Below are positions 1 to 64,000 of a stretch of DNA of 64,000 nt, piece by piece (position 1 is the first letter of the stretch; every line of letters starts with the position of its first letter). The notes under the pieces were generated by a model. The model was not told where the DNA came from, made no database searches, and was given only the letters and a program-made list of their open reading frames with translations. This DNA is from Anastrepha obliqua (Eukaryota; Arthropoda; Insecta; Diptera; Tephritidae), in assembly GCF_027943255.1 (NCBI RefSeq), contig NC_072896.1:310001-374000 (forward strand), written 5' to 3'. The translations under genes and the position numbers were made by a program.

Positions 1-3000
1 ATGCCCTAAAAAAGCCCATGTCATAATTCGCCGTCGTCAAGTTACAGTCGGATTTTAGTTTTAAATGTTGTATAGCCAGCCTTTCAAGCACTTTGTGTAG
101 GTTCTAGTGATTTTTTTCACTCTTTCATTGCACCTAATTTTGCATGTATTTCTTAAGGGAGTACTTATTATGTTTTATTTTTGTTTTTCTACGTAGTGCT
201 TTTGCTTTGTTATTCGTCAAGGCGCCGCAGACATTTCGTCTGCGGAAAATATGAACAGAAAAAAGCACACAGAAGCGCATATATTTATAAACATATTTAT
301 CACACGGTTGACGGCGACACTCAGACACATATACTATACCTCGATTTTGTTTTTAGAAACATAAATTTAGGCGTTGTAACTATGTAACTATTAAGACGTA
401 TATTTCTTGTTGAGCTTGACACATTTTTACACTTTTTCATAAACATTTGCACAGAGCCAATTTGCTACTTTCACATAATTATATTCTGAGCCTTTATCGC
501 AGCACAAAACAGGTTGTTAATACTATTTTTATAAACTTTAATCATTTTAAAATATATAGGGAGCTAAATACTCACTCTGCAATACTTTTAGACAACGGCC
601 ATCGCTCCATCGATGCCTGATATTTCATGTTCTCGATTTGCTTCTTTAATGCGTCCCGATCCATGTTTTGTAGAGCACTGGGATCCATGGCGGCTAAAAT
701 CTATCCACATACCACCCCTGGAAATTGTACGGACACGAAAGATGAGAGCGTGAAGTGAGCTCAGAAAATACATATTGTACATAAAGTAAAGTAAAATGAA
801 TATTTGAAGTTTTGTAAGCTCTTCCATGCAGGATAGAGAGTAAAATGTGAATTCCAAGGCGCGCGCAATCAATTGCTCGTCCTATTATTGTGGTGCTCTC
901 GCCACACTTGCTATTTCACTCATATTTTGCCAGTTTCTTTTGCCTAAGGCTCACCGCGCAACGTGTAAGGCCACTCGGATTCGGTCCAAACCATTTGACC
1001 ATTTGCTGGCTTATATTATCTTTCTAACATTACTTCCAATATGAAATAAATGTTAAAATTTTAAATTTTAAATTTTAATTTTTTTTTTTTTTAATTTGTA
1101 TACATGTACTCGTATTTATTTCAAGAAGCCCAGAGTTTGGAATGCAGTGCACATATATATGTACATAAATATATACTTGAAAACGGTAAACAATTCAAAC
1201 AATAAAAAAATGTTTAAAAACGAATAAACTTTTCTACAAATTGATCAACTTTTCAATCAGCCTTCGTTCTCACCTTATATGGAAAAGCATAATTCTATAA
1301 ATAGTGCATTGTCTGTAATGGTATAAATATTCTGCAAAGCTGTACTTTATCAGTACAACGCCCACTTTTGCCGCTAGAAGGTTTTAAAATATAGGTTTAA
1401 CCCGGACGCTCGCATTGTCCCAAATTTATTGGAATGTTGGAAATTTCTCATACTGCATATGGTTTCTCTCCAATATTTTCTCTCCACCAATCTCTCATGC
1501 TATCATGCATTTTATAATACACTAAAGTATACGAGTATGCTCGAGTTTTGTATTTTCGTTATTATTTGGGCGCAACCCTAAGCTCTCTTCTGGGCAACGC
1601 GCGATATGACCTGGACCAAAACCGGCAAACAGTTCAGACATTTCAACACTGCCCATTCAAACAATGCAGTCATGCTAGCGCTCAGCACTCATACATGCCC
1701 GCCCGAAATACGAGTACAGGCGCGCAAAACAAACGAGCTCCACAATCCGACTATCCGCGTACAGTAGAACTCACATTGCGGCATTTGGCCAACCCAAAGC
1801 GCAATTTCCTTTTACACCTACATACATACCTATTCGTTTAATTCTTATTATCGTTGCACGTGCAAGAAAGTTCTCCCACCTCATACGCCCATATTTTTAC
1901 ATATTCTATAAATTTGTATATAAAAATGTTGTTAAGGGCATAAATAGTTTATAAGGTTATTGGCCGAACTTCTTCTCCTGCAGCTCGCATCCTGATGTGA
2001 TTCTGGAAATGAAGGGAACAACATTTTAATCCTCCGCTGAATGGCAGATGGTGATTTGAAGAGTTTTTCGTAACTGAATTGCCCGTATTCTGTAAATTTA
2101 CGTTTCATGTCTGCGGCGAGCCACGAATTCACGCCCAACGAATGGTAGTCATACACAAAAGCACTTGGCTATGATGGTCGCCAAGCGACATTAGTTGCTT
2201 ATCTTTACTTGTCTGTGCGTATGTATCTATGAATGCATGTATGTATGTATGTATACACGTAAACAGCCTCGTAGTTTTTAGCCGCACTTTGTTTTCTTTA
2301 TGTTTAAGTGTAACGAGTACAATTATGGCTGGCCTTACATACGTTTATACTTGAAGACCGGCTATTGAGCGCCTCGGGGAATGGCAGAGAGTTGATGCTT
2401 GATAACTTCCGGCAATTACTTTTTGAATAGGCAGCTTGCACGCATTTTAACGGTCCAGCGTTCCCGTGCTCGAAGAATTTCAGTGTGTCCATATTTGAAT
2501 TCTGTACTTTACATGGTAAATTCTATGTATGTATGTAGGTATGTACATATATACATATGTTTATTGGCTGTCACTCTGTGCTTGCTTAGTAAAAGTTTGT
2601 ACATGAAAGCAACAACAAATTTAGCGAGCAGAACCGGCGTTAAGGAAATTTGTTCACACCCGCTTCTTTCGTATGCAATCTGTAAGGATATTGCACGAAT
2701 TTGAATTTCTGTGAACAGTCTTTATATTTTCTGTTTCCACCTCTTCAGACATATTTTCTTTACCAACAAAAAATAGAGTAGTTCAGAGCTGCTAAATCCA
2801 TATGCGACCAACACATTGCTGTTTTATTCGCAAGTCGCTAAGTAATTTGGCGATCGCAAGAAACCATTGTATGTGCATAATTAGCAATGTACGAAAGCAT
2901 CTATAGTAATGAATGGTAATGAGATATGTACATATGTATGCAAACTATATAATATATTTAACTGACTACCTTACTGAAGGTTTATAGCTTAAAGATTGTG

Positions 3001-4919
3001 CATATACATACATACATACACTCATATCTACTTTTTTCATATTTTTCTTTGGCAATTTAAAATTAGCAGCACTGACAACGAGGGAGTTCATTTTTATATT
3101 TAGGGGTTTTTACGAACTTATTTCAAAGCACCTCAAGCACCACTGCCTGGCGAATTGTGGTCGCTAAGGACGCTGTTTAGCTTTTCCGCACATTCCAGTG
3201 GTGTAACTGCTTTGCTTTTCAGGCCATAAAATCTAACCTTAATCGTGCATGCTTGAGGAGCCTACGAGTTTGGTGCTCCCAATCAAATAGTCCACACAGG
3301 TAGAATTGAGCACATGTCCGTCTTATGGGCGCTCAGAACGCACTCAGCCCGCTGAATTTAAACAACAAAGTGTACAAGAATCTTCATGTACACTATACAT
3401 CCATCTAAACATATTTAAGTGATGGGGTATAAACAAGTAAACGCATGCGCGTCAATGTGAAGAGCAATCCATAGTGAAAATAAATTAGACGTGTGTATGT
3501 ATTTGCCAAAAAATGTGCCTAAAAAACTTCCAGATGAGAGCGATGGTGAGAAATATTGAGTTCAAAAAATAGAGAGATAATACAAGCCGCAAATCAGAGA
3601 AGAGGAATCTTTTAGAGCAAGAATGGAAATCGTATTCAGCAGTAAATGCAAAATGTTTCCAGCACAAATACAAATACAAATACCGCAAGTATGTACTCTC
3701 ACACAAACATAATCAGGGCGTCGAAATCAAAAAACAAAAATGAGTGTCAAATTTGGTGTAGTAAAAAATGAAACACAAATAATAACACGCGATGACAAAC
3801 ATAAATGTTATCGCCTAAGATTGTATTCTTAAATCCTTGAAATAATACACATAATGAATTTGTTCTTAATTCTTTGTTTTTAAGTAATTAAACTGTGTCT
3901 TATTTGTTGGCTTATTGGTTACTCCTCATTTACATTTACATCGGCAAACGCAATGACAAGCCGTAAAATGGGGATAAAGAAAGTTATGTCGTCCCAGTTG
4001 CAGCTGAATCCGGATTCATTTGCTCTATGTACATATGTATGTATTTGATGACTTCATTTGTTTGTATGCTTGAGTTACTTCTGGGAAATTTCTTCATTGG
4101 CATTAAATGTTTACTTTCGTTTTCAATGCCCCCAGCAATATACTCACATATCCCTGCAAAATGTGACTAGTCGGGACTAGTCGCGAATTAATATGTTACT
4201 ACTGGCCCTTTTGAACGCTTTTTATGGGATGCACTACTCGCTCGTGTTTGAGCATGTTCTCTGACGAGACTAATTGAACCCTTTTGTGAAAATTCAAAAT
4301 TCAACACAATTGCCGATAATTACAGCTTAGACGTATAAGCAGGACATCCGGAGTTCAAATCGTAGCACAGAAAAAAAAATTGTTTTATTAGCCCAACACT
4401 AGTATTTATTATTTTGTCCGTTCTAAATGCTTTGCAAATTTTAATATTCAAGTTTCTTTCAATTCAATATTGAAAGCTAGTTTTATATTTATTTAATTTG
4501 AAAAATCCATGAAAACCTTGAATCAGCTCGTCCAGAGTCTCAAGCTGCAGTCTTCTTATTATGCCGTAGCGGTCACGTGCGCGGTCACACAAACATTTTT
4601 TGCAGAGATGTATTTGCACATAGAGTTGTACATACTTATACTTATGTATACATAATATACAAAAAATAAAAATAAAATTGGTCTTATATACTTTGGCCAA
4701 CATTTTTACTTTGGCACCTCAGACGATCCACTTTTTGGCACATTCCATTCCGCTCGAGAATTATAAAACGACAACTCTTGTAACACAGAGACAAAACAAT
4801 AGCATCTAGAGCAGAAGTTACAACTGCTGGGTTGTATCTGCTCAAAACTTGTTTTTGCAAATCAATTGAAATTTTTGGCGAGCATACAACTTTATTTTCC
4901 TATTGCATGAATTACAAAA
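1..4919. other. No gene recognised
   Basis: AT-rich sequence with many short open frames, none with a recognisable domain or plausible splice structure. A TATG/GTAT microsatellite lies near 2236-2255 and a CATA run near 3003-3022. The stretch 3110-3360 is richer in GC than its surroundings and could be an old mobile element, but I cannot place it. A box-B-like GAGTTCAAATC near 4352 has no partner box A, so it is not called a tRNA. Confidence 0.6.
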
Positions 4920-4932
4920 ATTCTCTCATGCT
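4920..4932. repeat. Target-site duplication, left copy (deleted RTE)
   Basis: The 13-bp sequence attctctcatgct occurs here and again at 7146-7158, bracketing the RTE insertion exactly. Two bases at its inner end may also belong to the element's TTC tail. Confidence 0.9.
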
Positions 4933-7145
4933 TCTTCTTCTTCTTCTTAATTGGCGCGATAACCGCTTACGCGATTTTGGCCGAGCTTAATAAAGCGCGC
5001 CAGTCGTTTCTTTCTCGTGCTAACCGGCGCCAATTGGACACACCAAGTGAAGCCAAGTCCTTCTCCACCTGATCTTTCCAACGCAGAGGAAGCCTTCCTC
5101 TTCCTCTGCTACCACCAGCTGGTACCGCATCGAATACTTTCAAAGCCGGAGCGTTTGTATCCATTCGGACGACATGACCCAGCCAACGTAGCCGCTGGAT
5201 CTTTATTCGCTGCGCTATGTCTATGTCGTCGTAAAGCTCATACAGCTCATCGTTCCATCGTCTGCGATATTCGCCGTTGCCAACGTGCAAAGGTCCAAAA
5301 ATTTTACGCAGAATCTTTCTCTCGAACACTCCAAGCGTCGCTTCATCGGATGTTGTCATCGTCCAAGCTTCTGCGCCATACGTCAGGACGGGCATGATGA
5401 GAGTCTTGTAAAGTGTTAGTTTTGTTCGTCGAGAGAGGACTTTACTGCTCAGTTGCCTACTTAGTCCAAAGTAGCACTTGTTGGCAAGAGAGATTCTACG
5501 TTGGATTTCAAGGCTGACATTGTTATAGGTGTTAATGCTGGTTCCCAAATACACGAAGTCTTTTACAACCTCAAAATTATAACTGTCTACAGTGACGTGG
5601 GTGCCGATACGCGAGTGCGCCGACTGTTTGTTTGAAGACAGGAGGTACTTCGTTTTGTCCTCGTTCACCACCAGACCCATTCGCTTTGCCTCTTTATCCA
5701 GTTTGGAGAAGGCAGAACTAACAGCGCGGTTGTTAAGGCCGATGATATCGATATCATCGGCATACGCCAACAATTGTACGCTCTTATAAAATATTGTGCC
5801 TGAGCGATTAAGTTCTGCGGCTCGTACGATGCTCTCCAACATCAGGTTAAAGAAGTCACACGACAGTGAGTCACCCTGTCTGAAACCTCGTTTGGTATCA
5901 AACGGCTCGGAGAGGTCCTTCCCAATTCTGACGGCGCTGCTGGTGTTGAGCAACGTCATCTTACATAGCCGTATTAGTTTTGCGGGGATACCAAATTCAG
6001 ACATAGCGGCATACAGGTAACTCCTTTCTGTACTGTCGAATGCAGCTTTGAAGTCGACGAAAAGATGGTGTGTGTCGATTCTCCTTTCGTGGGTCTTTTC
6101 CAAGATTTGGCGTATTGAGAATATTTGGTCGATGGTAGACTTTCCAGGTCTGAAGCCACACTGATAAGGTCCAATCAGTTGGTTGACGGTGGGCTTCAGC
6201 CTTTCACACAATACGCTCGCTAGAACCTTATAGGCGATATTTAGAAGACTTATCCTGCGGTAATTGGCACAAATTGCAGGATCACCCTTCTTATGGATTG
6301 GGCAGAGCACACTTAAATTCCAATCGGCAGGCATGCTTTCATCCGACCATATTTTGCATAGGAGCTGATGCATGCACCTTACCAGCTCCTCGCCGCCATG
6401 TTTGAATAGCTCAGCCGGGAGTCCGTCGGCGCCCGCGGCTTTGTTGTTCTTTAGGCGCGTTATCGCTATTCTCACCTCGTCATGATCGGGTAACGGAACT
6501 ACAATTCCGTCGTCATCGATTGGGGTATCGGGATCTTCACATTCTCTATGACATGCGCAGCTGTCACTGTTTAACAGGTTCGAGAAGTGTTCCCTCCATA
6601 ATTTAAGATTGCTCTGTACGTCAGTCACCAGATCGCCGTCTTTGTTCTTACAGGAAAACGCCCCGGTCTTAAAACCTTCTGTAAGCCGCCGAACTTTCTG
6701 GTAGAATTTTCGGGCGTTGTTCCTATTGGCCAGCATCTCAAGCTCCTCGCACTCACGTATTTCGGCCTCTCGTTTCTTCTGTCGGATAATACGTCTCTCT
6801 TCCTTTTTCAGCTCTCTGTAGCGATCCCACATGGCTCGCGTTGCGCCCGATCGCAGCGTGGCTCTATAGGCGGCATCTTTTCTTTCTGCGGCAGCATGAC
6901 ACTCCTCGTCGTACCAATTGTTTTTTCGGGCTCGCCGGAATCCGATTTTTTCTTCGGCGGCGGTACGTAGGGAACGAGAAATGTTGCTCCATTGCTCGCG
7001 TATGCCGATTTGTTGGGCAGTGCTTTCGGAGAGCAGGAGTGAGAGTCGAGTGGCGAATCTTCTGGCTGTCTGTTGTGATTGCAGCTTTTCGATGTCGAAC
7101 ATTCTTTGCGTAGGTAGATGCACGTTTTTTGCTGCACATGGAACC
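4933..7145 (-). mobile_element. Internally deleted RTE-clade LINE
   Basis: A minus-strand copy of the same LINE that is full length at 44487-47760. It ends at its 3' side in a (AAG)n tail, read as TTC repeats at 4932-4947. At its 5' side it keeps only about 11 nt of the element's 5' terminus (GGTTCCATGTG) joined directly to sequence equivalent to position 45557 of the full copy, so about 1,057 bp with the 5' UTR and most of the endonuclease domain are missing. The joint lies in a TGTG shared by both sides. A 13-bp target-site duplication flanks the insertion. The high similarity to the full copy and the open frame point to a fairly recent insertion. Confidence 0.95.
4948..4985 (-). promoter_or_regulatory. 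3' terminal hairpin of the deleted RTE copy
   Basis: This is the 38-nt terminal block found at the 3' end of the full LINE and of the long SINE form. It starts CTCGGCCAAA and ends in CGCGCCAATTA before the AAG tail. The hairpin is identical to that of the full LINE (arm AATCGC, loop GTAA, arm GCGGTT), with the stop codon in the loop. A role as the reverse transcriptase recognition site is inferred. Confidence 0.55.
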
Positions 7146-7147
7146 AT
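4967..7147 (-). CDS. RTE-clade reverse transcriptase, endonuclease deleted
   Basis: An open frame of 726 residues equivalent to roughly residues 276-997 of the full LINE protein. It keeps a linker region, the complete reverse transcriptase (VDFKAAFDS near residue 364, catalytic YADD near 462) and the RTE-type C-terminal segment with RLRWLGHVVRMD. The AP endonuclease domain is absent. The ATG at 7147-7145 takes its A and T from the duplicated target site and its G from the element, so it is an accident of insertion. Compared with the full copy there are scattered substitutions, for example YRRISLL for YRGISLL. If expressed it would be a reverse transcriptase without nicking activity; expression is not shown. 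It could equally be a young pseudogene that has not yet gained stops. Confidence 0.8.
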   Translation of the reverse strand: MVPCAAKNVHLPTQRMFDIEKLQSQQTARRFATRLSLLLSESTAQQIGIREQWSNISRSLRTAAEEKIGFRRARKNNWYDEECHAAAERKDAAYRATLRSGATRAMWDRYRELKKEERRIIRQKKREAEIRECEELEMLANRNNARKFYQKVRRLTEGFKTGAFSCKNKDGDLVTDVQSNLKLWREHFSNLLNSDSCACHRECEDPDTPIDDDGIVVPLPDHDEVRIAITRLKNNKAAGADGLPAELFKHGGEELVRCMHQLLCKIWSDESMPADWNLSVLCPIHKKGDPAICANYRRISLLNIAYKVLASVLCERLKPTVNQLIGPYQCGFRPGKSTIDQIFSIRQILEKTHERRIDTHHLFVDFKAAFDSTERSYLYAAMSEFGIPAKLIRLCKMTLLNTSSAVRIGKDLSEPFDTKRGFRQGDSLSCDFFNLMLESIVRAAELNRSGTIFYKSVQLLAYADDIDIIGLNNRAVSSAFSKLDKEAKRMGLVVNEDKTKYLLSSNKQSAHSRIGTHVTVDSYNFEVVKDFVYLGTSINTYNNVSLEIQRRISLANKCYFGLSRQLSSKVLSRRTKLTLYKTLIMPVLTYGAEAWTMTTSDEATLGVFERKILRKIFGPLHVGNGEYRRRWNDELYELYDDIDIAQRIKIQRLRWLGHVVRMDTNAPALKVFDAVPAGGSRGRGRLPLRWKDQVEKDLASLGVSNWRRLARERNDWRALLSSAKIA

Positions 7148-7158
7148 TCTCTCATGCT
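7146..7158. repeat. Target-site duplication, right copy (deleted RTE)
   Basis: Second copy of attctctcatgct; see the copy at 4920-4932. Its first two bases (AT, read on the minus strand) supply the start of the ATG of the downstream frame. Confidence 0.9.
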
Positions 7159-9358
7159 ACCAGAATATTATAATGACCTAAATTAAAGACTGAGCAGTGA
7201 AGCAAAACTGGGAGAATTAGAATTAAGTAAGTGCTATTTCTGAACTTAGCAAGGTGTTAAAATCTGTATATTTAATGCTTAACAGGATTACTTTCAATGC
7301 AAAAAGAAATCATATATTAAATAAAACAACCTTTATTCCTCTCACAGAATTACATGTACTGAGCCAATGGTAATAATATAATGACTTGTGTTTTCAATGC
7401 AAACCACTGTCGCTCAGTCACGGCATATACCTTTTACGCTTAACAATAATTCTCTCGCATGCGATAAAATCGCTCAGCGGTTCTCATTCTCATTGGTAAA
7501 TATGTGCGCACCATAGCTTTACTTCCTTCACCAGCAAAATAAAATCAAAATAGAAGTAAAAACATGGAAACACTCACACAAATGCAACTTAAAGGAGCTA
7601 TGTATATGTATGTATGTATGTAGAATAATATTGACAAGAACATGCTAATATTTCCCTTTGATTTGTCTCTTCCCTTTACCTTTCTCTTATAACTTTTTTT
7701 GGCGCTATTTGTGATGCATTGGCTCATTGTTTTTTGCCCATTTCATTTCTTTGCCGTGAAACAAATTGGTTGCTTGCAAATAGGAGCGGGGGGAAGAAGA
7801 GTTTATTGTGGGAATATCTGAAAACTCAGCACATTCAATTGACCGTTAATTTTTGTTTATTCATTTTGATTACCTTTATTCTCTAACCTAGCATTTTGGT
7901 GCAATCCTTTCGTAGACTTATCCTTTGCAAACTACATATTTATTCGTCTGACTATTTTTTAGATTATCACAAAGTGACTGTAAACTACTTCTGTAGCCAT
8001 TCACCATTAAACTCGACGGTAAAACAGCGAACAACAAACCATAAACTCCTTCATTGGAATGACCGTAGATGGGTATTTTTGTTGAAGAAAATGTATTGGA
8101 AAGTAAAACAAATGTATCATTTTATGTTCGATATTGCAAATTGAATTTTTCAAAGTATCTAAATAAATGTTAGAGATGCGTCAAACGCATTTTCTAAGCA
8201 CTCATGATATAAGTAAAATATAAAAAAAACCCACATTTTAGTTTCCAAAAAGAATTCTTGACATTGCTTGACTAATATGAATAGAGTTTTTACCAACTAA
8301 CATACTTTCCCAACCATGCCAATATCGCGCAGTAAAATCGAGGTGGTTCCAGAGATACAAGTATATTAAATTTATATGTGAGACAAATATCAATCATCTG
8401 AGTTGTCTATTAGACACAGGTTAGAATACATGGTAGTCATTTTAGTTTAGCTTCAACACGTTTCTAGTGTTAAGGAAGTTTGAAGCATCAATAAAGCAGA
8501 TTTTTTTTAATGTTAATGAAATTCTTCTTGTAAATAAGTACATGTAAATTCGAATATAAAAATTAAGAAAATTACCTGCAGGTACAACAAGACAAAGTGC
8601 ATAAGTGTACAATAAACGGTGCTACGTACGAATTTTTTAAATTCTATGTAAACAAACATAACTGTTTAAAATATACTGTTATTTTACTTCGTGAACACAT
8701 CGTTATAGCAACGGTTAAAATCGTTTCCTCCATTTCTTGAAGAAGGTCAATTTCAATATCGTTTTTGGTAAAAAATCGCCGTAGGCAATCTATTGATGAC
8801 AAAGCCTCAAGGGTGAATCGCAAATTTCTTGCTAACATTTCCAGTAAATAAATTAATATATTTTGCCTAAAACTGCTCACGTGGAAATACACTAAGCTCA
8901 ACCCAAAATGCCTAGAATTCAAGTTTATCATGACAATCAATATATGTTTCCTTGTTTGCTACGTCATCCAAAAAAATCTAGCAAAACATTGGTGTCCACT
9001 TTAGCCGAATCAGAGTTTCAAAGTAAAATATCACAAACTTTTTTTTTTTAGAGACATGTCCAATTTTATTTCTTTTATCTTATTATTAAAATATCTCATC
9101 TGAAAAAAGTTGTCGCAAAAAACCTCTCTTTAAAATTGTTACACCCACTTTTACATACATACATACATATGTTTGGGTTCAATAAAAAATTTTGAATTCA
9201 GTGTAGAGGACTGGCTAGTAAACTTCCATTAATTTTAACAGTTCATGAATTATTAAATTTTTCAAGAAAACTCTAAAGTATTGAATTTTATTTACATATA
9301 TAGCAACCATCCCAAAGTACGTCGACAAATGTAAAATTTTAATTGCTTCTCTTAACTA
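7159..9358. other. No gene recognised
   Basis: AT-rich sequence with short TATG runs near 7605-7622. A 98-codon minus-strand frame at 8644-8940 has no motif I recognise and no convincing splice sites, so it is not called. Confidence 0.6.
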
Positions 9359-10404
9359 CCAGGTATGTAGATATCTATGAAATGAGACTTTTTTTCAATT
9401 TCAAACGTTTATTAACAAAAAATGGTTACATATTTAATCTTCAAAATAATAGCCATCGCTAGCGACACATTTTTTCCATCTCTCAGGCAATTTGTGGATG
9501 CCGCGCCAAAAAAATTGGCCGTCTTTGGCCGCAAACCAATGATCGTGCCATTTTTTGGATTCTTCGTGAGAATTGAAGCGCTGCTCAGAAAGTACGTGGC
9601 CCATCGATGCAAACAAATGATAATCGGAAGGCGCCAAGTCTGGTGAGTAAGCCGCATGCGCCAGCGGTTCCCAATCGTATGTCTCCACCAATTCCCGGGT
9701 CGCTCTTCTTCGATGTGGCGGTGCATTGTCATCAAGAAAAATTACTTTGTGGCGCCGAACGGCATATTTTGGGCATTTTCATATAGCGCTGTTCAAATCG
9801 GCCAATTGTCGTTGGTAGTGTGCACCGTCAACTGTTTCACCTGGTTTTAATAGCTCGTACCAAATCATACCACGCTGATCCCAGAAACCACACAACATTC
9901 CTTGCGGCCGAAGCGATTTGGTTTGGCCGTTGTTTTTGGTTTGTGGCCGGGCGGACGATACGATCGTTTACGCGTGCGATTGTAGAAATACACCCATTTT
10001 TCATCACCCGTAACGATTCGATGCAAAAAAGACTTCCTTTTGAACCGGGAGAGCAGCATTTCACAAGTGGTTTTTCGGTTCTCTCGGCCATGGTCCTCGT
10101 TCTCAACGCTAAAATCACCACTTTGGAATTTTTCAAACAACCTGAAGCACTGTGCTCTACTTAGAAACGTTTTTATTCAATTGATAACAGAAAATCAACG
10201 ATGTCCGCAAATCGTAGTTTGAAGGCACGAAATTCGACATTTTTAAGAGTGACAAAAATACATTGTTGTATTAAACGTAAGAAACAATGAACTGAATATT
10301 GCTGACAGCCGAAAAAAACAAGACATTTGGGAAGGTTTAAAAATACTCCTAGCGACATCTATGGACTAATAGCTGAAAGTCTCATTTCATAGGTATCTAC
10401 CTGG
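9359..10404 (-). mobile_element. Mariner element, internally deleted (copy M1)
   Basis: A 1,046-bp element with inverted termini CCAGGTA...TATGAAATGAGACTT and TA on both outer sides (9357-9358 and 10405-10406). The left terminus carries four extra bases (TGTA) relative to the right. Full-length mariners are about 1.3 kb, and the missing length is accounted for by two gaps in the transposase. The C-terminal half shows the DD34D pattern: DNAPPH, then 34 residues, then the D of SPDLAPSDYHLF. The subfamily is not resolved; it resembles mariner proper rather than Tc1. Confidence 0.93.
9434..10240 (-). pseudogene. Mariner transposase, frameshifted and deleted
   Basis: The frame opens with MSNFVPSNYDLRTSLIFCY at 10240, the usual mariner N-terminus. 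Most of the first helix-turn-helix is then lost. It resumes with FQSGDFSVENED and jumps over the linker to the first catalytic block (TGDEKWVYFYN) near 9960-10010. A one-base frameshift follows FGRK near 9905, and a stop interrupts the frame near 9785. The second and third catalytic aspartates are present near 9735 and 9620. The protein ends KLPERWKKCVASDGYYFED with a stop at 9434-9436. No functional transposase can be made from this copy. Confidence 0.9.
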
Positions 10405-11409
10405 TATTTTACGTCCAAATTGAGTTAACCCTTACTCCAGCCCATCGTCGATAGGTCCAGGTCGCAGGTCATATCCCACAGTATTGCATACTTGCTGCCA
10501 CCCCTCGTGAGTATTTTTGAACTAGAAATAAAATTTTCGAATTTCTTTGTTGTAATTTTCAAAATAAAATTTTCGTTTACATTTCGCATGAAAAAAATAT
10601 GTTTGGTACTTCCTCCTCTGTTTTCTCGTATTTATTTACAATTCCAAGTTAATATGATTATTCCGTTGGACTTCTTGGCCACATTTCTGTTACATACATA
10701 TGTATGTATGTATGTATTTCCATTGTAAAGCCCCATCTCAAATTGAGTGCGTGCTCGCCGATAAACATTCACACGTATGCACCTAAAGCATTCGGTATGC
10801 ATACATGCATGTATGTGCTAGCGCATATTTAAAAATATGTACATGTGAACGTGCATGTGTGATTTTTGCAGCTCAGCGATCCTATTGAGTTGCTTCTGCT
10901 CTTCGCCGTTTACTGCTCACTGTCTGCATGAGATGTCGCTGTTAATGTGAAATAAAAATGTTTGGCATTTAAATTTGTCGATAATGTCAACATTCAGACA
11001 CAATACCGTAGTATTAATAATGCCATAACAATACGAAAGGAAAGAAATAAAAATAACTGTATGTCTTTATCTTCATGGGAAATGCAGTAAAGTGTATGGG
11101 GAGCAATTGCTGACGGTAACAATTGTGAAATAAGATTAAAATTATAATAAGCAAATTTAATTGTAACTTAAATTTAAAACATTACATACAGATGTGCATA
11201 TATTCGAGTGTTTTAAATCAAATTATTCTTCTGAAATCAGCAAACGAATAAAATTGTCCATTCCATAATTTTTTGTATTGTATGTACATATGTATATATC
11301 ATATACAATGGGGAATAATGGAGCTTCTGGGTATACAGTTTCAGCTGCACGACTACACTCGATCCCGATGAAATTAAAATTCCATGTCAAATGCCATTCT
11401 ACCCAAAAA
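10405..11409. other. No gene recognised
   Basis: AT-rich sequence. Short TATG/CATA runs near 10695-10715 and 10800-10815. Nothing with a recognisable product. Confidence 0.55.
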
Positions 11410-11945
11410 AAAATTAAACAAAGACCCGGATGAGATAGTCACTTTAGGTGACTCTGTCCAGCTGATTAATGTCCAAGGCTGACATGACTGCTAATCAAGG
11501 GACGCGATGGACAAAGCGTGGCAAAAAGACCATTCAACGTTGCGATGTCTCCTACAGCAGCCCTGTAATGTAGCACAAATTCGATGCCGATGTCGCAGAG
11601 CATTTCTCTAAAAAGTAGATGGAAGCGGAAATACGTGAGTTTGAAGCACTTGGGGTGCGGCCGATAACAAACATTTTACGAAAAAGTTCGGCGGTTTACT
11701 GAAGGTTTGAAGACCGGCACGTTCCCCTAAGAACAAATCCGTTGACATGGTGCCCGACGCCCGTAGGAAACTGAAATTATGCAGATAACACATCTCCCAC
11801 CTGCTAAATGGCGACGACAGTAGATGCTACAGAGCAAGTGAAGACCCCAATCCCACAGTGGTTGACAACGGGACTGTCGTTCCATTATGAAGTGTGATTA
11901 AAAATAGTGCTGCTTAAGAATAACAAAACCGCGGAAGCCGATTAT
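11410..11945 (+). mobile_element. Old RTE relic with the endonuclease region missing
   Basis: A decayed plus-strand copy related to the LINE at 44487-47760. The first part (about 11410-11605) matches the start of the endonuclease, for example gctgacatgactgc against gctgacatcactgcc, and cacaaattcgatgccgat against cgcaaattcggtgtcgga. It then jumps to the segment after the endonuclease (gaaatacgtgag, aaagttcggcgg, cccaatcccaca) and stops at sequence equivalent to about position 46275. Stops and frameshifts are frequent. The internal gap is about 0.9 kb and its ends differ from those of the copy at 4.9 kb. Confidence 0.75.
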
Positions 11946-13726
11946 TAAAATTATTTGTGATGTGCATGTCCATATGTATTTTCAAACAAAATAGAGAGAC
12001 CAGCTGCAAAATGTTGCAAGTTATCCGGAAATTTAATAAAGTCAGTTTTTTAGTTTTTGTGCATTCCGGCATGGCGTACGACACATACATATGTATGTGG
12101 CGCCTTCGACTCAAATACACATAATCTATTTTGCTGTCAGATAAATGCGTTGCCGCAACGGCCCATTATGGCTGGCCTATTAAGCTGAATTTCGAACAGC
12201 AACACTCAAAATGGAATTGAATTGCCTCATGCTACAGACGTAGCTATGGTGAACCAAAATAAGGTTATCATTGTTTTATGCGACGCTTGGAAAAAATTGT
12301 AAGCGTTAATTTATGACGATTCCCTCTCATAAACCTAAAATATTTATAGTTATTTGAAGCAGCAACATTCGAATTCCACTTACAGTGATGGAGGACTATT
12401 TAAGAATGGCTCTTGCTAACTGCGCAAAATTTTCCAAGAGAAATATCGCATAGTGGGAGAAAACAAAAGCTGCAGCAGTATTTACGAGTGCTCAACATAT
12501 AAGACGTTCTTGTCAGTAAAGCATCGAAAACCTTGACTTTGATTTGCAAAAGTGCACAAAGCTTGAACGGCATACCATGGAAAAATGTACGTAGTTCCGA
12601 AAAGTATATCCGTTGAGCTTACACTCAAGTAAGCTAGAAGCAATATTGCCATACTAGACTCGAAAATGGGGTGCTCCTACAACAAGAATAGTTTTAGAAT
12701 CACCACATTGAAGATTGAACTATCAAGATTGAACTTACTAACCTGGGAATATAATCGGATAGAACTTGCAGCTTCCGTAAGAAGAAAGATCAAGCCGCCA
12801 ACATATGATGGCATCTGGCCCACCCCTGAGGTAAAAGCGGCACCAGCACCTGGGTAAACATATTTTACCAGAGGAGGAAGTAAAACTAAAAAAATAGCGC
12901 AAATACTAAAATTTCATGAGGAAGTTAGGCTCAGAGGACTAATCTGAATCCTTGAAGGAGGCATAATAGATCTTTCAAATTGCAATAATAATTATCCACC
13001 AATAATTATTTGCTTCCATGCCAATACGATACAAAGCTGTTTACCTTATCTACAGTCGCAGAAAGCAACACAATATGTGCATACATATTTACCGCGAAAT
13101 TCGCATAAATCATTCAACATGTTGGCCGATTAATGAAATTTGAAATTAAATTCTAGATTTTCAGGGACAATGCTAGGAAAGTAGCATTGCATAGTGCATT
13201 AGTCCATATATATATATACACATACATACACATATAAAATTAATAAACAAAAGCACATATTCATATGTATTTACTTTTTTGATATCCATAACAAATGCCC
13301 GTGGTAGGTAAAGAAATCTCAATATTTAAATACTTAAGTACTGAGAAGGAACCCATTTAACCTTAATTGTGTACATACATATATGTATGATAGACCCAGT
13401 GTAGACTGTGTAGTTTCCATTTGTAATTTTCTTAATTTCTAATTTTTTGAATTTGATCTTATTTTTTTGTATTTTCTATGGTCTCAGAGATATTTGTTTC
13501 TAAAGTTACTCTAAAATTCAATTATCTGAGAAAACAAAGGGCGAATCACGATTTGCCTGTTTTTAAAAGCAAGCTAAACACTTTTTAAAATATTTTTTTA
13601 AGTTTTGAAATTGTACTTGCTAACAAGTGACATACATATGTGCATATGTTTATATTTACAGCAAAGTAGAGCTATACTTACTATATATGCACTTATACGA
13701 GTACATTTGTTTCAATTGAAATATAA
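11946..13726. other. No gene recognised; possible gag-like scrap
   Basis: Mostly AT-rich. A short plus-strand frame near 12750-12815 reads SVRRKIKPPTYDG, which resembles the start of some retrotransposon Gag domains (PPTYDG). The match is too short for a firm call. TATA and CATA dinucleotide or tetranucleotide runs occur near 13205-13235. Confidence 0.4.
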
Positions 13727-13734
13727 TTGATTAG

Positions 13735-13922
13735 TGTTAGGTTCTGCAGAAGCTGTCTAGATGAGGAAGAGGAAGAGACGATTTCGCACCTCCTGTGCCA
13801 TTGTCCTGCGCTAACCAAAAGTAAATTTACCACTTTAAGAGAATTTTTCAAAGTACACACTCGTTGTAGGAGACATAAGGACAAGTTCCCCACGCGGCAT
13901 CACAATGGGTCATATATATTTA
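13735..13922 (+). mobile_element. 3' end of an RNase H-type non-LTR retrotransposon
   Basis: The translation includes CRSCLDEEEEETISHLLCHC followed by PALTKSKFTTLREFF, a C-x2-C...H...C knuckle seen after the RNase H domain at the C-terminus of several insect non-LTR elements. It ends with ggcatcacaatgggtca, close to the 3' terminal sequence of the fragment near 20115. Only the last part of the element is present, as expected for 5' truncation. A mariner lies immediately downstream. Confidence 0.65.
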
Positions 13923-13926
13923 TATA

Positions 13927-15065
13927 TTGGGAGGTTGAATTAGTTTTAAAGGTGACACACAGATGGCGCTATTTATCACATTATCGCGTTGGCAATACTG
14001 AATATATATTCATGACAAAGCCTCATCCCTAGGCTTTGTTTATCAGTATCTGTCATTTCGCTGAAGTATAAACAACGCAGTGTTTTCGTGCTCCGAGTAT
14101 GTCAACTTTCGTGCCGTCGAAACGCAATTTGCGGGAAGATTTGCTTTTCTGCTTCAATTTGAAAAAAAAAATACAGCCCAAGCCCGTGAATTGCTGCAGG
14201 AGGCCTACCCAGACCATACTCCGTCGATTTCAACATGTGAGTACTGGTTTCGACGATTCAAAAGTGGTGATTTTCACTCCGAAGACAAGGAGCGTCTTGG
14301 CCAGCCCAAAAAGTTCGAAGACGCGGAATTGGGGGAATTGGTAAACGAGGACTCGTGCCAAACCCAAGAAGAGCTTGCTGAATCATTGGGCGTTGATAAA
14401 TCAACCGTTTGCAAGCGTCTAAAAGCGATGGGAATGATCCAAAAGTAAGGACATTGGGTCATGGGGTTTGCCCGGCCACGCATCAACGTCGACGGCCAAG
14501 CAGAATATTCACTGCAAGAAAATCATGCTCTGCATTTGGTGGGATCAGGTCGGCGTCGTATATTTTGAGCTACTCCAACCGGGCGAAACAATCACGGGGG
14601 ATCGTTACCGACTGCAATTGATGCGTTTAAGCCGGGCATTGAAAGAAAAACGGCCGGAAACGGTAAAAAGGCACGACAAGGTTATTTTGCAACATGACAA
14701 CGCTCGGCCGCATGTTGCTCAACCTGTCAAAAAATACCTTGGAACGCTTGGCTGGGAAGTGTTACCCCACCCGCCGTATAGTCCAGACATAGCTCCCTCC
14801 GATTATCATTTGTTCCGGTATATGAGTCTCGATTTGGCGGACCAGCGGTTCTCCTCGTACGAGGCTACCAAAATATGGGTTGAGTCATGGATAGCCAAGC
14901 AGCGGCCAGAATTTTGGAGAAACGGCATCCGGAAATTGCCCGAAAGATGGGCGAAAGTTGTAGCTAGCGATGGCCAATACTTCGAATAAAATATTTTGTA
15001 CCGTTTTTTCACAATAAAGCCCCAAATCTTCGAAAAAAACCTTTAAAACTAATTCAATATCCCAA
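13927..15065 (+). mobile_element. Mariner element, internally deleted (copy M2)
   Basis: A 1,139-bp element. The left terminus begins TTGGGAGGTTGAATTAGTTT and the right terminus matches it as a reverse complement at 25 of 27 positions. TA flanks both ends (13925-13926 and 15066-15067). It is about 150 bp shorter than a complete mariner, which matches the block missing from the transposase. It belongs to a different mariner lineage from the copies at 9.4 and 62.0 kb, judged by both termini and protein. Confidence 0.93.
14099..14989 (+). pseudogene. Mariner transposase lacking the first catalytic block
   Basis: The start is MSTFVPSKRNLREDLLFCFN. A frameshift in a run of ten A at 14161-14170 follows, after which the frame continues TAQARELLQEAYPDHTPS, the first helix-turn-helix, the WFRRFKSGDF linker and a second helix-turn-helix ending MGMIQK with a stop at 14446. 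The next frame (14468 on) resumes at PGHASTSTAKQNIHCKKIML, so the segment with the first catalytic aspartate (TGDEKW in relatives) is gone. The second (HDNARPH) and third (SPDIAPSDYHLF) blocks are intact with 34 residues between the aspartates. It ends KLPERWAKVVASDGQYFE. Confidence 0.9.
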
Positions 15066-15067
15066 TA

Positions 15068-18042
15068 ATTAAGAAATTGACCAAAGCACCCCATGAAATA
15101 AACTCAAAAATTTGAAATATTTATACAACTTTGATTTCTTTGAATAAACCCTAATGTAAATAAAAAAATTCAATAAACTTCAAACTTGCGCCTTTCTATT
15201 CAATCCCATGTGGATTTAGATATATGTATATATTCTTACAATATTCTATTCTATCATTCTTAAATGAACGCTTTCCTAGAGAAAGCTTTAAGCGGTAAAT
15301 TGCCCAATATAAAATTAATGAAACGTACGTATAATTTAAAATAGTATCAGCAATCAATTGCCAATAGTTAAACTGCAACGCAAACATATTTAGTCATGAA
15401 TATTAGTTCGAATGCGTCATTTGCGGTAATCGGATTATCAACTGAGTGACTATCCCTGCCAGCCATGACTAAGCACTTCCCCTCAAAATTCCAAAACTCT
15501 CACACTTTTTCTCTAAAGAGCAATACAAAAGCAAATACGGCTTACTAACAGGCCTCCGCAGGCCTCTGCGTGTGCTATACTAATATACTATTCGGTTTTC
15601 ACGGGTTCCGAACCCACAGCAAGCATGAAACACAAATTTATTTATAGAAGCTGATGAAAATTTCTTCTGCCTTGCAAAAGTTTCACGCAAAACATCATTA
15701 CATTATTATGTATTATATTATTTAATAAAAAAGCGAATTATATGCTTTTCCCGGGGCTTGCACCAAGGCTTTTGAAATGGATTGTTCAGGGTTTATCCAT
15801 TTGCGTACTATGCTATTACTCCACCTTTGAAATTACTGAAACTCACTTTTTATCTCGTTTTTTTTACCACTTTTGGTTGGCAGGAATCTCACACACCTAC
15901 TATTTTATTTAAGCCACTACAAAAGTAAAAATGTACGAGTATGCATCACCGAACTGTATTTATGCTATACCGGTAGCCTTCCAAATATTTAGCAGAGTAG
16001 AAATGACCATTAAAATCGCATTCAACTTAATATATTTACATTCCGTAAATCGCTTTGCGAATTGTGTCACCTAAATAATATTACAAATACAAAATAGGTA
16101 TTATGAACACTTGGTATTAACGGTTATGGGCAACATGCTAATGTTTTACAAATATATTCTGTAAATTAACGTTTTTAATTTATGTATGACATGACTTTTG
16201 ATGAGCCTGACCAGTAATATGAGTTTACATAAAAAAGTTATATTATATATTATATCACTTAAATAAGAGGAAAAGGAGGATCACGGCCATATTTTTACTT
16301 TTTTCAGTTATACAATAATTATAAAAAACTGTTTACCAAAGGTGCAATTGCTATGTCAAACTTCGAAAAACGGAGAAATTATTATTTAAGTTATGGCTCT
16401 ATCCCTTTAAAAAATGTAGTTTGGCTTAATACCCATCCGAGGGCTTTACAGTGGAACATCTCAATATTTTTCTTTCTTCTGCTATTTGTAGTGTAAGGAA
16501 ATTGGTTTAACGAAATAAATGATCAAAGGAAAATGGCAATTACTAGATGCTTATTTTAAGCCTTCCAGAAAAATTAGCTCGTCGGGCAGGCGCTGGGTAT
16601 TCAAGGAGTGGGAAGCAAAAGCCAAGAGAGTATATTTTAGTAAGATAAAAACCAATTGGTTTCTGCTAAATCTGCTTGAAATGGAGTTTGTCTACATTAT
16701 TCAGGCATTTGAACCAGAAATGAACACAAACACAAATAAACTAGAAACAACGTCACTATGCAAAGCCAAGTAATTAATTGCACATTGTGATGTACACCAT
16801 GAACGAAGCCAATGCCGAAAACTCAGATGCAGTTGAAACAAATTCCAACACAGATTAGGATTGCACAGATATTATTTACAGCGTACATACACACAATTCT
16901 ATGAGTTTTGTAAGCCAGCAATTAACTTGTATTTGCAATTTCTATCCAATCATCGAAGCCCTGTTAGTAAAGTTGGGCTCATATGAAATTGCAGCAAATT
17001 CAAATTCACTTGCAGATGTTATTTTTATTTATTTGTTTAGGCTGCTCCCATAAGCAAAGACTTCTTTGATTGTAAATATAAATTTGAAAAATACATTTTT
17101 AATACACATACATACATAGTAAGTGCACGTTCTTGTTGTTGCTGTAACCTTCGATTGCGAACGAACGATAAATATTCTGCAGTTTGGCGATATTTCATGT
17201 TTCACATTTTTAGACTTAACTAAATCTAATATTGTAGAGGTAGCTGCAACAACGGCAGTTGGAAATGCTACACGATTTTACTTTATTGCGCACAAAAAAC
17301 CTTGTGCACATCATATGAAAGGTGTCTCGCGCTCTAAGGCAATCAGTATGGCAAGGGAGAATGTAATTTTACTTCCATATGCCAACATATCTGCAGAGGG
17401 TGGTCCAAATGTTGTAATATTTTTGAAGCATATTTCAAAGTTCTAAATCATCTCGACTAAAAAACCAGATATACAAAATTCAACAAAATTGGTGAACTTT
17501 CTCGAGGCAGCGACATGGCACATCTTCGAGAAAGAATTGGAAATTTTTTTTTTGTATTATAACCGTAATGTATCAAAAGAAATGGATTATTAAATAAAAT
17601 ATAGCTTAAAAAAACTAAAAAACACGCTTTTATTGCTAATCGAACTAAAAAGTAGAAAATAAATTTTAATGACAAAGGGACCTATAATGAAGTAATAGCA
17701 AATCGAAGGATCAGTCATAGTCAACTACCTCAGCACAGAATTATAACAAAAATTAAGATACAAATAGAGTAATTCAAATTAGAGTTAAAAGCGTGGGATG
17801 CTTGATATAGTAAATATTATAATCATTCTATTGGCAACTACCTATGTACACGCTTTTAACTCTAAATACTAACCTCAATGGTGGTGTGGAAACTAAAACT
17901 TCCCAATTTTTGTTTAAAAAAATACCCAATTCATGTTTCTACCGGTATGGCAATATTGGAAAATGTTATAAAAAATGCACATTTTTCAGCGCTCTCACGA
18001 GAAAAAGAGTTTCCCATCTAGTCATCTATGTTGTGTGTTCCG
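15068..18042. other. No gene recognised
   Basis: AT-rich sequence. A 107-codon plus-strand frame at 17123-17446 and an 84-codon frame at 16519-16773 are the longest; neither shows a domain, signal peptide or splice context that I can support. Nothing else identifiable. Confidence 0.55.
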
Positions 18043-18135
18043 AGTCGATCAGATTTTCAGAAGCCAGTGAAAATTAAGCTCAAAGATTCCGTTACAGTCA
18101 TTCATACATGCAACCCGAGCTAATAAAAGTGTGTT
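18043..18135. repeat. Direct repeat A, copy 1
   Basis: About 93 bp beginning agtcgatcag and ending aataaaagtgtgtt. It is repeated at 18592-18696 with small changes and a longer CATA run. Confidence 0.85.
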
Positions 18136-18143
18136 CAAAAAAT

Positions 18144-18187
18144 AAAATATTAATCCTGGCAATCCTAATAAGGATAATGGAAAATTT
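18144..18187. repeat. Direct repeat B, copy 1 (44 bp)
   Basis: Begins aaaatattaatcctggcaat and is identical over 44 bp to 18497-18540. The two copies bracket the mariner half-element. Confidence 0.9.
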
Positions 18188-18191
18188 ATCT

Positions 18192-18488
18192 CACATGTCT
18201 CACACTGCACTCGTTCTTCGTGACTATTTCGCCAAAAATTCCACGCATATCGTTCCGCAACCACCGTATTCGCCTGATTTGGCTCCGTGTGACTTCTGGC
18301 TATTCCCAAAACTCAAGAGACCACTACCGGAAATGGACTATTTGGCATGTTTCGGGGATTGGAAAACTCGTTGGCATAACTGTATTTCATCGAGAGGGCA
18401 TTATTTTGAAGGGGATGAAATTGATTTACAAGAATAAATGACGATTTTTCATTTTACAACCAAATTCACCTTACTTTTTGCCCACAGG
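18192..18488 (+). mobile_element. 3' half of a mariner (copy M3)
   Basis: The translation reads VLRDYFAKNSTHIVPQPPY followed by SPDLAPCDFWLFPKLKRPL, then a gap, then CFGDWKTRWHNCISSRGHYF and EGDEIDLQE with a stop. This is the C-terminal third of a mariner transposase from the same broad lineage as the 62.0-kb copy (YFEGDKIN ending). The right terminus, read inward, begins CCTGTGGGCAAAAAGTAAGG and is followed outward by TA at 18489-18490. The left half and left terminus are missing. Confidence 0.8.
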
Positions 18489-18496
18489 TAAAAAAG

Positions 18497-18540
18497 AAAA
18501 TATTAATCCTGGCAATCCTAATAAGGATAATGGAAAATTT
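18497..18540. repeat. Direct repeat B, copy 2 (44 bp)
   Basis: Perfect second copy of repeat B, just outside the right terminus of the mariner half-element. Confidence 0.9.
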
Positions 18541-18591
18541 TTATCAAATTATTGCATTGTCATCGGTCCTTGATAGGCGTGCAAAATTTCA

Positions 18592-18640
18592 AGTCGATCA
18601 GATGTTTAGAAGTCAGTGAAAATTAAGCTCAAAGATTCCG

Positions 18641-18671
<31 letters not shown>

Positions 18672-18696
18672 CAACCCGTCCTAATAAAAGTGTGTT
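18592..18696. repeat. Direct repeat A, copy 2, with CATA microsatellite
   Basis: Second copy of repeat A. It contains a run of about eight CATA/ATAC units (18642-18672), whereas copy 1 has only a trace (cattcatacatg). The order in the locus is A1-B1-mariner-B2-spacer-A2. Confidence 0.85.
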
Positions 18697-19250
18697 AAAA
18701 AATACTTGCAGTTGAGGCACCATTGCATGTGCGTTTATGTTTGCTTATTTTTGTGCCTTCAGTCAGGGTGCAAGAAGCAAATTATAGGAGCAAAATAATG
18801 TTCTGCACTTAGCCATGTAATATAAATATATTTCCCAACACAATTTACTGCTCTATGAAGCTTAAAATTGTGCAAGATTTTACATGAAGGCATACTCGCG
18901 TATACAAATATTAAGTAACAGGTACATCTATAGTAATGAAGAAATGAATGTCTTTTACCGCAAAATTTAAGTTCAAAAACGCATTAATCACATGCGCAAG
19001 ACACACGGCTTAGATGTGTAGTCGTAAGTGAAAAATGATAAGTCATAAGTGGCAAGTTACAAATCAACAGTCTAACAAAATAAATCCAAAGTCACACTCT
19101 GGTCCGAATTACTTGAAACTTTTAAAAATTCTGGTTCAAAAGTTGAAAGTTTTGATGTAATTCTGAAAAATTTTGTACAAAATTGAAGCTATGTACATAT
19201 GTGTTATGTGCATTTGCATAAATACAAATGAAATGTTACTAAACTTAAGT
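18697..19250. other. No gene recognised
   Basis: AT-rich spacer without a supported feature. Confidence 0.55.
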
Positions 19251-19251
19251 T

Positions 19252-19469
19252 TACAGTTTCAAGCCGACTCCGAACGGCAGATATTTTTTTTATGAGGAGC
19301 TTTTTCATGGCAGAAATACACTCGGAAGTTTGTCATTGCCTGCCGAGGGGCGACCGCTGTTAGAAAAAACTTTTTCTTCACTTTGGCGTTTCACCGAGAC
19401 TCGAACCTACGTTCTCTCTGGATTCCTAATGGTATTCACACACCAACCCATTCGGCTACGGCGGCCGCC
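19252..19469 (-). mobile_element. tRNA-headed SINE, short form (copy S1)
   Basis: Minus-strand SINE. The 5' head reads GGCGGCCGCCGTAGCCGAAT with a box-A-like TAGCCGAATGGG and a box-B-like GGTTCGAGTCTC, followed by a body including GAAAAAGCTCCTCATAAAAA. It stops at ACTGTA, just where the LINE-like tail module begins in the long form at 21000-21324. No clear target-site duplication is seen, so whether it was always short or was trimmed is open. The head is degraded enough that it is not a tRNA gene. Confidence 0.88.
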
Positions 19470-19598
19470 CAAAAAGAGACATTGTTTGAAGTAAATATTA
19501 ATCACTTAATGTTCGACGCTTATTAACAAAAATGTATCGCTGACCATACAACCATCATCATTTAGCACCGACAAAAAATAGGTACAATTAATTTTCTC

Positions 19599-20130
19599 GT
19601 GAATTCCGGGAAGGAAGGCTTCAATATTAGGCTCATTTGGGTTCCCGGTCACAGCGGAATAGAGGAAAACTGCTGGGCCGATGAGGGGGCTACACTGGGG
19701 ACCCTTGAAACGGCTTCATCGCAATATGAGAGGATTGGAGTTCCCTTAGGAACCTGTGGTCTGCTCCTGGAAAGATGGTCTTCGCGTCAACTCAGCGAAC
19801 GCTGCGATATTGCGCGAACATGCAAAGTCGCGAGATCCTTCTGGCCGCGGGTAGATCGGGGGCGCTCGAGAGAACTTCTAAGGCTAACAAAGCCACAGCG
19901 ATCAAATTAGGTAGGTTTCTCACTTTTTCGCTACACCAACGGATATTGCGGGTTTAAGTATCACACATCTGGTTAAATTCATCAGCAGCTTGAAGCGGTT
20001 AACATATACGTAAATCGCCACTGTTAGACGTCATCATCAAATCCTCTAATCCAAGCCTTTGATTCTGTCTGGTTCCTCCCCCTCTCCTGTTCCCCTCCCC
20101 TCCCCCTGTGTGGTATCACAATGGACACAT
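19599..20130 (+). mobile_element. Non-LTR retrotransposon relic: RNase H end and 3' UTR
   Basis: The translation has IRLIWVPGHSGIEENCWADE, the last catalytic segment of a retroelement RNase H, followed by a degraded tail to about 19910. The 3' region includes a pyrimidine-rich stretch (20078-20107) and ggtatcacaatggacaca near 20112, similar to the 3' end of the fragment at 13735-13922. The reverse transcriptase and endonuclease are absent, as in a 5'-truncated insertion. The exact 3' end is uncertain. Confidence 0.7.
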
Positions 20131-20985
20131 TTAAAATTAACCGGGAAGGTAATCCAAAATCAGTTGTTGTGCCATAAAATATCGATGATGATGATAATGA
20201 CAATTAAACCGTTTTCTACCACTAATGTTCATTTTTCCATTGTCAGCCCAGAAATATAAATAGCAAAGTGGTGTTCGATGGATCAAAAGCTTCAACTATT
20301 GTATGATGAATAGATAAAAAAATTGTGGTACGATTCACTTTGAACACCTTTCGCCTGCCCAAATTATGAACAAGAATTATTGGTATTATGCGTCATTTCC
20401 TTAGAAGAAGAAGATTATTCAGAATAAATAATGATTGTAAAGCTCATTAACAAAGTCACATCTAAATTGCATCACAGAAATATATTTTTTATTACTACTC
20501 CCGCATTGCACCAACTTTGATGACTTATTAAGCAACAGGTAATTAGTACATCATTAAAGTGGGGATTTGTGTGAGGCTTGAGTAGAAAAGCAAATACATA
20601 TAAACACATACCTTCGTAGATACAAAAAGTTACATCTTTGCATGCCAAGCATGAGAATGTAGAAATGTGTATAAATCTGCATGTGAATTCGAACGACTAG
20701 GCAAAGTTGACATGGCAAGGTTAATTGAACGAGAAATTTAATACCAATTTAATAGCAATAAACGTTAGCTTCTATGCATGCATGCATACATTCAAGTATA
20801 TTAATATGCAGTATTTTGCATAGATAGTGTAATATTTTCCAGGACTCATTCATTGTAAGTCTGCATTAAATAAAATGTCTAAAATAAATTCGATCAATGC
20901 AAGACCAAAGGTGGAGTAATTTTAAGACCAACTGCTTACATTGTTTTGCATTAAATACTAATTCATATGTATTAAAATTTAAAAA
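20131..20985. other. No gene recognised
   Basis: AT-rich sequence with a short GATGAT run near 20184-20200. No supported feature. Confidence 0.5.
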
Positions 20986-20986
20986 C

Positions 20987-20999
20987 ATATGTACCAGTC
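20987..20999. repeat. Target-site duplication, left copy (SINE S2)
   Basis: The sequence atatgtaccagtc is repeated exactly at 21325-21337 and brackets the SINE. Confidence 0.9.
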
Positions 21000-21324
21000 T
21001 ATATATATATATATAATTGGTGCGTACACCCTTTTTGGTTGTTTGGCCGAGATCCTCCTCGTATTTGTGGTGTGCGTCTTGATGTTGTTCCACAAATGGA
21101 GGGACCTACAGTTTCAAGCCAACTCCGAACGGCAGATATTTTTATGAGGAGCTTTTTCATGGCAGAAGTACACTCGGAGGTTTGCCATTGCCTGCCGAGG
21201 GGCGACCGCTATTAGAAAAATGTTTTTCTTAATTTTGGTGTTTCACCGAGATTCGAACCGACGTTCTCTCTGTGAATTGCGAATGGTAGTCACGCACCAA
21301 CCCATTCGGCTACGGCGGCCGCCA
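21000..21324 (-). mobile_element. tRNA-headed SINE, long form, complete (copy S2)
   Basis: About 325 bp on the minus strand with a perfect 13-bp target-site duplication. Order from 5' to 3': tRNA-like head (box A TAGCCGAATGGG near 21303-21314, box B GGTTCGAATC at 21259-21250); body with GAAAAAGCTCCTCATAAAAA; a junction at ACTGTA; a second module starting GGTCCCTCCATTTGTGG; the LINE-like 38-nt end at 21051-21014; and an AT-repeat tail. RNA polymerase III transcription is expected for such elements. Mobilisation by the RTE LINE in this window is inferred from the shared end. Confidence 0.93.
21014..21051 (-). promoter_or_regulatory. LINE-like 3' terminal block of SINE S2
   Basis: 38 nt starting CTCGGCCAAA and ending CGCACCAATTA, the same length and boundaries as the LINE 3' end at 47710-47747. 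The middle 16 nt (CAACCAAAAAGGGTGT) pair less well than in the SINE copy at 53140-53177. Confidence 0.7.
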
Positions 21325-21337
21325 ATATGTACCAGTC
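21325..21337. repeat. Target-site duplication, right copy (SINE S2)
   Basis: Second copy of atatgtaccagtc. Confidence 0.9.
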
Positions 21338-21387
21338 AATCTCAAATAAAATGGTTCGTATATTATCATCTCAATTTAACTCCTGCC

Positions 21388-22260
21388 CTAGGTTAGGTTA
21401 GGTTAGCCAGGTGGCTTGTCAAGAAAGACATTAGGGGCCTAAGGCCTATTGTCATACCTGCATTTGATTTCCATCCCCTAACTAAGTTGCTTAAATCACT
21501 TAGACCTTTTTAAGAAGGTAACTGGAGGGATCCAGTAAGACGTTTTTTCAAATTTCCCAGGCCTTCGAAAAAATAATCAAATAACAATATTTGGCACGGC
21601 TTCTTTGAAGTGAGGGGTATTCACAGAGGAGGTGTTGTACCGACTCAATTTCTTCTTTATCTCCACAACTTTTGTAGAAGCCATTGTGAGGTACACCCAT
21701 CCTACTGGCTAAGGTGCCAATAGTGCAGTGACCCGTTGTTGATCTGTTGAATCCGAGCAGACATTTTGTACTTTTAATATTCAGTTTTAGCCAGAGCGCT
21801 TTGAATACCCTACAGTTAGTAGCCAGAGACCACCTTCTATTGGGTTCCTCGATTACGCTCAAGTCAATCACAGTATACAGTTCGTTTAGAGGAATATTTA
21901 TTTTCTCTACCACTCGTTCAAGGTTAAGCGCCGAGCCTTTCCTTGCACATTCATCCGCTCTTTCATTTCCTTCCACTCCAGAGTAGCCGCGGACCTAACA
22001 AAGTGTGGTGTTGTGTTGTTGGATAAGCGAGAGGGGCCTCCTACATTCTTTAACTCAACTATCAACAAAAATGGCAAGGTTTCCCGAAGATCCCGGTAAG
22101 TCCATTAGTTTTATCGTTTTTGCTGCTTTTTCTATAGCGTAGATCTCAGCTTGGAACGCTACACCGGTTTGGAAGTCTAAAGAAGCAAGTTAAAGTCAGT
22201 ATAAATATGGTGACCACTATCATCTGATATGAATCTGGTCTGCCTATCCTTTTTGCCGGG
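21388..22260 (-). mobile_element. RNase H-bearing non-LTR relic with CCTAA-type tail
   Basis: A minus-strand relic. From 5' to 3' it shows an RNase H start (HIYTD near 22220), VAFQAEIYAIEKAAKTIK near 22160, an interrupted IFVDS block, the VRGYSGVEGNERADECARKG block near 21990-21930, and a C-terminal knuckle with CEYPSLQRSRAKY. Several stops break the frame between 22080 and 21990. At its 3' side (plus-strand 21388-21407) sit about three TAGGT/TTAGG units, read as CCTAA repeats on the element strand, probably its simple-repeat tail. It is a different family from the 19.6-kb relic. Confidence 0.75.
21548..21976 (-). pseudogene. RNase H C-terminal fragment
   Basis: The longest intact part (142 codons) of the relic at 21388-22260. 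It begins inside the last RNase H catalytic block (EGNERADECARKGSALNL) and runs to the C-terminus. The residues GTLASRMGVPHNGFYKSCGD and QHLLCEYPSLQRSRAKY are typical of the post-RNase H tail of I/Jockey-like elements; the clade is not fixed. Confidence 0.65.
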
Positions 22261-23835
22261 TATTCTTATTTTATAGTATTTTCTCAGATCTATCTTATTT
22301 TTTCACCTGCACAAAAACGCGATGCTTTGACCCAAATATTTGTGAAGGTTTCGGTACATCATTTGGATGATCAATTTTGAAATTTTTGTTTTAACTGCCC
22401 AATTGAGCTTTCTTCGAAAATATTATATATATGTATATTTTTTATGACTAAGTGTATGTCCACAAATTACAAATCAATTAAAAAAATTAGGCTCACAAGA
22501 CATTCGTAAAATAAATTAAAAACGATATCTCAAAATAAGGAAGCTAAAAAAAGTTAAATATTTATTTCTTCCAATATTTGAAAACTCTGACCCCCACCGA
22601 TTGTTGTTCAACATCACCAATGAATACATGTACATAACGTTATATCTCTGCATATGCAGTTAACTAAAAAACAGTGTAGAATGTAGATATGTATATCACG
22701 GAGGAAGCCACAAAAGGCAAATGACCCAAACTAAAATAAGGTGGAAAACAACATCACCAATACTTTTAGGCTGTGATGTGTGCCATTTCCACAGAATGTC
22801 GGTTAAAACAAACTTCTGACGAATGAGGAATGAGGTCAACCCAGTAGACTATGCATAGCCGGTGGAATAACTATTCAGAAGCGCAAGCAACGAGCAAACG
22901 AAATACCAACTAACGAACGATCAATGAGAGGTGAAATGCTTGACAATCCATACACACAAAGGCCCATTCTCATGCACTCGCACATGCAAAGTGCAGAAAT
23001 ACACACAAGTTAACACACAACGTGGAGGGTAGTCAAAAGAACAACAAAGCGAATGATGCATAGAAAACAGAAACTACAGAAAAAATATGTTAGATAGATG
23101 AAGCGTAACCTAAAACAACTTAATTGAATTAGATGTATCCTATTCGCACGGCCATGTCATTTAACATATAAAGAAATGTACGCAACCGAGTATAGAGCTT
23201 GAATAGAAATGTATGTATGTACGTTTTGAAAACCATGAAGTCCAATTTCATATTCATACATATAAATATTTACATATTTACGTTTTCAAGCACATATGTA
23301 CATTTGCATGCACTAGCATTAGGAAGCACTAGGTTGGGCATTTAAACACGAGCCCGCAAAACTTTATATCCTAACACCTCTGCGCTAACGAACAGATAAA
23401 TAAAATTCCCAACGCAGTTTGATTTTGTAACGGATTAACCTAACATAGCTTCGTGTAAAAAATTGTAACACAGGCTCTGCAATCGAGCGATTAATGTATT
23501 AATGTATTAATTATTTAATTTGAATTTACTGCAATTTTATATTTGCATGCTGCCGAAACTAAACTGTGAAAAACTGAACTGTAACTTTTATTGGATTAAA
23601 TTGAAATTGTGAAACAGGAAATTGAATTAATTTTACGCAATATGAAAAACTCACGATTGCATTCCATATGCATAAAGGGACTTTATTGGTTCAAAGTTAT
23701 TAATACCAGTACAAAAGGAAAACATTGAAAATTAGCAAAAGCAATTTATTAAAAAGGTTGTGATGGACAGTTTAAAAATGATAATTTAAAATAAATGGAA
23801 TTTTGTTTTATTTATCAAAGCAATTTGCAGTTTTT
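22261..23835. other. No gene recognised
   Basis: AT-rich sequence without a supported coding or repeat feature. Confidence 0.55.
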
Positions 23836-23941
23836 ACAGTTTTTATGAGGAGCTTTTTCATGGCAGGACAACACTCAGAGGTTTGCCATTGGCTGTCAAG
23901 GAGCGACCGCCATTAGAAAAACTCGGCTATTGCAGCCGCCA
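23836..23941 (-). mobile_element. tRNA-headed SINE, reduced copy (S3)
   Basis: A 106-bp derivative. It keeps GGCGGCTGCAATAGCCGAG (box A region), loses the box-B part, resumes at CTAATGGCGGTCGCTCC, continues through GAAAAAGCTCCTCATAAAAA and ends ACTGTA. The 3' boundary is the same as in the copy at 19252. Without box B it should not be transcribed by RNA polymerase III. Confidence 0.8.
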
Positions 23942-24910
23942 AAATTATTAAAATTATATTTAAAAATAAAAATCAATTCTTATCAAATCTTATTTAAAAT
24001 TTATTAATACGCTCGCGCTCTTGCTCCCAAGAGTATTATAATTTTGTTCATTTTAAGGTGGTATATAACAGCATAAAGAAATCGAGATAGATAAGACCAT
24101 ATATTGACTTAGCTTGAGCAAAACTTACAATATTCTAGTAAATCGAGACAGGACACATATTACTCTTTGTTCAAGGTGTTTTGGTATTGATATTGGACGA
24201 AACCGGTTAAAAACTATGTAACGGTAATTTTCAAAATTTTTCCTTCCTTCTTTTTTTTTCTTCTTTTGTGCATGATTTTTTTGTTTTCAACTAGTTGGTC
24301 TCAATATTTTAACGATATGGTGTATGAATAGAAATAAAATATACGTTTTTATGTGAAGCGTCACATACGAAATTGAAATCAATTGAAAGAGGAAAAATGA
24401 GCAGGACACATGAATACATACGGCGGCAAATGCGTAGGGGAAAAGTTTACGGGAAGGAAGGCATTCAAGGTAACAATATTTCAAGCATGAAATGGATGTT
24501 ACGTTGGAAAACAAGCATTTGTAAAAATATGTTTTGCTTTTTCTTTTATTATTTTTCTGAAGAACTAAAAAGAGGTGCGCAGTAGACGTGATTACCACAT
24601 AAGTAATAATACTTACTTCTACCTACAGTTACGGGAATAAAAATAAATATTAAGATTTATTGTATGCTGCTTTAATTTTTTAAATAGAAATATTTCGATA
24701 TAATTTTTTAAATGATTGGCTCTGGGAAATATAATATGTATCTTATTAGAAAAATCATAAAAAATAAATATTTTATTAATTTATATCTGCTAGATTTTTA
24801 GCACTTTCATAACTTTAGCTGAATGTATATTAGCTCTAAATGCAAGTTTACTAGTTGAGCGGTGTTTCATATCCACAATTAAACATTATATACATACATA
24901 TCTACATACT
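23942..24910. other. No gene; faint copy of an interspersed repeat
   Basis: At 24055-24215 the pieces aatcgagatagat... near 24078 and gtgttttggtattgatattg near 24177 resemble the repeat at 27690-28290. Otherwise AT-rich with short frames of no recognisable kind. Confidence 0.45.
24903..24910. repeat. 8-bp target-site duplication, left copy (hAT)
   Basis: tacatact directly outside the hAT left terminus; repeated at 26550-26557. Confidence 0.88.
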
Positions 24911-26549
24911 CAGGCCCGTGCGCAGAAAATTTCCGAGGGGGTGGTTTTAACTCAAGTTACGTAATCAATGAAAAAAGAAAAAAAAAATTTTTAGAGTACA
25001 GAAATTTTATTGTCAAAAGTAATAATTAGCTACATTTAGGTATGTAATAAATCAACTCTTCGAGGTACTGAAAAAAACTCTTTCAAAATTATTTGCGGAT
25101 CGATTTTGACATCGCGATGTACATTGAGTGAGGCTAAGCCGTTCAGACGATCTTCAGACATTGTTGATCTCAAATACGTTTTCAGTCGTCGCAAAGTTGA
25201 GAAGGATCGTTCATTCGTCGCTGTTGTCACAGGCAAAACTGCCATCACGCGAAGCATCTGGCTAACATTTGGAAACGCATCTTCATTACAAATATCGAGT
25301 GCTTCAAGTGAGTTTTTTATTTCCTTTCCGGCAATGAGCTTCCGCCAAAGTTTTACTTCGTTCACCCAGATTTCACGGGAATCGTCGTGCAAAATTGAAC
25401 AGTATGGTTGGAATAGTTGAGCGCAGGACTCTTCCTCGAAAATTTGCATTTTGTTGGGAAAAAGGCAAGCGAAATTTGATAAAATATTGCGGTGATTTAA
25501 GAATCGAGATTGCAATTGTACCAGAAACGAATCAATATACGGTATGTAGATTGTTATGCGGAAATAATCTTCAGCTGAATCAGTTTGTACGTTGGAACGT
25601 TGGGTCTGTTTCGACGCAATCCTCGGCTTTCGCAATTCTATTTCATATTGTTCGCTAATTTCGCTCACGCTTTTGAAAATTTGTCTAAACTCACCCTCAG
25701 CGTTTTCTCTTCTTTCCATCAAAATTTGTTTCGCTGCATCAGCCAATTTGATAACTTCTCCCAGATCTTGATTTTCTCCTTGAAGTACTCGACTCAGGGA
25801 CAATGTGAGGGGATAATGTGTGGAAATTTGCGGTTTTTATAGCTGAAAGCAGTTGAAAAGTTCCAGACGAAGTCGTTTGGTCTTTCCAGGTAGTAGAAAT
25901 CACTTCAAGACCGCGAATCACTGGTGGTTGCAAATGAAGATATGTTGCGACGGACTCGTGCTGCTCTACCCATCTGGTTTTACAAAATTGTTTCAATTTC
26001 GTTACTCGAGATTCCGATAGATGTTCGTTTTCACCCTGAAGGGCATTTTGGCGTTTCGGATAAATGAATAAGGAATGGATATTAAAGATAAATTATTATT
26101 TAATGCTTCTGTGATTAAGTACTATGAGATTTATAAAGAAATTTATAAAATGTCACAGTTCCTACTTAAGTAGCAGCACTTGCTTTGTGAGTTGTCGTCG
26201 GCAAAATTAGAAATAGATTTAATTCGGCGACAACGTCAATTTGCAGTTTTGCCGCTTGAAGTTGTGCTGTCGTCAAAAAAATCGGTTCCATAAGAGCGCG
26301 TGTAAATAAAATTTGACAGATGCTGACTGTCGCTCCCTGTCGTCTATGTAGACACAGTATCACGACGAATCGGTTAAATACGCATTGCGGGAACAACAAC
26401 AAACAGAAAAGAGTATTTACATATGTATTAAATAAGTATATCTACTATGTAGTCATTACAAGCTTTCAATTCGGTTTTTTATGGGTGCGAAAGCGAGAGA
26501 AAATGCCGCAGTGGGGGTTTGGGGTTCAAACTGCCTGCGCACGGGCCTG
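24911..26549 (-). mobile_element. hAT element, shortened
   Basis: A 1,639-bp element with perfect 15-bp terminal inverted repeats CAGGCCCGTGCGCAG and an 8-bp target-site duplication (tacatact), both hallmarks of hAT transposons. Only the C-terminal half of the transposase remains on the minus strand. The part upstream of about 26060 is AT-rich and lacks a BED finger, so the element is a deletion derivative that would need a transposase supplied from elsewhere. Confidence 0.95.
25036..26060 (-). pseudogene. hAT transposase C-terminal half, frameshifted
   Basis: The upstream segment reads YPKRQNALQGENEHL, then KLKQFCKTRWVEQHESVATY and further to LLSAIK near 25840, a conserved block of ZMYM1-like/hAT transposases. 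A frameshift with loss of a few codons follows near 25810-25840. The downstream frame of about 255 codons begins with LSRVLQGENQDLGEVIKLAD and contains the C-terminal dimerisation domain with ATNERSFSTLRRLKTYLRST and MSEDRLNGLASLNVHRD, ending at 25036. The N-terminal zinc finger and first catalytic region are missing. Confidence 0.88.
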
Positions 26550-26557
26550 TACATACT
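26550..26557. repeat. 8-bp target-site duplication, right copy (hAT)
   Basis: Second copy of tacatact. Confidence 0.88.
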
Positions 26558-27689
26558 TATATAGTTCTATACTTATACTTATTCCAAAAGTTTTGAATTT
26601 AACAAAGAAAATGTTTTTAAATCATTTCCTTCCCAACTATCCCGATAACATTTTTCTTTAGAATTAAATAAAGTTCGACTGCCATACAGCAAAGACATAT
26701 GAAAGCAGTGAACAGCATTAAAAAAAACTTCACAGCCCACCGTTTTGCAGCCAAAATCACGCTCCGCAACCTGTGAATATTGGCGGCAGTGCACGCGTCA
26801 TTGCCGCCACGACATTTTGCTCGTTAGTATGTAGCTAACGAGCTTATGAAAGGAGTGAGCAAGCGAACAAGTGCTCTGCCTTTTGCCGCCCACGCACAGG
26901 TACACATATACGCTTGCCTGTGCACACATTTCGTATGTTACTCACATGGCTACAAAATAAATTGATTGCAACAAGCTTAATTTAACGGTATGGCTACGAA
27001 ATGCGAAATAACCAACATTACAACAATAACAACATTTTCTATTCATTTTTCTCCACCAATAAATATATGTAGAAGGTTTTTATGCATAGATGCACTTCCT
27101 TGCATTTTTGTCAAACAAATTTGTTTGGGAGAATCTCAAGAAGCGCAGCAAACTTTCACAGTTTTCAACAAACTTTTTCGGTTTTAATTTGCTACACATG
27201 TAATTTCAGCCAAAATGGCTATGTGCAAGTAAATATGTTTACATAGGAGTTCGCAGAGCTTTTTCTTATCATACCGAAAAAAAAATATCGTAAAGTGAAA
27301 ATACAAATAAAATGTACTATAAGTAAATAATAAAAAGATAAAAAATGCTATCATTTGGGAATCCACATCGAATGTTGTAGTTTGTTGGCCTAAAATTCTC
27401 GAGCTTAGCATACTTCTACCTACTTTATTTTATTGTTAACAATAGGATTATGCTCATATGTGTTTTCTTTTTTCAATTCTGTGGAAGTACGTAGTTATTG
27501 TCACCATTGATTGGTGGTTAGCGAAACTTTCTGCATTTGTTTTAATTTATGTATGTACATCGTTGCATCACAGTTGCCACAAACAACAGATAAACAACGG
27601 CCCACTTGCATAAGTACATAAATGCAATTCTACATATTCGTACTTATGTGCGTACATACATACATGCATACCCTCGTATGTTTTTATAC
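26558..27689. other. No gene recognised
   Basis: AT-rich sequence with no supported feature. Confidence 0.55.
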
Positions 27690-28290
27690 CCACGCACTTG
27701 TGCCCAAAGGTATTAAAAATTTGTTCACATAACGTCTGTATGTAACAGCGTAAAATAATCGAGATAGATACAGACGTACACACACTTACATACTCCAAGA
27801 TGATTAGAATGAAGATAGGAGTCGATTTAACCATGTCTGTCCGTCCGTCGATGTGCACAATAGCTCGCGCAAAAATTAATGTATTTTAATGAAACTTGGT
27901 ATACAAATCACTTTTTATGCAGGGTAGTTTGGCATTGTAAATGGGTAAAATAGGTCAATAACGAGGCCCCTTTATGTGATATCTCTGTTATAAATGAAGC
28001 AGGACTACTCCAATTTGGTAAAAATGATGAATCCAAGAAAAAAATATGACGGAAGTAAATTTTGAAAAATGTGCAGCGCCACGTCCACTTCTGGGAAACC
28101 GTCCACTCAGAAAACCCACCTAAATTGAGTCCCTGTATTGTTTCCCACCTAATTTAGATCCAGCAAGCTCATTATTTATAAGTTAGGACTAAATTTCCGT
28201 CCGTCCGTATTGTGTTGCAAGCTACAACTCCCATTGTCTATGAATTTGTTTGATCCACAAATTAACAGCCCAAATCGAATTTTACTAAAA
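27690..28290 (+). repeat. Diffuse interspersed repeat, copy 1
   Basis: Contains taatgaaacttggtatac, the phrase gccacgtccacttctggg and gtctatgaatttgtttga, in the same order as the copy at 29870-30250. This type of non-coding repeat with an 'aaacttggta ... gcccactt' core is widespread in dipteran genomes. No terminal repeats or target duplications were identified, and the class is unknown to me. The strand is arbitrary. Confidence 0.6.
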
Positions 28291-29869
28291 TGTGCATGGG
28301 TATATAAAGTTCGGTTCATATCGTGTTAAGCATTCCGTACTTGGTAAGTCTGTGCATTTGTGCATCCAAAAACTTTCAACTTGCAGTTCTAGGCGTGAAA
28401 CGTGTCGCAGATGTGCCATATCTCGCAACTGCAAGCAGCTACCCTGCAAGAACAGAGGCAGTCATTTTACCGATCATGTGATAGTCACCGCTGATGGAAA
28501 CTTTAAAAAATGCTCATAACAAAGTTTCTACCGCATTCTTAGTCACAAGTCTCAAAGTTGGTTTTTCATCTTCCTCTAACTTATGGATTTTGTCGGCAAA
28601 TTAAACATATCACTCTAATGTTTCTTTGCAGTCAACAATACAGTAATACTCATGGCATATGAGAAATCACAATTGATCTAATTTTTTGACAGTTTGACCA
28701 ATCAAATTTTATGTAAATATCAATTACAAGTAAATGAAAATCGAACAATAATTTTCTTCGGTTTACTTCCTTAACATTTTATAAAAAGTTATCTTATATT
28801 TTTACTACTTTTCAAACTCTTGCATTGCGATATCTTGGGTGCTATCTCGAATTTTATCTGTCATCCAACAAGCTGAGCGCTCCACTTTTCGAAGAGCCAC
28901 CTTGTATTAATTGTTCTGCTTCGTTATTTCTGACTCATCAGCGATCTGAAAAATTTAGTTTTTAATAACTTTCTAGAGAGTGAACAATCATAAGGGTGTC
29001 AAATACTTATATCAAATTTCAATGGTGAAGATACGCGCGCGCTTTTAAACTGCATAAAAAATTTTCAGTTGTTCCCTCATGAGAGGGGTTTTCCCTGGCA
29101 TTATTTGTTCACTCTTTCATATACATTTTTAGGTAAAAGGAGGCAGTGAAAGTAGTTGCATAAGAATTAGTAAAAAACAATTGTGTATGTACGAGTATTA
29201 TTTTCCATCATGCAATTCTTGTAGGGTACCTAAGCGAGTATAAGTGTGTGGAGTGTGTTTATCTGTGAGCTCAAAAATTTTCCATCGTTTGTTATCACCT
29301 TCCTGTGCCACTCAAAAGTTTGATATTTTTTTTATTTTTGCCGCATTTTTTCCCACTTTTTGTTTGTCAGAATTTATAAACTGCACAGAACAATTTGCGG
29401 GTAAAGGATAACAGCTCGCATCAGTACGCGTCACGGATGTGTAGGCATGGCGGATAAGCTTTGACTGGAATCGGAGCAACACAACTGTGCAGCTTAAACG
29501 AAATTAAATGTTTTGGACTATGCTCGCTAACTTTTCAACAATAAGTGCAGAATACGAAATGTCGTTCATACTTCTAAAACTTTCAGATTGAATTTCTGAG
29601 ATAGGAGATTTGAAATTTTGTGAATAAGAGAGATTAGTAGTTAAAAGGTCTAAATGCACTTATTCAAATCGCTTAGCAAATTACGCAAAGCTCAACAAAT
29701 AACGCAATTAGAAATATAAAAAAAATATTGTTTTAAGCTAAAACTCTACCAAATTCTTTAAATTAAAAATTCTGTTAACATAAAGTGAGTTTTTAATCAG
29801 TTATAGTTATTATGTTATAATATGGATTCTGTCATTATGTTACTAATTAGTCATCATCTGCTCGAGCAG
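28291..29869. other. No gene recognised
   Basis: A plus-strand frame at 28292-28519 (75 codons) is Cys-rich but has no convincing domain. Otherwise AT-rich. Confidence 0.5.
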
Positions 29870-30250
29870 AAATAAATATAATTCACTGAAACTTGGTACA
29901 CATATAATTCTTTATCTAAGGTGGTTTGGTGAGGAAAATGTAGCGAATCCGTCACCTGCCATCTAACAGTAAATTTGAAGAAAGCAATAAGTAAAATTTT
30001 GAAAAATGCGCCAGACCATGCCCATTTTGGGGTAACCTCGTGTGTCTCGAAAATGACTTAATACAACTTTAGAACCAACATCCATAAATATTATTGAGAT
30101 CGGATAAAAGCACGCCCACTTTTTTATATGTTGGGACTAAGTTTTCCTCCGCCCATCTGATGTTCCAGGCTCTAACTTTCTTTGTCTATGAGTTTGCTTG
30201 AATCCAAAAATTAACAGCCAGCCCAAATAATATTTCGCGCCGGAACAAGT
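29870..30250 (+). repeat. Diffuse interspersed repeat, copy 2
   Basis: Shares with copy 1 the successive blocks actgaaacttggtacaca, aaaatgcgccagaccatgcc, tgttgggactaagttttcc, gtctatgagtttgcttgaat and aaattaacagcc. Identity is moderate, so both copies are old. Confidence 0.6.
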
Positions 30251-31226
30251 TTAGCCTTTCTTACTTGCTTTTAAAATGATTTTCTATTCTACATAATTTA
30301 GTGTACATACGGCCAAGTCTGTCTGCCCGTAATTTTTATTAAACCATATAATTTTCAATTAATCATTAAAATTTATCTTTGCATTCAGATCCCATTCCCA
30401 GTTGCACTACACATTTGCCAAAGTTTTTTCAATTATCTGAAACGTTCCCTGCACCGCCTTCAAGGATAACATTGAATATTTGTTTTATGGCTTCAGCATT
30501 CTCAAACTGGCGCGCCAGAGTAGTAGCTTCACACGAACCAGCTTGGGTGAATCCGATGGCTTCGATGATATTTATATATGACGTTTTTACATGAAATTCA
30601 TTTTCAATTAAAATGATTGAAAAATCTTATAAATAATCTTAACGAAACTATTAAAAATTACTTATCAAATTTTTCTCCCTCTCCCTTGCGCTTTCTCTCT
30701 CTATATTTGGACAGAATTAACTACATCATCAAAACTCCAACGTTTATTCAGAGACTGATGAATAGTCAATAAATGTGCATCACATAAGTCACACTTGAGT
30801 GGCTCACAATTTACACTTGATTGGCTTTGCAGAAATGTTTCTTTATTGGTATTTGCCAAACTCCTCTATACATGACAATTACTCAAAACGAAAACTTTTC
30901 AAATATGGCATGCAAACGAAGGCAGACAGGCAGATGCAAATGCAAGCGGAAGGGTTTTAAATTTCTTATCGCTGTAGAAACACTACCTTGCACCACTTCG
31001 CACATTTTCTCTATTCAGGTTCAACGGAAATTCCAATACCAATACCAACTGTTCATTGCACTTGAGTAAACTGTTTGAAAAGTTAGTAGGTTGCAATTCA
31101 TTTTTCTCGAAAATAATCGGGCAGAGGTTAAAAACATCAAAATTGTAGCAAAAATCTTATTTTTATTCAGATTTTTTTTGTCCCCAATGCATTTTAAATA
31201 TTATTTGTTAAGCATCTACATACAAT
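30251..31226. other. No gene recognised
   Basis: AT-rich sequence with short unassigned frames. Confidence 0.5.
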
Positions 31227-31327
31227 ACTAGCCGCCCGGTACGTGCTTCGCTACGTATAAAGTGAAATATTAAATCATTATATTATAAAAAAAAATATAT
31301 TTAATTATTTACTAGTTATTTTAAAAC

Positions 31328-33050
31328 TTAATCCAAAACATTTGGATGAACAATATTTTTTGTTTTTCCATTTTGAGCATGAATAAACAAACGGCTGGGG
31401 GTACCGACTCTGGAACAGGCAACATAAAGTTGGCCATGTGAAAAACATCATTCCTGCAAATGCACACCACAAACGTTAAATGTTTGCCCTTGGGCTTTGT
31501 TGATGGTCATCGCAAATGATAAACGCACAGGATATTGTAATCGTTTGAATTCAACTGGCATATCAGTTGGAATCATAGGTAGGGATACGCGGTATTCAAC
31601 AAACTTCTCCTTTTGATTTACCAATTAAGATCGTAGCTTCAATCAAATATGGCAATAAATTTTTCACTGCCAATCTGGTACCATTACACAGTTTTGGTGG
31701 ATTACTATTTCGCAATAATATAATCAAAGAACCCACTTTCAGATTCAAGCAATGCGGTGGCATACCAGCCGGTTCTAATGAATTTAAAATTCAGTTGGAT
31801 AGTTCATTGCCTCATCTTGATTCATAGCACTGTCAATTGATTTATATGTCGTGACTACACCTGGTAGTTTTGCTTGAATTTGAAAACTAATGGCATTGAT
31901 ATGAATGTTCTTCGGTGCTAAAATGGCGCGTTCTCTCAACCAATCATGATTTCTGTAATTCTGAAGAACATTTGGAAAAACACATTCAATCAATTCATCT
32001 ATGGATTTCGTAATTGTACAAAAATTGTTCGGTACAGTGATCAATCCGTTGGTTCTGTCGATTTGTATTTTGCCATCACCAATTTGTAACAATTGTTTTG
32101 AAAACTCATGGGCAGCTGGATCATTTTCATTCAGCTGGATATTCAACACACTGAAAATATTATTTACCTGTTGTGGATCAATCATTGGTATATTGATATG
32201 GTAGCCATCGTCACCTTTCCAATGCAATATTGGGTATTGTAATGCGTCGTAACTACGATGAAGTTCCGAAACACGTTGCAACTGCTCATTTCTACGATGA
32301 AGTATAATATCGCGCGATTGAAACTGATCACCACGAATTACAATTGCAACCTCATCAATTGTCGGTGCATTGAATCGTGAGAATCATGCTCTCCAAAAGG
32401 TGTTCTATCAGCCCTTATTACGATTTTGTGATTATCAGATGGCATACGATCGAGAGCAATTTTGAACAATTGAACTAATGCGTTATGTTGATGGAAAAAC
32501 CTTTGTAGCTCACAAATAATTTCTCGCCTTGTATTCAAAGCAATTGCACAACGTTGATCCAATTCACGATTTTCATCACCAATAAAATAAATTTGCAAAA
32601 ATTGATAATCCTCGTCGGGGTATGGTAATAAAGAACCAGCTTGATGATAAATTTGGCCCTGAATCTGCAACATGTATGCAAGGTATATGTTGCATAATAA
32701 TTTTTAAAACTATAGAATACTTTTATGATTCAGATAGATTGGGACAATCCTGTTTAAGTATTTACCTTAAACGTCGGCATAAAATTATCTCTAATAATGT
32801 TAGTAGCACCAAAAGAAGTCATTTGAAATGCCAAATTGTATTGTTGAATATGACTCAAAAAGTGCTTCGAATTTTCAGAAGTCCCAAAAATTAATGAAGA
32901 CAATGGTTCGGGTGGAGTTTCTAATGGTGGCAATCTCACTTTGCCATTAGCACAACACATGCCGGGCGTTTCACCTGGAAATTTAGCCGCATGCTGATTA
33001 ACATTTTTGTCTACGTGCACATATCTCTTCACACAAAATGTAAGCACGAA
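31328..33050 (-). pseudogene. Helitron Rep/helicase protein, core missing
   Basis: From 5' to 3': a Helitron-like N-terminal domain (KFPGETPGMCCANGKVRLPP near 32960; SKHFLSHIQQYNLAFQMTSF near 32840); after a gap, IQGQIYHQAGSLLPYPDEDY near 32660; then RFNAPTIDEVAIVIRGDQF after a frameshift near 32375; then RSYDALQYPILHWKGDDGYH near 32240. At about 32175 the frame runs straight from NIPMIDPQQ into helicase sequence (FSKQLLQIGDGK, PNNFCTITKSIDELIECVFP, LPGVVTTYKSIDSAMNQDEA). The HUH nickase motifs, its tyrosines and the helicase Walker motifs are therefore deleted. The C-terminus has several stops but reads AMTINKAQGQTFNVCGVHLQ and GQLYVACSRVGTPSRLF, ending at 31328. Confidence 0.9.
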
Positions 33051-33289
33051 CCAAATGTGCCATTCTCAAATAAAAATACTTTGTGCTTATTCTTACATCG
33101 AAATGAGTGGAAGTAGAAAGGTAGGTACAATAAAAAAGTGGTTTGATACATTCCAACGGCCGATTCTCTGTTTCTGATTTTGCAATTGGAAACTCGCCTT
33201 CAGGTAAAAAGAATATACTGTTATGTGATTGAATATACCATTTTAACTGGTTGTAGTACATAAGAATGCAATCTCTTAACCTGAAGACG

Positions 33290-33850
33290 AGTTCCCAATT
33301 GGTCTATATCTGGAGTCCTTAGTTACCCAGCGAAAAGAAAAGTCCTCTTTTCATTAGCATTTATCAACAACTTTCAATGGATACCCATGTGGTTCAAACA
33401 CATCCTAGGGTTATCCAGGTCCACGTTTTGGTCTATATCTCGAGACCCTAGTTACGGAGGGCCATTAAAAATACTTTATACTATAGTAATCATCAACAGC
33501 TCCCATTTGCTACCCATATTGTACGAACACATCCTTAAGATATCGGGGTCCACATTTTGGCCGATATCTCGAGACCCTAGTCACGGAGCGGCATCAAAAG
33601 TACTCGATACTATAGAATCATCAGCAGCTTCCATTTGCTACCCATATTGTACAAACACATCCTAGGGTTACCCGGGTCCACGTTTTGGATTATATCTCGA
33701 GACCCTAGTCACGGAACGGTATGAAAAATACTCTATACTATAGAAATCATCAACAGCTCCCATTTGCTACCCATATTGTACAAACACATCCTAGGGTTAC
33801 CCGGGTTCACGTTTTGGCCTATTTCTCGAGACCATGGTATCCGATTCTTA
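33290..33850. repeat. 129-bp tandem repeat array inside the Helitron
   Basis: Units begin with catcct at 33401, 33530, 33658 and 33787, giving spacings of 129, 128 and 129 bp, with partial units on both sides. Each carries a tatatctcgagaccctag core and a cccatttgctacccatattg segment. The array lies in the non-coding 5' part of the element. Confidence 0.92.
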
Positions 33851-33979
33851 AAATTTCAGAATAGAAACCATCTACTGAATAGTCCAAACAAAGCCTAAAA
33901 ATTTTGTTTGGATAGGTGAGCCCGTTCTTGAGTTATAAAGTCTCAACGAAAAATGGCATTCATTTTTATATATATAGAT

Positions 33980-34189
33980 AAAAATAAATGCATGTTATGT
34001 TTGTATGCAGCGCCACGTAAAAACATTCCGTTGAAGCAAATTTATAATATTCTCACAAGGCTTTACTTTCTCAAAGTTTTGAGGCCAATGGGAAGCATAC
34101 GCACAGATATTCTTTTTCAAGTGCTGTATGTACCAGAAAATTGAATATATTACTTTTATACTCGTACTTCTAGCCTAACATAACCCCCA
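33980..34189. other. No gene recognised
   Basis: Short AT-rich spacer between the Helitron and a possible RTE scrap. Confidence 0.5.
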
Positions 34190-34275
34190 TCCAAGGAAAG
34201 TGGCAGGCTGGGTCCGAAGTTTACAGTAGCTGCTATGTAAAGAAACACAAATTCGATAGATGAAAGGTGAATATA
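34190..34275 (+). mobile_element. Possible short RTE endonuclease relic
   Basis: catccaaggaaagtgg and tacagtagctgctatgtaaa plus cacaaattcgatag resemble positions 44913-45005 of the full LINE (catccaagag..., tacagctgccatgtaaag, cgcaaattcgg). The match is short and interrupted. Confidence 0.35.
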
Positions 34276-34439
34276 ATCGTATTCCTTAAAGTCTGCACTA
34301 GGTTCCTGAAGAGTACCTGGTAAAAGTTTCAGCCAGAGACACATCCAGTATGTGCAGTTGCAGAATTAGAAATTTAAAGCTTAGAATTACTACTAATAAA
34401 AGCTTGTTTCAGTAACTATTAAAAGCAGACAAGTGAACA

Positions 34440-34790
34440 TTTTTTTATTTATTTGCTCGTCAGCTCTTGGAATCTGTCGAGATGCTGTTTGTTGACCTCG
34501 CGAATGATATTATATTTTCTTTTAGTGCTGCGATGGTCGCTGGGTTCGTTTCATTACTTTACTTTTGACGTACGCCCACAGAAATAAGTCCATAGGGATA
34601 AGGTCGGCCGAACTGAGTGGTCGTGATATGTCACCGAAATGACTTATCAGTTTGTTATCAAAAAGTCACGCAATATCGCCATGGTCTCTCTGGGCGTGTG
34701 CGATGTGGCACCAAGCACTATTGTGCAAGTGACGAGTTCTATATTTTCATTTGTATTGCGGCTGTGTACCCGGCCGTGGACTTTCGGCCA
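34440..34790 (-). pseudogene. Tc1/mariner-superfamily transposase relic, C-terminal
   Basis: A minus-strand translation in broken frames gives WCHIAHAQRDHGDIA, then LFDNKLISHFGDISRPLSSA and DLIPMDLFLWAYVKSKV. This corresponds to the QDGATCHTAR...CDLTPLDFFLWGYVK part of the same family as the element at 41291-42185, a part that element lacks. Termini were not identified. Confidence 0.6.
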
Positions 34791-37272
34791 CCGCATTTGT
34801 TGCGCGGAATCTTCACACCCATGAACCAGTCAAATCTTCACTTGGGAAACTTTAAATGTAAAACCTTATACTGCCATCGCACACCCTGTACCTCTTTATT
34901 TGACACCAAACGAGGAAAGCTGAGTAATCAGTTGCCCAGAATTTTTGGCCCATAAGTACCACAACATTCTTACTTAAGATGATCGAAAAAATAATAGACT
35001 TAGTTGATAGGGTTGAAGAATCAGTCAACAATAGCGGTGGATGGTGGCGATCAGTACTCTATCCTAAAGATGAAAAAGGATGTCGTCATGGCGGCTGCGC
35101 GAATACAGCACCCCTTTTATGATGCTCTTGAACATCATAAATTGGACCGATGCTTAGTACTAGGCGTAGGGTTTGTTTGTTTTATAGAAAAGTCAATAAA
35201 CTAAACAAATTCTTACTGATTAAAACGATAATGCAGAAGAAATAAAAAAATAAATTTTTCATGAGCTTTTAAATTGAGCTTTTGATTAAACAAATTAACG
35301 CGGATACATGAATGACATACTGTACATGTTTGGGCTTGTCACTTCCAACACAAAATATATTTAGTAATTTTTCCCAAACTTTCAGTTTCCAGCAATTAAA
35401 CTAAGAAGCTTTAGTTAAGCAAACGTGTACTCCTTTTGCTTTTCAAACACAAATTCAAAACTAAATACTTATTCATTAAAATGTCTGTACTCAGCATTTT
35501 AATTCTGCTGTAATTAAGTTACACAGATTATTTCACTCCCCAAAGGGAATGTCCGCTGATTGCGCAATTAGTGTGCGATACCTCTGCAATTGATGGCAGC
35601 AGAGCATTCAGACAAATCAATTAACAAACAATTTATTTTACTAGCACAGTGTTGGACGCCTTAAGGTATGCAAAGAATGTGTATGTTGTCACACAGTTGC
35701 ACCTACCTCAGAGCGATGGCTAAGAATGCTATTGGCACTCAGCGAGGTAAAATGAAATACATCTATGTTCAAAGATACACCAGACAGCCCTAGATGTCGG
35801 GCCGTAGTTTTTTAAGAAGAAGGTAAAGTCCCTTCATTTTGTTAAATGTATATTGAGCGGTAAGGAATCAGAGATAAAGAGAAATCTGTTCAAATGTACG
35901 GAGCAACATCAACAAATTATTAAATAAAGGATTTCACAATTGTGCTTGGAAAGTCACTGACATAATAATATTTGATTTTTTGAAGACATAAACCTTTGTG
36001 TTTTTGTAAAACCAAAGCCTGAATTTGTGTCAGTTGATGATGAAATTTTAGTGAGTTGTCGTGGGCACGAAAGTTTATCAATTGGTTTTGGCCCAAATTT
36101 GGCACAAAATCATACGTTCATTTTCGGTTCTCTTATTATTTACATAAGAAGGAATATAATTTAAGAACTAAAGAAAGAAAAAAATAAAAAACACTCTCAC
36201 GGTATACATGAACTATTCCAGGTATACACAGACTGAGCCCCAAATACACACATTTTTCTTTACAACATGCCACAATTTCTTTTTAAAATTCGCACCCTTT
36301 CGGCAGTACAAGATTCATTTTGGAACTTAATTTTCAATATTTTGCACTGCTGTTCAAGCATAAAGCGATCCACACACCATTTACAGAAACAACCCGTCGA
36401 TAGCCTCAAATGTGCTATGAGAAATATTTAATGCTTGCTTGTATAGGCCACCATACAAAGCTCAAGAGAAGCTCCACCCAAAAACCTGCCAAAACCGTAG
36501 ATGCATACTTACATATTTAGGCATTCAAATTTCTTACCATTGTAGTTATCCACAGCTTGTAAATGTAAACTCCGCATATCAAAAGGAGTACCCCAAGAAG
36601 TGATACGTGTAAAGGCAAAAAATTAAATGCAGTTATACAAGTATTTTATTTCAACAAAATTTAAAGTTTGCATAGCCATTGTTGCGTGATTTTATTGTTG
36701 TATGGCTGGGACAGCAGTTAACCACAGCATCCGAACCGTGAATAAAACATTAACCAACTAAAGCTTTGAGTATTAACTATAAATAAATGTGAAACCGCCA
36801 ATACCACCAAAGTTCATTCTACAAATATTAATCTATTTATCATAGTACCGCAGTAACCAATTTAACACGCTTCGTAAAACCACTAGAATCGCCCTTTGTT
36901 AAACGCTACGCATATTCATATGTACATCTAAAAATCCTTGGGTATACTACCTGCTAGCTTACTGATGCTGTATAGAACAAACCGCAAAATTTGTGAACTC
37001 TCATTTTTGTTCGCAGAATTTACAATGCCTAGTTTTCTATTCTCTTTCCATCAGGTAAACAAAAATTCCGACACATTTTTAAATGTAAACATTTTTACCA
37101 AATTCTCACCCCAGCTTAAAAGTTGTTAAATTAAATTAAATTTAATTTAAAAAAGGTTTTTAATTTTTTATGTAAAAGATTTTTTTAGATTTTTAATTTT
37201 AATAATTTTAAAAATGGCGCTAAAGTTGACCCTCCCGAAAAATTGAACTTGGACGGTTTTGTCCATTTTGGC
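34791..37272. other. No gene recognised
   Basis: AT-rich sequence with no supported gene or repeat boundary. Confidence 0.5.
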
Positions 37273-37618
37273 TCTTCTATTTATCTGATACACAAAAACC
37301 CAAAAAAATTATTTATCAGTATGACTGTAGCTATGTCCCGTACTTGAATAAAAAATAATCATAAATTGACAAAATTGCGCGGTTTTGAATTTGACACTCT
37401 AAAAATCGGTTTTTCCAGTTTTTTAATAAAAAAAATACGAAATAATTGATATAATAATGTGAATCTAGTACGGGCGATAGCCATTGATGTTGTGAACAAC
37501 ATATTAAAATTTCAGACGATTCAGTTGAATAGTTTTTGTTTTTTGACAACACCAGGACGAAAAAAGTCGTTTCGAGATAAATGAGTTTAAAGTTTGAGTC
37601 ACAGGAGCGCGCGGACCG
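37273..37618 (+). repeat. Unclassified dispersed repeat, copy A
   Basis: About 346 bp highly similar to 49678-50019 in the same orientation, ending in caggagcgcgcggaccg in both. It has an internal inverted pair, GCTATGTCCCGTACT and AGTACGGGCGATAGC, about 125 bp apart. Just upstream at 37154-37175, ttttaattttttatgtaaaa is the reverse complement of sequence upstream of copy B. It has no coding frame; strand arbitrary. Confidence 0.85.
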
Positions 37619-39550
37619 CTCTCTACCTACTTAATGGGCTGTAGAAACTATAATATTAGAAATTTCCGCTTGAAAATTTTACAATATATTCATAAGATAC
37701 TACTTTCTAAATATCGAAAGAACAAAAAAATGATTTTTGGAAATTTCTCGACCACAGGGTTTCCTTAAGTGACTCTTTGTTAGTTTACTGTTTTTACCCC
37801 TGATAAATGCTATTTACGTTAATAAATGTTATCCCTGGAACAAGCAACAACACGACGTTAAGTTGACATTGCCAACTAAAACCGGGAGTTCTCACAATTT
37901 TGACCACCGCACTGTGATTTCTTTCATTGTTACAAAATAAAATTCAAATTAAAAATAAATGTCGTCACTACTTGAGGATTTTGGACATCTTTCTGTGAAG
38001 TCGACCCCCACCCGGGTCCCCCCATCATGGAAGTAACCGAAGAAAACGCCCAAAAAGTCGAAAAATTAGAACTGACCAACCAAAGATTTAAATTTTCACA
38101 GATAAGAAAAGATTTGCAAATTATCAAAGACTGATAAGATAGATTTTTCCCGAAAAACTAGTGCTTGTTAGGTACCCCGAATGGTCACACCACGACCGAT
38201 TTAAAAGATCAGTACTTTACAGATTTCAAAGATCGACGTCAAATCGCAGCTCGATTTCGTCTCTTTAATATTATTTCATTAGACAACAGAAACAGTACAG
38301 GTTGTTTTATACACCTACAGCAGGCCTCAAATCTAACTTACATTACTGCTCTCTAGCAATCAGGCACTAAAAACTGAAAGAGGTAGCTTTCTTCATGTTA
38401 AGTGACCGCAAGTTGTTCTCCATATTGGTGAAAGAAGCCCCTCGAAAGTTCTTTGGTAGAATTTATCGGAGTAAGTCATTGCAGTTCTGGCCTTTCAGCA
38501 AAGACTAACGATACTTGTCTGGAATTTGAAGTGGTAAGAATTTCCATTTCAGGGACAGCCAGAAGTTTTCTTTAGTTTTATGGATTATTGTTTGTACACG
38601 GAAACACCAACCAGGCGGCATTTGCCAGAGAACCATAGTATATATTTGATGTTACTATTAGTTGCTTGAAACGGTCGTGTTGCCAGTGATGATTTAATAA
38701 CTACGAGATTCACAGAAATTGACAACTCACCGTCGGGAACGAAAATTTTTGGACGACAGCGAGGCGGTGGTAGAAAATCACATTGAATAGAAATCTAAAG
38801 AATATTTTCCCAATGGCGTAAAGGCAATATACTCATGATGTGAAGTATGGAGTTAGATTAAAAACTAAAAAAAAAATATAAAATCATACTTTACACAGCA
38901 ATCTTATCAGGCGTCACTCGTATAATGCGATGGAATGATATGGTTTTCAAGAGAAAATCTGTATTTTTATTATTATTATTTGTTATATTTTATTATTCGC
39001 ATGTCGCAGATTTACAAAAAGCGTATTATAAAGATATTTTTGGTCCCCCTGAAAGTAAATTCTTTGCCTATATTCGGCGCAACAAGTACGATACTCTTTT
39101 ACTTCAGTCCCTCGCAGAGCATATTTAAAAATGCTTTTAATTATGCTTCTTCTTTTATCCAAGGGCTATTGAAATTGAACCCAATTGATATTTCTTTACT
39201 TTGGGATGTATGTATATATATATATACTCGTATGCGCCTGTTGATAGTGTGGTTGCGTAAACACACTCTGGATTGTGCAGAAAACACCAACAAAGAAATA
39301 TCAGCTACTTACGAGTACAGTGCATTCATAAAATCCAAGAAAGGCGAATATAGTTCGTCTAAGTGCTCGCGCAAGCATTCGAGATGGTGAAAATTTAAAT
39401 TATGAAATGTTACAAATTTAAAAAGGTGAATATGATTAACCAGTAGATATTTTCTTAATAGAATAATGAGATTTATAATAATTGTTGAGCGAAAATAGTT
39501 CCTGTGGTAAGTGCTGTCAGCCAGCATATCAAATATTTCTATTTATATAT
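37619..39550. other. No gene recognised
   Basis: A 151-codon plus-strand frame at 38935-39390 is of low complexity (Tyr- and Ser-rich) with no recognisable domain and is not called. Nothing else identifiable. Confidence 0.5.
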
Positions 39551-39990
39551 GGAAGTTAACATTCACCCACGGTTGGCCGCCATGCGTTCTGCAGTGCCAT
39601 CATATTTTAATCTCATCATCATGTAAAATAGGATACTACTAACTGGTTTGCGATGGTTAACGGACGCTCTTTACACGACTTCACAATTCGTCATACGAGG
39701 TAAGGAGAGAAGTTACGAGCTGCACAACTGCATCCCAATAATGCACTCATAGGAAGTCAAGGTCACGGCTGGTCTCAGACAAAGAGTTGACAAGAAGTTG
39801 CGCAAGACTGCGCCGCTGCTGGAGAATAACTTATAAATAGCCAGCGCGACTAAGAACCAGTTTGTCGAGTTCGGTAGGGATAGCTGATTAATATAAAGTT
39901 AAACTTATTCTGTTTAGTTTGAATAATAAATTCATTGTTAAGTTGCACTTGCTATTTCTGGGCAAATTGGCCCTTAATTTTGTTTTTTAG
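39551..39990 (+). repeat. Possible solo LTR
   Basis: A GC-richer block starting AGTTAACATTCACCC, with a TATA box (ttataaatagcc at 39831-39842) and an AATAAA-containing stretch about 90 bp later (39922-39930). The order and spacing of promoter and polyadenylation signal, and an AGTTAAC start, resemble LTRs of Gypsy-type retrotransposons. No internal coding region is present and no flanking duplication was found. The right boundary is approximate. A host promoter is an alternative. Confidence 0.35.
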
Positions 39991-41290
39991 TGTGAAGACA
40001 TTAGGTCTTTCAACTTGTATGGACAGGCATAGATATTCGTCATTCATTCACAGCTGCGATTTTGCAATACGAAAGTTATCTGTGTCTGCTATCTGAAAGA
40101 CAGATGGTTTGTTATGAGGAGATTTCTTTATGCAGTAATGCATTCGGAGCTTTACCATTGTTAAAAAATATGAATTGGGCACAATACTAGGTTTAAGAAA
40201 CTAATTAAATTAAATTTCCAATAAGTGAACCAAAAGTGTTTATACAGACGGTTCATTATTAACAGTATTTCGGTTCTGTATTTGAACATATTTTTGTATT
40301 CTTCAAATACAAATCTCTTTAAAATACTGCGTGTACTACAATCGACTAAATTTATTATAAATGACTGAGATATTGGTTTTTTATTAACAATGCAATATCT
40401 TACTTAAGATTAGGGAAATGCCGTACATCGATTTTTAAGGCTAATTTCGGCCGAAGCCGAACCGAAGATTTTCGAGGGCTCAAGTAGTAAACAAGCAATG
40501 ATTTTTTAAAAATTCAGTAGTTTTATAAGGAAAGAGTAAAACCTACAAAACATTCAATTTCATTAAATTCAGTTCATACACATTCATACACTCAATTCTT
40601 ATTTAAACTTACTTTTTTTATACTATTTTGAAATAACACGTTTCACCACCAAATTTTTGCAAGAAATTACCGTTCTTGTACGAATCACACCAAAACAATC
40701 GAAATTCCTACCAAAGGAATTTTTTCAACTAAAATGTTTACAGAAACTAAAAGTTTATGCAATTTTTGAAGAAAAAACTAAAAAAAACTGCTTTCCTTTT
40801 TTTCCGAAGCCGAACCAAATCCGAACCGAAATCAAGTTTCAATCGTTTTCTACTTATGATAATTCCTGTTCCTTACAAATGAAATGAGTTTTTATTCATA
40901 AGTTCAAAATGAATAAAAATTTAAACTGAAATTTTTCCTGTAAAACTTGTATATTGAATTTAAATAATTTTTTATGATGAATAATAGGTTTGAGGATTTT
41001 TATAATTTTAGAAATAAAACCTAAAAATAAATATATTTTTGAATAGTCAATATCTTCTTATCAGTTATAAAAATTACCAGTATCTAGAAACAGTAATTAA
41101 GTGAAATACTTCCAGTGACAAGAATAATTTGCTCTTTTATTTGTGCTTTTTTCTTTATATTTTTGTTAATAGTGCCTCGCGGGACTGTTCCAGTAATTCC
41201 CACATGTGTGTTGGCTTCGTCAATTCAATAAATTTCTGCCAAAAACTACCAGTAGATTTTGTTTTAATTTTTCTTAAGTAAGCTAACTAA
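39991..41290. other. No gene; one SINE scrap
   Basis: AT-rich. Apart from the SINE scrap at 40108-40172 no feature is supported. A 76-codon frame at 40657-40887 is unassigned. Confidence 0.5.
40108..40172 (-). mobile_element. Decayed SINE fragment (S5)
   Basis: ttatgaggagatttcttt, gcattcggagctttaccatt and ttaaaaa match in order the body of the tRNA-headed SINE. Head and tail are missing. Confidence 0.55.
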
Positions 41291-42185
41291 AGGGTTTTCC
41301 AATAACAGGTGGTATTTTGAATAGCCCGCTATTTCGGCAGGTGTCGCTTTCGAAGTTGTCATTTTTTGATATTTGACAAGTAGAAACTAAGCCATTAATA
41401 AAAATGGAGCAATACACGCTTAAACAACGCATTGAAATTATTAAAATTCACTATAAAAATGGTGAAAATTTTGCAGAGACGGTTCGTAAAACTCGAACAT
41501 TTTTGGGTCATTGTAAAGCACCTTGTCGGACCACAATACAGAAATTGGTGAAAAAATTCGAGGTGTTGGGACAAGTTAGTGATGTGAAGAAGAACAGCCG
41601 AAGCTGTTGTAGCCGAAAGTGTTGAAGAAAACCCAGGTTTGTCCATTCCTCGTCGTTCTTTGGAATTAGGCATTCCACAAACGTCATTACACCGTATTTT
41701 GCATAAAAATTTGGGTCTTAAGGCTAATACAGTCCAGTTAACACAAGAACAACCTCGTGTCTTTGCTGATTATTGGGTCGTTGAAATGCATGAAAATGAT
41801 CCGGAATTGCATCGAAAAATCATATTGAGTGATGAGGCCCATTTCCACGTCGGTGGCTTCTTCAAGAAGCAAAATTGTCGGATCTGTGGCTGAAAAAATC
41901 CAAGAGTTATTGTTGAAAAGCCTCTCTATCCTCAACGTGTGACTGTTTGGTGTGGTTTATAGTCCGGCGGAGTCATTGGACCTTACTTTTTCGAAAGTGA
42001 AGCTGGAGCAACAGTTACGGTGAATGGATTGCACTATCGAGAGATGATTAACAATTTTTTATGGCCGGAATTGGATGGTATTGATCTGGACAACCTTTAT
42101 TTTCAACAAGACGGCGCTACGTGCCACACAGGCAAGGAAACCATTGATCTTTTACAAGAATAACACTTTTTATTGGAAAACGCAT
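41291..42185 (+). mobile_element. Tc1/mariner-superfamily element, internally deleted
   Basis: Imperfect terminal inverted repeats: left GGGTTTTCCAATAACAGGTG, right (reverse complement) GCGTTTTCCAATAAAAAGTG, with similarity continuing for several more bases. TA lies near both ends, but the exact boundary is uncertain by a few bases. At about 0.9 kb it has lost the third catalytic block and C-terminus of its transposase, the deletion running into the right terminus. Confidence 0.8.
41404..42162 (+). pseudogene. Tc1/mariner-superfamily transposase, frameshifted and 3'-deleted
   Basis: It begins MEQYTLKQRIEIIKIHYKNG, an N-terminal helix-turn-helix, and frameshifts near 41590. It continues ESVEENPGLSIPRRSLELGI, then HRKIILSDEAHFHVGGFF with the first catalytic D, a stop near 41893, then VTVWCGL, GGVIGPYFFESEAGATVTVN and FQQDGATCHTGKETIDLLQE with the second catalytic D, and stops at 42160-42162. 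The third acidic residue is missing. The family is common in insects and belongs to the IS630-Tc1-mariner group; I do not assign a finer name. Confidence 0.82.
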
Positions 42186-44476
42186 AAGCTTATACGCAAA
42201 AGTACATCTGCAATTTTTCAGGATGCCTATATCGACCCAATTTTGAGATAACATATTTCCTTCTATTTAATATGCATTTAAAACACGAATCAAAATCCAA
42301 AATATTTTATTATTTAAATGCTAATTTTTCATTTAAACATACCTATATACTTTATTCTATTGCAATATTTATTTGGCTTTGAAGATTTTTGAATAAAAAG
42401 CATTAAGAAAATGTTCGAGCACTAAAAAATATTTTCTAATTATGATTTTATGTTGACATTTTACATATACATATGTATATGTAGATACTACAACCAATCT
42501 GTAACAATGATGAAATATATATCTAATTCTAGAAATATACCCGTATGTATGTTCATCTATATATGTATATCAACTCGTCACTTACCAACCAATCCAAATT
42601 AAAATATTATGCGGTTCTTGTCACAAAGAAAGCGCGCCAAAATCGTTCTCTGCTTACTATACTAAAAATATGAGATCTAGCAGCTGTTGTCCGAAATCCG
42701 AATGTAATAACACCGTTATCTTGCAGCAGTTAAACACCGTTAAGCAAACAGTAATATGGCCAACCGAAAACTGTTTCCAATCACACGAAATGACACACGA
42801 GTCGATGCGGTATGTACAGTTAATTTAATAAAAACATATTAGTATGTGGAAAAATGTAATTTAGTACGCTTAGCGAAATGAAAATTAAATTAGCAACACG
42901 AGCTCATCACTTGGCGGCTCACAACTAATACCGACCGAACAACCGAATAACCGAACGACTGATTACACACAAATTAAGACGAGCCACGAAAGCTGTCATT
43001 TCACCAACTACGACGGTACTGATGACGACGGCGAATGTCGTAAATAACGGAATTACGAATTGCTGCTGCTTCTGTTTTAAACGAAGAATTGCATTGCTGC
43101 CACTTGCACTGATGCTGCTTCTAACGCTGGTGCTGTTGCTGCAGAAGTGTCACTAGCACGGACCGTTGCTGGATTGCGAGCGTGGCAGCCAGATGGCTAA
43201 CTGGCGACGACTGTTGCGCACCAACACTTGCACAGTGTTATCAACAACACCACAACTACTACTGCTGCACCACTGTTAATGGCCAATGTTGCTGCCACGA
43301 TGAATGCAACTAAGTGCTATCGGCGGCATCACACTCCTGATATACATAGTTGCAGTGGTTGCGTTGTTTGCTGCGGGCAAACGATACCTGCTGCTCCGGC
43401 TAGGCCTGATATTTGTTCGTGTTCCTTTCGTTTAATCAGTGGAGAATGCATGTAAGAGACAGGAACAAGCGCGGATGGAACGAAATGGCAATGCTGTATC
43501 AGAGGGCGGTTGCGGAACGTTGACTATAAAAACGGGATGACATAGAATGGAATAGCAACTAACAAAGTAAACATTGTCGGGGTATTGTTGTAGTGGTGGG
43601 CGCCTTAAAGTGAGCAACGAGCAAGAAAAAGCAGGTTGTTTTATGTGAAGGTACGTGTACGGTTGGTAAGCGTAGGTATGAATTGACGAACTGTATTTGT
43701 TTGCTACCGACAACAAATCAAAGCTCAGCACAGTGGGTACTTTTAAAGCACTTTTTCATAATTTTTATTGTTGTGTTCTCACCACTTACGCCTCATTGTG
43801 CACACTAGAAAAATATACATAGACACTCCTGTATGAAGGTACATAAACATACTCGGGTAAGTGTGCGATTGTGCACACACGCCACATTTACCAGAAATCT
43901 TTTGGCGGTTCAGTTCTCCGCCGATGTTAGTGAAGCCATAAATGGACCTCAAATAGTCGTGGTAAGTGCGCAAGTGTTTCTTCAACGTATTTAGTAAGTA
44001 TTTGTTGTTGGAGTTCTAGCTGCCGCCTGTACAATTGTTGGCTATACGCGCCAGTTAAAGTGTGCAAACACGCATGGCATTTCCTTTTAGCTCTTCATTC
44101 TTCCTGCCCTCTTCCTTGACTTCGATTTAGCGGCGCGCTTGTGCCGTGGATTTCCGTTACTCTTGCTATTTTCTGCTGTTTTTACAGCGCTTTAATGCCA
44201 CCACTTAACTGCATTTTTGTGTTCATAGTGGTTTGGGTGGTTGCTTTTGCATAGACCTTTTTCTGTGCTTTTGTCACTTCCACCTGCAATTCATTGCAAT
44301 GTCATCTACAACAGTAGCTATTGTAACATGGGAAATGCTTGTTTTCCTTTCGCGTCACTCACTCTTTTTTACATTACTTTGTTTTTGCTTTGGCTCATTC
44401 ACTGCTATTTTTTGAACCTTAGTTCTTAAAAAACGGGAACAGCGAATTAAGACAACTGAACAATTTTACTCCAAGT
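42186..44476. other. No gene recognised; CTG/GCTGCT-rich stretch
   Basis: AT-rich to about 42900, then GC-richer. At 43050-43420 there are many CTG/GCT and ACA/CCA triplets (for example ttgctgctgcttctg). This pattern is seen both in Gln- or Ser-rich exons and in 5' regulatory regions of flies, but no convincing exon with splice sites was found. The sequence up to 44476 is unassigned. Confidence 0.45.
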
Positions 44477-44486
44477 GTATTGACAG
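44477..44486. repeat. Target-site duplication, left copy (full RTE)
   Basis: gtattgacag, repeated exactly at 47761-47770 directly after the AAG tail. Confidence 0.95.
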
Positions 44487-44734
44487 GAGGATGGTTCCAT
44501 GTGTAGAAGTCCACGCAAGTGGGGAAAGTTACTGATCGCCATTCACTTGGGAATGGCCAGGACGATTCTTCTGCATATGGTTCAAGCAGCTCACAACGGC
44601 CGGGATTAGCCCACGTATCCTCTGGGTAGCTTCCGAACATCCGTTTGGGAGTGAGCTAACGTGAGAAGGCGAAATATTCCAGGATAGCTGGTTGTGCGTT
44701 GGGTTTGGGACCCGCCACTTAAAAATCGCCCCCA

Positions 44735-47728
44735 ATGAAAAGTGTAAAAAAGCCTCGGATGAGACCTCCCTATACTGATGACGACCCCTGCAAACGAACT
44801 AAGGATTATGATTTGAGGGCATGCACCTGGAATGTCCGGTCCCTTAATGGGGAAGGTGCCTCTGCCCGGCTGGTTGATGTCCTCGTGAGAGTAAAGGCTG
44901 ACATCACTGCCATCCAAGAGATGCGATGGACGGGGCAAGGTAAGAAAACCATAGGACCTTGCGACGTCTACTACAGCTGCCATGTAAAGGAGCGCAAATT
45001 CGGTGTCGGATTTGTTGTGGGAGAGAGACTTCGTCGCCAAGTACTGTCGTTCACTCCGGTGGACGAGCGTCTCGCAACAATCCGCATCAAAGCCCGTTTT
45101 TTCAACATATCGCTAATTTGCGCCCACGCCCCGACGGAAGAGAAGGACGATGCGACCAAAGATTCCTTCTATGAGCGCCTGGAACGTTCCTATGAGCGCT
45201 GCCCCCGCCACGACATAAAAGTCGTGCTTGGCGACTTCAACGCCAGGGTGGGCAAGGAGGGAATTTTTGGTCCCACAGTCGGAAAATTCAGCCTGCACAA
45301 CGAAACATCCGGTAACGGACAGAGGCTGATCGACTTCGCCGGGGCCCGAAACATGGTAGTCTGCAGCACCAGATTCCAGCATAAAAAAATACACCAAGCT
45401 ACCTGGCTGTCTCCTGATCGAAAAACGCGAAACCAGATCGATCATGTTGTGATAGATGGAAGACACGCTTCTAGTGTATTAGATGTACGCACGATCCGAG
45501 GACCCAACATCGACTCGGATCATTACCTTGTTGCAGCCAAGCTGCGCACCCGCCTCTGTGCAGCAAAAAACGTACATCTACCTACGCAAAGAATGTTCGA
45601 CATTGAAAAGCTGCAATCACAACAGACAGCCAGAAGATTCGCCACTCGACTCTCACTCCTGCTCTCCGAAAGCACTGCCCAACAAATCGGCATGCGCGAG
45701 CAATGGAGCCACATTTCTCGTTCCCTACGTACCGCCGCCGAAGAAGAAATCGGATTCCGGCGAGCCCGAAAAAACAATTGGTACGACGAGGAATGTCATG
45801 CTGCCGCAGAAAGAAAAGATGCCGCTTATAGAGCCACGCTGCGATCGGGCGCAACGCGAGCCATGTGGGATCGCTACAGAGAGCTGAAAAAGGAAGAGAG
45901 ACGTATTATCCGAAAGAAGAAACGAGAGGCCGAAATACGTGAGTGCGAAGAGCTTGAGATGCTGGCCAACAGGAACAACGCCCGAAAATTCTACCAGAAA
46001 GTTCGGCGGCTTACAGAAGGTTTCAAGACCGGGGCGTTTTCCTGTAAGAACAAAGACGGCGATCTGGTAACTGACGTACAGAGCAATCTTAAATTATGGA
46101 GGGAACACTTCTCGAACCTGTTAAACGGTGACAGCTGCGCATGTCACAGAGAAAGTGAAGATCCCGATACCCCAATCGTTGACGACGGAATTGTCGTTCC
46201 GCTACCCGATCATGACGAGGTGAGAATAGCGATAACGCGGCTAAAGAACAACAAAGCCGCGGGCGCCGACGGACTGCCGGCTGAGCTATTCAAACATGGC
46301 GGCGAGGAGCTGGTAAGGTGCATGCATCAGCTCCTATGCATAATATGGTCGGATGAAAGCATGCCTGCCGATTGGAATTTAAGTGTGCTCTGCCCAATCC
46401 ATAAGAAGGGTGATCCTGCAATTTGTGCCAATTACCGCGGGATAAGTCTTCTAAATATCGCCTATAAGGTTCTAGCGAGCGTATTGTGTGAAAGGCTGAA
46501 GCCCACCGTCAACCAACTGATTGGACCTTATCAGTGTGGCTTCAGACCTGGAAAGTCCACCATCGACCAAATATTCTCAATACGCCAAATCTTGGAAAAG
46601 ACCCATGAAAGGAGAATCGACACACATCATCTTTTCGTCGACTTCAAAGCTGCATTCGACAGTACGGAAAGAAGTTACCTGTATGCCGCGATGTCTGAAT
46701 TTGGTATCCCCGCAAAACTAATACGGCTATGTAAGATGACGTTGCTCAACACCAGCAGCGCCGTCAGAATTGGGAAGGACCTCTCCGAGCCGTTTGATAC
46801 CAAACGAGGTTTCAGACAGGGTGACTCGCTGTCGTGTGACTTCTTTAACCTGATGTTGGAGAGCATCGTACGAGCCGCAGAACTTAATCGCTCAGGCACA
46901 ATATTTTATAAGAGCGTACAATTGTTGGCGTATGCCGATGATATTGACATCATTGGCCTTAACAACCGCGCTGTTAGTTCTGCCTTCTCCAAACTGGATA
47001 AAGAGGCAAAGCGAATGGGTCTGGTGGTGAACGAGGACAAAACGAAGTACCTCCTGTCTTCAAACAAACAGTCCGCGCACTCGCGTATCGGAACCCACGT
47101 CACTGTAGACAGTTATAATTTCGAGGTTGTAAAGGACTTCGTCTATTTAGGAACCAGCATTAACACCGATAACAATGTCAGCCTTGAAATCCAACGTAGA
47201 ATCTCTCTTGCCAACAAGTGCTACTTTGGACTAAGTAGGCAATTGAGTAGTAAAGTCCTCTCTCGACGAACAAAACTAACACTCTACAAGGCTCTCATCA
47301 TGCCCGTCCTAACGTATGGCGCAGAAGCTTGGACGATGACAACATCCGATGAAGCGACGCTTGAAGTGTTCGAGAGAAAGATTCTGCGTAAGATTTTTGG
47401 ACCTTTGCACGTTGGCAACGGCGAATATCGCAGACGATGGAACGATGAGCTGTATGAGCTTTACGACGACATAGACATAGCGCAGCGAATAAAGATCCAG
47501 CGGCTACGTTGGCTGGGTCATGTCGTCCGAATGGATACAAACGCTCCGGCTTTGAAAGTATTCGATGCGATACCAGCTGGTGGTAGCAGAGGAAGAGGGC
47601 GGCCTCCTCTGCGTTGGAAAGATCAGGTGGAGAAGGACTTGGCTTCACTTGGTGTGTCCAACTGGCGCCGGTTAGCACGAGAAAGAAACGACTGGCGTGC
47701 TTTGTTAAACTCGGCCAAAATCGCGTAA
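44735..47728 (+). CDS. RTE-clade LINE polyprotein (endonuclease and reverse transcriptase)
   Basis: 997 residues with no stop or frameshift. Residues about 28-270 form an AP-like endonuclease: TWNVRSLN (N33), QEMRW (E62), GDFNARVG (D167, N169), IDHVVID (D236) and SDHYLV (H263). A basic linker spans about 290-420. The reverse transcriptase spans about 520-800, with GFRPGKSTIDQI near 602, VDFKAAFDS near 635, RQGDSLSC, and the catalytic YADD at 733-736. The C-terminal segment includes RLRWLGHVVRMD near 922. The protein nicks target DNA and copies its RNA there (target-primed reverse transcription). The start at 44735 is the first ATG giving the complete endonuclease; no upstream in-frame extension is needed. 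Full catalytic motifs suggest it could be functional. Confidence 0.96.
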   Translation: MKSVKKPRMRPPYTDDDPCKRTKDYDLRACTWNVRSLNGEGASARLVDVLVRVKADITAIQEMRWTGQGKKTIGPCDVYYSCHVKERKFGVGFVVGERLRRQVLSFTPVDERLATIRIKARFFNISLICAHAPTEEKDDATKDSFYERLERSYERCPRHDIKVVLGDFNARVGKEGIFGPTVGKFSLHNETSGNGQRLIDFAGARNMVVCSTRFQHKKIHQATWLSPDRKTRNQIDHVVIDGRHASSVLDVRTIRGPNIDSDHYLVAAKLRTRLCAAKNVHLPTQRMFDIEKLQSQQTARRFATRLSLLLSESTAQQIGMREQWSHISRSLRTAAEEEIGFRRARKNNWYDEECHAAAERKDAAYRATLRSGATRAMWDRYRELKKEERRIIRKKKREAEIRECEELEMLANRNNARKFYQKVRRLTEGFKTGAFSCKNKDGDLVTDVQSNLKLWREHFSNLLNGDSCACHRESEDPDTPIVDDGIVVPLPDHDEVRIAITRLKNNKAAGADGLPAELFKHGGEELVRCMHQLLCIIWSDESMPADWNLSVLCPIHKKGDPAICANYRGISLLNIAYKVLASVLCERLKPTVNQLIGPYQCGFRPGKSTIDQIFSIRQILEKTHERRIDTHHLFVDFKAAFDSTERSYLYAAMSEFGIPAKLIRLCKMTLLNTSSAVRIGKDLSEPFDTKRGFRQGDSLSCDFFNLMLESIVRAAELNRSGTIFYKSVQLLAYADDIDIIGLNNRAVSSAFSKLDKEAKRMGLVVNEDKTKYLLSSNKQSAHSRIGTHVTVDSYNFEVVKDFVYLGTSINTDNNVSLEIQRRISLANKCYFGLSRQLSSKVLSRRTKLTLYKALIMPVLTYGAEAWTMTTSDEATLEVFERKILRKIFGPLHVGNGEYRRRWNDELYELYDDIDIAQRIKIQRLRWLGHVVRMDTNAPALKVFDAIPAGGSRGRGRPPLRWKDQVEKDLASLGVSNWRRLARERNDWRALLNSAKIA

Positions 47729-47747
47729 GCGGTTCTAGCGCCAATTA
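47710..47747 (+). promoter_or_regulatory. 3' terminal hairpin shared with the SINE
   Basis: 38 nt: CTCGGCCAAA, a 16-nt variable centre, TAGCGCCAATTA. The centre with its flanks folds as AATCGC, loop GTAA, GCGGTT (six pairs, one G-U), and the stop codon TAA lies in the loop. The outer parts are identical in the SINE copy at 53140-53177. Such shared 3' ends are how SINEs are known to recruit a partner LINE reverse transcriptase; the function here is inferred. Confidence 0.65.
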
Positions 47748-47760
47748 AGAAGAAGAAGAA

Positions 47761-47770
47761 GTATTGACAG
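47761..47770. repeat. Target-site duplication, right copy (full RTE)
   Basis: Second copy of gtattgacag. Confidence 0.95.
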
Positions 47771-49677
47771 TTCACAGTCACTCTTCCGTATCTGATTAGT
47801 TATTTTTTTACACAAATTTGTTTCTTCTGTCTGCTTCTAATGTTTGTATCCGCCCACAGATAACTGGCCATCAGCTTAATAACATTTGCAATTGACTTAT
47901 TTGGCTTAATACATTTTTTATCCTTCACCTTTTTGTAATTATGTACCAATTAAACACATTTAACTACTGGCACTTTAATTCTTTACTTTGTCATTATTCG
48001 CTACTTATTTTACTAAGTATAATTTAACTTCACAATTATTAACGACTCATATCATCCGAACACTAAAGTTATGAGGTCTTCATTAATGGACGTTGGCTCA
48101 GAAACTCTCAATAGGTGATTCCTGATATTTCTTCTGCAATACCTTCTCAATAGGGCTTCCAAGCTCCCGGTCAAGGAGCTCAGGTAAAAGCTCAGCCAGA
48201 AATTTCTGTTTAGGTGTTATCGCAGGAATAACCCCTGTGGGTATTTGCTAGAGCCTGAGCCATCTCCCAGGCGAGACAAAAGGCATCTCTTTGACATGGA
48301 GAGGTTAATAATAGACAGGTGTATTAGCATCATATGACTCTATTAATCTGTCACATTGTTGCTTCGATTACGATTTTGCCAGCGGATGGTGTTCCTCAAA
48401 CCTGATGCCAGGAATCATCTGCATACCCAACCAATTACATACTTCTCACCCAACAACAGTGCTTAACATTGAATTACCGTATCTGGCGTACTGTTGCAGC
48501 CACTTGTACTTGCTCTTATTATTGTTAGCATTGTACGGCAGTTGCATGATTGCAATGGGAACTATAAAATGCCATTAACACAAATGTAGCTGCTACGCAT
48601 GTTGTTTGCTAATATTGGATATTCCTAGATACTCGACTCAGCGTCAACAGAAGCTTACAACAGACAAACACTAAATGTCCTTTGACAACTTAATACCGAG
48701 TAGACCCATTTACTTCAGTTATAAAGTGAGCGCTTTCATGCAACGAACTTACACACTTAATTTATAGCATAGTTGTAGTTGTAATTGTAGTTACAGAAAA
48801 CATGTAAAAAGGACCAATTCTAAGTGATATTATATATGTAGAGAGTTAGGGATAAGTGATAGGTGAGAACTCATAGTAGGTGAGTTCATTCTAAGCGGTA
48901 ACTGATAATAGGGATAATTACCTAGCAATAATAAAAAACGCCAGCATTTATAGAGATAAGCTATCGGGCTTTGAAGAATTGCCAAATATTTTTAAAGAAA
49001 TAAGAAGACTAATCCTCTCATGCTATAATAAACAATAGGCATTTTCACGGTGGCTTGCCACAGACAAATTTGTACTTCGTAACAGAGAAAATATTTGTAT
49101 TTTTCGATGAATGCATCCGATTTAGTTATTATTTTTATTAATAATATAGTATATTAGCAAATTGATTCTCATAACACTAAAACATAAATCCTTTTCTTTT
49201 TATTATTCAATTTAATATTTTCTTACTTGAAAACACTCACCACACAATTTTGTCAATCACAAAGCGCTACGATTCAATGTTTACCTCGGAAAATGTATTT
49301 ACAGGGAGTGGCCAGTTTGGTGTTTTACCAACATTTCACAAGAGTCGGGTAAAAGAAAATAAGAAATAAAGCAATACCAATCGACAGACTATCTAATAGC
49401 AATAGTTCATTTTCACCACTATGCACACACTTAAAAAGGGTGTGTTTTTAGCTGCATGAGAACTATCGATATCCATAACTATGGTTCGACAGCTGAGAAT
49501 GGCAAATGGCAAACTGTGTTGACATTTCTGTTAAAGGATTTCGGTGGTCTAGAGCTCAAAAATATATGGTATTTTCAGGATGTTTTTTACAATAAAAAAT
49601 GAAAAACGATATTTAAATTTTTTAGGCTTTTTATTTAACTTCTTTTACATAAAAAATTAAAATTATTTTTATCTATC
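47771..49677. other. No gene recognised
   Basis: Sequence without a supported gene. A moderately GC-rich block at 48060-48430 has no recognisable frame. Confidence 0.5.
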
Positions 49678-50019
49678 TTCTATTCATCTGAAACATAAAA
49701 ACCCAAAAAAATTATTCATCAGTTTGACTATAGCTATGTCCCGTACTAGAATAAAAAATAATCATAAATTGGCAAAATTGCGCGGTTTTGAATTTGACAC
49801 TCTAAAAATCGGTTTTTCCAGTTTTTTAATAAAAAAATACGAAGTAATTGAAATAATAATGTGATTCTAGTACGGGCGATAGCCATTGATGTTGTGAACA
49901 ACATATTAAAATTTTAGGCGTTTCGGTTGAATAGTTGTTTTTTTTTACTGCACCAGGACGAAAAAAATCGTTTCGAGATAAATGAGTTTAAAGTTTGAGG
50001 TACAGGAGCGCGCGGACCG
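49678..50019 (+). repeat. Unclassified dispersed repeat, copy B
   Basis: About 342 bp matching copy A (37273-37618) nearly throughout, including ttgcgcggttttgaatttga and gataaatgagtttaaagttt. The internal inverted pair is better kept here: GTCCCGTACTAGA and TCTAGTACGGGC. Upstream, cttttacataaaaaattaaa is the reverse complement of sequence upstream of copy A. Confidence 0.85.
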
Positions 50020-51225
50020 TTGAGCTTTATCCTTGTTGGGTTTTATCCTTCGGCTACGTAGGAAATTTTACATAATAGTCTAATAAAGTAAATGTCAATG
50101 TAGTTAATTTACCAGATTATAATAAAAAATGCTGCCCAACAATATTTAAGTTCTGTATTAACATTTTTAATTCTGAATCTCTTAACAAAACATCCGATAC
50201 ATGCGTATTGATGGATGTCATATAATCGCTCGTTTACCCAAAGAGAACCATAATCCAAAACAAAATTTATTTAAAAAAGTATGCATGAATTTTCGCCAGC
50301 TTTTGTTTAATGCTGTGAAGAAAACTTATAGGTGTCTCTATTACCAGTAAATCATTAACGGAAATTGTTTATTTATTTTACATCGAGAAGCATAGTAAAC
50401 TTGAATCTTTAAAGCCAACTTTCTTAAAATTTGGTTGTTTTTGACATATGACATTCTTCCCGCAAATGATTTTTTATTGTGGTTGTTGTCAACAAGAATT
50501 TGTATAATAGCGAATTGTCGATGTCGACACACCCACATCCACAACGGCGAGACACATTGTAATATCTCAAATATTTATGTACTTATGTATGTTGGCATGT
50601 TGGCATGTTGACTATGTTATATTGGAAGTCATCACATGGATTGACCTTTCAGAAGTGAATGTTATTTATCCCATTCTTAATAAATGAACGGCAGAGTTTA
50701 TATTTCACCTTTGTCATGTAAATGGTTCTGCCGGAATTACTTTTACAGCAGATCTGTAATATTCAAATTCGAAATTGAAAAGGAAGAACTAAAGTAAGGA
50801 ATCTAAATTTAAATGCACATTCAATAAATGAAATTTGTCTGTTTAATAGGAAGTTCATTTTCTACAAAGTTTTCAAAAGTATTCAATTAGATTGAATGTA
50901 ATAAAATTTTATAATCAACTCTTTGCTGTTCAATATAAAATAAGAAGGGGTTATTTTTTTCCCATTGCCAGTTGAGTTGTACTGAATCGACACGTATTGA
51001 CCAGTAGAGGAATAAATATGTATACCTAGTTTTTATCTTTCAGTTGAAGCCATTTGAAGTTGACAGTCAGGTTTATCAGCAACCGAAATTCAAAAGAAAT
51101 GGTGAAAGCCTGAAATCTGCTCCAAAATTTCCAACTGCGTATCGATGTGTTTTTGTGGCCCAAGTTCCGCTATGGAGAGGAAAGAATATATATATCTATG
51201 GTACATGTTCTAAAGTTTAAAAAAG
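50020..51225. other. No gene recognised
   Basis: AT-rich sequence. The part from about 50950 may belong to the decayed transposon that follows, but no motif is visible before 51230. Confidence 0.45.
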
Positions 51226-51310
51226 GTTAGCCGTTGAAGGTAAGCCACGCAGTGGACGTCCAAAACGAGCAACAAGACCAGAAATCATTGAGGAAATTAT
51301 GATATTGCTT
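51226..51310 (+). pseudogene. Tc1/mariner-type transposase N-terminal scrap
   Basis: VEGKPRSGRPKRATRPEIIE EIM fits the linker between the two helix-turn-helix units of mariner-like transposases (GRP box). It is followed immediately by stops. It may belong to the C-terminal piece at 51721-51960, split by the RT-like fragment between them. Confidence 0.45.
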
Positions 51311-51372
51311 GTGAAAATCTAAGTTTGCCTTAACGTGGGTTTTGCCAATACCAAATTCATCAGCGTTCGGCA

Positions 51373-51620
51373 ATGACGGCAACTCCCGGGCGACGCTCGC
51401 AAAGAATCGCCGGTGTGTATTCACAGCACCCAACTGTGGCTGAAATCGAGATTGCTATTCGTAGTATGAAATTTGGAAAATCCAGTTGGGTGAATAAAAT
51501 CATGACGAAAATGCTAAAAGACGACCCAAAAGCTTCAGCAAGTGAAACCCTACCGCTAGACTGCCTGCAGGATATTATTGGTGAAAATCCCACAGAAAGG
51601 CGCGCCTTCCGAATGAAGTA
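51373..51620 (+). pseudogene. Non-LTR reverse transcriptase scrap
   Basis: HPTVAEIEIAIRSMKFGKSS and NKIMTKMLKDDPKASASETL resemble the start of non-LTR reverse transcriptases (P-T-x-x-E-I-x-x-A-I-x-x-L-K-x-x-K-S-x-G-x-D, E-M-L-K). The conserved G-x-D is changed and no downstream RT motif follows, so this is a weak call. Confidence 0.4.
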
Positions 51621-51720
51621 ATTGGCTTTTGGCCAGTTGCCGCATCATACATAGTATAGAGCTCGATATAAATGATTACAAATTGTATAAAGAATAACGA
51701 AAGCCAGATCATGCTTCGCT

Positions 51721-51960
51721 ATGCTTAAACCCATGTGGTACTTGAAGCAGCAAACCACCAGATCAAAGGATTTTCAACTCGAATGTGAGGTGAATGTGAA
51801 TCAATTTCTTCATAGAAAGCGTTTTTCTTCTCACAAAGAGGCTTTTGAAGCTGTGGAGCAGTATTTGGCAGAGCTTCTGGAAAATCACTTCAGAGATGAA
51901 ATAAAACTAGTACAGGGTCATGGAAAGTGTATTCAAGTTGAGGGAGATTATATTGAATAA
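51721..51960 (+). pseudogene. Mariner transposase C-terminal fragment
   Basis: KRFSSHKEAFEAVEQYLAEL and LENHFRDEIKLVQGHGKCIQ followed by VEGDYIE and a stop match the extreme C-terminus of a mariner transposase lineage (usually W-x-K-C-I...GDYVE). The catalytic D is not present in this piece. Termini not identified. Confidence 0.6.
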
Positions 51961-53051
51961 AAAAATACTAATTTCATATAAACTCGCATTCTTTATTTTT
52001 TATTTCAACTAGTTTAACCAACATGTACATGTATATCTATATCTGTATAATTTGTTTATTTCATTAAAGTTCACAATTATTATGCAAAGTGAAGAACGCA
52101 GTGCTTGCATCATGGGCTTCCGGCTGAACATATTATATATTACCACATTATTGTATTGAAGTAAAGAGTGGCTCATTACAACGCCAATTGGACAGCTGCA
52201 ATTATCTTCACTTCCCTGCTTTTCGTTCTTTGCTGCAATTTTCCTCAGATAATAGAACGCAAGATACCTCCTACATGTACGAGTACAACTTTTGCACGCT
52301 AGTGCGACATGTTTTTGCCAACATATCACAAGTGCGAGTATATCTCACTCCAGCCACCTCAATCGCCGTCTTTGAAGCCAAACTGCACGACTGCCGTTAA
52401 ACCGTCATCTTAGTCTAACTTTCACAACGCCAGCTTCACGAACATTGCGTGTAGTCTTTTCGCACACTAATGCACACACCACTCTTGTACTTCCGGCAAG
52501 TTTGTCCGCGCAACCACATGAGATGTTGGCTTCGCCATGCAGCTTTCAATAACATTTAGCCCACTTAGTAACAGTTTTTGAAGAGCTTAGGACGAACAGG
52601 TTTCGTTTTGTGTGCCTGTATAAGTACGTATGCAGTAGGATAAATTGTACAGTTTGTAAATAATGTCTTTCTACAATCCACATATATTCAAATTATTACC
52701 TTTTCAAATTTATTATACATAGTTACTTTTAGTGTTTAGAATTGCTTATTTTCTACGTGCAAAAAAAAAATGATTTTATAATTTCCTTTGACCGAACTTG
52801 CAACTCCTATAATGCCATTTCAGATTATGTATTAGTCGAATTACTTCTATTACTTTGCTGCCAAGGGACATTGTAGATTCCGGTGGTATGTTGAGAATGC
52901 ACTTTTTATATATAGTTATATATAGTCGGGTACCTGAAAACTTAATATGCATGCCAAACAGAACTTTATTTGACGGAGCCTAGTTGTTGTACAACAATCA
53001 TGAGATCGAGGAAAGTGGTGCCACTCTCTCGGAAGGCTAATGAAAAAATTG
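51961..53051. other. No gene recognised
   Basis: AT-rich sequence, with a GC-richer portion at 52340-52560. No supported feature. Confidence 0.5.
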
Positions 53052-53190
53052 TACGTCCTTCCATTCGTAGAACAACGTCAAGACGCACATTTAGCAAAGA
53101 GTATCAGCATCAGACGCACACCATAAATTGGAAGAGGAGCTCGGCCAAACACCCGACAAGGGTGTTAGCGCCAATTATATGTATTTACAA
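53052..53190 (+). mobile_element. SINE tail module, 5'-truncated (copy S4)
   Basis: It starts gtacgtccttccattcgt, matching the second module of the long SINE immediately after ACTGTA, and runs through acaacgtcaagacgcac and ggagctcggccaaac to gcgccaattatatgtattt. A 30-bp internal segment duplicates part of cagacgcacac. The tRNA head and body are absent. Confidence 0.85.
53140..53177 (+). promoter_or_regulatory. LINE-like 3' terminal hairpin of SINE S4
   Basis: 38 nt with CTCGGCCAAA at the start and TAGCGCCAATTA at the end, both identical to the LINE. The centre forms AACACCC, loop GACAA, GGGTGTT: seven pairs, different in sequence from the LINE stem but at the same place. Confidence 0.7.
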
Positions 53191-53427
53191 GGATATATAT
53201 ATCAGCGCCAAAAACAACGATACAAGGTATGAAAACAAATTTCTTTTAATTTTTAGATTATTCCCTGAAAATAAAGATTAATTTCAAGAAGCCAACCCCT
53301 TACCCAGCATCAACAAAGAAAAATATAGAAAGTAATTTCCCCGCCTAGCTAAAATACTTTCTTGAGAAACTGTACGTACATATATGGATACTAAACATTC
53401 GAGACGCTTCGTTCTGTAACGTTCTGT
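53191..53427. other. No gene recognised
   Basis: Short AT-rich spacer. Confidence 0.5.
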
Positions 53428-53619
53428 TTAAAAAATCTTAAGCAAGATGCTTAGGCTTAAAATAAGAAAATTCAAATCCGTGCTGCTGACTGCCGTTAAT
53501 AAGTTCTTTGGGTTATTGTTGCTGTGTCTACTGGATCTGATGCAGTTTTCGATTAGATGGTTGATTGTTATCGATTGATTGCGGCAAAGAAAGCAAGGAG
53601 AAGAATCGGTATTTTCCAT
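53428..53619 (-). pseudogene. Possible non-LTR C-terminal knuckle fragment
   Basis: CFLCRNQSITINHLIENC has the C-x2-C...H...C spacing of the C-terminal knuckle of Jockey-like and related non-LTR proteins. The rest is unassigned and there is no flanking domain. Confidence 0.4.
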
Positions 53620-55869
53620 TAGGTGTTGATGAGTCAGGAGCCAGTATATCTTGGAGACGAGTATATTTCTGAATGTGAATATTTTCGTTATCGGCTGGAT
53701 ATCTGTACCAAAATTTTAGATGTCATGTTTTTGATATGAAATGCATTTCTGCAAGTGGGGTAACGTTTGCGAAGAAAATTTGCTTACATATTTTACAGAG
53801 AGTCCGCTTCTGTAAAAAATCATTAAAATTGTCAATGATAAGGCCGTCACATCCTTTCGATCCAAATTGCTCGATTGGACAAGAAAACGTATTTCTGTCA
53901 GCACTAATTGAAAAAATGTGGAGAAGTGAAAGAAATTGTATGCAATCCAGCGCACTGCAGAAGCGCTGAATGGGGGTCTTTTATGAAAACAGCAATGAGA
54001 AGAAATACGTTCATTCCAAACGTTATTAAGCTCTGCGTAGCACTCTACTACTATGCCACAGCATCGTCCCTAGAGACTTGGCCATTGTCTGCTCTATAAG
54101 TAAGGCCATTGTAAGCCGTATACTACATCAAGTAACAAAATTTTGCAAAATCACTTCGCGCAGTGCTGTATCATACTCCCAACATCATTAGAGCTACAGA
54201 ATATAGTGAAGCAACGGTAAGTGAGCTATTGCAAATTTAACGACTAGTGGTTATTCGACGCTATGCTCCATTATGCCCATTAATTTGTGTTTTGTTTATT
54301 TACAGTTTATTCACCGCAATTGGATTTCTCGGCATCTTAGCAAAATAATAAATAAATTCGTCTTACTAAATAAATTCATTATAGAACGAAAATCCATAGT
54401 TTTCGCTGTTGATAATATTTATATTGTGTCGAATACTGACAACCATAGACGAAACCTCCTTTCAATTTGTATAACTTTATGCAGTTTTCGAAATGCAAAT
54501 AGGAAGATTCTTAATATTAGAAACGCACTCGAAGTCCAACGATTGTGTACCAAACCGCTTTGGCCCCGCCATACTCATACTCGTACACCAAATGAGGAAT
54601 TCCGTTTGTCTTCAACTGAAAATATATATAAGCAATGAACTTAAAAAAAATACAATTACGTATAGCCTCTTTGAGAACTGTTATTCCAGGCCAGAACCTA
54701 GCAGCTGTCGATTTAGTTATGCTCAAAAAAGTTTAATGTATAGTAGAAGCAGGAATGGCGTAACTTATTTTCACCAGGCATACTTTTCTAATTTTATTCT
54801 ATGCAATATGGATATATCAAACACATTTTTTACAAATACTTTGGAAATTTCACTCCCTCTTAGGCGTGCAACACCCAATTTTAAGCTACTTAGTACATTC
54901 GTCATTTCCTTTCAAAGTTTGCTATATGGCGAATGCAGCACAAACTGCTTTTGCCGTACAAACTTTGTAGCGAATTGTAAACACACACATAAACATATGT
55001 ATGTGAGAAGCGCACTTTCTTCGAAGCACAATGTTGAATTTCCTTTTAGCAACTTAGAAATTTCCTGTTCCTGCTAGTTGAGTCTGCGGAGTAGTGCTTT
55101 TGATGCTGGTCATTTGGACGTTCTCTGCTCAAACTTTCGGCTGCAACTAATAGCTTTCAGTGTTAAAAGTATTTATATTTGTATTTTTGCAATTGCTGTT
55201 GTTTTCATTGCTACTTTGGCTATTTAAGCAGGAAGTAAACAACCACCTACACCCCAAAGAATTTGTGAGCTTGTGCATTGCACGTGCTTAAATATGTATG
55301 TATGTAGGTGCTTATGCACAACCGAAACTTCAGAAAGGCAAATATGTGCCAACATTATACAAACTTATTTCTGGTTTATAAATTCCATTATGTACGCTTG
55401 TGTTACCTATAATAATTTATATGTATGCATATCTATAAATTTTCTCTGCAAATGTACTACAATTGACTTATTGAATTAAATTTAGTTTATTACTTACATA
55501 GTTTTTCACAGGTACCCTCGACATAAAGCTCACAGAATTTATGCTAATATTATTCAACAGATATTTACACGAATTCTCCAAAGCAAATTGAGTCGACAGA
55601 AATCAAATTCTAGGTGAAATTTCGTTAACCACCACCAGGAACTTAATATACCAATGGGGTGATGTGTGTGCTTATGTGTTTAAATAAATATCTAAAAAAT
55701 TCCAAAAAGTCCAAATTGTTTAGTGTTTACTTAAAATTAGTTATTGCCTTGGACCAAAGAAATGTCATGTATTTTGGGTATTGTATAATAATTAAATATT
55801 TAATTAAATCCTGGGGTGCCCCAGGTGCTTCATTATTAGCTTTTGAAAAAAAAAATTAGCTGAAAATGG
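53620..55869. other. No gene recognised
   Basis: A 194-codon frame at 54493-55077 and an overlapping 121-codon frame at 54273-54638 show no domain and no convincing splice context. Otherwise AT-rich. Confidence 0.45.
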
Positions 55870-56405
55870 ATCTATGATGCTTCGGGGACCTTCAAGTTAT
55901 CTTGTACCATGAGTTGCCACAGCTTCGAAACTCTTAACGGTCAATGCTACAAATAACAATTCGATCCTTCGACCGTCGATTCTACGATATCAGAACGACC
56001 CGGATTTATATCCGACCAACGACTGTCACTACAGCAGCATTCCCCAAACATTAAGCGGGCATGTTTATGCTCTTACAATACACAGCAAACAGCAATTAAT
56101 TAATTCAATAATATTTTTATTCAATTGCACTGCAAGGAATCATTCTCCCATTGTTCAAAGCAGCATCAAAAACCCAGAACTTCTCAGCTACCACGACCAT
56201 CGTAGCGCCTTCCGATTACCCCTTGGGCGCATAACTTGAGTGCGCAACACTTGTCCAATTTCGAAGAATGAGCTTCTGAATACTTTGCCTCGAAAGATGC
56301 GTCGTTCTGTCATTGCAGTATTCGCTTATTGCCAGAGAGATGAAAAAAATGTGTCGATGGCTTTGAATACTTTGATACTTTGAATAGCTCCCATCCTTTT
56401 AGCAG
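55870..56405 (+). pseudogene. Decayed mariner transposase fragment
   Basis: APSDYPLG near 56197 corresponds to the third catalytic block (APSDYHLF), and KKCVDGFEYFD near 56343-56375 to the C-terminus (usually RWxKCIDxxGEYFD), the latter after an in-frame TGA. A weak VILYHELPQLRNS near 55890 may be the YYELL block. Frames are broken repeatedly and no termini were found. Confidence 0.5.
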
Positions 56406-59026
56406 GATTCTCGATTTTTTTTTTTAACAAAACAGTAAATTAGTGTTTACTTGTGTGCACTGGTATATATTTCGAATATAGACAATAGTAATTATGTAAC
56501 ATTGAGTATTAGAACCAACTGTAACTACATTTAAAGAAATTGATCCTATACATAAAGCCACGATAAGCTTTAGAACACAGAATTTTTTTGTAACAACGCC
56601 GCGATGGAAAGTAAGTTTTCGGAAAGTTTATTTAGCAAACAGATAAACATTGAAAATATAAAGAAATATTAGCTAATCATTAAATTAGCTGCTTGCGAGT
56701 TCGCAATTCACAAGTGTGAATATAAAGTCATGGTAAAAATAGCAAGCAGGTGCCAAATTTGGTCCGGACTGAACTTCTTATATCCGGAAATTTCCACTGA
56801 CCTGCGAGTTATTAACCGTAACTAACAATAATTTTTCGAATATAAAGAACGTTTGTTAATTGTGCATACCTAATTACAATAAGCAAATTTTTATATGCCA
56901 GCAAGTACGTGGAAATGTGTATATAAATGAATTATTGAATATCATAAATGCTATGAAACCTGTGAACTTAACTTGAATAGAAACTAGCGGAGTAGGAGAA
57001 AGCAACTTAAGTCTATGCCCTGGTTGTGTACATGTGTATGTGAGTTCCCGGCAATGAATGTTAAATGCTTGCAGAACGAACAGCAATCGAAAATTTACCG
57101 ATTTGTCGCCGTGCTAAATTTATCCCTCTTGTGTTAATTGGCTAGTTAGTGTAGACAAAGGATGAGTGAATTTCGACGCTGGGTATATGCTTACGTATGC
57201 ATATATATTTATAGTACACATATACCTATATGTAGTTATGCATATTTGCAACACAATTGTGTTGATTCTAGATACATTTTCTGTTTATTTTGTAGCCTAC
57301 TACAGTGTCTGATATATCCGTTAGCGGCAGACTACTTTTATTTTTTAATATTTCCGCTGTGCATTTAGGCTTTTTAATTTCGCTGTTTCTTCTTGTTTCT
57401 ATAAACGTGTTCGTTTGCTTTTTAGCGTTTGTTGCAACCACAACTGGCCTTTTTTTATTCCGTCTGTTTTAAGTTCCTATTTTTTACTCGCTTTTTATTC
57501 CCTTCCCTGCGGCGTTTGTTTTTAATTTTTGATTTTACTTATACATGAATTTTTATGCTGCATACGAGTGCATCTGGAACGAAGCAAGCAACACTCAAGT
57601 GTATTAAAACAAAAAGCAGTACTTTGGAAAATATAAACTGTCCAAAGCGGCATTTGCTTTTAAAACACTCACATTTCCCTCATAGTAAAGTAAGTTTCTT
57701 TAGAGTGCGCTCTGTGCTGCTAAATTTTTGTAGGTTTTCATTGTACGGCATCTGATTTAGTGCGTATGTGTATGTAAGCAAATATGCGTACTAGAAAGGT
57801 AGCATTTTGTGTTCGGCTTTCAGCTTAGATGGTTTTGCACTAAAAAGTAAATTCATTGCGCTAAGTTAAATGTTAAATGTTACATCTACGCATTACACTC
57901 GTTGTAATCGTCCGCAGAAGATTAATCTAAAGCCCGCTGCAACACAGCGAATACACGGTAGGTCATAGTCATCACCTATAGTGGGGAAAAGCAAGAAAAT
58001 CGAGTTAAAAATACTTCTTAAAAACATATTTTCTAAAGTAAAAACATTGTTCGTCTCACAATTTGAAAAGTCACTAGCGATATAGGTTGAAATCCCCTCG
58101 CGGTCAGCTTGGCGGGTTTTTGCGCACGCGTAAATATAGTAAAAAGCAATTTTTTGTACTCTTTCGAGCCATTATACCAGCGGTTTTTGTAAACGCTTAG
58201 GGCCAGATTTTCGCTCTAAAATAAAAAAAAAAACTTATTGTTATCCACTTCAAAATACCTCTATACTGCGTACAAATATTTCCTTTCAAAAAGTATGCGG
58301 AATTCGTCAAAGAAACGAAAGCGGAAACTTAAATATTTAAAGCCTTTAAATATGCCGGTTTTTTGGGCTTAGCCTAATGTAAAATTTATTGTTGATTGAT
58401 TTCGATGTCATGAGTGTATTCAAACAAGTACCCTAATAACTGACAGCTCAAGAATTCGACTCATTATTAAATAATACAATAAAAGGTTTGTTCAGTAAGC
58501 ATCTTTCTCGTTCCTCTTGACAGTTCGGCCCTCATAGACACTGGGTTGCTAACTCTAGAAATTTTGAGTAAAAGTGGGGAAGCATAATTTGTAGAAAAAC
58601 ATTTTGTTTTGAAAATGCTGTGCTTATGAGCTACAACTCGGTCAGCCGTTTGTGTCGGTACGTCAAGAAATCTTCCTACTCTAGGAGAAGTCGCAAATTT
58701 GTGGAAGAATTCTGGAGCGACCTAAGTGACTAATATGAAATGATTAGTGGACTCAATATATATTTTTGGGCTATCAAATCTTCAGAGAAAAGGGCCAGTA
58801 CAGATCGATACTACTGGAATGCATTTTCAGAAGTTAGCTCGTTTTTACAAGGTGAAACTGTTAAACGCGAAGGAATTTCAGTGCGTTAGGCAATGCATCC
58901 ACTTAAAAATAGTTACTCATACGTCCGGTAGACCCAAACGAGAATATTATGTAAACTACATCAAAAATCTGTGAAACATTTTTTTTAAATAACAGTTTTT
59001 ACAATTGCAGTCTTGACATAATAAGG
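56406..59026. other. No gene recognised
   Basis: AT-rich with pyrimidine-rich stretches at 57310-57540. I looked here on the minus strand for the missing last exon of the odorant receptor and found no candidate. A 75-codon plus-strand frame at 58747-58974 is unassigned. Confidence 0.5.
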
Positions 59027-59400
59027 ATGCCATCATTATTTAGCATGCATAATTCTACACACTTAAAATCAACCTCAAGTGAGAACGCGATTTGCCCGTT
59101 TTGCTTAGAGGAGGCGGATGGCACTGAGCATTTTCTCTGTGAGTGTCCCGCATTTGCTAGAGCAAGACTACGAATTTTAGGTGCCGATGTCATGAGAACA
59201 AGTAAAATTTGTTCTCTTAAACTGGAGGATATTTTCAGATTTATCCTTTTCCTTCCATCCCTTCTCTCCTTTCCTCCTTGACTTTCACCCTTTCTTCCAG
59301 AGCTTTAAATACAATGGGCTTTTTAGCCTGAGGGTTTTAAGAGTTACCAAATGTCTCGGTGCTTCTTGGCTCGGTCTTCCAAAAACACCAATTGTATCAA
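59027..59400 (+). mobile_element. 3' end of an RNase H-type non-LTR retrotransposon
   Basis: AICPFCLEEADGTEHFLCEC followed by PAFARARLRILGADVM is the same kind of C-terminal knuckle as at 13735. It is followed by a pyrimidine-rich 3' UTR (59244-59300) and tacaatgggctttttagcc. It lies about 0.27 kb 3' of the last odorant receptor exon found and on the opposite strand, so it may sit in an intron of that gene. Confidence 0.65.
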
Positions 59401-59667
59401 CCTAGACAAAAAAAATTAGTTTGCCAATAGATCAAGAACGTTTTGTTTAAATGAAACATTCCTGGTGCTTTTTGAACAGATAATGTACTTAAAACAACTT
59501 AGAAGTGCTTAATTTTATTTAGCCAGCTTTGAGTATGCGGCAAACACTTGCATATTCTTTATATGTACGATTGTGTCGCAGCGATTGTTTTGTGTCTGTT
59601 CGAATTATATTGAAATACTAGTAAAACCAAGCACTTAATGTTGATTTAAAGCTGCTGTGATACTTAC

Positions 59668-59869
59668 GATGGTAATCAGTTTTTGTCCGTATTGGCATAC
59701 CATAAAGAATTGTGCAACAGTAACAAAAAAGAAGCTTAGGAAATTTAGGAAACCCCAACCAAACCCTTCTAGCTTGAGCTGAACGACAATTATGCAAAAG
59801 ACAGTACAATTTGATACTAGTTTGAACAGCAGAGTTGTGCCAAAGACTTCATTTAGATCAGCACAGAGA
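59668..59869 (-). CDS. Odorant receptor, exon 2
   Basis: 202 nt with a pyrimidine-tract acceptor (ctttcttttcag) upstream and a donor (ATC/GTAAGT) at its end. Joined to exon 1 it reads SLCADLNEVFGTTLLFKLVS, then NCTVFCIIVVQLKLEGFGWG and FLNFLSFFFVTVAQFFMVC. These are transmembrane segments 5 and 6 of an insect 7tm_6 receptor, ending QYGQKLITI. The two exons total 984 nt, exactly 328 codons, so the next intron is phase 0. Confidence 0.85.
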
Positions 59870-60255
59870 CTGAAAAGAAAGTTAAAAAAATATATTGCGA
59901 TTTGAAAATACATTTAAAACAATTTCGTTTAGTTCTTACGTTGATAGAAATCGAACTTTATATAGTCTGGTTTCAAAAATAAAAAAATCTTATCTTATAA
60001 ATCTTATCCTTTAGTACTTTTTGAGATCTATTTATAAGTTATACTCGACCGAAGATTCTTACTTTAATATAACTTGTAATAATAAAGTTTACATCCAAAA
60101 TTGCAGCTTTAATACATCCAGTGAAGATTTTTCTAATAAAAAGCCAAATATGGCAAACTATTCTTATTCGATCCAATTAAACGTTTAACATTTCCTTTTA
60201 CTCAACATCTTAAAAATATATAATACAAGATTACTATTAAATAAATCACACTTAC

Positions 60256-61037
60256 CTCAGCATTAGCTGATGTTTTCTAATCCACTTCATTAGAAACTCA
60301 CAATCTGCTTTTGAGTTCTCCACACTTGGTTCGTAAGTTTCCAGTGAGTAACCCAAATATTCCAGTTGCATACAAAATTGTCCCGCAAAAGTGCTTACAT
60401 ATAAATCCGTACCTAAATTGGTTGTAGTGCAGAAATGGCCGTTTAAATACTCCGAAAGATATATCGGAATGTAATAACGCGGAGTACAGTAGTCGAAATT
60501 GTAAGGCATTGGAGTTGGATGCAGATATGGAAATGTTGCATTAGCGTAGCCATAACGAAGAAGATCAATAATATACATGGAAATTGACTGCAGCATCGGC
60601 CCGAGGAGTATAGAATTAGACACCAACAAATAGGCGCAAATCATTAGACGCATACGCCTAAAACTATATTTATTAACTTTGTATAACTTCCGGTCGCTGT
60701 ATGTTTGCGGATACTCAGCAGCCAGAGATTCGTAAATTTTACGCAAACTGTGTGCATTCAGAAGAAACACCAAAAACTTCACATTTGAATCGATGGCATA
60801 TGAAATGTACACTCCCAAACGAAAAGTATTCAGAATGTCCCCACTTATAATCAGCTCGCGCAGTTGCATCAGCATGTAGATGCGAGTGCATATGCCGCTG
60901 ATGGTAGTGAATATCAGGAACGCGTTCATTAGTACCTGTCGCCAATAAGGGCGGGGCAATAGTTGGAAATCGTAACCGACAAGTTGGTATAAAGTATTAG
61001 GCCCCCAGAAAACTTGCACAAACTCTTTAATGCCCAT
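60256..61037 (-). CDS. Odorant receptor, exon 1
   Basis: 782 nt from the ATG at 61037 to a canonical donor (CTGAG/GTAAGTG). It encodes the first 260 residues plus two bases of a codon. Insect odorant receptors (7tm_6) are ligand-gated channel subunits with an inverted seven-helix topology, working with the Orco coreceptor in sensory neuron membranes. Here hydrophobic segments lie near residues 35-55, 70-94, 130-155 and 205-230, with HSLRKIYESLAAEYP in the loop after the second. The initiator follows a TATA-type promoter and the N-terminus (MGIKEFVQVFWGPNTLYQL) has the usual short cytoplasmic form. About 60-70 C-terminal residues are missing after exon 2, so the gene is either completed by an exon I could not find or truncated. 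I do not assign an orthologue. Confidence 0.88.
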
Positions 61038-61107
61038 TATTAAAATACTGATGGTAAGTACCTCTTTTGCATTCTAGAAATTAATTCGTAGTATCCGAGC
61101 AAAATCG

Positions 61108-61118
61108 GCTTTTATACC
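61108..61118 (-). promoter_or_regulatory. TATA box of the odorant receptor gene
   Basis: On the minus strand GGGTATAAAAGCC lies about 75 nt upstream of the ATG, which places transcription start about 40-50 nt before the coding region. No other core promoter element was assigned. Confidence 0.55.
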
Positions 61119-61121
61119 CAT

Positions 61122-62000
61122 TTACAGGTAGATGTAGACCAGATCGACGCGTTTGAAATTTTATAAAGACATTGCGGTTACTGCCTTTGTGGTTTGTGAA
61201 ATAAGAAATGCTGAAGAAAGAGAATTTTAAATCAACATTTGGCATTTATAGTAACCACAGCACGACCTTGAAACATTTGTTAACTATTCTCAACATAAAG
61301 AACAAAAACTTGGCTCGCATTTATATTTATTTTCGATAACTGTAACGCTAAGATTTTATCTATGATTCTATTGAAAAAAACGAACAAATATTTGCAGAAT
61401 ATATTTACATATATCCGTATCGGTAATACGAGGGGTGCTATTTATATTTCTGGTTGTGCGTCATCTGATTATTGCATTAGAAAGTTTGTCATATTTTACC
61501 ATAAACGCGCTAAGGATATTTTGATGTGAAAGAAAGACAATAGCAGGTACGGCAGAAGTTACGACTTTTATTTGATAAATTTTTTTTTAATTCAATTGAA
61601 ATTTTTCGTGAGTATATATGTATGTAACTTTATTTCATTTTCCCCCACATCTTGCGTCCTATTCGACACAATCCGGGTCTAGATCCGCAGTGTTCTATAA
61701 GGAACAGGGTTACCTCACTGTGACTTTGACGTGAGTGAGGCTAAATATCTGGTAATCCCGGGTACTGTGGTACGCATCATTCTCACCCTGGTAATCTCTC
61801 AAGCCCATTTTTCGAAACCTCGGCTTAACTAAACTAAAGTTTCAAATTCAATAGATGTGAACTAACTCTCGCTAAAGCAGATACAAACGGATTCACAGCA
61901 CACCCATTGCACTGAACTATTGAACTTTGGTCGAAATCTAGTTGAAAATACATACATTTTTATTCGCGTTTATACGGAATGTTGTTAAAAACAGAATGTA
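61122..62000. other. No gene recognised
   Basis: Upstream of the odorant receptor. A GC-richer block at 61640-61830 may be an old repeat of unknown kind. Confidence 0.45.
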
Positions 62001-62563
62001 CCCTATGATCAAAAAGTACCGGGAAGGTGATGTTGTTCTTCGATTGCCAAGGCGTAGTGTCCCACGAGTACCTTCCATCGGGTCAGACAGTCAATAGAGA
62101 ATATTATTTATCCGTTTTGAAGCGTTTGAGAGCTGTTGTATGTCCCATACTGCCGGAAATATGGGCAAACAATTATTGGATTTGGATTTTGCATGATGAA
62201 AACGGCCAACGCACCAAGCGCAAATTGTGCTGAATTATTTGATCAAGTAAATACCATCGTGTAAGCAGCGTATTCACCTGATATGGAACCGTGCGAATTC
62301 TTTTTGTTTCCCAAGTTGAAGTTACCACTTCGTGGAAATAGATTTCAGTCGATAGATCTTCTCCTTCAAAGAGAATGCGACGAAGAAGCTGAAGATCATC
62401 CCTTCGTCGGCCTACCAGGGGTGCATGGAGGACTGGATTAAACGTTGGCACATGTGTGTTTCTTCAGACGGGTCATATTTTGAAGGAGATAAAATAAATT
62501 TGCCTGAAATTTATCTCGGTTTTTTTTTTATTTAAACATTCCCGGTACTTTCTGATCGTAAGG
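62001..62563 (+). mobile_element. MITE-sized mariner derivative (copy M4)
   Basis: 563 bp with 28-bp terminal inverted repeats matching at 24 positions (left CCCTATGATCAAAAAGTACC, right CCTTACGATCAGAAAGTACC) and TA at 61999-62000 and 62564-62565. The left terminus is followed directly by the second half of a transposase, so the whole DNA-binding part and first catalytic block are deleted. Confidence 0.93.
62025..62515 (+). pseudogene. Mariner transposase C-terminal half, degenerate
   Basis: It reads MMLFFDCQGVVSHEYLPSGQ, then TVNREYYLSVLKRLRA and PEIWANNYWIWILHDENG, where the usual HDNAPxH is altered. After frameshifts it continues YSPDMEPCEFFLFPKLKLPL, where the third catalytic aspartate is a glutamate, and DWIKRWHMCVSSDGSYFEGD KINLPE. 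Stops interrupt it near 62231 and 62258. The lineage is that of the half-element at 18.2 kb. Confidence 0.85.
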
Positions 62564-62565
62564 TA

Positions 62566-64000
62566 TTTAACGAATAACTTAGAATAAAAATATTTTGATA
62601 ATGCCATCTCTTTTGGTATACCTGGGAACTATAATGTTGACTTTTTTCATGAATGGCATTGTGCACTCTTACCAAAATGCCTCAAATTGAATGATTACCT
62701 AAAAAATATAGCAATCTGGCCAAAACACATGTCCTTTATTTATTCAACAGATATCTTTTAACCTGAGTAATTCATCACTTAATTTCCTAGATTAGCCTAC
62801 AAACAAACCTTCCAGAGAGTAGGCCGCAGGTAGCCGAAGGGAAACCTACCGTTTCTTTGATTTATAGGGAGATTACTACGCTGGTCTACTCATCAGCCTT
62901 TCGAGAAGCAAACCAAATTAAATCTAGCTCTAAATAATATTGTTGGGTGCATATATTTTTCGGAAATATTATTGTCTTAAACATAAAATTTAATATTAAC
63001 GGCCTCAGGATTACTACTTTTAGTGCTATCAAACTATATATATATGCACATACTTATATTCATACACATAAATATTGATAAATTTGTGAATGGGATGTAT
63101 TTTCCCCACAAAAGTGTAGAGTATGTTTTGTTATACCTCCCTGTACATGGAAGCATTTATTGAAATAAATTGAAATTGAAAGGTATTGAAATTTCCGTTT
63201 CCTTTTCACGTGCCTTTCCAGATGTGGCAATCACTTTCAACAAAAGCACTGACGTGATCAATTTACCAGCAGCTCTTTGAATACTAATATACTCGTACTA
63301 GTATGTCCATTTGCGTACAGAAGATATGGTCTGGGCCTAGATAAAGTTATGTATGTATGTACATATAATAGGAGCATGAGACTGCATATTTTTTAATGTG
63401 TGTGAACGTAACCACGGCATGCAATTCAGACATCAGTGATAGTTTTCCGGCATAAATGTACTGATTGACATTTGAAACGGAATTAAAGCGTCTAGCATTC
63501 AAGGTGTTTGGTCGCCTCAAGTGCGCTATCGTCGTGCTATTCAGTGGGAGCTATCCCGTATCCTTTTCTCTTTTTCGATTAGCTAAAGACGTTGCTTTAA
63601 CTGATTTAAACTGATTTATTTGTATATATAAATTTAATAAAATGGTCAATGGTAGGCTAACTCCCAGTGGTGTTATTAAACTATTTTTGATTCCTACAAA
63701 TTGTTGCGTTACGTAAAGATAAATGAGTAAATCTCTAACTCCATGCCATGCCAAATGCCACTATCTCACCACAAAATGGTACTACAACCAGCCAATATGT
63801 ATTGGGTTTTCACTATTTCCACTAACTAACTAAACGACTGCATTCGTATTATGCGTGCAAACTGTCAGAGCAACATTCTTCACTCCACAATGAATGCATC
63901 ATCACACCTCCTACTATTACACATAATACCTCTACTCTGAAAACAATATTAAATAATAATAATCTACATTTATTTCGTTTTTTTGCATCTTAAAGTACAT
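62566..64000. other. No gene recognised
   Basis: AT-rich sequence to the end of the window with TATG microsatellite near 63350-63362. No supported feature. Confidence 0.5.

Follow-up and report, generated by a model that had tools for sequence, protein, structure and literature searches.

The window analysed here, a stretch of 64,000 nucleotides from Anastrepha obliqua (contig NC_072896.1, positions 310,001 to 374,000 of the forward strand), harbours a full-length RTE-type LINE (44487..47760, plus strand), which ends in a short (AAG)n tail (47748..47760) ahead of the downstream copy of a 10-bp target site duplication, GTATTGACAG (44477-44486 and 47761-47770), and has near-identical copies genome-wide. 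Its single ORF of 997 amino acids (44735..47728, plus strand) comprises an endonuclease (EEP; Pfam PF03372, residues 30-263) and a reverse transcriptase (PF00078, residues 555-798) and closes with a TAA stop codon at 47726-47728, with 19 nt separating stop codon and tail. The element thus displays the hallmarks of the RTE clade, i.e., a single ORF with an APE-type endonuclease followed by a reverse transcriptase, a short 3' UTR and a microsatellite tail, together with the Tn-TA insertion signature of that clade as described in the passages of PMC13295347 used here. Close relatives bear names, e.g., "LINE-1 retrotransposable element ORF2 protein", which do not denote a clade. The LINE-end pattern CTCGGCCAAA-N10-20-TAGCGCCAATTA has 1037 exact matches in the genome, with none for the reversed control. 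Copies fetched as best protein matches, hence a biased pick, share 96-100% identity with the window LINE, and the best-scored 128 are free of stop codons across the 308 C-terminal residues searched. The window also contains the 3' end of a second, older-type copy (4948..4985, minus strand; ..ATCGCGCCAATTA) with an (AAG)n tail and the same hairpin.

The last 38 nt before the LINE tail (47710..47747, plus strand), of which the first 19 belong to the ORF, stop codon included, can be folded into two helices. The inner hairpin (47719..47734) consists of AATCGC and GCGGTT enclosing a GTAA loop (47725-47728), within which the stop codon is located, while the outer helix (47713..47742) pairs GGCC (47713-47716) with G 47738 and GCC 47740-47742.

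The same kind of 3' end is carried by a SINE family which is represented in the window by two copies. The main family is exemplified by a full-length copy (21014..21323, minus strand) that is 97.4% identical to the family consensus, counted from the CCGCCG start, and has a (TA)n tail (21000..21013, minus strand) and a 13-bp duplication, GACTGGTACATAT (21337-21325 and 20999-20987). Its head contains TAGCCGAATGG and GGTTCGAATC, which look box-like by eye when compared to Pol III A and B motifs; in this copy, ARAGORN found no tRNA gene and Rfam gave no match up to E 1. The second copy is old and diverged, and ends in a 38-nt block (53140..53177, plus strand) with the hairpin ACACCC / GACAA / GGGTGT, extended by one more A-T pair. 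At the family level, the end is CTCGGCCAAACACCCAAAAAGGGTGTACGCGCCAATTA; the 15 copies underlying the family consensus are 90-99% identical to that consensus, and the SINE-end pattern has at least 3640 matches in the genome, with none for its reversed control. Three ends (L182, L184, L189) seemingly consist of just the 38-nt block and a TA tail, and for L189 a duplication is visible by eye; the pattern behind them selects for a break at the start of the block, and no boundary claim is drawn from them.

In the first-pass annotation, the LINE end and both SINE ends had been described as 38-nt blocks, and these coordinates and lengths are borne out in the sequence. Between the LINE (47710-47747) and the 53-kb SINE copy (53140-53177), 29 of 38 positions are identical when the blocks are aligned from their 3' terminus, including the first 10 and the last 12 nt, with seven matches among the 16 middle positions, and the two hairpins are indeed present at the same place. 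The 12-nt identity holds for the 53-kb copy and not as a family trait: CTCGGCCAAACAC-N6-14-TTAGCGCCAATTATA has six exact matches in the 836-Mb genome, the window copy included, which marks the TTAGCGCC end of this copy as a rare variant. Among 100 SINE ends listed by a hairpin-blind pattern, TAGCGCC was absent, and 84 had GCGCCAATTA at the end, a share to be read with the closing CCAATTATATA in mind, which the pattern prescribed. The 21-kb copy does possess the block (21051-21014, minus strand), with its hairpin decayed beyond folding (z 0.18). What unites the families as such is a flank sequence of about 20 identical nt at fixed positions, within which both LINE and SINE ends contain an outer GGCC / GCGCC helix that the first-pass annotation did not mention; both keep exactly 38 nt, with the inner hairpin at the same place and nested in the outer helix. 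The observation as such is confirmed, and the SINE family consensus does possess this end.

The reading we favour, with a probability of about 0.7, is that the RTE-type LINE and the SINE with its tRNA-like head form a partner pair in which the LINE protein copies both RNAs. Counting against it, the inner stems and loops differ between the two (GUAA in the LINE, AAAAA in the SINE), whereas binding in ZfL2 LINEs depends on the loop (PMC4176376). The original claim was that this hairpin has been kept by compensating changes, so that the enzyme would recognise a small hairpin and carry the SINE. In its favour, LINE and SINE have different letters on either side in three of the six pairs of the inner stem, with none broken. 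A hairpin of at least six pairs would arise at that place with a chance of about 0.018 per element, assuming background composition, a criterion fixed after the ends had been seen; with shuffled middles, the chance amounts to 4e-5 for the SINE and 0.027 for the LINE. The SINE folds are strong, both in the 53-kb copy (z -4.7, with none of 200 shuffles as good) and in the family consensus (z -3.7, one of 200).

It is unlikely, though a reading to be taken seriously, that the inner hairpins agree by chance, with only the flanks inherited and selected and the middle acting as a free spacer, a situation that would be compatible with a partner pair. Pointing in this direction, the LINE fold on its own is ordinary (z -1.3 to -1.6, with 12 to 21 of 200 shuffles as good), and such a stem somewhere in the block has a chance of 0.12-0.16 in the LINE (0.013-0.038 in the 53-kb SINE copy). 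Moreover, the covariation across copies that had been proposed as a check does not exceed chance: in 87 in-register SINE ends out of 100, 452 of 522 cells were paired as compared to 449.0 after shuffling (P 0.15; P 0.61 without three copies with an AACAG loop), and in this small variant (3 of the 87) the doubly changed pair adjoins a broken one. By the terms of the first-pass annotation, this would count as a refutation; we judge the null result uninformative, as selection for structure does not act on copies once they have inserted. The low probabilities for the same place, the strong fold of the SINE consensus and the exact retention of 38 nt with nested helices in both families argue against a chance agreement. 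Taken together, the hairpin as a compensated, recognised structure is moderately supported, and a shape-only inner hairpin is plausible and unproven; recognition of the inner hairpin is no more likely than that of the flanks or the outer helix, since the flank sequence is the invariant part. LINE ends devoid of the hairpin were considered as a counter-example and discarded, because the two identical deleted ends (L193 and L194, agreeing at 99.2% of 1696 columns) represent one insertion in a duplicated segment. A third hairpin-less LINE end is a single case. The deletions may have preceded or followed insertion.

The insertion sites provide independent support for the partner pair. Usable duplications were obtained from 31 of 46 LINE and 35 of 79 SINE copies (15 and 44 gave none), with looser rules yielding extra sites that were dropped by the final rule, e.g., L045 and L107; the survey covered the RTE LINE and the SINE. 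At position -11, which is the strongest and was chosen after looking, a T is present in 27/31 cases for the LINE (p 1.7e-10) and in 27/35 for the SINE (p 3e-8; 26/34 minus one likely duplicate), compared to a background of 0.31 and to 31-34% at the 3530 (G/C)TA steps of the window serving as control. At LINE sites, G/C at -2 (24/31), T at -1 (25/31) and A at +1 (25/31) prevail, while at SINE sites the same step is shifted by one base, with G/C at -1 (28/35), T at +1 (24/35) and A at +2 (27/35); consequently, the duplications start mostly with A for the LINE and with T for the SINE. Their median length is 11 bp and 9 bp, respectively. The upstream profiles of LINE and SINE correlate best at shift 0 (r 0.78; 0.71 at +1 and 0.64 at -1), whereas 2000 position-shuffled profiles reached a maximum of 0.72 (mean 0.42). 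LINE and SINE, thus, have the insertion signature, i.e., target site and duplications, in common.

A second alternative, which we likewise consider unlikely, is that the SINE is driven by a different, related RTE LINE, extinct or missed, that possesses an ACACCC/GGGTGT hairpin and a (TA)n tail, with the window LINE being its cousin. It accords with the poor match of the hairpin middle (7/16) and with tail and hairpin types remaining unmixed: exact patterns retrieved neither SINE bodies with an AAG tail nor LINE hairpins with a TA tail, and inspection by eye of AAG-tailed ends with non-A at block position 11 (n=69) revealed no SINE-type hairpin, so that no copy displays direct cross-use. Furthermore, the range of identity to the consensus among SINE copies lies below that of the (biased) LINE sample, from which it follows that the LINE burst may be younger than that of the SINE. 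On the other hand, a LINE with such an end was not found by exact pattern in 836 Mb, where the two matches are both SINEs according to their flanking letters. The SINE-type hairpin with a non-SINE flank occurs 16 times, and of the 12 places inspected none lies at a LINE 3' end (eight follow SINE sequence, four are in other context), with the reservation that exact patterns would miss an old, decayed LINE family. Also, the SINE has its target signature in common with the present LINE; at the same time, the actual driver may be a kindred RTE enzyme that prefers the same sites. Based on the SINE consensus end, the lack of a closer LINE end by exact patterns and the common target signature, the claim that the LINE enzyme would carry the SINE is well supported, not proven, and this part of the first-pass annotation fares better than recognition of the hairpin.

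That LINE and SINE ends resemble each other merely by chance is very unlikely in view of about 20 nt of flank in register in families whose patterns match at least 1037 and 3640 times, the empty reversed-pattern controls and the common insertion signature, even though the 12-nt identity is peculiar to few copies and a BLAST comparison of the SINE consensus with the LINE, while aligning the two blocks end to end (71%), assigns them E 1.5, behind a chance-like 20-nt match (E 0.42). The case for a common end, accordingly, is built not on BLAST but on the register of the blocks at the two 3' termini and on repetition at the family level.

For the partner pair, the following route may be envisaged. 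The LINE protein would bind the 3' end of either RNA via the conserved flanks CTCGGCCAA and GCGCCAATTA, which form the outer helix, and the inner hairpin would be needed for its shape more than for its sequence. The endonuclease would then open the DNA at a G/C-TA step which lies downstream of a short T-run at a distance of about 11 nt; here, the common target site is observed and the nick itself is deduced from the duplications. Subsequently, the tail repeat would pair with the target; the junction would be T|A for the LINE with its (AAG)n and |TA for the SINE with its (TA)n, which would account for the observed one-base shift between the two, the SINE position being ambiguous by one base as its tail also reads TA. 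Reverse transcription would finally copy the RNA, leaving the duplications. A more far-reaching variant, which we regard as speculative and rather improbable, is that the RTE protein reads the invariant outer helix and flanks, with the inner hairpin as a shape-only module refilled in LINE and SINE with unrelated letters, and that the location of the LINE stop codon in the loop renders translation and template capture mutually exclusive on a given RNA. If true, a ribosome terminating in the LINE hairpin, which holds the final sense codons as well as the stop codon, would have to melt the structure needed by the enzyme, while the untranslated SINE RNA would escape this conflict and compete well as a template.

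Several known systems are comparable, as far as the passages of the respective reports used here describe them. In reptiles, the Bov-B LINE (RTE clade) and the Sauria SINE exhibit a T-run-TA signature in which LINE duplications begin with A and those of the SINE with T (PMC13295347); as in the fly, the 3' end is common, the tail repeats of LINE and SINE differ and the T-run lies about 10 nt upstream. However, the tails are (CAA)n and (ACCTTT)n there and (AAG)n and (TA)n here, the sequences and the host are others, and in the fly also the inner hairpin differs between LINE and SINE (PMC13295347). HaSE1/HaRTE1.1 of the moth Helicoverpa armigera is likewise an insect pair, in which a tRNA-derived SINE carries the 3' tail of an RTE LINE; yet HaRTE1.1 ends in TGA repeats, the term "stem-loop" does not occur in the main text of that paper, and its passages used here contain no Tn-TA site (PMC3272025). 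In maize and sorghum, LINE1-1_ZM and ZmSINE2/3 have about 50 nt of 3' end in common, also with a hairpin; its flanks and loop are fixed in sequence, and the stem varies through compensatory changes (PMC3747384). Unlike in this plant L1-clade pair with its conserved loop, it is the outer helix that is conserved in the fly, where the loop differs. In the case of ZfL2-1/ZfL2-2 and UnaL2, the LINE protein recognises a 3' stem-loop, which is common to the partner SINE in stringent types (PMC4176376); in these L2-clade elements, loop sequence decides on binding by the ZfL2-2 protein, whereas the loops of the fly pair differ. The Gecko SINE and its LINE in Aedes aegypti are likewise a dipteran 3'-end pair, but of the I clade instead of RTE (PMC3747384).

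The fly LINE and SINE, therefore, probably constitute an RTE-type partner pair, of which examples are already known in other animals, and they would extend the Tn-TA signature, together with the one-base offset of LINE and SINE that is linked to their tails, to insect elements whose tail repeats are different. With the C-terminal part of the reading frame open in the best-scored LINE copies, an assay is realistic. The pair represents a natural experiment, constant in the flanks and divergent in stem, loop and tail, by which it becomes testable which part the RTE enzyme reads.

The RTE-type LINE of the window (44487-47760, plus strand) and the SINE family with a putative tRNA-like head are best explained as a partner pair, in which the LINE protein copies both RNAs, a reading to which we assign a probability of roughly 0.7. 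The LINE is full length, flanked by a 10-bp duplication (GTATTGACAG), apparently recent, and contains one ORF of 997 aa whose product combines AP-type endonuclease and reverse transcriptase domains. When its 358 C-terminal residues served as a protein query, the top match was unnamed (99%), and the nearest named matches included proteins of the fruit flies Zeugodacus cucurbitae (84% identity over 99% of the query) and Bactrocera dorsalis (81% over 65%), which makes a tephritid-like host probable. Near-identical copies are abundant in the 836-Mb genome (99-100% for all 128 scored, out of 59,840 first-look candidates); the minus strand carries a second LINE end, of an older type, at 4985-4948.

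In the 38-nt block preceding the tail, the LINE (47710-47747) and the 53-kb SINE copy (53140-53177) are equal at 29/38 positions, comprising the first 10 nt, 7 of the middle 16 and the last 12, as described in the first-pass annotation. In both folds, the conserved flanks form a common outer helix (GGCC with G.GCC) enclosing an inner hairpin, which had likewise been proposed for both ends and is found as AATCGC/GTAA/GCGGTT in the LINE and as ACACCC/GACAA/GGGTGT plus one further A-T pair in the 53-kb SINE. The LINE reading frame crosses the block (TCG GCC AAA ATC GCG TAA), and the stop codon thus sits in the hairpin loop (GTAA, 47725-47728, which we take to be GNRA-like), where the translation end overlaps the template end. 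Protein tails resembling that of the LINE occur in three close relatives (..NSAKIA, ..DSAITG, ..NSAIIV) and differ in other relatives, suggesting that coding constraint may also act on part of the LINE flank, a constraint for which the SINE gives no indication.

Inner pairs 1, 4 and 6 are the same in the LINE and SINE family ends, pairs 2, 3 and 5 are changed on both sides with pairing intact, none is broken, and both helices are retained in the consensus fold of four ends; the hairpin is lost in the 21-kb SINE copy (21051-21014, minus strand). A hairpin of six pairs or longer would arise at the same place by chance with a probability of about 0.018 under background composition, and of 4e-5 (SINE) or 0.027 (LINE) with the own middle letters shuffled, place and length criterion having been fixed after inspection of the ends. 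A stem anywhere in the LINE block has a chance of 0.12-0.16; compared with shuffles, the LINE fold alone is not significant (z about -1.5) and the SINE consensus fold is (z -3.7). The covariation test suggested in the annotation gave no signal among 87 in-register SINE copies (452/522 cells paired versus 449.0 shuffled, P 0.15; P 0.61 after removal of three copies with an AACAG loop). In these three (L059-L061), pair 6 has changed from C-G to T-A and the adjoining pair 5 is broken. Compensating changes are suggested by the doubly changed pairs between the families, but are echoed neither among copies nor by the LINE fold; the case for selection on hairpin structure, drawn from the LINE-SINE comparison, is moderate rather than strong. 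That the inner hairpins are alike by chance is rather unlikely; it would touch the structure claim only and fit either explanation of what drives the SINE.

Genome-wide, CTCGGCCAAA-N10-20-TAGCGCCAATTA is matched exactly at 1037 places (reversed control, 0), and 3 of the roughly 100 listed are SINE-type by eye. A SINE pattern fixed in body and CCAATTATATA only, leaving the hairpin free, has 3640 matches, reported as 1820 per strand. The 100 listed all come from a single contig, within its initial 29 Mb; 87 of them keep the register, 13 are identical to the consensus, 84 terminate in GCGCCAATTA, 61 carry unaltered CTCGGCCAAA and none contains TAGCGCC. The 53-kb ending is rare (6 exact matches in the genome, itself included), and the shared last 12 nt are a feature of a few copies, not of the family. 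The main SINE end (..CGCGCCAATTA) and the older LINE type (..ATCGCGCCAATTA, including the copy at 4985-4948) have 11 final letters in common. Identity to the SINE consensus is 90-99% in the 15 copies used to build it, chosen mostly for near-consensus ends (6/20 loci, lacking a recognisable 5' head, were omitted), and 81-88% in three old copies.

Tails are unmixed: exact genome patterns returned neither a SINE body with an AAG tail nor a LINE hairpin with a TA tail, and 0/69 AAG-tailed ends with non-A at block position 11 were SINE-type by eye, so that cross-use is visible in none of the copies seen. Since Bov-B and Sauria, a reptile RTE pair, likewise have unlike tails according to PMC13295347, this split is no argument against a common enzyme.

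The shared insertion signature is an independent test of the partner pair, covering the RTE-type LINE and the SINE only. Target site duplications were searched in 46 LINE copies (six left out for a missing or displaced 5' end; 5' ends beyond the fetched stretch also excluded) and 79 SINE copies (one dropped; all from contig C1 apart from the window). Accepting duplications of at least 7 bp that were not mere tail, 31/46 and 35/79 were usable. LINE sites carry T at -11 (27/31), -12 (21/31) and -1 (25/31), G/C at -2 (24/31) and A at +1 (25/31), one doubtful poly-T match (L019) being included among the 31 and the 27. SINE sites carry T at -11 (27/35) and +1 (24/35), G/C at -1 (28/35) and A at +2 (27/35); L048 and L079 are apparently one event, and without L048 T at -11 is 26/34. 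Duplications begin with A (25), G (5) or T (1) in the LINE (n=31), and with T (23), A (9), C (1) or G (1) in the SINE (n=34). TTT occurs in the upstream 7-nt stretch at 16/31 LINE and 15/34 SINE sites, compared with 15% of 3530 (G/C)TA control steps in the window, where T at -11 is 31-34%. The TA of the SINE tail makes its boundary ambiguous and biases against A at -1, leaving T at -11 unaffected; with A excluded, G/C at -1 is 28/34 (p 6e-4). The two site profiles correlate best unshifted (r 0.78; 0.71 at +1, 0.64 at -1), and 2000 position shuffles reached at most 0.72 (mean 0.42).

Several copies are unusual. Three LINE loci (L193, L194, L195) have a 3' hairpin shortened by deletion, together with AAG tails and duplication-like flanks, L193 and L194 being a single insertion within a duplicated segment. 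The 3' end of the LINE copy L011 has collapsed, and a SINE is inserted directly behind it. At L003 and L004, a LINE insertion near an oppositely oriented LINE copy has a duplication of 20 bp, which is unusually long.

It is unlikely that a different, related RTE LINE drives the SINE, an explanation mutually exclusive with the window LINE as partner. An old, decayed family would escape exact patterns, which are blind to it; however, none of the 2 + 12 inspected matches of the SINE-type end lies at a LINE 3' end. Two exact matches behind conserved LINE codons both proved to be SINE from their flanking letters. Among 16 with a non-SINE flank, the 12 inspected lie behind a recognisable SINE in eight cases and not in four (L182, L184, L188, L189). 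Upstream of the end in L188, one stretch of 25 nt matches the interior of the LINE at 88%, a similarity taken for chance. In L189, as in L182 and L184, the insertion seemingly consists of the 38-nt SINE end and TA tail alone, with a clear duplication by eye in L189. That the LINE enzyme carries the SINE, as first annotated, thus remains probable from the shared ends and insertion signature, but no copy seen displays cross-use, and when the SINE consensus was compared with the LINE by BLAST, the two ends aligned at 71% with an E of only 1.5, behind a 20-nt match at E 0.42.

RTE-partnered LINE/SINE pairs are common according to PMC3747384 and PMC7245038, a moth also has one (PMC3272025), and compensatory stems in common LINE/SINE ends are described for maize and sorghum in PMC3747384. 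No report of an RTE/SINE pair in flies was found in the open-licence PMC literature, which is weak evidence of absence; the probable fly pair is therefore filed as a further example of an established type. What makes it interesting is the combination of constant flanks and a constant outer helix with an inner stem, a loop and a tail that are not shared; in the L2-clade ZfL2 elements the situation is reversed, the loop being decisive there (PMC4176376).
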